Source: an uncultured Planctomycetaceae bacterium (lineage in GTDB: Bacteria; Planctomycetota; Planctomycetia; Planctomycetales; Planctomycetaceae). From it: DNA of 41,962 nt. Location of the stretch: positions 1-41,962 of the forward strand of contig CALFSX010000166.1 of NCBI GenBank assembly GCA_937916515.1. The letters are read 5' to 3'. Below, piece by piece: positions 1-41,962 of this stretch. Under the pieces are notes generated by a model, which worked only from the letters and a program-made list of their open reading frames with translations, had not been told where the DNA came from and did no database searches. Numbering within the stretch: the stretch's first letter is position 1; each line of letters opens with the position of its first letter. Position numbers and translations under genes: made by a program.

Positions 1-773
1 TTTTTTATGCGCCGGGTTTTGTGATCGAGGTCCGGAATGTTGATTGAATTTGGCATTTTGACTTCATTGCTCAGTTTCGTCTTCCAGGCATGGTTTGCAG
101 GGCCGCGACGCGCTGTTGGTTTCAGTGATTGTTTAGCCTTCCGGTGTTGGGGTTTAGTGTCGCCGCGTACGTTGCTTTGTTTGGTTATGGTTGGATGTGG
201 ACACCGTGGCCGCATTATTTTCCGGCGTCAGTACGGTTGCGAGGAGCGTCGAATTTCACCCTCTAATTCACTGCTTCTGTATGCTGCCGTTTCTGAATTT
301 CATTGATGCCTGTTGTTTTGGATTCAAGCCTTCCACTTTCTTGTTTAGTTCGTGGTGAGGCCGTGTGACTGAACGCGGTGAATGCGTTCCGTGAACGTTT
401 TTGCAGTACCTGTTTGCGAATTGTCAAAGCGCGTCGAGCATTGGTTCAAGGCGTGGCTTTGGTGCTCGTTCGAAGTTTTTGTGTCGCAACTTCGAAGTCA
501 GCGTTGTCTGTAGTTGATGATCGCCGAGCCGCTGACAGGGAGTCGGCAGAATCTGCTGCTGTTTTGGTCATTTCTCTGCGGAAGGCTGATTCAGCAATTC
601 CTGCTTGGGGCGATGTCGTGCTGATTGGTCTTTGCGGGATTTGCACGTGAGGGTAATCTGCTGTTCTCATCAATTGCCTGAAAATGGCAACTCTGCCTCA
701 AGTCTCCTGCCTCTCTCCCTTCTTAAGCTGGCCGTTTCGCACTCTTTCTGCGGAAGCGTCGCCTCAATTCACA
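1..773. other. Intergenic region upstream of rsmH, no supported gene
   Basis: The region is rich in T and G on the plus strand. The short frames it holds (for example 37-306 and 378-650) have no recognisable domain, poor codon pattern and no credible start site. MraZ, which often precedes rsmH, is not visible. The first six bases are a T run that could be the tail of a terminator lying outside the window. Confidence 0.5.
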
Positions 774-1664
774 ATGGAATCGCAATCTGTCCATGTTTCC
801 GTCATGCCTCGAGAGGTCCTGCATTATATGCAGCTTGTTGATGGCTTGACTGTGATGGATGGAACCGTGGGGGCTGCAGGGCATGGTCAGCAAATTTTGG
901 CCAGAATTGGTTCAACGGGGCGATTGTTGGGCTTCGATCGTGACCCAATGATGCTGGGATTTGCGAAAGACAAACTACCTGAATCCAACGTTCAGTTGTT
1001 TCATTCCAGCTATATCCATGCCTCCGAGATTCTTGCGGAGGCTGGGATCGATGGTGTTGATCGCGTTTTTCTGGATTTGGGGCTGTCTTCAGATCAGCTT
1101 GCAGATCGAGAACGCGGCTTTGGTTTCGACGCTGGCGGTCCGCTGGATATGCGATTCGACGCTTCCAAAGGCGAGTCGGCTGCTGAATTTCTGGCGATCA
1201 GTTCTGCAGAGGCGCTGGCAACAGTCTTTCGTGAGTTTGCAGACGAGCCTTTTGCCGATCGCATCGCGGAGCAAATTGTTTCTCAACGGCGAACAGCCCC
1301 AATTAAAACAACAAGTGATCTGGAAGAAAGTGTGCGTCGAGCGATCCCGCGAGGAGCCACCAAATCCGGGAAGAACCCAGCAACCCGAGTTTTTCAAGCT
1401 CTACGGATTGCTGTAAATAAAGAGCTTGAACACGTTCAGAACATGATGACCGACGTGCTGCCAAAGCTTTTAAAGCCCGGCGGCATAGCAGTTATTTTGA
1501 CGTTTCATTCCCTCGAAGACCGCATTGTGAAATCCGGGTTCAAAGGAAAGCAGGAATGGCAGCTATTAACGAAAACACCCATCGAATCGACGCCGGCGGA
1601 GATTCGGATCAATCCCCGAAGTCGCTCAGCGAAACTGCGAGCAGCGCAGCGAAAAAGTCTCTGA
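774..1664 (+). CDS. rsmH: 16S rRNA (cytosine(1402)-N(4))-methyltransferase RsmH
   Basis: SAM-dependent enzyme that methylates N4 of C1402 in the ribosomal P site. The family features are clear: N-terminal HVSVMPREVL, SAM motif DGTVGAAGHG (about residues 29-38), FLDLGLSSDQL, GPLDMRFD, FQALRIAVNKEL and the C-terminal LTFHSLEDRIVK. The ATG at 774 is chosen because homologues start a few residues before the HVSVM motif; the frame stays open 90 bases further upstream, but that extension looks unrelated. It is the first gene of a reduced dcw cluster and leads directly into the LysM gene. Confidence 0.95.
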   Translation: MESQSVHVSVMPREVLHYMQLVDGLTVMDGTVGAAGHGQQILARIGSTGRLLGFDRDPMMLGFAKDKLPESNVQLFHSSYIHASEILAEAGIDGVDRVFLDLGLSSDQLADRERGFGFDAGGPLDMRFDASKGESAAEFLAISSAEALATVFREFADEPFADRIAEQIVSQRRTAPIKTTSDLEESVRRAIPRGATKSGKNPATRVFQALRIAVNKELEHVQNMMTDVLPKLLKPGGIAVILTFHSLEDRIVKSGFKGKQEWQLLTKTPIESTPAEIRINPRSRSAKLRAAQRKSL

Positions 1665-1708
1665 AAGATCAGGACGCTGAGTGGGGCTTTGAGCCCAGCA
1701 GAAGTGGG

Positions 1709-3745
1709 ATGGCAACCGAAGCAAAGATGGGCATGTTTATTGTCGTCATCCTTGTGTGCGCGTTCTGCTTTTTGGTCTACCACAAATTTGACATGAAGCA
1801 GCGAGCTCTGTTGCAGGCCAATATGCAGGCAACGGGCGAAACTGGCGACTTGTCTGCACAGGTGGCTGCTGAGCAACAGTCAAAGTCTTTTGACGAGTTC
1901 TACCCAACAGGCGAACCGGCGACTGCTCCGGCTGAGTTCGCCAGGGCCAGCCTGCGTGAGCCGCCATTGGACGATTTTTCTGCACCTAAAGATCCGTCAT
2001 CGGATTCGGTCAGCCGATTTGGTGCAGAGCCAACATCATTTGCCGCAACAGCTGCAGAAAACGGACTTCCACAAGCAGTTCCTGGTGCAACAGCGGTCGT
2101 CCAAACGCCGTCAGCCAATACGAATGCGGTTGCTGTGAAAGATCCATTTTCAAGTTTTCCGGCCGAGACTTCACCTTCGAAGTTTCCAGCGGAGCCAGAT
2201 CTTGCCTTCAAGTCTGGGCCAGTTTTGGCGGCCGCTGAAACTGATCAGTTTAAGTCAGTCACCCCCAACCCGTTTGGTGGCGAATCATTGAGTGACCCTG
2301 GGTTTGAAGCTGCCGCGACGGACGCTGGCGAATCACATCAGCCGCTGGCATCGACTTCTGAGTCGTCTAATTCCAGTACCGAAACTCTATTTCCGGTAGC
2401 AGATGAAGGCAGGCTTCTGCCGTCTGCAAATGAGAGAGACGATTCTTTGGTTCCCGCGTTTGAGCGTGCTGAAAATCGGGTGGCTGCAAGTGACAAGGAG
2501 ACCGTTACGCCAGCTGATATTTTTGATTCCTTTAACAGTGCTGACCTTAAGCCTGTAGCGTCCCTGCCCGCTCGCGTTGTATCAAAATCCGCAACCCAGC
2601 CTGAAGAGTTTCCGATTGATTCGGACGAATCGTTTCCCTTCAGCAATGAGCCTTCGCGTGAAGTTGCAGATGTTGGTTTTGGTGTTGGGACTGCGTCACA
2701 ACAGGATAAGGCTTTTGCACGTGACAGTTTTGAAGAACCGGCCATAGCAAAGTTGGAATCCGTTCAAAAAGACGAGCCGCAGCAACTGTTGGCTATGCTG
2801 GAACCGCGTCAGGACGTAAATCTATTCAATGATGATTTCGCACCGCCGGTCAAGAGTCCTCAGTCGTTTCCGGTTGCCGACGAGCCTTCGATGCCGGTGC
2901 TCGGAAAATCGGGATCCGCCACGCCGTCCAGCGATTCATCAAACAATGACTCTGGCGGCCTGTTTACACGTGAACCTGCTTCAAACGCGGCTGCAGGTAA
3001 CGCGCAGGAAGATATCGTGCCGAAACCTCCTGTTCCCAATGCCGCGAAGCCGAAAGTTATTCAACCTCCAGTACAGGATTCGGGCTTCTTTAGAGAGCCC
3101 GTTGCTCAAGAGCGACCCCGAAGTTTTGACACGTCAACACCAGCCGTGCAAAACAATTACGACAAAAATCCGGCGTCTTCCGTTCGTTCGAAAACGACCG
3201 TGCATCGAGTAACCGTGCCGGAAAACCAATGGGAACCCGAAGCCGGTGCTGGTCGCTTTGTGCACGGTGGATCGATTCAGCAGGTCGCTGGCAAGGACGA
3301 CGAATGTGATATCTGTGAAGTGCGACTTAACGATACGTACTGGACGATTTCCAAGCGAGCCTACGGGACCGCTCAGTATTTTTCCGCGTTGGCGTTGTAC
3401 AACCAAAACCGAATCAGCGATCCTAAAAAACTTAGGCCGGGGATGAAGGTGCTGATCCCACCTCCAACACTTCTTGAAGAACGATATCCCGAACTGTTCA
3501 AAGACTTGAAACCTAAGGAACGTAAGCCTACCGGCTACTTCCTGCAAGCGGATGGAACTGCAGCGTATCGAATCGGCGAGAACGAGACATTGTCAGAGAT
3601 TTCTCAAAAGCACCTTGGCCGCGCTTCACGGTGGATTCAGATTTATCAGATGAATCGTCAAAGCCTGAACGATCCGAATAGACTGAAACCTGGTACCGTG
3701 ATTGCACTTCCTGACGACGCGACCGACCTTCACGTGGCTCCTTAG
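1709..3745 (+). CDS. Single-pass membrane protein with two C-terminal LysM-like domains
   Basis: About 678 residues from ATG 1709: a short N-terminus, one transmembrane segment (about residues 7-27), a very long Ser/Pro/Ala/Glu-rich low-complexity linker, then two LysM-like repeats (about 530-587 and 614-670; each has YWTIS/LSEIS, an Asn-containing helix and LRPGMKVLIPPP/LKPGTVIALPDD). LysM domains bind N-acetylglucosamine polymers, so a peptidoglycan-linked envelope role beside ftsI is inferred. An upstream ATG at 1556 has a good AAGGA but would overlap rsmH by 109 bases and add 51 residues; the shorter start is preferred because it puts the membrane segment at the N-terminus and removes the overlap. 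Confidence 0.75.
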   Translation: MATEAKMGMFIVVILVCAFCFLVYHKFDMKQRALLQANMQATGETGDLSAQVAAEQQSKSFDEFYPTGEPATAPAEFARASLREPPLDDFSAPKDPSSDSVSRFGAEPTSFAATAAENGLPQAVPGATAVVQTPSANTNAVAVKDPFSSFPAETSPSKFPAEPDLAFKSGPVLAAAETDQFKSVTPNPFGGESLSDPGFEAAATDAGESHQPLASTSESSNSSTETLFPVADEGRLLPSANERDDSLVPAFERAENRVAASDKETVTPADIFDSFNSADLKPVASLPARVVSKSATQPEEFPIDSDESFPFSNEPSREVADVGFGVGTASQQDKAFARDSFEEPAIAKLESVQKDEPQQLLAMLEPRQDVNLFNDDFAPPVKSPQSFPVADEPSMPVLGKSGSATPSSDSSNNDSGGLFTREPASNAAAGNAQEDIVPKPPVPNAAKPKVIQPPVQDSGFFREPVAQERPRSFDTSTPAVQNNYDKNPASSVRSKTTVHRVTVPENQWEPEAGAGRFVHGGSIQQVAGKDDECDICEVRLNDTYWTISKRAYGTAQYFSALALYNQNRISDPKKLRPGMKVLIPPPTLLEERYPELFKDLKPKERKPTGYFLQADGTAAYRIGENETLSEISQKHLGRASRWIQIYQMNRQSLNDPNRLKPGTVIALPDDATDLHVAP

Positions 3746-3777
3746 CATTGTTTGGTCGATAATTTTAAAAGAACTTT

Positions 3778-3809
3778 GCCCCGCTGATGTGTCATCACGG
3801 GGCTTTTTT
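3778..3809 (+). terminator. Intrinsic terminator after the LysM gene
   Basis: GCCCCG and TGATG pair with CATCA and CGGGGC across a TGT loop with one bulged C, followed by six T. It lies 30 bases after the stop codon, which suggests that ftsL/ftsI are transcribed at least partly from their own promoter. Confidence 0.8.
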
Positions 3810-3925
3810 CTGCGCATTGGTTGGTGAGCATTTCGTTAATCGATTGTCGTTTGGTTTGCTTCTGGCTCAATGCCGACTTTACCGGCGGAAAATTTCTGAG
3901 GCGATTCTTAATAGATTGAGACTAC

Positions 3926-4276
3926 GTGTTTTTCCGATTTGCAGCAGGACTTATTCTTGTCGTTCTGGTTTCGATGGTGGGCATCATCCTCGAGAAACAG
4001 ACGCTTGAAATGAAGCGCGCTGTAAGTCGTCAGTACTTCCAGGTCGACTTGCTGCTGGAGATGCACGCCAAGCTGCGGCTGACAATTCAGGAACTGACCG
4101 CGCCGTCGCAGTTGGCTGAGATTCAGGCGAAGGATCGTCCCGGCAGTCGCCATGTTCAGAATTTTCCGCGTATGCAACAACCGCCGCAGGTGAGCGCGCC
4201 TGCGGATGATTCGTCGGGAGTGCCTCAGTTGCCTCTACTTCGTTGGGAACACCCCGCTCGTTCTTCAGGGCTTTGA
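3926..4276 (+). CDS. FtsL-like small membrane protein
   Basis: 116 residues with a GTG start. The N-terminus holds one transmembrane helix (about residues 4-22). A stretch with heptad-like leucines follows (about 25-65, including LLLEMHAKLRLTIQEL) and is probably a coiled coil. The tail is Pro/Gln-rich and ends near WEHPARS. Size, topology and position directly before ftsI match FtsL, the bitopic division protein that partners FtsB/FtsQ. FtsL is poorly conserved in sequence, so the call rests on topology and synteny. The gap to ftsI is about 48 bases. Confidence 0.6.
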   Translation: MFFRFAAGLILVVLVSMVGIILEKQTLEMKRAVSRQYFQVDLLLEMHAKLRLTIQELTAPSQLAEIQAKDRPGSRHVQNFPRMQQPPQVSAPADDSSGVPQLPLLRWEHPARSSGL

Positions 4277-4324
4277 CTTGACTGCATCCCATGCGGTCTC
4301 GGCAGATTGAAAACTGCTGCATTC

Positions 4325-6160
4325 ATGAATCAGGCAGATATCATAAACAGAAATACGGCAGACGATGCGATCGTAGTAGATCGTTGTCAGCATCAGCCCG
4401 CGCCGTTTCTTTGGCGATCTAAGCTGGTTTCGCTGCTGATGTTGATTGGCTGGAGCATCATGATTGCTCGCCTGATTCATCTTCAAGCCGGGCAACGTCA
4501 GTCACTAAATAGCCGCGTGACTCGCCAGAGCTCTTTTTCGGAAACGTTGCCGGCTCGTCCTGGAGAAATTCTGGATCGCAGCGGTCACGTCCTGGCAATG
4601 ACTGTTACGCGAGACAGCCTGTATGCTGTTCCTTCGCAAATAGACGATCCTGCTGCGTTCGTTTGGAAGATTTGCGAAGTTCTGGACATGAACGCTGACG
4701 AGCTTTATGAAAAGCTGGTCGCTTCAGCAGATCGTCACTTCATTTGGATTCGCCGTCGTTTGACCGACGAAGAAGCCAGCCGCGTACGCCAATTGCAATT
4801 ACCGGATCGGACATGGGGTTTTCGCCGCGAATATCTGCGACAATATCCTCAAGGGCAATACGCGGCCCACGTGCTTGGAATGCGCGATATCGACAACATT
4901 GGCCACGGTGGTCTGGAAGAAAGCCTGGACGATCACATTCGCGGTACCGACGGCGTACGAATGATGACTCGCGATGCGCGAGGCCTGGTGGTTGAAGTTG
5001 AGGCCGAAAAATCACAAATGCCGACTCATGGTCGCACGGTTGTTTCGACGCTTGATGTGTTGACGCAAATTCAGACTGAGCGACTGCTGGAACAATTAAT
5101 GGATCGCTGGGCACCGCTGGGGGCATGTGCAATTGTGATGGATCCGCATTCGGGGCAGGTTTTGGCTATGGGGTCAGCTCCTTCTTTTGATCCCAATTTG
5201 CCGGGAGAAGTTCCCTCTGACGCATGGCGGAATCTGGCCGTTTCAGCCGTGTTTGAGCCTGGTTCAACTTTCAAGCCGTTTATTGTTGGATGGGCGATTG
5301 AACAAGGGAAACTGCAGCCTGATGAGATGATTAAATGTTTCAATGGTGCGTATCGCATGGGCCGACGGATACTTCATGATCATCATGCCTATTCGCAACT
5401 TAACGTTGAAGATGTGTTGGTGAAATCAAGCAATATTGGGATGGCCCGTATTGCAGAACGGATTGGCCTGGACGGACTTTATCAGGCCACTGCAGCGTTT
5501 GGGTTTGGCAGTCGAACGGGAATTGAATTGCCCGGCGAAGTGGATGGTCTTGTGCGTGCCAAAGCCAACTGGGACGAGTACTCAATGGGGTCGATACCCA
5601 TGGGGCAGGAACTTGCCGTCACGCCATTGCAACTGATTACGGCTCACGCGGCTTTGGCAAATGGAGGCCGTTTAGTTCGTCCTCATCTGATGATGGATAC
5701 ATCCGATGACCAGGTCGCGCCGTCTCCGATTTCCACCATCAAAACTGTGGAGGCAACTCAATCAATTGAATCGTCCATTTTGCGAACCGATATCGCTCAG
5801 TGGATCGTGTCTGGCCCCATGAAAAACGTGGTCGAACGTGGAACGGGAAAGTCGGCGAAAATCAAAGGACTCAGCATTTTTGGTAAGACTGGCACTGCTC
5901 AAAAACTTGATCCGGAAACGGGAGCCTATTCCAATTCCAAGCACATCTGTTCGTTCATTTGTGGAGCACCTGCGGAAAATCCTCAGGTGCTTGTGTTGGT
6001 GATGGTTGATGAGCCCAGTGGTCCCGGTTCACACTATGGCGGTACTGTTGCTGCTCCCACGGCTTCGGAAATTTTGAAGTTCGCACTGGAACGGATGCCG
6101 TACATTTCGAACCGCTTAACCGTGCGGCCGGAACACGACTTGCCACCGGAACGGTTTTGA
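4325..6160 (+). CDS. ftsI: Penicillin-binding protein 2 / FtsI-type peptidoglycan transpeptidase
   Basis: About 611 residues. One N-terminal membrane anchor (about 32-55), a class B PBP dimerisation domain starting at ARPGEILDRSGHVLA, then a transpeptidase domain with all three active-site motifs: STFK (catalytic Ser about 314), SSN (about 368) and KTG (about 521, in FGKTGTAQK). It cross-links septal peptidoglycan at the outer face of the cytoplasmic membrane. ATG 4325 is preferred over the in-frame TTG at 4307; neither has a strong Shine-Dalgarno sequence. No C-terminal PASTA domain is seen. The usual next genes (murE, murF, mraY) do not follow. Confidence 0.92.
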   Translation: MNQADIINRNTADDAIVVDRCQHQPAPFLWRSKLVSLLMLIGWSIMIARLIHLQAGQRQSLNSRVTRQSSFSETLPARPGEILDRSGHVLAMTVTRDSLYAVPSQIDDPAAFVWKICEVLDMNADELYEKLVASADRHFIWIRRRLTDEEASRVRQLQLPDRTWGFRREYLRQYPQGQYAAHVLGMRDIDNIGHGGLEESLDDHIRGTDGVRMMTRDARGLVVEVEAEKSQMPTHGRTVVSTLDVLTQIQTERLLEQLMDRWAPLGACAIVMDPHSGQVLAMGSAPSFDPNLPGEVPSDAWRNLAVSAVFEPGSTFKPFIVGWAIEQGKLQPDEMIKCFNGAYRMGRRILHDHHAYSQLNVEDVLVKSSNIGMARIAERIGLDGLYQATAAFGFGSRTGIELPGEVDGLVRAKANWDEYSMGSIPMGQELAVTPLQLITAHAALANGGRLVRPHLMMDTSDDQVAPSPISTIKTVEATQSIESSILRTDIAQWIVSGPMKNVVERGTGKSAKIKGLSIFGKTGTAQKLDPETGAYSNSKHICSFICGAPAENPQVLVLVMVDEPSGPGSHYGGTVAAPTASEILKFALERMPYISNRLTVRPEHDLPPERF

Positions 6161-6174
6161 TACAAGCCAGTTGG

Positions 6175-6206
6175 CGGGCTTGTTGTGCATGATGATGCCC
6201 GTTTTT
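6175..6206 (+). terminator. Terminator-like hairpin after ftsI
   Basis: CGGGC and GCCCG pair around a 17-base loop and are followed directly by TTTTT, 14 bases after the ftsI stop. A second small stem (ACAAGCC/GGCTTGT) overlaps it. The stem is short, so the call is moderate. Confidence 0.5.
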
Positions 6207-6255
6207 GTTTGCGGTAGCCGCGTTTCCTGGCCCCACTGAGTGACCGATAGCGGAA

Positions 6256-6330
6256 TCTAACGAGGCCGTGCCTCAGACCATTTGAGCTACCGCTCCGCAG
6301 TCGCTCTGAAAACTTGACTCAACGTGAACA
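6256..6330 (+). repeat. Interspersed intergenic repeat, copy A (partial)
   Basis: Matches copies B (9445-9573) and C (10612-10844, inverted). It shares tctaacgaggc, the GAGGC-NGT-GCCTC hairpin, tttgagct and aacttgactcaacgtgaac, but lacks about 10 internal bases and the final 20 bases found in B and C. It lies between convergent ftsI and the SDR gene. Confidence 0.8.
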
Positions 6331-6351
6331 TTTTCCCTGCAATAACGTAGT

Positions 6352-7224
6352 CTAAGCAGCTGCTTTTAACGCCTGTGGTGAAACACAGGAAGCGTGGGCG
6401 ATAACTTCCAGAGTTTGTTTCAGTACGGGCGGATGCAGGTTCAATTCCTGTCGCAGACGACTGCAACGTAAAGACCGTTCGGCGCAGTTCTGGCTGATGG
6501 TGTTTGGTCTGATCTCTGCGGTGATGTTTTCCATGTTGCGAGTCAGCAATGTCATTAAACCGAACGGTGAAGTTCGTTCAGCACCGGAAATGTTAATGGT
6601 TCCGGTGACGTCTCTTTGCAGGCATTCCGTCAGCAATGCAGAGAAGTGTTCAGCGGCGATTGGTGTGGCGTAATTCTTCGCATCCAATGCAATTCGACGA
6701 CCGGATGTTAATGCGTTCAGGTGGTCTCCCAGAAACGAGTTGTCCTGCCAGTTCAACACGTTTGTTCGCACAATCAAAGATTGGTCCCGGTTTGAAACCA
6801 GTGTTTCGAACTTTATCAGCGACTTCGCGTTCTGGGTTGTCGCAAAATGGGAAGTGGCGAATGATTGGGCATCGTCCTGAAACATCCAGGGGCCGCTAAA
6901 CAACGCGTCGCTGGAAATATAGACCATGCGAGTGTTTGATTGAGTTGTTGCGGCGGTGCAATCCTTCAGCCAATTGAGTTCAGCATTGAAGTTGCCGAAT
7001 TGATGGTCCCACGAAGACCTGGAAGCTCCTCCGCAGAAGACGACAATGTCTGTGCCAGCAAGTTGTTCCAGCATGGAATGACGGCTGATGGCAACAGATG
7101 GGCAGTGTTTGATGGACACAGATTCTTCAAGCCACAGACCGCGAACGGAACAGCGAGTTCCAAGATAATGTCCTAGTGATCGCCCAACTAACGAATCAAT
7201 TCCAAGGATAAGAACGTGAGTCAC
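6352..7224 (-). CDS. RmlD-like NAD(P)-dependent sugar reductase/epimerase (SDR family)
   Basis: About 290 residues. N-terminal Rossmann motif VLILGIDSLVGRSLGHYL, then VVFCGG, a YISSDALFSG strand typical of RmlD (dTDP-4-dehydrorhamnose reductase) proteins, and later ATPIAAEHFSALL and TINISGAERTS. The usual catalytic YxxxK is not obvious, so the exact reaction is unknown. The start is set at GTG 7224 because a strong GGAGG lies six bases upstream; the TTG at 7248 would place that ribosome site inside the gene. The GTG lies inside the end of the preceding small minus-strand frame, which suggests coupling. Its promoter should diverge from that of leuA. Confidence 0.75.
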   Translation of the reverse strand: MTHVLILGIDSLVGRSLGHYLGTRCSVRGLWLEESVSIKHCPSVAISRHSMLEQLAGTDIVVFCGGASRSSWDHQFGNFNAELNWLKDCTAATTQSNTRMVYISSDALFSGPWMFQDDAQSFATSHFATTQNAKSLIKFETLVSNRDQSLIVRTNVLNWQDNSFLGDHLNALTSGRRIALDAKNYATPIAAEHFSALLTECLQRDVTGTINISGAERTSPFGLMTLLTRNMENITAEIRPNTISQNCAERSLRCSRLRQELNLHPPVLKQTLEVIAHASCVSPQALKAAA

Positions 7225-7489
7225 AACTTGCCTCCGGCGTGAGTTCAACGACTGCGTTTACATTCTTCCATGAATGATCAAAGCGGCGCAGTCGATAGGG
7301 TTGTAATTGTAGATCGACGACGGCAATCGATCCAGGAGAATTTCTGAAATCGACCGGGCCGTATTCAGTGAACCAGTTTGTATCGGCTGTGTCCGGTTGT
7401 TTGGCACGTGAAGCGACGTCTTCGGTCTCTGTGCGAATCTTTGCTGTGCGAGCAGAAATGACAGCGTTTTCCGGGATTTTCGTTGCCAA
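7196..7489 (-). CDS. Possible small hypothetical protein overlapping the SDR start
   Basis: 97 residues from a TTG. No family recognised. Codons show a purine-any-pyrimidine trend like real genes here, and the product contains a plausible stretch near the end (SIAVVDLQLQPYRLRRFDHSW). Its last 29 bases overlap the SDR gene, and the GGAGG of that gene lies within this frame, as in translationally coupled pairs. No strong ribosome site precedes the TTG, and the frame continues upstream for about 16 codons without an ATG. Confidence 0.4.
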   Translation of the reverse strand: MATKIPENAVISARTAKIRTETEDVASRAKQPDTADTNWFTEYGPVDFRNSPGSIAVVDLQLQPYRLRRFDHSWKNVNAVVELTPEASCDSRSYPWN

Positions 7490-7542
7490 ACGATCTTCTG
7501 TAGCTGAACAGAGAAGGAATTTTTCTGCCGGAGCTCAGGGGG

Positions 7543-7571
7543 TTGACCAACCGAGTTTTCGACTGTAAAGT
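7543..7571 (+). promoter_or_regulatory. Sigma-70-like promoter of the leu leader
   Basis: TTGACC (7543-7548, 5/6 match to the -35 consensus), a 17-base spacer, and TAAAGT (7566-7571, 4/6 match to the -10 consensus). The predicted start is near 7578, one base before the ATG of the leader peptide, so the mRNA may be almost leaderless. Read from sequence only; no start-site data. Confidence 0.65.
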
Positions 7572-7578
7572 CTTCCGC

Positions 7579-7626
7579 ATGAACACAACGTTATTACTCC
7601 TGAGCCTTCTTCTACTTCCATTGTGA
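7579..7626 (+). CDS. leuL: Leucine leader peptide of the leuA attenuator
   Basis: A 15-codon frame, MNTTLLLLSLLLLPL then TGA. Nine of the 15 residues are leucine, in two runs of four plus one. All six leucine codons occur (TTA twice, CTC, CTG, CTT three times, CTA, TTG). This is the hallmark of a regulatory leader whose translation senses charged tRNA-Leu. The stop codon is five bases before the predicted antiterminator arm, a promoter sits just upstream and leuA lies 118 bases downstream. No Shine-Dalgarno is visible before the ATG, consistent with leaderless initiation if the predicted promoter is right. Confidence 0.85.
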   Translation: MNTTLLLLSLLLLPL

Positions 7627-7631
7627 AGCAC

Positions 7632-7676
7632 GCCTCGGGTACGTAATTGCGAAACGTAAACTATCCAACCCTGAGG
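7632..7676 (+). promoter_or_regulatory. Predicted antiterminator of the leuA attenuator
   Basis: GCCTCGGGT (7632-7640) closely copies the 3' arm of the terminator (GCCTCAGGGT) and can pair with the terminator 5' arm ACCCTGAGG (7668-7676) with one bulge. An inner TACG/CGTA pair may stabilise the fold. Forming this stem excludes the terminator. A ribosome stalled on the leucine codons leaves the arm free; one that reaches the stop codon at 7624-7626 would cover it. Mechanism inferred from known amino-acid attenuators. Confidence 0.7.
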
Positions 7677-7695
7677 TTCTGCCTCAGGGTTTTTT
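7667..7695 (+). terminator. Intrinsic terminator (attenuator) upstream of leuA
   Basis: AACCCTGAGG pairs perfectly with CCTCAGGGTT around a five-base loop and runs into six T. It lies between the leader peptide and leuA, so it can only act as an attenuator of leuA. Confidence 0.9.
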
Positions 7696-7744
7696 AGTGT
7701 TTCCTGCAGACAGAACTTCGATTCCAGACCATCAGGAGTCAGCG

Positions 7745-9310
7745 ATGACCGGCGATCAGATCATCATTTTCGACACAACTCTGCGGGACGGCGAACAGTC
7801 TCCCGGCTGCAGTATGAACACTCGGGAAAAGTTGGAAGTTGCCAACGCACTTGTCGAACTTGGCGTGGACGTTATTGAAGCCGGGTTTCCCATCGCGTCG
7901 CCAGGTGACTTCGAAGCGGTGCAAAAAATTGCTCAACGCTTTGGAGATCGCAGCACGATTTGTGCTTTGGCGCGAAGCCTGGATGCTGACATCGCCAGAG
8001 CCAAAGAAGCATTGGCTGATGCCGCGAAAAGACGTATTCACGTTTTTCTTGCGACCAGTGCGATTCACCGCGAGCACAAGCTGAAGATGGACAAGCAGCA
8101 GATCATCGATCGAGCGATTTCGTCGGTTCTTGATGCGAAGTCTTTCTGTGATGATATCGAATTTTCTCCGGAAGATGCAGCTCGCACGGAGCTCGACTTT
8201 CTGTGCGAAGTTGTTGAGAAAGTGATCGAAGCTGGAGCCACCACGGTAAACATCCCAGACACCGTGGGCTATGCGACTCCCAATCATTACTTCAAGGTGA
8301 TTTCGTATCTGAAAAAGAACGTGCCGAATATCGAAAAGGCAATCATCAGCACTCACTGCCACAACGACCTGGGTCTGGCAGTGGCGAATAGTCTTTCTGC
8401 CATTGAAGCGGGCGCTCGACAGGTTGAATGCACGATCAACGGACTGGGTGAGCGAGCTGGTAATGCGGCATTGGAAGAAGTCGTGATGGCTTTGCGAACG
8501 CGAGCTGACTTTTACGGCGTTCACACGAATATCAAGACCGAACGATTGGTGCCAACCAGCCAGCTGGTGTCTTCAATTACCGGAATGAAAGTGCAACGGA
8601 ACAAGGCGATTGTCGGACAGAACGCGTTTGCTCATGAAGCCGGCATTCATCAGCATGGAATTCTGCAGGAACGTTCGACCTATGAAATCATGCGTGCCGA
8701 AGATGTTGGCTATGTTGGCCAGAATCTTGTACTGGGCAAACACAGCGGGCGTCATGCGTTTCGTGACCGTGTGAAAGAGCTGGGTTTTCAGCTTGACGAA
8801 GATGTGCTGCAAAAGGCCTTCAGCGACTTCATTGCGTTGGCTGACAAAAAGAAGGAAGTCTACGACTCCGACATCATCGCATTAATCGACAACCGTATTA
8901 CGGATGCGCCTGCTCGTTGGAAGCTGATTAGCTTTCATACGTCAGCCGGAACATCAGCCGTTCCCACCGCCACTATCGAACTTCAGTGCGAAGACCAACC
9001 AATTGTTTGCGACGCGGCAATTGGAGACGGGCCTATTGATGCTGTGTTTAAGGCGTTGGAACGTGTGATGGACGTTTCCGCTCGACTGGAAGAATTCAGT
9101 GTTCGCAGCATTTCTGAAGGTAAAGATGCATTGGGTGAAGTGCGAGTGAAAATTGACGTGATGGGGCGACACTATGTCGGAAAAAGTGTCAGCACAGACA
9201 TCATCGCCGCTTCTGCTGGCGCTTATCTGCAGGCGTTAAACAAGGCAGATGCTGATCGTCAATTCGGTGGTAGTTCTTCCGAAGAACGCATTCCGGCGAA
9301 AAGCCCATAG
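7745..9310 (+). CDS. leuA: 2-isopropylmalate synthase
   Basis: About 521 residues. Catalyses the first committed step of leucine synthesis, acetyl-CoA plus 2-oxoisovalerate to 2-isopropylmalate. Seen: [13 protein letters not shown] near the N-terminus (catalytic and metal-binding region), the [13 protein letters not shown] metal site (His about 204 and 206), [14 protein letters not shown], the [11 protein letters not shown] motif, and a C-terminal domain (about 380-505) matching the LeuA allosteric dimer domain for leucine feedback. ATG 7745 is chosen because GGAG lies six bases upstream; the frame runs 16 codons further up into the terminator region. Expression appears controlled by the upstream leader and attenuator. 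No leuB/C/D is adjacent. Confidence 0.96.
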
Positions 9311-9444
9311 TTGAAAGTTCACGGAGTGTGCCGCGGATTGGTTTTCCTGACCACGTTCGTGGCACACACCTTTAGTGAACGCGGGCGGGCCCGCAACCTA
9401 TTCCAGCTGACGCTCGGAAACGATCGGTTGTCGCTCAGAAAAGA

Positions 9445-9573
9445 TGCACGCATTATTTTGAGTAAGACTCTAACGAGGCAGTGCCTCAGACATTTGAGCT
9501 GCCGCTCAGAAACGCTCCGCTGTCGCTATGAAAACTTGACTCAACGTGAACAAGTTCGCTGCTTTAAGAAGTC
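9445..9573 (+). repeat. Interspersed intergenic repeat, copy B
   Basis: About 129 bases, nearly the same as the reverse complement of 10612-10741. Internal structure: a GAGGC-AGT-GCCTC hairpin and an AACTTG...CAAGTT stem. It lies between leuA and mazG and, with inverted copy C, brackets mazG. The bases just before it (9415-9444) also resemble the adjoining part of the composite repeat at 13600-13650. Confidence 0.9.
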
Positions 9574-9603
9574 AAACGTAACGTTCAACATAGACAACTT
9601 TCG

Positions 9604-10521
9604 ATGCCAACTGAATCTGCTGCCGAAGGTGCTGTGCCTGCCAAAGACGACTTCGGTCAACCACCGAATTTTGATGAGTTGCTGCCAGCATTTCAAAATC
9701 TGTGCGAAGTGATTGCCAAACTGCGTTCGCCGGAAGGTTGTCCGTGGGATCGTCAGCAAACATTGGCATCGATTAAGCCCTATACGCTGGAAGAAACGTA
9801 CGAGCTGCTGGAAGCAATTGATTCGGACGACAACGCAGCCATTAAAGAAGAGCTTGGCGACGTGCTGTTGCAGGTGATATTGGACTCACAAATTGCGACG
9901 GATGAGCGACGATTTCAGTTGGTCGATGTGGTGCGACATATCGCAGAAAAAATGGTGAGGCGACATCCTCATGTATTTGGGGACAAGCTTGCTGCAAACA
10001 CTGATGACGTAAAGCGACACTGGAACGCCGCCAAGAATGCTGAAAAGCACGAACGTACGTCAAAGCTGGAAGGCATTCCCAAAGATCTGCCGCAGTTGGC
10101 TCGCGCCTATCGTATTGCGGCACGAGCTGCTTCTGTGGGCTATGATTTTCCCGATCGCAACATGCTGTTCGACAAGCTGAAGGAAGAAATTCAGGAGCTG
10201 GCGGAAGAGCTGTTTGTTGATGGGCAGATTCCAAACGTGCCCGCTTCCATTGATGTTGAACCGATTCCCGATCGCCACATTACTGAGCCGGCTCAAAAGC
10301 AGCGAGTGGAAAGTGAGCTGGGTGACGTGCTGTTTGTGATGGCCAACATTGCCAGGCGTTGGGGGATAAATCCTGAAGAAGCCTTGCGGAAAAGCAACGC
10401 AAAATTCAGCCGACGTTTTATGGCGATCGAAAGTGCGATGAGGCAGCAGGGTGTTTCCATGGAAGACGCATCACTGGCTCGCATGGAAGAAGCTTACCAA
10501 CAGGCAAAAGCTAAGGAATAG
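9604..10521 (+). CDS. mazG: Nucleoside triphosphate pyrophosphohydrolase MazG
   Basis: 305 residues. Hydrolyses (d)NTPs to NMP and pyrophosphate, a housecleaning and stress role. Signature GCPWDRQQTLASIKPYTLEE is followed by the acidic metal-binding helix KEELGDVLLQVI; a second acidic segment (VESELGDVLFVMANIARRWG) lies in the C-terminal half, as in two-domain MazG proteins. Slightly longer than the roughly 260-residue E. coli protein, with an extra N-terminal stretch and an insertion near residue 210. No strong ribosome site precedes the ATG. It stands alone between inverted repeat copies; no mazE/mazF neighbours. Confidence 0.93.
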   Translation: MPTESAAEGAVPAKDDFGQPPNFDELLPAFQNLCEVIAKLRSPEGCPWDRQQTLASIKPYTLEETYELLEAIDSDDNAAIKEELGDVLLQVILDSQIATDERRFQLVDVVRHIAEKMVRRHPHVFGDKLAANTDDVKRHWNAAKNAEKHERTSKLEGIPKDLPQLARAYRIAARAASVGYDFPDRNMLFDKLKEEIQELAEELFVDGQIPNVPASIDVEPIPDRHITEPAQKQRVESELGDVLFVMANIARRWGINPEEALRKSNAKFSRRFMAIESAMRQQGVSMEDASLARMEEAYQQAKAKE

Positions 10522-10611
10522 CTGGTTTCGTGCCGCGCGTTAAACAGTGCGGCTGATTGGAAATTGTCTGCGACCGGAATTGTGTTTGCCGAACACCCTG
10601 CTCTTCAGTTA

Positions 10612-10844
10612 GACTTCTTAAAGCAGCGAACTTGTTCACGTTGAGTCAAGTTTTCGGAGCGACGTAGTCGCGTTTCCGAGCGGCTGCTCGAATGGTCTGA
10701 GGCACCGCCTCGTTAGAGTCTTACTCAAAATGATGCGTGCACGGTGCGCGGATGTTGGCCGTAGCGACAACGAAGCGGCTCGGTGATTCGAGCGTTCCAC
10801 GTGTTGCTGCGTCCCACGCCACCGGGTCAAGGGCGAAGCCCTTG
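10612..10844 (-). repeat. Interspersed intergenic repeat, copy C (longest, composite)
   Basis: Bases 10612-10741 are the inverted counterpart of copy B. The remainder to 10844 aligns, inverted, with 13537-13666. It ends in the perfect hairpin CAAGGGC-GAA-GCCCTTG (10828-10844), which touches the lolD stop codon at 10845 and may serve as its transcript end, although no T run follows. Confidence 0.88.
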
Positions 10845-11561
10845 TTAGGCGGCTTCTTCGCGACCGATTGTGGCAATTTGACCTTCGGCAAGCCTGACGA
10901 TTCGGTGAGCCTGTTGAGCGATCGCTTCGTCGTGAGTGACCATCACGATCGTTAGCTGAGTTTCTTCGTTCAGCTTCTTCAACGTTTCCATGATTTCGCG
11001 GCCAGTTGATGAATCCAGGTTTCCCGTTGGTTCGTCGGCCAGCAAAATTTCGGGCTTGGCAATCAATGCTCGTGCAATCGCTCCTCGCTGCATTTCGCCT
11101 CCGGACAATTCGGAAGGCCGATGCTTAATACGGTGACCCAGGCCAACCTGTTGCAGGATCTCCATCGCTTCGTGTCGGATTTCTTTGCGTTTGGCCCAAT
11201 AGCTGAACAGGGAGTGGCGAATCATCAACGGAGTCATCACGTTTTCCAGCAACGTGAGTTCCGGCAGCAGGTGGTAAAACTGAAAGATGAAGCCAAATAC
11301 ATGGTTTCGCAGTTGATCGCGAGCCGCCTGATTCAGGTTGTCGATGCGTTTGCCTTCCAGCAACACTTCGCCGTTGTCAGGTGAATCCAGTAGTCCCATT
11401 ACATGCAGCAGCGTGCTTTTTCCGGAACCACTTTGGCCGATGACGGAAATGAATTCGCCCCGTTGAGCCGTTAGCCCGGCTCCTCGAAGAACGGGAATTT
11501 TGTGCTGGCCTTTGGAGTACGATTTTTCAATCGCCAGCGCGGAAATCAATGGCGTAGTCAT
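10845..11561 (-). CDS. lolD: LolD-type ABC transporter ATP-binding protein
   Basis: 238 residues from ATG 11561. Walker A GQSGSGKST (42-50), Q-loop FIFQFYHLLPELT, ABC signature LSGGEMQRGAIARAL (about 152-166; MQRG replaces the common QQRV) and Walker B ILLADEPTG. The MacB/LolD subfamily is indicated by the short form and the partner permease. It should power lipoprotein release from the inner membrane, or another FtsX-type extrusion. The frame extends upstream to 11759, overlapping the permease, but homologues begin near this ATG. It is the second gene of a minus-strand pair, with a 130-base gap. Confidence 0.88.
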   Translation of the reverse strand: MTTPLISALAIEKSYSKGQHKIPVLRGAGLTAQRGEFISVIGQSGSGKSTLLHVMGLLDSPDNGEVLLEGKRIDNLNQAARDQLRNHVFGFIFQFYHLLPELTLLENVMTPLMIRHSLFSYWAKRKEIRHEAMEILQQVGLGHRIKHRPSELSGGEMQRGAIARALIAKPEILLADEPTGNLDSSTGREIMETLKKLNEETQLTIVMVTHDEAIAQQAHRIVRLAEGQIATIGREEAA

Positions 11562-11691
11562 CTTCAGAGTTTCAGTTGAATGCGGCCAGTTCTGGCTGTT
11601 GTGTGTCATGAGCGTCGTGCTCAGCTGTTCGGAGTTTGTGGACGAGATGCCGAAATCGAAAGTGATTCCGGCTGAGCTCTTTGCAGTGAGT

Positions 11692-13284
11692 CTATTCGAA
11701 TCGAAGAGCGCGAACAGGGTGCAGACGGGATGCTCGTCGAGCTGGCAGGACGCTGGCAAGAACGGCGATTCCGATTGCTCCCAAAGCGACCCAGGTCACC
11801 ATCATGACGTTGACTTGAGTCGGAATCTCGGGGAAGTAATAGATCTTTTCATCGAACACTTTTCGGCCAGTGATCCAGCTGAGTCCGTCTTCAATTTCAT
11901 TGATGTAACGAACAAACAGAAGTCCAATGCCGACTCCTGCGGCGCTGCCCACAACGCCCAGTCCCAGCCCATAAGACAGGAAGATGCTCATCACGCCGTT
12001 GGAGCTGGCGCCCAGGGATTTCAGGATGCCGATGTCTCGCGTTTTTTCCACAACGATCATGAAGAAGATCGCCAGAATTCCGAAGCCGGCAACGGCGATG
12101 ATCATGAACAACAGCACGTTCAGAATTGCTGTTTCCACCTCAACGGCAGAAAGCAGCAGTCCCTGTTTCGCTTCCCACGTACTGACGGTCACCATTCCTG
12201 GAGGAAACGCGGCTTTGATGCGTTTGACAACTTCGTCTGCGTCTTTGTAGTCGTGCAGGCGAATCTGGATCGATGTAATGGCGTCGCCATCTTCAGCAAT
12301 CATGCCTCGGTTTTGCTGCAGCTGTTCGATGTTCATCAGTACCAACTGGCTGTCGTATTCGCTCATCCCACTACGGAACATGTCAACGACGGTGGCGGAA
12401 AAACTGATTGGTTCGGGCGGCGTGTTCGACTGAATCGTTGTGACGATGATGTCATCGCCGGGATTCACCATGTTTACTTTGTGCAGGTTGCCGGTTTCCG
12501 GATCTCGAGTTTGAAAACTGGTGATCTGTTCGCCAATGTAAATTCTGGCGGGCATAGGAGCGGCTGGGTCGACCGGTGTGACCGGTTCGTTGCCGTTGAA
12601 CGGAGAGTCAAGATCCGGAGCGGCGTTGGCAACTGCGTCGGTGGAAGGAGGCGAGTCGAAGTCGGGTGCAGGAAGTGTTGTTGCGGAACCGGCTGTTCCC
12701 TTCGATTCAACAACGCTGCCAAACGGTCCTTCAGTTTTGTCGTCCTGAATCATCAGCATCATCTGCTGCTTCATCATCCTGCGATACGACGCGGCTGAAT
12801 CAGTCAGTTCCCAGCCCAGCGGAGTTTCATAGTCGCGCAGTCGATCGCGAGTAACTGTGCCGTCTTCGAGGATCTGGTTATAGCTGTCCAGGTAGGTTTT
12901 TAGCGGACCAACACTGGCCTTGCCGCCTGGATCAATCCCCAGCAGTTGAATTGGCTGAGTAAACGTTTCACCGGTGATGGGATCGTTATAGGTGATCATT
13001 CCTGGAACTTCGACAGTTGGTGTCATCGCGGCGATGTAGTCGCCAGCGGCTTCCTGCACGACCTTCATTTGGGCCTTGCCGTCGATAATGCCGTCCATGC
13101 TGCGGGATTCGACAACGACGTCGGCCAGAAAACCATGAATACGGTCACGCATTTCGTTGGTGAAGCCGGCCATGACGCTGTTGACCACAATCATGGTGGC
13201 AACGCCCAGCATGACGCTCACGATACTTGCCAAAGCGATGTAGCGCGTCTTCAAGTAACGCATGCAAAGCAGTAATTTGTACAT
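11692..13284 (-). CDS. LolC/LolE-type FtsX-family ABC permease
   Basis: 530 residues. The N-terminus LLLCMRYLKTRYIALASIVSVMLGVATMIVV is a membrane helix typical of LolC/E, followed by a large periplasmic domain. Three more helices lie near residues 395-420, 445-470 and 500-520, with the FtsX hallmark KTRDIGILKSLGASSNGVM before the last two. The periplasmic part is longer than in E. coli LolC (about 400) and contains a Pro/Ala/Asp-rich insertion near residues 195-245. It precedes lolD on the same strand. One permease only, so it may act as a homodimer. Confidence 0.87.
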   Translation of the reverse strand: MYKLLLCMRYLKTRYIALASIVSVMLGVATMIVVNSVMAGFTNEMRDRIHGFLADVVVESRSMDGIIDGKAQMKVVQEAAGDYIAAMTPTVEVPGMITYNDPITGETFTQPIQLLGIDPGGKASVGPLKTYLDSYNQILEDGTVTRDRLRDYETPLGWELTDSAASYRRMMKQQMMLMIQDDKTEGPFGSVVESKGTAGSATTLPAPDFDSPPSTDAVANAAPDLDSPFNGNEPVTPVDPAAPMPARIYIGEQITSFQTRDPETGNLHKVNMVNPGDDIIVTTIQSNTPPEPISFSATVVDMFRSGMSEYDSQLVLMNIEQLQQNRGMIAEDGDAITSIQIRLHDYKDADEVVKRIKAAFPPGMVTVSTWEAKQGLLLSAVEVETAILNVLLFMIIAVAGFGILAIFFMIVVEKTRDIGILKSLGASSNGVMSIFLSYGLGLGVVGSAAGVGIGLLFVRYINEIEDGLSWITGRKVFDEKIYYFPEIPTQVNVMMVTWVALGAIGIAVLASVLPARRASRLHPVRALRFE

Positions 13285-13536
13285 GGTTGCGGCACTCCCT
13301 TGCCGAGCCTGAATCAGGCAACTTCTACTTCATTCTACGTCAGAAAGACAATTTGTGACTGCCGCCCTTTGTCAGTACGGAATCGCTCACTGCACCTTTC
13401 TGTACGCCCCGTCGGGCGTAATTGCGAACCTGGTTTGAGGCAAACGCATAGCCTTCGCAACCAAGTCCCCGCAGTTTGGCAGATTCGGCAGCTTCGATCA
13501 ATGTTGATATGAAACCAGCGATTCTTGCAGGTAAAT

Positions 13537-13666
13537 CAAGGGCTCCGCCCTTGACCCAGTGGCGTGGATTGCGGACGGCAGGTGGAGAATGCTAATCGCC
13601 GAGCCGCTCCGTTGTCGCTACGAAAATCATAGTGGCGCGGTGCGCGCATTATTTTGACTAAGACTC
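13537..13666 (+). repeat. Interspersed intergenic repeat, copy D
   Basis: Inverted relative to 10712-10844. It keeps the end hairpin with a changed loop (CAAGGGC-TCC-GCCCTTG, 13537-13553), tggcgtgg, cgccgagccgct, gttgtcgctacg and gcgcattattttga, and ends at aagactc. The part shared with copy B beyond that point is absent. With copy C it brackets the lol genes. Confidence 0.8.
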
Positions 13667-13751
13667 CAGACGGTGATTTTGGGCTCATTGGATCGGGTTC
13701 CGGCTGGCGAATTTGGCGTTCGGGGGCACTCAGAAACCCAAAATCGGCGCA

Positions 13752-13788
13752 CAAAAAAACGCCAGAAGCTTTGATTCTTCCGGCGTTT
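13752..13788 (-). terminator. Intrinsic terminator of the cold-shock gene
   Basis: On the minus strand AAACGCCGGAAG pairs with CTTCTGGCGTTT (one mismatch) around an eight-base loop and continues into a T run. It lies about 40 bases after the csp stop codon. Confidence 0.85.
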
Positions 13789-13828
13789 GAATTCACGCGG
13801 CGAACAAAATTCGCCCTGTGATTTCGAT

Positions 13829-14026
13829 TCAGATTACTCGCACGTTTTCAGCGCGCGGGCCTTTTGGTCCCTGTCCAACGTTGTAAGAAACCTGCTGGCC
13901 TTCGCGCAGCTCTTCATAACGCACGCCTTCTACAGCGGAGCTGTGAAAGAACATGTCTTTCCCAGTACCGTCTTCAATAAAACCAAACCCCTTGTCGGTC
14001 ATGCGTTTGATCGTGCCTTCTGCCAT
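13829..14026 (-). CDS. Cold-shock-domain protein (CspA family)
   Basis: 65 residues from ATG 14026, the usual length of the family. Single OB-fold cold-shock domain with RNP1 (KGFGFIED) and RNP2 (DMFFHSS), and the ending GPRAENVRVI. Binds single-stranded RNA/DNA and acts as an RNA chaperone. An upstream in-frame start at 14083 would add 19 unrelated residues. Its neighbour is a DEAD-box helicase on the same strand, a natural partner in cold adaptation, though 160 bases separate them. Confidence 0.95.
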   Translation of the reverse strand: MAEGTIKRMTDKGFGFIEDGTGKDMFFHSSAVEGVRYEELREGQQVSYNVGQGPKGPRAENVRVI

Positions 14027-14187
14027 GTGGTGTACCCAATACTCTTCGAAATGTCGGTTATCGCTGTCGAGTGAAACGTTCACGCGTTTGAGACTAACCT
14101 AAGAATGCTTCAACTTGTTTTCAGCCGCTATGCTGCGGCGTTTTATCTTTATGAAATCTGCAAAGCGGTTGCTTGCAGTTTTTGAGT

Positions 14188-15525
14188 CTAACTTACCTGA
14201 CTTGGTCGTCTTCTGCGTCGACGCGGCTTTGGTGAATCACCAGAACCGGTGGCTTCACTTGCACGTCGAGACGCAGCGTGTCTGCTGCCGGGAGTACTGG
14301 ACGGTGATCGTCCATGTCCAGAAGAACGGCCCCCTTGTTGTCCGGATGGACGGCGTCCGCGAGACTGTCCGGAAGGTCGAACACTGGCTGACGGCGCGGG
14401 TTCTGTGCCGCCGGAAACCGGTACTTTCTGTCCGATCAGTTTTTCGATGGCTCGCAGATCGCCAATTTCTTCTGAACTGCAAAACGAAACGGCAATGCCT
14501 TCCGCACCAGCACGGCCCGTTCGACCGATTCGGTGAACATAGGCTTCTGGTTCGATTGGTAAGTCGTAATTGATAACGTGGGTGACTCCGTCAATGTCGA
14601 TTCCTCGAGCTGCGACGTCGGTGGCTACCAGCACCTGAATTTCATTATTACGGAACGATTCCAGAGCTTTTTGACGAGCATTCTGAGACTTGTTGCCGTG
14701 AATAGCGGCGGAACTGATTCCACTTCGGTGCAGTTTTTCTGCGACCACGTTGGCACCACGTTTTGTCTTTGTAAAGACAATCACGCGTTCTACGCCATCA
14801 GCGGTCACCATGGTTTTCAGAAGCGTCTGCTTGTTATGACGTTCGACAAAGTGAACACTCTGGTCGATCCGCTTAACGCTTGAAGTCTTGGGAGTCACGT
14901 TAACGTGAATCGGGTCTGTCAACAGGCGAGCAGCCAGTTCAGTAATTTTTGGCGGCATCGTTGCAGAAAAGAACAGCGACTGACGCTTCGCAGGCAGCTT
15001 GCTGATAATCCGCTTCAGGTCGGGCATAAATCCCATGTCCAGCATGCGGTCAGCTTCGTCCAGTACAAACACTTCCAGTTGCGAAAGGCTGATGTGGCCC
15101 TGATTCATCAGGTCCAGCAATCGACCGGGAGTCGCAACTAAAATATGAGCACCTCGGCCCATGGCGCGAACCTGGTTGCCTTGTTTAACTCCGCCATAAA
15201 CAAGAACCTGTCGCAGTCGCAGGTGCTTGCCGTAGGTTGCGAAGCTTTCGCCAATTTGAATGGCCAGTTCACGCGTTGGAGCCAATACCAGCACAAGTGG
15301 TGAATTTGGCAGAGCCTTGCGATTAAGCTGCCCCAGTCTGTTCAGGATCGGCAAAGCGAACGCTGCCGTTTTTCCGGTGCCCGTTTGAGCACATCCCAGA
15401 ACGTCATTTCCTTCAAGTGCTGAAGGGATGGTCTGTGCCTGAATAGGCGTTGGGATTTCGTATTTTTCGTCGGCCAATGCACGTCTTAAAGGTGCAATCA
15501 GCTCCAGTTCTTCAAATGTCTTCAA
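14188..15525 (-). CDS. rhlE: DEAD-box ATP-dependent RNA helicase, RhlE type
   Basis: 445 residues. Q motif PTPIQAQTIP, motif I AQTGTGKT (46-53), PTREL, TPGR, DEAD (156-159), SAT in FFSATMP, and the C-terminal helicase motifs ATDVAARGID and HRIGRTGRAG. The tail (from about residue 375) is low-complexity, rich in Ser/Gly/Arg, and ends in an Arg cluster, as in RhlE proteins that use basic tails to bind RNA. Acts in ribosome assembly and RNA turnover. Confidence 0.94.
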   Translation of the reverse strand: MKTFEELELIAPLRRALADEKYEIPTPIQAQTIPSALEGNDVLGCAQTGTGKTAAFALPILNRLGQLNRKALPNSPLVLVLAPTRELAIQIGESFATYGKHLRLRQVLVYGGVKQGNQVRAMGRGAHILVATPGRLLDLMNQGHISLSQLEVFVLDEADRMLDMGFMPDLKRIISKLPAKRQSLFFSATMPPKITELAARLLTDPIHVNVTPKTSSVKRIDQSVHFVERHNKQTLLKTMVTADGVERVIVFTKTKRGANVVAEKLHRSGISSAAIHGNKSQNARQKALESFRNNEIQVLVATDVAARGIDIDGVTHVINYDLPIEPEAYVHRIGRTGRAGAEGIAVSFCSSEEIGDLRAIEKLIGQKVPVSGGTEPAPSASVRPSGQSRGRRPSGQQGGRSSGHGRSPSSTPGSRHAASRRASEATGSGDSPKPRRRRRRPSQVS

Positions 15526-15704
15526 TTTTGTTCCTCAATCAATGAAATAGTTTTGGTCAATCAAAAGACCGTTATTCGTTGAGAAAGGAACTCGGTCGCA
15601 ATGATTTTCGGCTTTGTTTATTCAGAAGCCGAAGTGGATAAGGGGTGCCTGAAGTCGCTATCAATCACGGATTGCGGGATTGATTTCGCGTTACTTCGGA
15701 GGCG

Positions 15705-15726
15705 GCAAAATCGTCAGCGATTTTGC
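15705..15726. promoter_or_regulatory. Perfect 9-bp hairpin upstream of rhlE
   Basis: GCAAAATCG and CGATTTTGC around a four-base loop. On the minus strand it would lie about 180 bases upstream of the rhlE start, in a possible long 5' leader. No function is assigned. Confidence 0.35.
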
Positions 15727-15848
15727 GTGTGTTGGTGATTGCGATTGGGCTTAGCCAATGTTAATGCACAAACCGCCGCGTTTACGGCAATTCCGGACAA
15801 ACAAGAAGTCACAGAATTCAATGCGTCCCGATGACGCTGGCCATGTTT

Positions 15849-15869
15849 CGTTCATCAACTTGATGAACG
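15849..15869. promoter_or_regulatory. 21-base perfect palindrome, operator-like
   Basis: CGTTCATCAA-C-TTGATGAACG, ten-base arms with a single central base. The shape fits a dimeric repressor site. It lies between divergent rhlE and the GNAT gene; the regulator is unknown. Confidence 0.4.
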
Positions 15870-16325
15870 TAGATGGCAAATGTGTGGCTAAAGTGCCAGC
15901 ACCAGATCCCCGAGGTTGCATGAGCATCCAACTCCGCCAAAAACCTCGTCTGACCGGAAAACGCTGTTCATTCGACTGAACAACGTGACTCGCTTGTATC
16001 CGGCCACATTCACTCTGCCGTCCAACGACGCCAGAAGCTTGCGGAAGTGTACTACCGTAATGAACGTTCGCCAAGGGGCAATCTTCCGATTCTGCACGGA
16101 TCGGCCATGCTTTCTGCTTAACGCCGGTTAATCGTCACATTTTACTCGCAGAAACGGCAAGTCGGGTCAGAATGCCGACTCTTTTGAACCGTTGGTCTGA
16201 ATCGTGTGTCGCAAAAACCAAGCCTTGATAAACCCAGTCAATAGCTGAATGGACGATAACTAAGCTATCGGGAGTTTTCAGGTTCACGCTATCCAGTGCC
16301 CACCCTTCTTTTACAGTCAGTTCCT

Positions 16326-16730
16326 ATGACGATCAGCTTTTCATCCGATTCCACACCTCATATCGACGAATTTATCGACGTGCTGCAACGGTCAACTTTG
16401 GCCGAACGTCGCCCGGTTGACGACCGCGACCGGATTGCTGGAATGTTGGCTAACGCAGATCGATTTGCGACCGCCAGAAATTCTGATGGCTTGCTGGTTG
16501 GTGTGGCTCGAGCAATAACGGACTTTCACTACTGCACCTATCTGTCTGATCTGGCAGTCGATGAAAACTATCAGCGGCAGGGCATCGGTCGAAAGCTGAT
16601 CAAGCTGGTTCATGAAGCCTGCGGTCTCAACACAACGTTGATCTTGCTGGCGGCACCAAAGGCTCAAACGTATTACCCTCATGTGGGCCTTGAAGCTCAT
16701 TCATCGTGTTGGATGATTAAGCCCAGCTAA
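16326..16730 (+). CDS. GNAT-family N-acetyltransferase
   Basis: 134 residues from ATG 16326. The acetyl-CoA site is clear: [17 protein letters not shown] (the R/Q-x-x-G-x-G/A pyrophosphate loop), preceded by the strand [13 protein letters not shown]. The C-terminal part [28 protein letters not shown] matches the YjdJ/YhbS-like group. The substrate cannot be read from sequence. A GTG at 16296 is an alternative start. Stands alone. Confidence 0.85.
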
Positions 16731-16820
16731 GTGAAGTCAGTTTAGAGGGGCGGGTTCATTGTTCAGTAGCTGGCCCTGCGGTGAATGTCTTGTCGTAAGC
16801 AAGCATCCGTCACCGATTCG

Positions 16821-17879
16821 TTAGTTGTTAGTTGCCTTGGGCAATGTTTCCAGCAAGCTGATCACCGCCCAGCAGGTGCCCCAGTATGTCGCCGTCGCTT
16901 CAACTCGATTTTTCTTCGCTTTCTTAGTGCCTTTGACGGACCATGAACCATCTTTGTTTTGCGTGGTTCTTAAGAAACTCACTGCGTTGGCAATGACAGG
17001 TTCAGCAAAGGTCACACCGTCGTGCTGCAAGGCGTACATGGCGATTCCTGTTCCAAGTGCATCGCTTTCGTCGGTAAGTAGCCAGCCCCAGCCACCGTCG
17101 TCATGTTGAGTCTGAATCAGCTTTTCGCGGCAGGCATCTGCGACTTCGCTGTCGCCACGTTTTCGCGCCCACAGCAGCTTGACGGCCCACCACTCAGTCG
17201 ATTCACCAACAGTCTGCGGGTTCAGCCATGTGGCTGCTTTGCTGTCAGCTGTTGAAAGTCGTTCGTCTTGTATGTTGAAAAGCTGCAAGGCGTAGAGGGA
17301 CCATAGTGTAGAAACTTCTTCGGTTTCCTGAACACTGCGTTTCTGAAGTGGAAGTTGTCCACCTGCCTTCCAGTTTCCGTCTGGTTGTTGGCCGGTCAGC
17401 AGGTGATCCGCCATTTCTGAGGACCATTGTTGTTCTTCGCTGGGAACGTTGTCAGCGTAAGCAGGCCGCCCCAGCAGCAGTTGGGCGACGACATCAGAAC
17501 TGCGTTGAAAGGCGACTTCAGCGGGTTCGGTTTCGAAGTCTTTGTTGTTCTTTCCCTGGATGTTCCGGAAGTTGCGAGTCCACTCGTTCCATTCTGACAG
17601 GCTTTGCTTTTCAACAGGAAAACCGTGTTCGCTGGCTCTGTTCAAAGACCATGTCATAAAGGTTGAGTGATGGCAGGTGACGCACTTTTTGTCGTTCATC
17701 CATTTCTGCCCCTGCTTTTCAATAAAGGGCAACGCGTTTTTAATGATGTCTCGCGCGTTGGCAGCTTCGCTTGCCGCCGACGCAGTTGGTGACGGCGGAG
17801 CCTGAGCCACGACCAGAGATTGCACATTGGTTAGCAGCACGCCAATCAGGATTCGGCGACAGAAAGTTTGGGACAGCAT
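16821..17879 (-). CDS. Secreted terpenoid-cyclase-fold protein with N-terminal CxxCH motif
   Basis: 352 residues. Signal peptide (about 1-26, ending near VVAQA). A CVTCHH motif (Cys66, Cys69, His70) follows, the form of a covalent heme c site. The rest resembles prenyltransferase/squalene-cyclase repeats: GQQPDGNWKAGGQ, TQHDDGGWGWLL and TTQNKDGSWSVKG, each close to a QxxDGxW unit. The DXDD catalytic motif of hopene cyclase is not present, so cyclase activity is unlikely; an exported alpha/alpha-barrel with a bound heme, or a structural role for the CxxCH, is inferred. A distant paralogue lies at 28917-29990. Confidence 0.75.
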   Translation of the reverse strand: MLSQTFCRRILIGVLLTNVQSLVVAQAPPSPTASAASEAANARDIIKNALPFIEKQGQKWMNDKKCVTCHHSTFMTWSLNRASEHGFPVEKQSLSEWNEWTRNFRNIQGKNNKDFETEPAEVAFQRSSDVVAQLLLGRPAYADNVPSEEQQWSSEMADHLLTGQQPDGNWKAGGQLPLQKRSVQETEEVSTLWSLYALQLFNIQDERLSTADSKAATWLNPQTVGESTEWWAVKLLWARKRGDSEVADACREKLIQTQHDDGGWGWLLTDESDALGTGIAMYALQHDGVTFAEPVIANAVSFLRTTQNKDGSWSVKGTKKAKKNRVEATATYWGTCWAVISLLETLPKATNN

Positions 17880-18273
17880 TTGTCACCTCAATGAAATTTC
17901 AGAAGTTGCGTGGTCTGCCAGTTAGCGGGCAGCAAATGCAATGTGGAGCCATATTATTGTACCGAGGAAACGCGGCAGTTCCCTGTAACACGACCCACAA
18001 TCGAAGATGCACGCATCTGAAAGCATTTTTGCTGCCGTCTGCGGCTCGCATTTTCAGAATGGTTGGTGTTATCGGGCAAGTCAATTTGGCAGTTTGTTGG
18101 AGAGAAGTCTTGACTGGTTGCGATACTACGTGGTTTTGCTTAGTGTCGATTTGGCCCGCGTTTTTGTTGGTGGAAAGCCGGTTTCCGGATTTATGCTCGA
18201 TTGACCAATCTCTGTGGCATAGTGTTTGCTGAACAGTATGCACAACACGTTGCATCTTGAGGAGAACTGATCG
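17880..18273. other. Divergent intergenic region
   Basis: Holds the promoters of the cyclase-fold gene (minus) and the metallopeptidase gene (plus). No gene or notable repeat is seen; short frames on both strands look accidental. Confidence 0.5.
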
Positions 18274-18963
18274 ATGTTTGACATGAAGTACGTTTTATAT
18301 GTGATGATTCCCGGATTGATTATTTCCGGTGGAGCCAGCTTTTTGGTGAAAACGGCGTTCAATCGCTATTCCAAAATTGCCAGCCGTAGAGGCTACACGG
18401 GTGCTCAGGCTGCAGCCCGATTGCTGCACATCGCCGGTATTTCAGACGTTCAGATTGTTCCTACTCATGGCTACCTGACCGACCACTATAATCCACAGAC
18501 AAAACAGCTTGCATTATCTGAAGCAGTTTACAGCAGCAATTCTCTGGCTGCTGTAGGTGTTGCCTGTCATGAGGCGGGCCACGCCATTCAGCACGCGACA
18601 AACTACGCTCCTTTGGGATTGCGTTCCGCGATCGTTCCGGCGGCTGGTATTGGATCAGGGCTTGGTTATACGGTGATGGCCGTCGGGGTGTTCATTCACC
18701 CGTTTGTTGTTGGAATTGGAGCTGCCATCTTTTCAGCCGTGCTGCTGTTTCAGCTGGTGACACTGCCCGTTGAATTCGACGCAACGGCTCGAGCAAAACG
18801 ACTTGTGGTTGAAGCTGGCATTGTTGACGAGGACGAGCGCTACGGCATCGACCGGACTCTTAACGCCGCCGCGTTAACATACGTTGCTGCAGCAATTTCG
18901 ACGTTGCTGACACTGTTGTATTTTCTGATGCGATCCGGATTGCTGGGAGGCCGCGATGAGTAA
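18274..18963 (+). CDS. Membrane zinc metallopeptidase, YugP family
   Basis: 229 residues. N-terminal membrane helix (about 5-25), zinc site HEAGH (His99, Glu100, His103) in CHEAGHAIQHA, then hydrophobic segments near 125-150, 155-175 and 205-222. The order and length match the YugP-type neutral zinc peptidase family, whose physiological substrate is unknown. The start is supported by GAGGAG about ten bases before ATG 18274. Confidence 0.9.
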   Translation: MFDMKYVLYVMIPGLIISGGASFLVKTAFNRYSKIASRRGYTGAQAAARLLHIAGISDVQIVPTHGYLTDHYNPQTKQLALSEAVYSSNSLAAVGVACHEAGHAIQHATNYAPLGLRSAIVPAAGIGSGLGYTVMAVGVFIHPFVVGIGAAIFSAVLLFQLVTLPVEFDATARAKRLVVEAGIVDEDERYGIDRTLNAAALTYVAAAISTLLTLLYFLMRSGLLGGRDE

Positions 18964-19131
18964 GCAGCGGCCGGCAGATGTGTTTTCTGGTGTTACAAGA
19001 TTAATGCGATCGACAATGTCTTTCTGACTCAAGTCTCTGGGCGGCCTGAAACCTGCAATCCACGCCTATCGGCCTTGCTGCGGTGACTCTGGCGTCGCCT
19101 GAGTATCACGTTCTGGGCCGGCGAAACATGT

Positions 19132-19371
19132 TTGACGGCTATTTTGAAAGCGTGTCAAGAGAGTGTTCTTACTGGCATTTTCAGCCTCGAAATAGTTGCC
19201 ATGGCTGCTGCCGCACCAGAGGCGGTGGAATCCACGCCATATTGTGCCGGAAAATGCGGCTATTCTGAAAACCCGGATCTCAGATGGCTCAAGCCTTGTT
19301 TCGATGGTCAGAAATGCGAGAATTTTCGTCTACTGGCGGAAATGACCAACGCGTGGCAGTATGTTGGTTAA
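19132..19371 (+). CDS. Doubtful small Cys-rich protein
   Basis: 79 codons from a TTG, or 56 from ATG 19201. The second half has four Cys in CAGKCG...KPCFDGQKC and codons resembling those of real genes. No homologue recognised, no ribosome site and no operon partner. The rest of 18964-19461 shows nothing. Confidence 0.25.
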   Translation: MTAILKACQESVLTGIFSLEIVAMAAAAPEAVESTPYCAGKCGYSENPDLRWLKPCFDGQKCENFRLLAEMTNAWQYVG

Positions 19372-19461
19372 TGACACGCCGGGGATCGTTATTCAATTAA
19401 CAAGCCATCCCGCATCCCTACCGAATTTCATCGGAAAATCCTTCCTTACGAAAGCCTCTTC

Positions 19462-20790
19462 ATGAAGTCTGATCAGTCAAAAGCACAGCAACCGAGTCGT
19501 CGCAGTTTTATTCGTACTGGGGGAGTGGCATCTGCCGCAGTTGCTGCCGCCATGTCAACCAAAGGCGTCGTGCGAGGCGACGAGCCTGCTTCTGAATCGA
19601 AGAGCGACGTGATTAACATCGGCATCGTCGGCGCGGGTGGTCGTGGTGGCGGAGCGTTGAACGATTCTTTGTCAATCAATGAAAACATCAAGTTGATCGC
19701 TGTTGCCGACCTTCATCGTGAAAGCGGCGAACGTGTTCGCAAGATTATGACCGATCGACATGGCGAATCCAAGGTCGCCATCGATGATTCGAAGATCTAT
19801 GAAGGGCTGGATGCTTACCAGAAGGTTCTGAACGACCCGGCTGTTGATGTTGTTCTGCTGACAACGTCTCCCGGATTTCGACCGTACCATATCGCTGAAG
19901 CTGTGAAGGCTGGCAAGCACGTCTTTGCAGAAAAGCCAACCTGTGTTGATCCGGCTGGATATCGCGTTTGCCTTGCGGCACACGAAGAAGCGGAAAAAAA
20001 CGGCACCGCCATTGTGACGGGAACTCAGTACCGCCGCCAAACGAACTATATGGGAGTTGTTCAGCAGATTCGCGACGGAGCCATTGGCGATATCGTGAGC
20101 GCAACAACTCGATACTGTTCCAGCGGCATTTGGTACAAAAATCGCAAAGAAGGTGTCAGCGATGCTGAATACCAGCTAAACAACTGGATGCACTTTATCT
20201 GGTTGTCTGGCGACCAGATTACAGAGCAGGCCGTTCACAACATTGACACGCTTAACTGGGTGATGGATTCCGCACCTGAATCTGCTTACGGTTCTGGTGG
20301 TCGGTTTACTCGTCCGGACGATAGCCAGATGTGGGACAGCATGTCGATCGATTACGTGTACCCGGGTAACCGAGTTCTGTCGTTTATGTGCCGCCAGATT
20401 CCAGGTGCCAAGGGCGATAACGGCAGCGTAATCTACGGAACCAAAGGCACAGCCTATATTGGTGCCATGAGCAGCGGATCTCGCATTGTTGACCGTTCTG
20501 GCAACGAAGTGTGGAGCATGAAGGGCAGCATTGCTGACGCTTATAAGCAGGAACACAAAGATCTGATCGATTCGATTCGTGCTGGCAAGCCGATTGTGGA
20601 ATTGAAGCAAACCGCTGACAGTTCTTTGACGGCCGTGATGGGACGAATGGCTGCTTACACGGGCCAGGAAGTGACGTGGGACTTTGTAACTAAAGAATCC
20701 ACGCTGGATCTGTTTCCGAAAGGACTGACTTGGGAAAGCAGCTTGCCCGCTTCACCGTTTGCTGTGCCAGGCTCTACTAAGTTGGTTTAA
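19462..20790 (+). CDS. Tat-exported Gfo/Idh/MocA family oxidoreductase
   Basis: 442 residues. Twin-arginine signal (SRRSFIR, Arg13-Arg14, then a hydrophobic Ala/Val stretch ending near residue 40). Rossmann motif IGIVGAGGRGGGAL follows, then KHVFAEKPTC with the conserved EKP, and a C-terminal domain with HNIDTLNWVM and HKDLIDSIRAGKP. These are the marks of NAD(P)-dependent sugar or inositol dehydrogenases; Tat export implies folding with cofactor in the cytoplasm and action in the periplasm. Such secreted forms are abundant in planctomycetes, and the substrate is unknown. No operon partner. Confidence 0.93.
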   Translation: MKSDQSKAQQPSRRSFIRTGGVASAAVAAAMSTKGVVRGDEPASESKSDVINIGIVGAGGRGGGALNDSLSINENIKLIAVADLHRESGERVRKIMTDRHGESKVAIDDSKIYEGLDAYQKVLNDPAVDVVLLTTSPGFRPYHIAEAVKAGKHVFAEKPTCVDPAGYRVCLAAHEEAEKNGTAIVTGTQYRRQTNYMGVVQQIRDGAIGDIVSATTRYCSSGIWYKNRKEGVSDAEYQLNNWMHFIWLSGDQITEQAVHNIDTLNWVMDSAPESAYGSGGRFTRPDDSQMWDSMSIDYVYPGNRVLSFMCRQIPGAKGDNGSVIYGTKGTAYIGAMSSGSRIVDRSGNEVWSMKGSIADAYKQEHKDLIDSIRAGKPIVELKQTADSSLTAVMGRMAAYTGQEVTWDFVTKESTLDLFPKGLTWESSLPASPFAVPGSTKLV

Positions 20791-20880
20791 AGTTTGCTTT
20801 ATGTTGCGGCGTGCTTGAATTAAGCCTGATCTTTTAGTGGGCCGACTTGTCGGCAACGTCGTAACAGGATGAAGTCTTTG

Positions 20881-20914
20881 GGGGGGGGGGCAGCCGTTTG
20901 GCTGGCCCCTTTTT
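20881..20914 (+). terminator. Intrinsic terminator with a poly-G arm
   Basis: GGGG-CAGCC pairs with GGCTG-(G)-CCCC around GTTT, followed by five T. The 5' arm is part of a run of 11 G starting at 20880. It terminates the Gfo/Idh/MocA gene about 90 bases after its stop. Confidence 0.75.
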
Positions 20915-21070
20915 ATTTCGGCTTGTTTAACTGGTGGCGGAGCAGGTTCATCGCAGAACGATGCAGGGAACATGCATTTTGTTTCCCAGTACAGGATTGT
21001 GCATAACAAACAACGCCGTAACACCAGATTTTCAACATTCCAGGGGCCATGCCCCTGTTGGTGAAACGTT

Positions 21071-21616
21071 TTGAAAACAAAATGCCCACACTGTAGCGCT
21101 CGCCAGAAGTTTCTTGACGAAATGATCGGACTGGGGGTCAATTGCTCCAAATGCGGACAGACGTTCGAACTTGCCAGCCAGCCGTCCGAATCGACCGCGC
21201 TGGCCGCATCGCCAGACGAACCACGATTCACAGTAGGCAGCAATAACACAGACGACACAATCCTGGACTCCGACGATCGGCAGGCAAATGACTTCGTCCT
21301 TAGTTTAAGTTTGCTGTCGAAAGGATTCTGGCTGCTGTCTCGCGGCTGGACGTTGCTGGCGATAAGTCTTGCCGTATTACTGCCGCTATCAACAGCGGGA
21401 AGGCTTGAGGCGGTTCCTCAAGAACTGGTGCCAGTTTTTGCCATCGCGATTCGTCTGGCGATGCTGTTTGTTGGATTGTCATGCCTTCTATACGTTGCCG
21501 GACAAGCCTGTTGCGTGTTTGCTCATCCGTCTGGAAGTGAGTGTCGCAAGTCGTTGGCAAATGCCTGCTGCTGTCTGTGGTTGGAGCGGGACTACGAATT
21601 GCGGGCACATCAATGA
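21071..21616 (+). CDS. Zinc-ribbon membrane protein (MJ0042-type finger)
   Basis: 181 residues. N-terminal zinc ribbon CPHC...CSKC (Cys5, Cys8, Cys25, Cys28), a polar linker, then two hydrophobic helices (about 90-112 and 122-148). It starts with TTG or a nearby codon; the ribosome site is unclear. Its stop TGA overlaps the ATG of the next frame as ATGA. The last 35 residues (Cys-rich, ending ERDYELRAHQ) look less natural than what the next frame encodes over the same bases, so a frameshift that splits one gene is possible. Confidence 0.65.
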   Translation: MKTKCPHCSARQKFLDEMIGLGVNCSKCGQTFELASQPSESTALAASPDEPRFTVGSNNTDDTILDSDDRQANDFVLSLSLLSKGFWLLSRGWTLLAISLAVLLPLSTAGRLEAVPQELVPVFAIAIRLAMLFVGLSCLLYVAGQACCVFAHPSGSECRKSLANACCCLWLERDYELRAHQ

Positions 21617-21957
21617 AACAGTCTTCTCTAAAAAGCCTGGGCTCCATTCTGAGTGCATCGGCGTTCAATCATTTGCTGAATTACCTTGGCATGGTGGCGA
21701 TGCATCTTGGCGCCTGGGCTGTGACATTGGATGTCGCGAAGTTGTCACATTTGTATCGTCGTTTTTTTATGTTTCTGATTCTTGGCTTAATCCTGATTGT
21801 TGCAGCTCCCGTACCACAGCGACTTATGGTGTATCTGGCAATGGCGTTGATTGTCGGTCTGGCTGTCTTCTTTGTGGTGTTCTCAATAAAATTCGGGGCA
21901 GTTCTGTTCAGGCTTCATCGCGTGATTGTTGAGCGACGGCAAGCTGAACGCTTCTGA
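21613..21957 (+). CDS. Small membrane protein, partner or second half of the zinc-ribbon gene
   Basis: 114 residues from ATG 21613, or 138 from GTG 21541. Two clear transmembrane segments near LYRRFFMFLILGLILIVAAP and LMVYLAMALIVGLAVFFVVF, and a basic C-terminus. The extension from 21541 encodes another hydrophobic segment (CLLLSVVGAGLRIAG). Either the two genes are coupled through ATGA, or they are one gene with a frameshift between about 21535 and 21613. No family beyond this arrangement is recognised. Confidence 0.6.
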   Translation: MKQSSLKSLGSILSASAFNHLLNYLGMVAMHLGAWAVTLDVAKLSHLYRRFFMFLILGLILIVAAPVPQRLMVYLAMALIVGLAVFFVVFSIKFGAVLFRLHRVIVERRQAERF

Positions 21958-22088
21958 TTTCGATCAGCGCCGATGGGCGTGGATTCGAACACCATCCTTT
22001 ATAATATCGCCGGGGGTAGTATTTCAGTACCGCGTGTTCGCACTTAAATCCCAACGCGTAGGCTTACTTGCATTGGATCAGGGAAAAT

Positions 22089-22829
22089 ATGACGCAGTCC
22101 GTTTTTGTTCATTTAATTCCGACTCTGTTCGCTCCTGACGCACTTACCGGCGGCGTGGCGGTGATGGCCGATATTCTGCGAGCATCGACCACCATTACTC
22201 ATGCATTAAACAATGGGGCCACCAAAGTCATTCCCTGCGCTACAGTCGAAGAAGCCTTGCAGATTCGTCAGCAGCATGCAGGCGACTGTGTGCTGTTGGG
22301 TGGCGAACGTGGCGGCGTGAAAATTGACGGTTTTGATCTTAGCAATTCGCCGGATGACTACGATCTCCCAACAGTCGCCAACAAGGTGATTGGGTTTACC
22401 ACAACCAACGGCACCAAAGCGCTGCTGCGATCCAACAAGGCAACGTGTGTTCTAATTGGCTGCTTCGCCAACCTGTCACGGGTTGTTGAATTTCTGGTTC
22501 AACGCAAGCTTCCGGTACACGTTGTTTGTGCGGGCACAAATGGGGAAATCACTGGTGAAGACGTGTTGTTTGCAGGAGCAGTCGTAGAACGACTCATCAA
22601 GCAAAACCCGTCAACCAAAATCTGCGATTCCGCCCGAATCGCATTGAATCACTGGCAACGCGAAGTGACTGATGGCAGCTTGCAGAATCTGGAAAAGGCC
22701 ATGAGTCGGGCGTTTGGCGGTCGAAACTTAATCAAGCTGGGTTACGAAAAAGACATCGCAACCGCATCTGCCGTTGACTCCGTGCCCGTGCTGGGCATCG
22801 CTGACGCGCACGGAATCACATTGCACTAA
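22089..22829 (+). CDS. comB: 2-phosphosulfolactate phosphatase (ComB family)
   Basis: 246 residues from ATG 22089. Family features: MADILRASTTITHAL, LLGGERGGVKIDGFDLSNSP, TTTNGTKAL and the C-terminal DIATASAVDSVPVLG. ComB removes phosphate from 2-phosphosulfolactate to give sulfolactate, a step to coenzyme M in methanogens and to sulfolactate in some bacteria. comA and comC are not nearby, so the pathway role here is uncertain and another phosphatase substrate is possible. Followed after 28 bases by the Ycf48-like gene, perhaps co-transcribed. Confidence 0.88.
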   Translation: MTQSVFVHLIPTLFAPDALTGGVAVMADILRASTTITHALNNGATKVIPCATVEEALQIRQQHAGDCVLLGGERGGVKIDGFDLSNSPDDYDLPTVANKVIGFTTTNGTKALLRSNKATCVLIGCFANLSRVVEFLVQRKLPVHVVCAGTNGEITGEDVLFAGAVVERLIKQNPSTKICDSARIALNHWQREVTDGSLQNLEKAMSRAFGGRNLIKLGYEKDIATASAVDSVPVLGIADAHGITLH

Positions 22830-22857
22830 GTAAGACAGTCGCAGGAAGAAAGAAGAC

Positions 22858-23889
22858 ATGATCCGAAAACTGACACTTTGCCTGCTGGCAATCACGGCGG
22901 CTTCAGATGGCGTTTGCCAGGAACACAGGATGGACATTGACGTTCGCGTGTCCAATTCGGATGCTTCGCTGCGAGGCATCAAAGTTGTTGACCAGCAAAC
23001 CGTCTTTGCAACTGGCAGTAACAGCACCGTCTTGCGCACAATCAATGGTGGAAAAACGTGGACTCGCTTAAAAGTTTGCGAAGACGCGGAACTGGATTTC
23101 AGAGACGTAGAATCTGCGACAGTTGGCAGTTTGATTCTGATGAGCGCCGGGCCGGGCGAGAAGTCGCGGATTTTTCGCAGCACAAACGGGGGCGACTCCT
23201 GGAGCCTTGTTCATCGCAACGAAGAGCCGATGGGATTCTTCAACGGCATGGCATTCTCAAAAGACGGTCGTGGCTTGCTGGTCGGCGATCCGATTGACGG
23301 TCGACTGTTTCTGCTGGAGACATCAAACTTCGGCGCGACGTGGACACCGTTGGAAGGCCCGGAAACACGGGAAGGGGAATACGGCTTTGCCGCCAGTGGA
23401 ACGGGAATCGTGATGGGAACGGACGGCCATGCGTGGATTGCAACGGGAGCGGCCAGTTCTCGCGTCTTTCACACAGAAGACTTTGGTAAGTCGTGGAGCG
23501 TTGCCGCCACACCAATACGTTCCGGCGAACCCAGCGAAGGCATCTTTTCAGGCGCCTTCCACGAAAACCGGTTTGGCGTGATTGTGGGAGGAGACTACAA
23601 GCAGCCTTTCGTTTCTAATTCCAACTGCGCAACCAGCTCCAATGGTGGCAAGACCTGGTCGCTTGCAAAAGTTGAAATGCCTCACAAAGCGTGCGTCAGA
23701 TTTCTTGACGACAGCAAAGTACTGGCGGTAGGGCGAACCGGAATCATGCTTTCGACCAACCGCGGGCAAACCTGGAAGATGATTGCAGACGAATCGTTCT
23801 ACACCTTTGATGTCGAACGCCTAACAGGGACCGTTTTTCTTGCGGGAGGTGACGGGCGAGTTGCCATTGGTCGCTTACGACCAAAATAG
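22858..23889 (+). CDS. Secreted Ycf48/HCF136-like beta-propeller with Asp-box repeats
   Basis: 343 residues. Signal peptide (about 1-20, ending GVCQ). At least six Asp-box/BNR-like motifs are spaced along the protein: NGGKTW, NGGDSW, NFGATW, DFGKSW, NGGKTW and NRGQTW, which indicates a seven-bladed-propeller relative of the photosystem II assembly factor Ycf48. No photosynthesis genes are visible, so the annotation 'photosystem assembly' should be taken as fold only. Probably periplasmic. Shares strand and short spacing with comB. Confidence 0.85.
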   Translation: MIRKLTLCLLAITAASDGVCQEHRMDIDVRVSNSDASLRGIKVVDQQTVFATGSNSTVLRTINGGKTWTRLKVCEDAELDFRDVESATVGSLILMSAGPGEKSRIFRSTNGGDSWSLVHRNEEPMGFFNGMAFSKDGRGLLVGDPIDGRLFLLETSNFGATWTPLEGPETREGEYGFAASGTGIVMGTDGHAWIATGAASSRVFHTEDFGKSWSVAATPIRSGEPSEGIFSGAFHENRFGVIVGGDYKQPFVSNSNCATSSNGGKTWSLAKVEMPHKACVRFLDDSKVLAVGRTGIMLSTNRGQTWKMIADESFYTFDVERLTGTVFLAGGDGRVAIGRLRPK

Positions 23890-24501
23890 ACCGGGAGGTG
23901 AAGTTGTGGCGTCAAAAGCGACCCAATAGTTTCAATTCTGTTTAGGCGGGCCGAATTGGAAGGAGGGCCGCCACATTGCGACTTCAGAATTCCGTAAAAT
24001 CCGAAAACTTAGTTAGCTGCGGCTGACTGCTGGAATCGAGGCAGCTGCGGCACACCTGTTTGAAGAAGGAATCCCCAATTTCGACGCGCAACGCTGGCCA
24101 GAATTCGACAAATTATTCATTTTACCAGCGTTTTTACTACATTTCGACAGCGAGTGGGAACTGAGTTCCGGCCGATACTCAGCAGGAACCGCGAATCCGC
24201 CTGGAAATCCGGCAACTCCGGTTTTGGCAAAAACAGACCGACCGTGCGGATTCGTTAGGAATTCCCTGCCGACAACGCATGGTAAGTGACGGAACAACTT
24301 GTCAGGCGGCGATTCCAACGGTACTATCCGCGATTCGATTCCCGGGGCATCCTGCGCGCTTGAGCGACGGCAGTGCGACGGCACTTTGCTCGCGCAAATA
24401 ACTCCTTTGCTGGCAACATTTTACGATTGCTGGCAGGGAGTCGCGGTCTCGTTTGAATCGAGTTCATCTTAGTTCTTGACTGATTTTTTCTGGCTAATCT
24501 T
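23890..24501. other. Intergenic region upstream of ffh
   Basis: 612 bases. A GC-rich hairpin (GGCGG...CCGCC, about 23944-23973) follows the Ycf48-like gene and may end its transcript, though no T run follows. A minus-strand frame at 24013-24384 lacks protein character. I looked for an SRP RNA next to ffh and did not see its conserved GGAA-loop domain. Confidence 0.5.
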
Positions 24502-25980
24502 GTGTTTGAAGGCATTACAGAAGGTCTGACGAACGCGTTTTCGGCTTTTCGGGGAACCGGAAAGATTACGGAAACCAACATTCGCGACGGCATGAAGCAG
24601 GTCCGCACGGCTCTGCTTGAAGCCGACGTGGCCTATGATGTTGCGCAGGATTTCATCAAACAAATCACAGAACGTGCCATTGGCGAGCAGGTTCTGAAGT
24701 CTCTGCGACCTGACCAGCAGGTTGTAGGTATCGTGCATCAGGGCTTAATCGACCTGATGAGTGGCGATCACGAGCTGTCGCTGAAGAAAGATGGCGTCTC
24801 AATCATCATGATGTGCGGTCTGCAGGGAAGTGGAAAAACCACAACCTGCGGTAAACTTGCACGCCTGCTGAAAGAACAGGGACGTTCGCCGATGCTGGTT
24901 GCGGCCGACCTTCAGCGTCCGGCGGCGATTGAACAGTTGCGAGTTATCGGTGACCAAATCGGCTGTCCGGTTTATCACGAAGATCCCGCTAAAAGCGACC
25001 CTGTTCAGGTTTGTCGCAACGGTGTGAAACAAGCCAAAGCCAACGGCGCCAACGTCATCATCCTGGACACGGCTGGCCGTCTGGGTATTGATGAAGAGCT
25101 CATGAAAGAGCTGCAGCGGATTGACAATCGCGTGTCGCCTGACGTGTGCCTGTTCGTTTGCGACTCAATGACGGGCCAGGACGCTGTCAACAGTGCTAAA
25201 GCCTTTAACGAAGCTTTGGAACTTGACGGTATTGTTCTAACCAAGCTTGATGGTGATACTCGCGGCGGAGCTGCACTTAGCGTGCGAGCCGTTACCGGAG
25301 TGCCAATTAAGTTTATTGGTGTTGGAGAACAGCTGGACCGTTTGGAGAAATTCCATCCGGACCGCATGGCTGGTCGAATTCTGGGCATGGGAGACGTTGT
25401 TTCCCTGGTGGAAAAAGCCCAACAGGAATTTGACGAAGAAGAAATGTTGGCCCAGCAGGAGAAAATGCAGGCCGGCAAGTTCACGCTGGATGACTTCTGC
25501 AAGCAGATGAAGCAGGTCAAAAAGCTGGGTTCTATGCGAGAAATCATGAAAATGATTCCTGGCATGGGCAAAATGGTCGATCAAATGGGTGATATGAACC
25601 CGGAAGACGACATGCGGCGAGTTGAAGGGATTATCAACTCAATGACGCTTAACGAACGTCGTGATCCGGATCAAATCGATCGCAGTCGGCGAATTCGCAT
25701 CGCCAAAGGCAGCGGAGTTGAACCAGCAGATGTGAATAAGCTGCTAAAAGACTTCAGCGCCATGGGAAAAATGATGCAGGATATGTCTAACATGGGCCTG
25801 AAAGACCGAATGAAAGCCGTCAAGCAAATGGCAGACGGCGGAATGATGAATCCGAACGCCGAACTGCGAGAAAAGAAGCTCCGCAGCAAGCGTGGTCCGG
25901 CAGATTCGGCAGAAATACGAGACAAACGTAAGAAACAACGTAAAGACGCAAGGAAGTCGAAGAAACGCAACCGAAAGTAG
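24502..25980 (+). CDS. ffh: Signal recognition particle protein Ffh (SRP54)
   Basis: 492 residues with a GTG start ([18 protein letters not shown] is the family N-terminus). N domain with [14 protein letters not shown] domain with [10 protein letters not shown], the DTAGR box, [13 protein letters not shown] and the [24 protein letters not shown] junction, then the Met-rich M domain (from about 325: [27 protein letters not shown]) that binds signal peptides and 4.5S RNA. The tail is strongly basic ([16 protein letters not shown]). GTPase of co-translational membrane targeting. Heads the ffh-rpsP-trmD-rplS block. Confidence 0.97.
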
Positions 25981-26060
25981 GATGCAATGTCGGCTGAAAT
26001 GCACTCGCAACAGCCGACATTCAGGCAATCGACGTAACTTGCGAATTGGTAGATAATTTG

Positions 26061-26085
26061 AAGACGGCAAACATTGCCGTCTTTT
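26061..26085 (+). terminator. Intrinsic terminator after ffh
   Basis: AAGACGGCA pairs perfectly with TGCCGTCTT around a five-base loop, then TT G. It lies 80 bases after ffh, so rpsP probably has its own promoter or is reached by read-through. Confidence 0.7.
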
Positions 26086-26107
26086 GTGAAATAAGTCGTT
26101 ATTGATC

Positions 26108-26148
26108 GAGGCTTCTGGCCTCAGTTACTCCGCTTCGTGCGGGTTTTT
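26108..26148 (+). promoter_or_regulatory. Tandem hairpins in the rpsP leader
   Basis: GAGGC/GCCTC (26108-26122) and CCGC-TTCGT-GCGG (26130-26142) with T5 after it, ending 12 bases before rpsP. The second looks like a weak terminator placed directly before the ribosomal gene, so leader control is possible. Confidence 0.35.
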
Positions 26149-26159
26149 GGGAGTGGTTA

Positions 26160-26531
26160 ATGTCAGTTCGAATTCGGATGAAGTTGATGGGGCGTAAGCA
26201 TCGCCCATTTTATCGAGTTTGCGTAATGGACCGCCAGCGCGCTCGTGACAGCAAGGCTATTGAAGAAGTAGGTTTCTACGACACTTCAGTTGCTGACAAG
26301 TCAAAGCGAGTCAGCCTGAACATGGAGCGAATCGAATATTGGCTTTCTGTTGGTGCTCAACCTTCTGAAAAGGTGAATGCACTGATCAAGAAGGTTAAGA
26401 AGGGCAAATTTGGTGTGGCTTTGGCTCCACCACCAGCCTTGGCACCTAAAGCACCAGAACCAGAGCCTGTTGAAGAAGCACCAGCTGAAGAAGTTGTTGC
26501 AGAAACAGCCACAGAAGCCAGCGCTGAGTAA
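26160..26531 (+). CDS. rpsP: 30S ribosomal protein S16
   Basis: 123 residues. Core S16 from SVRIRMKLMGRKHRPFYRVCVMDRQ to about residue 85, with the usual IEEVGFYDT and ERIEYWLSVGAQPS. A C-terminal extension (about 88-123) rich in Pro, Ala and Glu goes beyond the roughly 80-residue E. coli protein. Spaced 23 bases before trmD. rimM, which often lies between these two genes, is missing. Confidence 0.96.
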   Translation: MSVRIRMKLMGRKHRPFYRVCVMDRQRARDSKAIEEVGFYDTSVADKSKRVSLNMERIEYWLSVGAQPSEKVNALIKKVKKGKFGVALAPPPALAPKAPEPEPVEEAPAEEVVAETATEASAE

Positions 26532-26554
26532 TCTCGCTGCCAAAGCCTGGACCT

Positions 26555-27253
26555 ATGCGATTTGACGTGTTGACACTGTTTCCGGAATTGTTCGAGAGTT
26601 ATCTTGGGCAGGGCTTGTTGAAACTGGCGATCAACCGCGGACTCGTAGACGTTCAGACACACAACTTTCGGCAATTCGCCGATGGAAAACATAAGCAGGT
26701 AGATGACAAACCGTTTGGCGGTGGTCCCGGCATGTTAATCATGTGTGGACCGGTTTATGATTGTGTGGAGGCTGTTCAAAAGCAGCAGGATCGTCCGGGT
26801 AAGCTGATCATGATGAGTCCTCAGGGACGAACGCTGGATCAGAAACTGGTCGAAGAACTTGCTGTGGAAGAACGATTGGTTGTGCTGTGTGGTCGCTACG
26901 AAGGATTCGATGATCGTATCCGGGAAGGCCTGCAGCCGATGGAAATTTCGGCAGGCGACTTTATCTGCAATGGTGGAGAAGTGCCGGCAATGCTGTTGAT
27001 AGATACCGTGATTCGCCTGATTCCAGGTGTTTTGGGTGACGAAACCAGCAGTCGATATGATTCCTTCAGCAACGCAGGTTTGCTGGAGCACCCGCAATTT
27101 ACGCGGCCTCGTGAATTTCGAGGAATGAGTGTTCCGGATGTGTTGTTGAGTGGTAATCACGAAGCCATTGCAAAATGGCAACACGAACAAAGTTTAAAAC
27201 GGACGGCGGAAAGACGATCTGATCTGCTGGACGACAATTCGCATCGGTCGTAG
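26555..27253 (+). CDS. trmD: tRNA (guanine(37)-N(1))-methyltransferase TrmD
   Basis: 232 residues. SPOUT/trefoil-knot methyltransferase that makes m1G37 and prevents frameshifting. Motifs: MRFDVLTLFPELF, DDKPFGGGPGMLIM, VLCGRYEGFDDRI, GDFICNGGEVPAM and YTRP-like FTRPREFRGMSVPDVLLSGNHEAI. Co-directional with rpsP and rplS. Confidence 0.97.
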   Translation: MRFDVLTLFPELFESYLGQGLLKLAINRGLVDVQTHNFRQFADGKHKQVDDKPFGGGPGMLIMCGPVYDCVEAVQKQQDRPGKLIMMSPQGRTLDQKLVEELAVEERLVVLCGRYEGFDDRIREGLQPMEISAGDFICNGGEVPAMLLIDTVIRLIPGVLGDETSSRYDSFSNAGLLEHPQFTRPREFRGMSVPDVLLSGNHEAIAKWQHEQSLKRTAERRSDLLDDNSHRS

Positions 27254-27267
27254 ACCGTCCTGTTGGC

Positions 27268-27286
27268 CAGGATGGATTTCATCCTG
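27268..27286 (+). promoter_or_regulatory. Hairpin in the rplS leader
   Basis: CAGGATG-GATTT-CATCCTG, a perfect seven-base-pair stem in the 56-base trmD-rplS gap, just before the AAGGA ribosome site of rplS. It may tune translation or RNA processing. No similarity to a named leader is claimed. Confidence 0.35.
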
Positions 27287-27309
27287 CAGAAGAATAAGGA
27301 ACCCTGATT

Positions 27310-27696
27310 ATGAGACACGAACTTATCGATTTGGCTGAGAAATCAAGCCTGCGAGCAGAGCCGCTGAACTTTGCAGTTGGCGACACCGTTGACGTACACA
27401 CAAGAATTCTGGAAGGCAGCAAAGAGCGTATCCAGATTTTCAGTGGCGTAGTGATCGCTCGACGCGGCCACGGCACAGCTGAAATGTTCACCGTTCGCCG
27501 CATCGTTGCTGGCGAAGGCGTTGAACGAACATTCCCTTGCAACTCACCTAAGATCGCCATGATCGAAGTGAAACGACACGGTCGCGTACGTCGAGCCAAG
27601 TTGTTCTACCTTCGTGACCGCACAGGTAAGGCGACTCGCTTGCGTGAGCGTAAGTCAAAGCCATGGGAATCAGATCCAAACGCTAAGAAGAAATAA
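27310..27696 (+). CDS. rplS: 50S ribosomal protein L19
   Basis: 128 residues. Typical L19 core: [40 protein letters not shown]-like [47 protein letters not shown]. At the 30S-50S interface. AAGGA lies before the ATG. The last gene of the block, followed by a strong terminator. Confidence 0.97.
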
Positions 27697-27779
27697 CATT
27701 CGCCGTGTCACCAGAAGTTCGCGCGTCACACAACGACGCTGCAACAGTCAGGTGATCACACAGCGATGAAAACAGAATT

Positions 27780-27821
27780 GGCGATGGTCTGGCTCACGGG
27801 TTCCTCAGACCATCGCCTTTT
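27780..27821 (+). terminator. Strong intrinsic terminator after rplS
   Basis: GGCGATGGTCTG pairs perfectly with CAGACCATCGCC (12 base pairs) around a 14-base loop, then TTTT. Located 84 bases after the rplS stop. Confidence 0.9.
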
Positions 27822-27830
27822 CGCTGCGCG

Positions 27831-28388
27831 TTGGTTCAGGTAAGAAGTTCATTGCAGCAGCAAGGCAATCCACAAATCAGCCATCGTCAATTCATGCCTT
27901 TTTGCGTGGCATTAAGAACGGTACCAGCAGTCATCAGAGCGACAAGAACAGACCCCGAGGGATTGCGTAGCTTGTTTGTCAGGCTATGCTTAAACGCTGC
28001 TTTGGTTACGGCGACAATCGGGTGGTGCGTCGGGCAGTTTCAGGAAACAAACGCTCTCTACTCGAATGCTTCATGCACCTTCCAGGTACTACTGGACAGC
28101 ACTGGGTGGAGAGTTTGCAGCACAATGTTTGTGAGTCATCCGAGCTGGCAGCTTTCAACATGGGCCAATCGAGACGATCCGTGGATCCAGATTTCGAACA
28201 GCGCCAGTCGTATAACGCTTTTTCCCGGGATAGTATTTGATTCCTCGGAATCTGTACTGAAACGGCGTAGATTAAGTGCGACGCACACTGCAACGCTTGC
28301 GATTGCTGTTGCCGTGTTTACATTCTCAAATCGTAACCTGATTGCAGGTGCATTTTCAATGATCACACGCGGACGACGACCACGTTGA
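27831..28388 (+). CDS. Possible hypothetical membrane protein
   Basis: 185 residues from TTG 27831; ATG 27894 would give 164. Two hydrophobic stretches (about 53-68 and 150-165) and a Trp-rich middle. Codon use differs from neighbours (more ATA, CTA, GTA, AGA), which could mean transfer or no real gene. No family recognised and no ribosome site. The following 80 bases to yraN are empty. Confidence 0.35.
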   Translation: MVQVRSSLQQQGNPQISHRQFMPFCVALRTVPAVIRATRTDPEGLRSLFVRLCLNAALVTATIGWCVGQFQETNALYSNASCTFQVLLDSTGWRVCSTMFVSHPSWQLSTWANRDDPWIQISNSASRITLFPGIVFDSSESVLKRRRLSATHTATLAIAVAVFTFSNRNLIAGAFSMITRGRRPR

Positions 28389-28467
28389 ACGTACTCACTG
28401 CGAAAATTACTGTGACGAAGGGGACATGTTTGCCCGTGCTGAAATTCGGGCTTAGCCGAGCGTCATC

Positions 28468-28848
28468 ATGAAGCGGTTTCTTCACAAACTATTGGGTGAT
28501 AAGGGAGAGCGGGCGGCGGTTCGATTTCTGAAGAAGAAGGGGATGCGAATTGTCGCCCGGCAGTATCGCAATCAGTTTGGCGAAATCGACATCATTGCGT
28601 TGGATGGCACCTGCATTGTGTTTGTTGAAGTGAAGACTCGGCAATCTGCAAATTCCGGCCAGCCGTTTGAGGCGGTCGACAATCGCAAACAAAGAAAGCT
28701 GACAAAGCTGGCTCTGGTGTGGCTGAAGAAAAACAAACGCCTAAGCCAGTCTGCCAGATTCGATGTGATTTCGATTATCTGGCCGGAGGGTAAACAGGAA
28801 CCACACATTGACCACTTCATCAACGCTTTTGAAGCCATTGGCGATTGA
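28468..28848 (+). CDS. yraN: UPF0102 (YraN) family nuclease-like protein
   Basis: 126 residues. PD-(D/E)XK endonuclease-like core: GERAAVRFLKKKGMRIVARQYR, then GEIDIIALDGTCIVFVEVKTR with the D...ExK triad, and RFDVISI. Function unproven in any species. In many bacteria yraN lies near the rplS/rnhB region, consistent with this place; rnhB itself is absent here. Confidence 0.93.
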   Translation: MKRFLHKLLGDKGERAAVRFLKKKGMRIVARQYRNQFGEIDIIALDGTCIVFVEVKTRQSANSGQPFEAVDNRKQRKLTKLALVWLKKNKRLSQSARFDVISIIWPEGKQEPHIDHFINAFEAIGD

Positions 28849-28916
28849 TCGATTGCCATACGTTGCCTGTTCCATTGGCACGTGTCACTGCATTTACTGG
28901 TTAGCCACGATGTAAC

Positions 28917-29990
28917 TCATCGCTGATAGATCGGCAGATAACCGTATTCGATACACAGTGCCAGCAGTGACATCGACGTGGCGTAGACGTCTCCTGCTCC
29001 GCGTTCGCTGCCATGAATGGGGCGCCAATAGCCGGATGGATTTTGCATGCCAAGAACGGTCTCATACAAAATCGGACGAGCCGTCTTCCATTCCTCACCG
29101 CCAACCTTGTACATGCCGACCGTGCAGTAGTAAACACCGTAATAGAAATAGTGTTCCTGTTTGGTGAGCGGTCGTGCCAGAATCAGTTGAGCGGCCGCCA
29201 TCGTTTCCGGCGTGCGATGTTCTCCACAAACTTCGAGGGCAACGATTCCGGTTCCCGAACGAGTCACCGTAGCGCCGTGTCCGGCCATGTAGCCAAAGCC
29301 ACCACCCCGTTCGACTCGCAATCGTTTGATATAGGCAATGGCTCGATCAATATTCTGACTGGGCACATCGCACCCGATATCCTTGGCAGCTCGCAAGGCC
29401 AGCAATTGCCACGCTGTCACGCTTAAATCTGCGTCGCCGCTGGTTGGTTGATATCGCCAGCCTCCATCGTGTTGGCGTCCCTTGGGATGATTCTGTGCGT
29501 CGACGATTAACCGAATCGCTTTTTCCAAAGCTTTCTGGCAACGGTCCGCCTGGTCGCCGCTGACCATTCCGGCTACTTCCGCCAACATTAAAGTTGCGAT
29601 TCCATGACTATACATGGGACCGTGACTGCGTTGAACACCCACCAGAATTCCGTTCGGCTGCTGTTCGCTTAAGACCCAGGCGATACCTTTGGAGATGATG
29701 CGACCGTACGGACCTTCTTCGGGGACATGCCCCGCCGCCATGAACGACATGATCGCCAGCGACGTTGCGGCGGTGGACTCACCGTAGCTTTCGGAAAGCC
29801 ATGCTCCCGACGGTTGCTGCTGCTTAGACAGCCAGTCCAACGCTCGATTAACGCTGGCGTCGATCCGCTGTTGTCGCTCTGCATCCTGAGCGCACGTATC
29901 TGAACATGTCAACGATGCGACCAACAAAAAGGCGACGGTTGCCAGTGCAGCATTTGCGACAGACAGAATACGTCGTTTTCGTGGTGACAT
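28917..29990 (-). CDS. Secreted prenyltransferase/squalene-oxidase repeat protein
   Basis: 357 residues from ATG 29990. The N-terminus has a basic start, a hydrophobic segment and an AQD cleavage-like site (signal peptide about 1-35). Repeats of the terpenoid-cyclase alpha/alpha barrel follow: LSKQQQPSGAW, LSEQQPNGI, RQHDGGWRYQPTSGDADLS, VERGGGFGYM and MQNPSGYWRP. No DXDD cyclase motif. Probably a periplasmic scaffold or binding protein, a group expanded in planctomycetes. The frame continues to 30053 but that would run into the hairpin repeat, so the shorter start is used. Confidence 0.8.
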   Translation of the reverse strand: MSPRKRRILSVANAALATVAFLLVASLTCSDTCAQDAERQQRIDASVNRALDWLSKQQQPSGAWLSESYGESTAATSLAIMSFMAAGHVPEEGPYGRIISKGIAWVLSEQQPNGILVGVQRSHGPMYSHGIATLMLAEVAGMVSGDQADRCQKALEKAIRLIVDAQNHPKGRQHDGGWRYQPTSGDADLSVTAWQLLALRAAKDIGCDVPSQNIDRAIAYIKRLRVERGGGFGYMAGHGATVTRSGTGIVALEVCGEHRTPETMAAAQLILARPLTKQEHYFYYGVYYCTVGMYKVGGEEWKTARPILYETVLGMQNPSGYWRPIHGSERGAGDVYATSMSLLALCIEYGYLPIYQR

Positions 29991-30050
29991 AAGCAATCGT
30001 TCTTTAACTGGACAGCGCCAGGTTTGATGAAACGTCAGTTTTCTGTAATT

Positions 30051-30128
30051 CACATCAGCCGCAGGGCGTTAGCCTCGGTTCGTTTGGGGCACGGAAAAAA
30101 CCGGGGCTAACGCCCTGCGGCTGATGTG
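30051..30128. repeat. Long perfect hairpin, REP-like intergenic element
   Basis: 30-base arms (30051-30080 and 30099-30128) pair with a single G-T mismatch around an 18-base loop. The arm core is CAGCCGCAGGGCGTTAGCC. No T run follows either arm, so it is not a classical intrinsic terminator, but it could block exonuclease or polymerase between two minus-strand genes. Confidence 0.85.
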
Positions 30129-30216
30129 GGTTGTAGAAACATTGACCTTTCATTGAACCTGGCCCTGTCCAGCTTGGCAATGTGGCGTATTCTCAACTAT
30201 TCAAATCGTAAACCGT

Positions 30217-31923
30217 TTAACCGACCTTTGCCTGCAGACCTTCCAGTCCAATTCTGGCACAGTAGTCGCCAAACGATTCTGAATCGTGGCGTTCAGCTTT
30301 GTACGCGACAAGCAGTGGCGACAGCGTTGGCACAATTTCTTCCAATGGCACCATATCTTTATAGATGAAGCACAGCCGAGTGCCTTCTGGGTTTCCGCCA
30401 AGGAATACGGTGTACTTACCGACAGCTTTTCCAACCAACCCGATATCGGGTGTATAAGGTCGAGCACAGCCGTTGGGGCAGCCCGTCATGTGCAGAGCAA
30501 TCTGCTGTGACTGCAGGCCGATTTTTGCAATTTCGATATCGAACTCGTCAATCAAGCCCGGCAAAGCCCGTTCGGATTCTGTAATCGACAATCCGCAGGT
30601 TGGAAACGCAGGGCAGGCAATGGAGTATCTTCGCAGCAACGATAGCTCGTCGGCATTCTTCATCCCGTACTCCGCCAGCATGCGGTCAATTTCGGCTTTA
30701 TCGGAAGGATCGATGTCGCAAAGAATGACGCCTTGCAAAGCGGTTAGCCGAGTGTCCATGCCGAACTTTGTCAGGATGGCTTTCAGTCCGCTTTTGATGC
30801 GAAGATCGCCTTCGTCTTTGATGCGTCCGTTTTCGATGTTGACGCCAAGGAACAGTTTGCCATCGCCCTGTTCGTGCCACCCAATGTGATCGTCGACGCC
30901 GGTCACGTCAGTCGAAAGCGGTTCCGGAAGGCTCTGGCCATAGTATTCTTCCACTTTGGCTTTGAACTTTGCAACGCCCCAGTTTTCCAGCACGTACTTT
31001 AGTCGAGCAACTTTGCGATCTTCTCGATTACCAAAGTCACGCTGAACTTTCACAATCGCTTCGGCGACGGCGACGACCTGTTCTGGTGTGACAAAAGTCA
31101 GCTTGTCTCCCAGTCGCGGAAACGTTTTTTCTGCGGATGGAGTTCGTCCCATGCCGCCGCCAACAAGCACGTTGTAGCCGACGATTTTGTCGCCTTCAAT
31201 AACAGCCAGCAGACCAAGATCCTGTGTGTAAACATCCACACAGTTATCAGCCGGGTCAGCAATTGCCATCTTGAATTTTCGAGGCAGATAGCGATCACCG
31301 TAAATTGGCTCTTTGACCGGAGTAAACTCTGTGACGTCCGTTTTCTGCCCATCGTCGTCGGTCAGCCAGATGTCAAAATAGCTTGTCGACTTTGGCTTGA
31401 AGTGATCGGCAAGTTCCTGAGACAGAGCCTGCATCTGATCGAAGACAGCGTTGTTTTTGAATGGAGCCGGGCAGCACATGACGTTGCGATTCACGTCTCC
31501 ACACGCTGCATACGTTGTTAGTTTGGAGTCGTTAATCGCGCGGATTGTTTCCTTCAGGTTGCTTTTCAGCACTCCATGCAACTGAAAGCCCTGGCGAGTT
31601 GTGATTCGAACGGTGCCGTTGGCAAGTCGGTCGCACAAATCGAGTTCTGCCAGAAACTGAGCATTCGTAACTCGACCACCCGGAATACGTGTGCGGACCA
31701 TGCAGGAATATGCTTTATCCTTTTTGGTGCCGTCTTCGTTCTTTTGCTTGCGAACGTCGCGGTCGTCCTGCATATAGCTGCCGTGGTTTTTTAACAGCTG
31801 AGATGCATCGTCGCTGAAGCTTGGATCATCATTCTTGAGTTCGTCAGGAATCGTTCCGCGAAGTTGGTGACTGCCTTCTTTAAGGATTTCCAGTTTGCTG
31901 AGGTTGATGTCTGCCGTGGACAT
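30217..31923 (-). CDS. Ferredoxin-type sulfite/nitrite reductase (siroheme, 4Fe-4S)
   Basis: 568 residues. Two half-repeats of the NiR/SiR fold (IRTTRQGFQLHG in the first) and the siroheme-cluster ligands Cys437-x5-Cys443 (ACPAFPTCGLSITESER) and Cys482-x3-Cys486 (TGCPNGCARPY). The ACPAFPTCGL version is usual in sulfite reductases, so six-electron reduction of sulfite to sulfide in cysteine synthesis is the best reading; nitrite reductase is the alternative. No flavoprotein cysJ nearby, so ferredoxin is the likely donor. Stands alone. A short inverted repeat lies 132 bases upstream. Confidence 0.9.
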   Translation of the reverse strand: MSTADINLSKLEILKEGSHQLRGTIPDELKNDDPSFSDDASQLLKNHGSYMQDDRDVRKQKNEDGTKKDKAYSCMVRTRIPGGRVTNAQFLAELDLCDRLANGTVRITTRQGFQLHGVLKSNLKETIRAINDSKLTTYAACGDVNRNVMCCPAPFKNNAVFDQMQALSQELADHFKPKSTSYFDIWLTDDDGQKTDVTEFTPVKEPIYGDRYLPRKFKMAIADPADNCVDVYTQDLGLLAVIEGDKIVGYNVLVGGGMGRTPSAEKTFPRLGDKLTFVTPEQVVAVAEAIVKVQRDFGNREDRKVARLKYVLENWGVAKFKAKVEEYYGQSLPEPLSTDVTGVDDHIGWHEQGDGKLFLGVNIENGRIKDEGDLRIKSGLKAILTKFGMDTRLTALQGVILCDIDPSDKAEIDRMLAEYGMKNADELSLLRRYSIACPAFPTCGLSITESERALPGLIDEFDIEIAKIGLQSQQIALHMTGCPNGCARPYTPDIGLVGKAVGKYTVFLGGNPEGTRLCFIYKDMVPLEEIVPTLSPLLVAYKAERHDSESFGDYCARIGLEGLQAKVG

Positions 31924-32417
31924 TTGATCGTTGTTCCTGATGTCTTGAAGATCGAGTAATTATTAACTGCATCCGACCTGCCGAAACAATATTGGGCAGC
32001 CGACGCATGATTTTTCAAAAGCAAACTGCACTGGATCGCCGTAGACGCTCACGGTTTAGCACGCTAAAGAGGTGTAGAGAGTATAGGGGCCGTTAAATTG
32101 CTTGAATAGTCGGTTTGACGCGTTTGCGAATTCTGATCAATTGTCTGGCGGTTTGATGCATCAGTCACTTCGACGAAGCAGAAATGTGGAGCTGCAATTT
32201 CCCAGGCTTGTTGGGTGGGATACAATTCAGCCGCCTGAATCCCAATGCCTCAGAAAACGCATTCTGGCGAGAAAACTGGTTCTCGGATTCGAAATTGCGA
32301 TACGGCGATATAATGCTGACGTTGAACCGGGTTCTAATCATTGCGATTTCCTGATCTCATGACTGACATGGTGCCCTGGTTTTTGCCCGCTCGATCGTAC
32401 AACTGGCTTATTAAAAC
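31924..32417. other. Divergent intergenic region between the reductase and pgpA
   Basis: 494 bases with no supported gene. The only structure noted is the inverted repeat at 32055-32068. Confidence 0.5.
32055..32068. promoter_or_regulatory. Inverted repeat upstream of the sulfite reductase
   Basis: TTTAGC-AC-GCTAAA, six-base arms with a two-base spacer, 132 bases before the reductase start on the minus strand. Possible operator; the regulator is unknown. Confidence 0.3.
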
Positions 32418-32891
32418 GTGAATTTTCCCAACCGCTTGATTTTGTTTGCCGCCGAAGGCTTTGGACTTGGAAGAATCAAGCCGGCACCCGGAACATGGGG
32501 CAGCCTTTGGGGGCTGCCGATCGGCTGGCTGCTGGGATACTTCGACACCACCTGGTGGATGCGATTGCTGGTGGGGTTGGCGATGTTTATTGTGGGAGTG
32601 CCCATTTGCGGTCGAGGAGCCGCGTTGCGAAATATGAAAGATCCGGGCAGCGTTGTGTGGGACGAGATGGCCGCCTTTCCAATTGTCTTTGCCTTTGTGC
32701 CCCTGAATGATTCCAGAATGTGGATTATTCTGGCGCTGGGATTTGGGCTGTTTCGTCTGTTCGATATCTGGAAACCTGCGCCGGTGAGTCACTGCGATAA
32801 ATGGTCGGGAGGATTTGGGATAATGATTGATGACACCGTTGCCGCCATCTATGCCTGCCTGACCCTGATTGTGATTACAAGGTTCATTTAA
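32418..32891 (+). CDS. pgpA: Phosphatidylglycerophosphatase A
   Basis: 157 residues, GTG start. PgpA signature AAEGFGLGRIKPAPGTWGSLWGLP, then VWDEMAAFPI and FRLFDIWKPAPVSHCDKWSGGFGIMIDDTVAAIYA with conserved acidic metal ligands. Several membrane helices. Dephosphorylates phosphatidylglycerophosphate to phosphatidylglycerol. Followed on the same strand by the dus gene. Confidence 0.93.
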   Translation: MNFPNRLILFAAEGFGLGRIKPAPGTWGSLWGLPIGWLLGYFDTTWWMRLLVGLAMFIVGVPICGRGAALRNMKDPGSVVWDEMAAFPIVFAFVPLNDSRMWIILALGFGLFRLFDIWKPAPVSHCDKWSGGFGIMIDDTVAAIYACLTLIVITRFI

Positions 32892-32997
32892 TACTTACAG
32901 ATTTTGCCTACCCACAGCTCTAAGTAAATTCCTTCAGCCCAGGCCTGCCAATGCTTTGCCGTAAGTGCTGACATGCCTCTCAACTCGATTTTCCAGG

Positions 32998-34173
32998 ATG
33001 ACTGTCATCAAGAACGCCATTCCCGACGCCTTCAAGAAAAACTCCAGCGAATCTGCAGCAGATGCAGAAAACCACGCGGACAGCTTGCACGGACTTACAG
33101 CCGTTGAACGCCCGGAATTTCGTGGCGACGTGTCTTATGGAGCTCTAAAGCTTTCCAGCCGCTACATGCTTTCACCGCTGGCCGGCTTCACAACTCTTTC
33201 GTTTCGCCGCATCGTGCGCAACATCGGCGGCGTGGGACTTGCGACAACCGACCTTGTCAATTGTCGCGCCTTGTTGTCCGACAACGAACGCACGTTGCAG
33301 ATGATTGAAACTCACGCAGAAGATCAGCCGTTTGCCGTGCAGATTTTCGGCAGTGAAACGCAGTACATGGTCGAAGCGGCTCAGTATCTGGAAAATCGCG
33401 GTGTCGCCACAATCGACATCAACATGGGTTGCCCGGTTAATCGCATCGCAGGAGCTGGTTCTGGTGCTGGCATGATGTGCAAAACCGACAGCACCATTTC
33501 CATGGTTCAGAAGATTGTTGAATCCGTAAAGATTCCGGTCAGCGTAAAAATGCGGCTGGGCTGGGACGACAACAACATAACCGCGCCATTCTTCGCTTCG
33601 GAATTTGAAAAGGTGGGAGTGTGCGCGATCGCAATTCATGGACGAACTCGCGAACAGGGATTCAGCGGCACGGTTTCTCGACCGGGCATTCGCAAAGTTG
33701 TGGAAGCGGTGGAAAACATTCCGGTAGTCGGCAACGGCGACGTTCGCAATGTAGCGGATGCCGCAACCATGATTCGCGAAACCGGTTGTCACGCGGTATC
33801 GATCGGTCGAGCTGCCCTGGCGAATCCGTGGATCTTCCGTCAGCTGGAAGAATGGGAACGCACAGGCAGCTATTCGCCCGCTGGCACGTTCGAAGAACGA
33901 CTGCAGTTAATGGTACAACAGTACTCGTACATCGAAGAACGCCACGGAGCCGATCGAGCGATCATCATTTTTCGCAAGATGGCTCACTGGTATCTGAAAG
34001 GCATGCAGATTCGTAAAAAGCTGCGAGGCGAATTTCAATTCATCAAGACTCGCGATGAATTTGACGCCACTCTGGAACGAATCCGGCAGGAAGGACCTGT
34101 CGGCGGAAATCGTTCGGGCGTACTTTCAGACTGCCACATACCGGTTCCGGCCGGGCCTGTTTCCAAATGGTAG
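32998..34173 (+). CDS. tRNA-dihydrouridine synthase (Dus family)
   Basis: 391 residues from ATG 32998. FMN TIM-barrel with YMLSPLAGFTTLSFRRI, INMGCPVNRIAGAGSGAGM (catalytic Cys in GCP), VKMRLGWDD, IAIHGRTREQGFSGT and VVGNGDVRNVADA. Reduces uridines in the tRNA D-loop with NADPH. DusB-like, but the subfamily is not certain. An upstream GTG at 32965 would add 11 residues. The N-terminal 45 residues before the barrel are not typical. Confidence 0.92.
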   Translation: MTVIKNAIPDAFKKNSSESAADAENHADSLHGLTAVERPEFRGDVSYGALKLSSRYMLSPLAGFTTLSFRRIVRNIGGVGLATTDLVNCRALLSDNERTLQMIETHAEDQPFAVQIFGSETQYMVEAAQYLENRGVATIDINMGCPVNRIAGAGSGAGMMCKTDSTISMVQKIVESVKIPVSVKMRLGWDDNNITAPFFASEFEKVGVCAIAIHGRTREQGFSGTVSRPGIRKVVEAVENIPVVGNGDVRNVADAATMIRETGCHAVSIGRAALANPWIFRQLEEWERTGSYSPAGTFEERLQLMVQQYSYIEERHGADRAIIIFRKMAHWYLKGMQIRKKLRGEFQFIKTRDEFDATLERIRQEGPVGGNRSGVLSDCHIPVPAGPVSKW

Positions 34174-34253
34174 GCGCGTGGTTCGATCAGTTTGCCAGGC
34201 GTAAGTTCAAACCGACAACACGCCGAAACCAGTAAACATCTCCGGCCACGTTC

Positions 34254-35660
34254 TTACATAATGGAGAAGTAGTTGGCGACAGCGAAGTCGAATGCTTCGT
34301 TCGAAATTTCCAGCGGCTTCTGATGATAGTTGCAGTAGTTTCTTACCTGCAAAATCAAGTCGCGAGGCTGGCACAAACGAAACGGACGATTGACGGCCAG
34401 ATAGTGGTTCTTGATCAGGTGCTCTACGCATTCCGGGCGTTCTTCAAACTTTAACACTCTGCTCATGATCCCGCAGAGTTCTCGGAATTCTTCTTCTGAT
34501 GGATCCGGCACTTCAATCTTGTAAGGAATACGACGCAGAAACGCTCCGTCAACCAGATCCTTCGGTTCCAGGTTGGTGCTGAAAATAATCAATTGGTCAA
34601 ACGGCACTTTGATCTTCTTGCCGCTTGGCAGGTTCATGAAGTCGTAGCGTTTTTCCAGAGGCACAATCCAACGATTCAACAACACGTCAACGGGCATTGT
34701 TTGACGCCCAAAGTCGTCGATAACCAAAGTGCCACAGTTGCTTTTCAGCTGCAGAGGTGATTCGCAGATTTTTGACGTTTCGTTTTTTGTGATTTCAAGT
34801 TCCGCCATCGTCAATTCACCACCGGCGATGACAGTGGGACGTTTAATACGAACCCAGCGACGGTCGATCATCTGAGCATCCAGCAGGCCGGTGCTTTTTT
34901 GAGGATCTTCCACTTCTTCATGCACACCCGGGTCATAAACGCGAATGATCTCGCCTTCAATATAGATCGCTCGTGGCATCCAGATCTGCGACCCAAATGC
35001 ATCCGTCACACGTTCGGCGATACTGGTTTTTCCGTTGCCTGGCTGACCAAACAAAAACATACCTCGACCGGAATTGACGGCAGGTCCCAGCTTGTCCAGC
35101 ATTTCCTTATTGATGATCAGTCCATCAAATGCCTGTTTAAGCTGGTCGGCTGTTACGACCTGTCCAGCAATGGACTGAGCAGAAACGGATGCGACATAGT
35201 CTTCCAGCGAAACTGGAGTTGCACCGAAATAGGTACACTCATCGTGATAGCGTTTGCCACGCTCACGACCACTTTCTGTGACGACATATTCTGAGTCGCC
35301 TGTATTTGTCGTTCCGGCGAGGTCAACCTGCTTGTCGGTGCGCAGCTGTCGCATGATCGGTTCGATCACTTTAAACGACAGCTTCATCTGCCCGGCAATG
35401 TTACGGACAGATGCCATGCCGACCTGATAAAGATACTTCATGATCAACCGCTCCAGCAAAGAGGCGGATATCCCCGTCTCTCGAATGCTCTGCGGTTGAC
35501 GTGGAGTAAATTCCTCCGATCCTGATTCGGCAGGTGCGGACGACGTGCGTACGCTGGATTCTGTGGCAGCAGGATCACCCAGAAGTTGATTGACCCGATT
35601 GAACAGATCATCAAGGCCGGAAGAAACTGCAGATGGACCTGAATTTGTTTGAGAGGTCAA
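34254..35660 (-). CDS. AAA+ ATPase with N-terminal winged-helix-like region
   Basis: About 468 residues from TTG 35660, which has AAGGA seven bases upstream; the frame extends to 35720. A Ser/Pro/Glu-rich N-terminus (to about 55) precedes a helical winged-helix-like part ([25 protein letters not shown], then [18 protein letters not shown]), then an AAA+ module with Walker [10 protein letters not shown] (205-212) and Walker B TLVIDDFG (about 311-317). [25 protein letters not shown] fits sensor 1 and the arginine-finger region. Resembles conserved but uncharacterised ATPases found in planctomycetes; the partner is unknown. Confidence 0.82.
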
Positions 35661-36037
35661 CGTTTCGTCCTTATGGAGGAATCGAAGGGATGCGGGACAG
35701 CCTGATGAAAAGCCGCGCAACGGGCCTTCATCAGTAGAAAGACTTAGGTCGCAGTTCTTCGCCCGTCAAACTGAATGTTGCTTTCAGGCAACGCGAACCG
35801 GCAGCGGATGGTGAAAGATTCGACTTGTCCGGTTGTTTCAGAATTCACAATTGCAAATGATGCTGCAATATCTTCCGTCATAATTGGCAGAATCGCTCTG
35901 ATTGAACTCGTGTGAAGACATCAAACCTGCAGGCAGAGATTCGCCGTTATTCGGAAACAGTCAACGTCGAAAGACTTTTCCAACACGTCACAACCAACTT
36001 AAAACCACAAACCTGATTCACGATCGGATGCCAGAAT
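35661..36037. other. Divergent intergenic region
   Basis: It separates the AAA+ gene (minus) from the isomerase gene (plus). The AAGGA ribosome site of the ATPase lies at 35668-35672. Nothing else is seen. Confidence 0.5.
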
Positions 36038-36868
36038 ATGAAGTTCGCCATTTGCCAGGAACTGTTCGAAGATACTCCATGGGAACAACAATGTCGCATC
36101 ATTGCGGACGTTGGTTACACGGGGATCGAAGTCGCTCCGTTTTGTATTGCCGACGATCTGCGGCAAGTCACGCAGAATAAATTGATTGAGATGAAGACTG
36201 TGGCCGAACAGCACGGTCTGGAAATCATCGGTCTGCACTGGTTGCTGGCCAAAACAACGGGGCTGTATCTGACATCACCAGATCAACACGTTCGCCAGGC
36301 AACGGCCGATCATTTGAAGCTGTTGGCCGAAACCTGTGCGACGCTGGGTGGACGAGTTCTGGTGTTTGGCTCTCCCCAACAACGCAACCTGCTGGAAGGC
36401 GTTTCCACAGCCACGGCCATGGAATATGCGGCCGAAGTTTTTCGTGATGCGATGCCCGTTTTTCAGCAACAGGGCGTGGTGTTGTGTATGGAACCACTCA
36501 CGAAAAAGGAAACGGACTTCGTGAATACGTGCGCCGATGCCGTTGAGTTGATGGCGATGGTGGATCACGCTGCCTTCGTACTTCACCAGGACGTCAAAGC
36601 CATGCTTGGTGCGGAAAGCGATTCGATTCCGGAATTGATTCATCGATACAAAGATGTCTGTGGTCACTTTCATGTCAACGACATCAATTTGCTTGGACCT
36701 GGAATGGGCGACACGGACTACCATCCGATTCTAAAAGCGCTGCGCGATGTTGATTACGATGGCTGGATCTCTGTCGAAGTGTTCGATTACAGCCCCGGCG
36801 CAGAGAAAATTGCAAAAAAAAGTTTGGAATATATGCGACTCGTTTTAAGTGAAATTGAAGGTCAATAA
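36038..36868 (+). CDS. Sugar phosphate isomerase/epimerase (AP endonuclease 2-like TIM barrel)
   Basis: 276 residues. Xylose-isomerase-like barrel: KFAICQELFEDTPWEQQCRIIADVGYTGIEVAPF, GLEIIGLHWLL, CMEPLTKKETDFVNT (metal Glu), HVNDINLLGPGMGDTDYHPIL and GWISVEVFDYSPG (second Glu). The typical acidic/His metal ligands are present. The sugar substrate is unknown; families of this kind often act in inositol or keto-sugar metabolism together with Gfo/Idh/MocA enzymes, but none is adjacent. Confidence 0.9.
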   Translation: MKFAICQELFEDTPWEQQCRIIADVGYTGIEVAPFCIADDLRQVTQNKLIEMKTVAEQHGLEIIGLHWLLAKTTGLYLTSPDQHVRQATADHLKLLAETCATLGGRVLVFGSPQQRNLLEGVSTATAMEYAAEVFRDAMPVFQQQGVVLCMEPLTKKETDFVNTCADAVELMAMVDHAAFVLHQDVKAMLGAESDSIPELIHRYKDVCGHFHVNDINLLGPGMGDTDYHPILKALRDVDYDGWISVEVFDYSPGAEKIAKKSLEYMRLVLSEIEGQ

Positions 36869-37492
36869 CGACTCGTTTTTGCATCGAATTTTCAACGTTC
36901 AATGAGGCACAAAATAGAGAGTGATTCTGCTTCATTGCGGTTACGTCAACGTATGTTTCCTGTTGATTAAAACAGCGCGGCAACATTGCGAATGTTTAAA
37001 ACTTCCAATGTTTTATCGAGTGAAATTCATATCAACGATGTTCAACACATGTTGCGTTGAGTTACTGAACACAACTCAACATGCAGACAACAACGATCTG
37101 CTTCGCAACATTTCATGCAACCAATTCACGCGCATCGGCAACCTCAAAACAGCATGGCTAACGTCAATAGCATCGGAGCAATTATTCAAAAAAGTTTTCA
37201 AACTCGACGTCAGACAACGCATAACAGTCTTGCACATTCTGAGACATTAAATAGTATTCCGCCGAACGTTGGCTGCAGTTTCTACTGTGATACAACGATG
37301 GATCGTGGTGAAGGATTTGCCGAACAGCTAACTTCAAGACGGACATCAGTCACAACAGGAATCTGCATCACCATCGCCTTGGTGGCATGGTGAAACAATT
37401 TTGGCTTTAGGTTGCTCTTGCCCTTGGTTTTTTGAAGCCCGGTGACTGCGGTAAGACGGCCGGCCGTTGATTTTTTGTTTAAGGAGGAATCC
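36869..37492. other. Intergenic region upstream of the histone-like gene
   Basis: 624 bases, richer in A+T than its surroundings. It contains a stem GTTGAGTT...AACTCAAC (37056-37080). Frames at 36921-37250 and 37115-37393 lack protein character. It may be a long 5' leader or promoter region for the Lys-rich gene. Confidence 0.5.
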
Positions 37493-37690
37493 GTGGCTAA
37501 GAAGAAAGCAGCTCCAAAGAAGTCAGCTAAGAAAGCTGCACCTAAGAAGTCAGCTAAGAAGGCAGCTCCAAAGAAGTCAGCTAAGAAAGCTGCTCCTAAG
37601 AAGTCCGCCAAGAAGGCTGCTCCTAAGAAGTCCGCCAAGAAAGCAGCTCCTAAGAAGGCAGCTAAGAAGGCCGTTAAGAAGAAGAAATAG
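37493..37690 (+). CDS. Histone H1-like Lys/Ala/Pro repeat protein
   Basis: 65 residues, GTG start, with AAGGAGG eight bases upstream, one of the strongest ribosome sites in the window. Composition is 31 Lys, 21 Ala, 6 Pro and 5 Ser, with no acidic or aromatic residue. After MAKK there are five copies of the nine-residue unit KAAPKKSAK, one variant KAAPKKAAK, and a basic end. The same kind of tail occurs in eukaryotic histone H1 and bacterial Hc1/AlgP-type proteins, so nucleoid condensation is likely. Codons differ between units (Ser TCA/TCC, Ala GCT/GCA/GCC). Confidence 0.85.
   Translation: MAKKKAAPKKSAKKAAPKKSAKKAAPKKSAKKAAPKKSAKKAAPKKSAKKAAPKKAAKKAVKKKK
37505..37666 (+). repeat. Six 27-base tandem units encoding KAAPKKSAK
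   Basis: Six in-frame 27-base units, five with Ser and the last with Ala at the variable position. Units differ mainly at synonymous third positions, which fits expansion followed by selection on the protein. Confidence 0.85.
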
Positions 37691-37716
37691 TTTCACATTG
37701 GTGAAATTAATCTCTC

Positions 37717-37754
37717 AACGGTCGATGACTGAAAATGTCATCGATCGTTTTTTT
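37717..37754 (+). terminator. Intrinsic terminator after the histone-like gene
   Basis: AACGGTCGATGAC pairs with GTCATCGATCGTT (one G-T) around a seven-base loop, then a T run, 27 bases after the stop. Confidence 0.88.
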
Positions 37755-38350
37755 ATGCGCCGCGCAAAGATCACCAAATGTGCCAGCGATATCCGGCTGC
37801 CACGCGAACCCAAAGCCACCTTTTGCTGGTCGTCGGTGTTCTGATGTTGGGCAGCCTGAATTCGATTTCCCCATTCCGCTTGACTGACTTGCGACTTAAT
37901 AACGTTGCAGTGCCAACTGTCTGAAACATAATCGCCGGAAATTTGTCTCGCAGCCATGTAGCGCCAGCAACGAATTGGCGACACCAGATCCAGGGGCTTT
38001 AGTCTGCTGGCAGCTGCACAGCGGCTGAATTCGCAAATATAAAAGTTGACTCTTTATGTCAACTTTCCTAAAACCGCGTTAAGAGTTCGCCGATCAGAGG
38101 GACTGTAAGGCGGGCTTCACGTTCTTTGTAATCTGACGTGGTAGGGAAACCGTTTTGTCCTTTCCGTGTTGGATCAGCCTGTCGATTCGAATGGTGTTGA
38201 AGTTGTTAACTGCGTCGTTCTGGCGAAGCAAATAACTAACACCCGATTCTGTCAGCAAGATCCTGCACCGCACCAAGCAATGCCGTTTTGGTGTTCATGA
38301 TTTATGAGTTCACTTGATCAGTGTTCTCATCGGTCAGGCGAACGTTTCCT
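37755..38350. other. Intergenic region upstream of imuA
   Basis: 596 bases with no supported gene; minus-strand frames here look accidental. It includes the hairpin AAAGTTGAC-TCTTTAT-GTCAACTTT (38042-38066). I could not identify a convincing LexA box. Confidence 0.5.
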
Positions 38351-39160
38351 ATGTCTTCATCGTCTGCGAAATCGCTGGCAGTGGCTCAGCTTAGACGCCA
38401 GTTGCTTCAGTCTCAGCCCTCTGCAACGGAACACAACGTTGTATCGACAGGCTTTCGAACTCTCGATCGCCTGTTGCCTCAGTCCGGGCTTCCAACAGGC
38501 GCCGTCATTGAATGGGTGAGCGGTGGTGCAGGCATGCGAGCCACGTCGATTGCTCTGAAAGTGATTGCCGGTTATCTGAAACGACCTGGAGCTCTGGCCG
38601 TTGTGGATTCCACTCACAGCTTCTGCCCTGCACAGTTGGAACAACTTGGGATTCCAATGTCGCGGTTGTTGCTGATTCGTCCCGGTGACTCCAGTTCTTC
38701 AAGTCCAGATAACGTGTCAGGTAGTTTTTCCGACACCAACTATCAGCTATCTTCAACACAGCGTTCTGAAGCGTTGTGGTCGCTGGAACAACTGGCTCGA
38801 TGTGCGGGAGTGAACGTTGTTTTAACATGGATCGATCGGCTGTCATCAACAGCTCAGCGCCGTCTGCAGCTGGCGGTGGAAAAAAGTGGAACCACAGTGA
38901 TTCTGATGCGACCATCCATCGCCATGAATCAGACATCATGGGCGGATCTGCGTTTCCATGTACAATCTGGTTCCGCAAAACCTTCGGCAGATGTTAGTAT
39001 CGTCGGTCACGGTTCGCGGATGATTGTTAGTTTGGTGCGATCACGAAACTCGGTTCAGCGGCATGGAAACGCCGTGTTGGAATGCCATCATGAAACGGGT
39101 GATGTGTTTGAAATTCTGGAACTGGCCAGTGCAGCGCCAGCAGATCCAACTGCCGTCTGA
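38351..39160 (+). CDS. imuA: ImuA, RecA-like mutasome protein
   Basis: 269 residues from ATG 38351. The ImuA pattern is visible: HNVVSTGFRTLDRLLPQSGLPTGAVIEW, GALAVVDSTHSFCPAQLEQLGI, LLLIRP and EALWSLEQLARCAGVNVVLTW. The Walker A position reads GGAGMRATS, without the GKT/S lysine, as expected of an inactive RecA relative. Part of the SOS-induced error-prone synthesis cassette. Overlaps imuB by 71 bases. Confidence 0.85.
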   Translation: MSSSSAKSLAVAQLRRQLLQSQPSATEHNVVSTGFRTLDRLLPQSGLPTGAVIEWVSGGAGMRATSIALKVIAGYLKRPGALAVVDSTHSFCPAQLEQLGIPMSRLLLIRPGDSSSSSPDNVSGSFSDTNYQLSSTQRSEALWSLEQLARCAGVNVVLTWIDRLSSTAQRRLQLAVEKSGTTVILMRPSIAMNQTSWADLRFHVQSGSAKPSADVSIVGHGSRMIVSLVRSRNSVQRHGNAVLECHHETGDVFEILELASAAPADPTAV

Positions 39161-40892
39161 ACAACGAGCGGCGGTGGCAGTCTACACGTCCAATGTTGGC
39201 GAATCGAAACCAGCAGCTCGCCAGCAAAGACTTCCTGAAGACGACCTGCGTTTTGTGCGTGAGATCTTTACGGCGGCTCGATCCGGTCCCGCCATTGTCG
39301 CTGCTTCAGAATACGCATGGTTGGCTGGAGTGCGCCCCGGAATGCCTTTGGCGGAAGCTCGCAGCATGAGCGTTCCCGTGCGAAACTCGCACAGGAATTA
39401 TCGCCAGCGAAATTCTCAAACACCGGCAGTTCCCACACAGGAAACGCAGTTCTTTGAATGGTCGCCTGCTGCTGATCGAGCGGCCCTGATTGAAGTAGCG
39501 GAAGCCACGCGTCGATTTGCACCAATCGTTGGACTGGACGAGACAGCCGTACCGGATTCTCTGATGCTGGATATTTCCGGATGCGGAATGCTGTTTGGCG
39601 GCGAATCGTCTTTGGCCGAACAACTGGTCAAACGCTTGAACGCTCGCGGGCTGTTGTGCAGTGCGGTTGTCAGCGATTCAGTGGCATCGGCCTGGGCGTT
39701 CGCTCATCCGCGTGGTCACGCATTGATGACCGATCAACATATTTCAGCACAGCGGAATTCGCCGCAGGGGGCAAAAAAACGACAGCCTTCAGAAGCCAGC
39801 AGCAACTGGGAAACACCTGTTGTCATTATTCCTCCAGGCCAGGCAAAAGCATGGCTGCAGCCGTTGCCGATCGCCGCCGCTCGAATTCCTCACGCCGACA
39901 TTCAAACGCTGTCGCAACTTGGCATTCTGACATTGAAACAACTGTTTGGTTTACCGACAGAAGATCTGCCTTCACGGCTTTCCGCAAAGGCCATTCTGCG
40001 GTTACACCAGATTTCCGGCATCGACGACGAATTCATCACCGCCATTCCCGAACCCAATCCGGTTGCGGCGATGTGGACGTCGGAATTTCCAGCAACAAAT
40101 CGAGATGAAGTGCGGCAGGTTGTCGCTCACCTGATTGAAGAAATCGCCGAACAGTTGCAGCGTCGATCTGTAGGAGCCGTTCGCATTTCGTGCCTGTTGA
40201 AACGTGAATCGGGAGACAGCCTGTCGCTGATTGGCGATGTTGTGAAACCGCTGCAGTCGGGGGCGGAACTGTTTGAGATCCTGAACATCCGCCTGGACGC
40301 TCTGAAAATCGATCAGCCAGTGATGTCGGCCCACATGACGGCAACCGTGGCATCATTGCCCGTCGCGCGACAGAAAGACCTGTTCAACGCTGTTGAACAC
40401 ATCAACCCAGCTGAAGAACTGGCCGTTGTTCTAAACCGACTCACCAATCGGCTTGGCAAAGCGGCGGTGCTGACCGCCACACCGCAAAACGATCCGGTTC
40501 CGGAGAACTCAATCCAACTGCGACCGATTGTTGACGAAGGCACTGCTTCAAACAGCAGCCGCGTTACTGAACAACGCATTCAAAACCTGGTAACGCCGGA
40601 CAACACCACCGCCGACAAAGCGGCCTCGGTCAATCGTCCGCTGTGCCTGCTGTCGAAGCCCCACCTGATCGCGTCCGGCAGTTCCAGCCCATTAACATCA
40701 AACTTCACATGGAACGGCCAAACGCACTCTACGGCGGCTTCACAGGGCCCAGAACGAATTCAAACTCAATGGTGGCACGACACCGCGATCCATCGCGATT
40801 ACTATCGCGTAACAACGAACCACGGTTCGGAATTCTGGATCTTTCAGGAACTGAATTCCAGCCAATGGTTTCTTCACGGTGTGTTTGAATAA
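39090..40892 (+). CDS. imuB: ImuB, catalytically inactive Y-family polymerase of the mutasome
   Basis: About 600 residues from ATG 39090, chosen because ImuB proteins begin MKRVxCLxxxxWPVQR. The Y-family fold is recognisable (SEYAWLAGVRPGMPLAEARSM, LMLDISGCGMLFGGE, LGILTLKQLFGLPTEDLPSRL helix-hairpin-helix), but the first catalytic Asp of Y polymerases is replaced in MKRVMCLKFWNW, as in ImuB, which serves as an adaptor linking ImuA, the clamp and DnaE2. The C-terminal part ends with RDYYRVTTNHGSEFWIF, the usual ImuB tail. The overlap with imuA implies coupled translation. dnaE2 does not follow. Confidence 0.88.
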   Translation: MKRVMCLKFWNWPVQRQQIQLPSEQRAAVAVYTSNVGESKPAARQQRLPEDDLRFVREIFTAARSGPAIVAASEYAWLAGVRPGMPLAEARSMSVPVRNSHRNYRQRNSQTPAVPTQETQFFEWSPAADRAALIEVAEATRRFAPIVGLDETAVPDSLMLDISGCGMLFGGESSLAEQLVKRLNARGLLCSAVVSDSVASAWAFAHPRGHALMTDQHISAQRNSPQGAKKRQPSEASSNWETPVVIIPPGQAKAWLQPLPIAAARIPHADIQTLSQLGILTLKQLFGLPTEDLPSRLSAKAILRLHQISGIDDEFITAIPEPNPVAAMWTSEFPATNRDEVRQVVAHLIEEIAEQLQRRSVGAVRISCLLKRESGDSLSLIGDVVKPLQSGAELFEILNIRLDALKIDQPVMSAHMTATVASLPVARQKDLFNAVEHINPAEELAVVLNRLTNRLGKAAVLTATPQNDPVPENSIQLRPIVDEGTASNSSRVTEQRIQNLVTPDNTTADKAASVNRPLCLLSKPHLIASGSSSPLTSNFTWNGQTHSTAASQGPERIQTQWWHDTAIHRDYYRVTTNHGSEFWIFQELNSSQWFLHGVFE

Positions 40893-40959
40893 AGCCAATG
40901 GCCTGGATTGGGGCGCCGTTAAAGATTGATGCCATGCAATCTCAACCGCTCAGCGTCTG

Positions 40960-41550
40960 CTAAGTCCGCTCAGCTTCCAGTCGCTTCAGCTCGGCAATCA
41001 GTTGGTCTTCGCTGCCAAGTCGACCGTCTTCCTGCATGTGTCCCATTTGCGAAGCAAGATCATCTAACAGAGGCTTCAAACCGGCCAGCACGTTGTCGGT
41101 GACTCGATCTGTAAACATCACGCCGTCCAGATGGTCGTTTTCATGCTGAACAACCCGAGCTGGCAGGCCGGATAGTTCCATTGAGAAGTCTCGCCCATCA
41201 AGATCGAATGCTTCAACGGTAATGCGTTCGGCTCGAGTAACGGGGCCGTAGATTTCCGGAAGACTCAGGCAGCCTTCTTCAGAATCTTCGCTGCCGTTAC
41301 GCTTTACGATCTGAGGATTGATGAAAACCTGTTCCTGATCAGGTTCGTCCGGATCGCCAGTCGGATTGACGACAAACAGACGATACGGCAACGCCACCTG
41401 ATTTGCAGCAAGGCCGATTCCGCGAGCCTGATACATCAGCTCAAACATCTGCCCGACCCAGTCTTTCAACTGAGCGTCAATGCGAGTGACGTCTTTGGAT
41501 TTCCAACGCAGGGCCGGGTGAGGATGGTAAACGATTTTCAGATCGGACAT
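40960..41550 (-). CDS. def: Peptide deformylase
   Basis: 196 residues. Removes the formyl group from N-terminal Met of new proteins. Metal motifs: GIGLAANQV (44-52), EGCLS (92-96, Cys94 ligand) and HENDH (136-140, an HExxH). A short insertion (NPTGDPDEPDQEQ) precedes VFINP, as in many planctomycete and cyanobacterial enzymes. Convergent with imuB; fmt is not adjacent. Confidence 0.96.
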   Translation of the reverse strand: MSDLKIVYHPHPALRWKSKDVTRIDAQLKDWVGQMFELMYQARGIGLAANQVALPYRLFVVNPTGDPDEPDQEQVFINPQIVKRNGSEDSEEGCLSLPEIYGPVTRAERITVEAFDLDGRDFSMELSGLPARVVQHENDHLDGVMFTDRVTDNVLAGLKPLLDDLASQMGHMQEDGRLGSEDQLIAELKRLEAERT

Positions 41551-41962
41551 GGAAGCAGATTTTCACGCTACTGGTGCCAATAACCGCTCAATACAAGCTG
41601 GGCGGCGACAACAGAAGTATCGCCACAGAATACCATTCCGCAAGGCGAGGGCGGATACAGCTTCCATGAATGCCGCTGAAAGTCCGGTCGAGCCGTAAAA
41701 ACGTCGCGAACGCAAAGCTAATTCGACTGTTTTTTTGCGATTCCAGCACTCAACGCGGCACCGCATGGCTTAGCAGCTTCAGCCCCATCACAGAGTGTTC
41801 TGCCAGCCCGCTATTTTCCAAGGTCTATTTGGCAATTATCTCGCAACTGGAGTCTCCACAAGCAACAGCTTTTTCCGGCAGCGAACGCTTAGTTTGCTGA
41901 TTGTTTGTCAGCAATTCCCGTCGGCATGTGAAAGTGTTGAAAACGGGGTGTTTTTTGGAGAG
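41551..41962. other. Region downstream to the window edge
   Basis: 412 bases upstream of def. Small frames on both strands show no domain. A gene may begin beyond the window. Confidence 0.4.

Follow-up and report, generated by a model that had tools for sequence, protein, structure and literature searches.

Introduction

The leu operon of enterobacteria is preceded by an attenuator (leuL; Rfam Leu_leader) that combines a Leu-rich leader with rare Leu codons, which serve as sensors, alternative hairpins and an intrinsic terminator before leuA. The branched-chain amino acid synthesis genes of Staphylococcus aureus reportedly have a leucine-rich attenuator peptide. Corynebacterium glutamicum is described as having, ahead of leuA, a leader in which four Leu codons stand in a row and, ahead of the DAHP synthase gene aroF, one with Phe-Tyr-Phe (PMC4046766). 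Transcription of its ilvBNC genes, subject to three-hairpin attenuation, is described as starting a single nucleotide away from the leader's start codon (PMC11857589). In 2010, leader peptide systems had, to the knowledge of the authors of a study that is cited here for this point and that added one in Firmicutes, been shown only in Proteobacteria and Actinobacteria (PMC2965389). For Planctomycetes, short leader genes have been counted and tied to reinitiation near the gene, as far as the account in PMC4833913 goes. Our search of the open-access literature for leader peptides or attenuation in planctomycetes found no report of such a system.

Here we describe a locus upstream of leuA in a planctomycete contig stretch of 41,962 nucleotides (the window). 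The kind of system is classical, namely peptide-leader transcription attenuation: a short ORF rich in codons for the end product, an intrinsic terminator between this leader and the first structural gene, and an antiterminator sharing the terminator 5′ arm just past the leader codons were all found, the covariation of the last being modest. The locus is like enterobacterial leuL in its Leu-rich leader with rare Leu codons, its alternative hairpins and the terminator before leuA, and unlike it in phylum, in lacking an Rfam match and in the probably leaderless reading in this planctomycete genus. It shares with S. aureus, a member of the Firmicutes, a leucine-rich leader for branched-chain amino acid synthesis. 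The leuA and aroF leaders described for C. glutamicum in PMC4046766 concern the same kinds of target in a different phylum, and cimA, a predicted target in planctomycetes, is not named for C. glutamicum in that account. The actinobacterial LEU element, as PMC1262725 describes it, likewise has a Leu-codon run in a leader ORF before leuA, but it consists of a pseudoknot and a stem between the Leu run and the Shine-Dalgarno sequence, whereas the planctomycete element has a terminator and no conserved leader-Shine-Dalgarno pairing. Within the literature searchable, the phylum, the sequence family and the cimA target look new.

Elements of the leuA locus

The predicted regulated gene (7745-9310, + strand; start ATG at 7745) encodes a LeuA protein of 521 aa, identified as 2-isopropylmalate synthase by an NCBIfam equivalog match (777 bits against a cut-off of 532), and is followed by mazG. 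Since the closest named LeuA relatives are Planctomycetaceae (one MAG at 80%; Schlesneria, Planctomicrobium and Thalassoglobus at 69-72%), the initial annotation, made from the letters alone, was right in calling the genome planctomycete-like.

Upstream of leuA and on the same strand lies a sigma-70-like promoter (7543-7571), assigned by consensus match only, with TTGACC at 7543-7548, TAAAGT at 7566-7571 and a spacer of 17 bases. It is followed by the leader peptide ORF MNTTLLLLSLLLLPL (7579-7626; codons ATG AAC ACA ACG TTA TTA CTC CTG AGC CTT CTT CTA CTT CCA TTG TGA, the stop TGA at 7624-7626), in which nine of 15 residues are leucine and the Leu codons lie at 7591-7617. Segment 1, CCTGAG within these codons (7599-7604), is the partner of segment 2, the antiterminator 5′ arm GCCTCGGGT (7632-7640), which begins five bases past the leader stop. 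Segment 3 (7667-7677), placed by the terminator scan and the family alignment, is the terminator 5′ arm and is common to the antiterminator; together with segment 4, the terminator 3′ arm (7681-7691), it forms a hairpin (7667-7691) of 11 pairs with a loop of 3 bases. A six-T tract at 7690-7695 is the predicted termination point, and the leuA Shine-Dalgarno sequence GGAG occupies 7735-7738.

The promoter, leader, arm, hairpin with six T, and GGAG with leuA had all been placed by the initial annotation where we find them, and its distance of five bases from leader stop to antiterminator arm agrees with the coordinates. It had also described the arm as copying the terminator 3′ arm; a copy it is, although it lacks one base (CCTC-GGGT against CCTCAGGGT), and the antiterminator consequently comprises 9 pairs plus a bulged U.

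The predicted fold of the 203-base region is 3.0 s.d. lower than those of its dinucleotide shuffles. The terminator scan by itself is unremarkable (one found against a shuffle mean of 1.2), and the promoter matches the consensus at 9 of 12 bases (one found against a shuffle mean of 0.4). What goes beyond chance is the combination of elements together with their conservation, not the terminator or the promoter alone.

RNA pairing and proposed mechanism

Three alternative pairings are predicted in the window: 1:2 (7599-7604 with 7634-7639, -8.8 kcal/mol), 2:3 (7632-7640 with 7668-7677, one bulged U, -14.2 kcal/mol) and 3:4, which is the terminator (-17.8 kcal/mol). A protector pairing of leader codons with segment 2 is thus present, an observation that applies to the window only, and there the pairing of the antiterminator arm with the terminator 5′ arm beat 99 of 100 shuffles. 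With the extent of ribosome cover on the RNA assumed to end before 7621 or 7639, RNA free from 7621 with segment 4 still unmade was predicted to fold into the antiterminator, and RNA free from 7639 into the terminator. When transcription of the region is complete, the lowest-energy fold predicted is the terminator, also if the leader is masked, and antitermination must therefore be kinetic, as is also the case in other attenuators.

Very probably, in our view, the element attenuates leuA transcription through a translating ribosome and in response to leucine. The sequence shows the parts, how they are conserved, the covarying terminator and the codon shift specific to the leader frame; from these we predict where transcription starts, that the leader is translated, that transcription ends at the terminator and that leucine affects this. 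RNA polymerase would start at or beside the leader ATG, with a ribosome close behind on the Leu-rich leader. When charged leucyl-tRNA is ample, the ribosome would arrive at the stop (7624-7626) and cover segment 2, or, alternatively, depart and let segment 1 pair with segment 2; with segment 2 occupied, segments 3 and 4 would make the terminator and transcription would stop near 7695. When charged tRNA-Leu is scarce, the ribosome would stall at the Leu codons at 7591-7617 and leave segment 2 free to pair with segment 3 before segment 4 exists, and leuA would be transcribed. The initial annotation had proposed this logic of masking and stalling, and at the level of sequence our tests support it.

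Conservation among leuA relatives

Eighty-four loci entered the leuA scan, 37 of which had been fetched around matches of a covariance model (R1), and 74 distinct leuA regions, 46 from protein searches, were scored by a fixed rule: a short ORF with at least five Leu in 12 codons and its stop close before a terminator. Of the 74 regions 56 passed this rule, whereas dinucleotide shuffles passed it once in 370. Among loci fetched by LeuA protein alone, 32 of 46 passed and the other 14 did not. The layout is present in all eight same-genus genomes (L001, L004-L010), and of the 13 further family loci that a LeuA protein search brought in (L011-L022, L024), 10 pass the strict rule; MSSLLLNLSLLLLPK, MQSLDLLNLNLLSLLESGRS and MNHNQLLLGLLLLPSSRRS are typical of the relatives' leaders. 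The arm lies just past the stop in the window's genus, while in 7 of 30 aligned elements it is exactly AGGTCTTAGG and spans the leader stop codon, which accounts for the RS ending of leader peptides.

Alignment of relatives bore out the expectation of the initial annotation that the Leu-rich leader frame and the hairpin pair would be kept, with the terminator covarying. The alignment used (A2) holds 30 sequences from 47 leuA loci at 60% identity or more (L012, L021-L032, L042-L044 and L048 were left out), and because these were picked for a clear leader and terminator, the existence of the elements in it is no evidence and the covariation is what counts. On A2, 95.3% of terminator cells are paired, against 21-59% for slid controls, and two-sided changes occur at 9 of 12 pairs. 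The antiterminator is paired in 87.0% of cells, against 21-64% when slid; its covariation is modest, with 3 pairs showing two-sided changes, a number equalled by 39 of 500 shuffles. In 28 of the 56 leuA elements, at most 5 of 100 shuffles paired as strongly as the arm does. Own-species arm pairing exceeded the cross-species mean in 38 of 56 leuA, 10 of 17 cimA and 3 of 5 DAHP synthase elements, which is weak proof of co-evolution because the arms are much alike between species.

Control genes placed by tblastn gave no passes of the Leu rule (ilvB 0 of 24 regions, trpE 0 of 24, hisG 0 of 22, two of 24 hisG loci having failed to be placed, and leuC 0 of 21, the open frame at locus L342 reaching the locus end with the upstream region out of view), nor did the Ile/Val, aromatic, Trp or His versions of the rule pass in any of those regions. 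Chance passes among control shuffles were 1 of 120 for ilvB by the Leu rule and 1 of 105 for leuC by the Trp rule. The idea of attenuation at every amino-acid operon is thereby rejected, ilvB, trpE, hisG and leuC having none by rule. The ilvB result differs from C. glutamicum, for which PMC11857589 describes Ile, Val and Leu codons at ilvB. The planctomycete arrangement also differs from the enterobacterial leu operon in that leuC lies on contig C313 and leuA on C166 of this fragmented genome, with no leuC leaders. A LeuA paralog (L002; G000:C268:30381-31436, + strand), 46% identical, occurs in the same genome and in many family members; by eye, the paralog of this genome has no attenuator region.

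Codon use in the leader frame

The rare codon CUA has a share of 25.1% among the 398 Leu codons of the leaders and of 0.5% among the 1905 of leuA, a comparison whose Fisher value overstates the evidence because the codon counts pool related species. For protein-fetched loci alone the share is 22.2% of 225 leader Leu codons, and CUA is absent from only 8 of the 56 leaders, occurring once or more in the other 48. The shift is specific to the frame: CUA accounts for 102 of 1344 codons in the leader frame, against 7 of 1288 and 2 of 1288 in the other two. Gemmataceae-like leaders (n = 13) favor CUU (47.1% against 11.8% in leuA), with CUA at 9.8% against 2.1%. The CUA shift would be hard to explain unless the leader frame is translated and decoding speed matters. 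Substitutions within the genus point mildly the same way: variable leader columns number 7, 9 and 12 at the three codon positions, which mildly favors coding, and codon differences comprise 101 synonymous and 153 nonsynonymous, a mild synonymous excess.

Promoter position

In the window, 7 bases separate the end of the -10 box from the leader ATG. At the best promoter-like site this gap is 6-7 bases in all 8 genus members, each of which has a TTGA-type -35 box and a 17-base spacer. At this distance RNA would start at or next to the ATG, and the leader in this genus is probably read from a leaderless mRNA, for which the ilvBNC start described for C. glutamicum (PMC11857589) is a precedent. The leaderless start is only a prediction, because the eight genus members are related and the null of the loose scan is high: a box 5-8 bases before the leader start was found in 19 of 56 leuA elements against 203 of 1120 shuffles. 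By the strict scan, a -10 box lies within 9 bases of the leader start in 4 of 56 leuA and 2 of 17 cimA elements. Leaderless starts are not universal, since in other family members (e.g. L011, L013, L014, L016 and L017) the boxes are about 27-33 bases away.

Further proposed targets: cimA and DAHP synthase

In the same genome, the citramalate synthase gene cimA (L003; G000:C188:17239-18762, - strand) is preceded by an ORF that includes VIIAIQIINICDVIVGSGF, an arm CCTGAGG and a terminator. Nineteen of 21 cimA regions have a terminator, and in 17, own genome included, an Ile/Val-rich leader lies beside it; leaders passing by Ile alone number 14 of 21, and Ile/Val shuffles 0 of 105. At most 5 of 100 shuffles pair as strongly as the arm in 12 of the 17 elements. 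Off-target passes among the 21 regions were one for Leu and four for His. Leaders of another family (RVIIIPIPHARRS or GRIIIGNPRRS) were found by the leuA covariance model, and the two attenuators therefore look related or strongly convergent; one model match before cimA (L237) has no Ile run. Our search for an isoleucine attenuator on cimA found none in print, returning a paper on valine production in a methanogen. The predicted system would extend a textbook regulatory mechanism to planctomycetes and add an isoleucine attenuator at citramalate synthase.

In planctomycetes other than this one, terminators before DAHP synthase genes (L223:120-259, L242, L244, L249, L251, L254, L262) follow leaders with many Trp, Phe and Tyr residues; one such gene has the leader MSCNAWRFWCYFTSPVPGAGGCA and a terminator. 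The aromatic (Phe/Tyr/Trp) rule was passed by 6 of 30 DAHP synthase regions against 0 of 150 shuffles, with one off-target Ile/Val pass among the 30, and at least three more (L247, L253, L255) have an aromatic-rich leader with no terminator by the scan. Of 5 elements, only 2 have arm pairing that at most 5 of 100 shuffles equal in strength. In the window's own genus, a search for that DAHP synthase family gave no match at the cut-off used. The TIGR01361 type of DAHP synthase is present in 19 of 29 genomes searched and was found in none of G000-G008 and G012 (the genus and two relatives) at E 1e-60.

Alternative explanations

Two other ways of reading a leader and terminator before leuA appear improbable to about the same degree. 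The first places control at translation or in a protein-dependent switch, as in the actinobacterial LEU element, with the Leu codons pairing with the leuA Shine-Dalgarno sequence. LEU elements precede leuA in most Actinobacteria according to PMC1262725, and in the window the leader ACTCCTGA (7596-7603) is indeed complementary over 8 bases to the Shine-Dalgarno region TCAGGAGT (7732-7739), a pairing matched by 0 of 100 shuffles. Over the whole set, however, only 3 of 56 elements have leader-Shine-Dalgarno pairing that at most 5 of 100 shuffles equal (median rank 61). The median distance from leader stop to leuA is 144 bases, and the element includes a terminator, a feature that the account of the LEU element in PMC1262725 does not describe. 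LEU-like pairing was rejected, being without conservation across the 56 elements, and because it is not kept in relatives the complementarity in the window is probably chance.

By the second reading, the terminator answers to another signal (a riboswitch, a T-box or an RNA-binding protein) and the leader peptide merely sets nearby translation. Attenuators of the same terminator logic do use many different sensors, but the residue enriched in the leader fits the pathway at leuA (Leu), cimA (Ile/Val) and DAHP synthase (Phe/Tyr/Trp), and since a peptide sensor predicts this, the fit at three genes counts against another signal; nor does any Rfam family reach threshold in the elements. Rfam models including Leu_leader and T-box gave no match in the window at 7000-8200 with E-values to 10, and at gathering scores the only Rfam matches in 18 loci were genes for tRNA and tmRNA, which lie outside the elements; a T-box or other Rfam identity was rejected on this absence of covariance-model matches.

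Least probable of all is an ordinary terminator or hairpin upstream of leuA with the Leu-rich ORF as a chance frame, for although short ORFs are common and chance alone would yield a terminator-like site in this stretch, the neighboring 5′ gene is on the opposite strand (6352-7248, -; sub-threshold RmlD match), so that no upstream transcript needs ending here, leader and terminator recur together well beyond shuffles in leuA regions, and the codon shift is confined to the leader frame.

Spread across planctomycetes and transcription-translation coupling

The design reaches beyond the genus. Searched with a covariance model of the element, 138 of the 198 class genomes give a match with an E-value no higher than 0.01. 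Its 30 best matches are all upstream of leuA and the weaker ones are mixed: 20 regions fetched at low-scoring matches lie before leuA (7), cimA (5) or DAHP synthase (1), with neither leuA nor cimA found in 7, and low-scoring matches can be ordinary terminators. Three model matches (L227, L229 and L231), where neither leuA nor cimA adjoins, have a similar stretch in common. It comprises a short frame, for which L229 has MSPVASRFITIIIAFSSQA, together with a terminator and an arm resembling TCAGGTCTTAAAG.

The element is carried by two named Pirellulales (L046, L049) and by Thalassoglobus neptunius (L036), a relative that can be cultured. Fifteen loci have a LeuA closest to that of named Gemmataceae, and 13 of them have a Leu-rich leader before the hairpin, nine of these (L343-L345, L347-L349, L351, L352, L357) with at least seven T in the eight bases after it. 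Ten of the 15 loci, all nine strong ones included, were fetched by model match. Among the protein-fetched ones, the T tract is 6 T broken by CG in L353 and L048 and 5 T in L356, and no Leu-rich leader was found beside the hairpin in L031 and L032. In Isosphaeraceae-like leuA loci (L023, L025, L026, L043, L044, L358-L362) the Leu-rich leader is mostly kept, and the T tract of the hairpin is poor or the hairpin was not found.

Throughout class Planctomycetia, peptide attenuation may be an ancient common means of controlling committed steps of amino-acid synthesis, acting on leuA for leucine, cimA for isoleucine and DAHP synthase for aromatic amino acids, with an arm AGGTCTTAGG across the leader stop and a peptide ending in RS in part of the species and leaderless reading in some lineages; its presence in Gemmataceae would then argue for coupled transcription and translation of these genes. 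We put this forward tentatively, as a reading about which the evidence is close to balanced and falls a little short, and the fact that the strong Gemmataceae cases are all model-selected has slightly lowered its standing. An attenuator needs a ribosome close behind RNA polymerase, and its presence in Gemmataceae-like genomes therefore bears on the separation of transcription and translation proposed for these cells. Attenuator leaders there predict coupling at leuA; if the reading holds, transcription and translation of the attenuated genes would go on side by side in Gemmataceae, whose cells have been proposed to keep the two processes apart, and the finding offers a genetic test of transcription-translation coupling.

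Across the phylum, 55 of 78 genomes searched gave no LeuA match at the cut-off used. Outside the class, 4 of the 18 genomes with a LeuA match (L297, L309, L310 and L311) show, in a slightly looser scan, a Leu-rich leader before a terminator-like hairpin.
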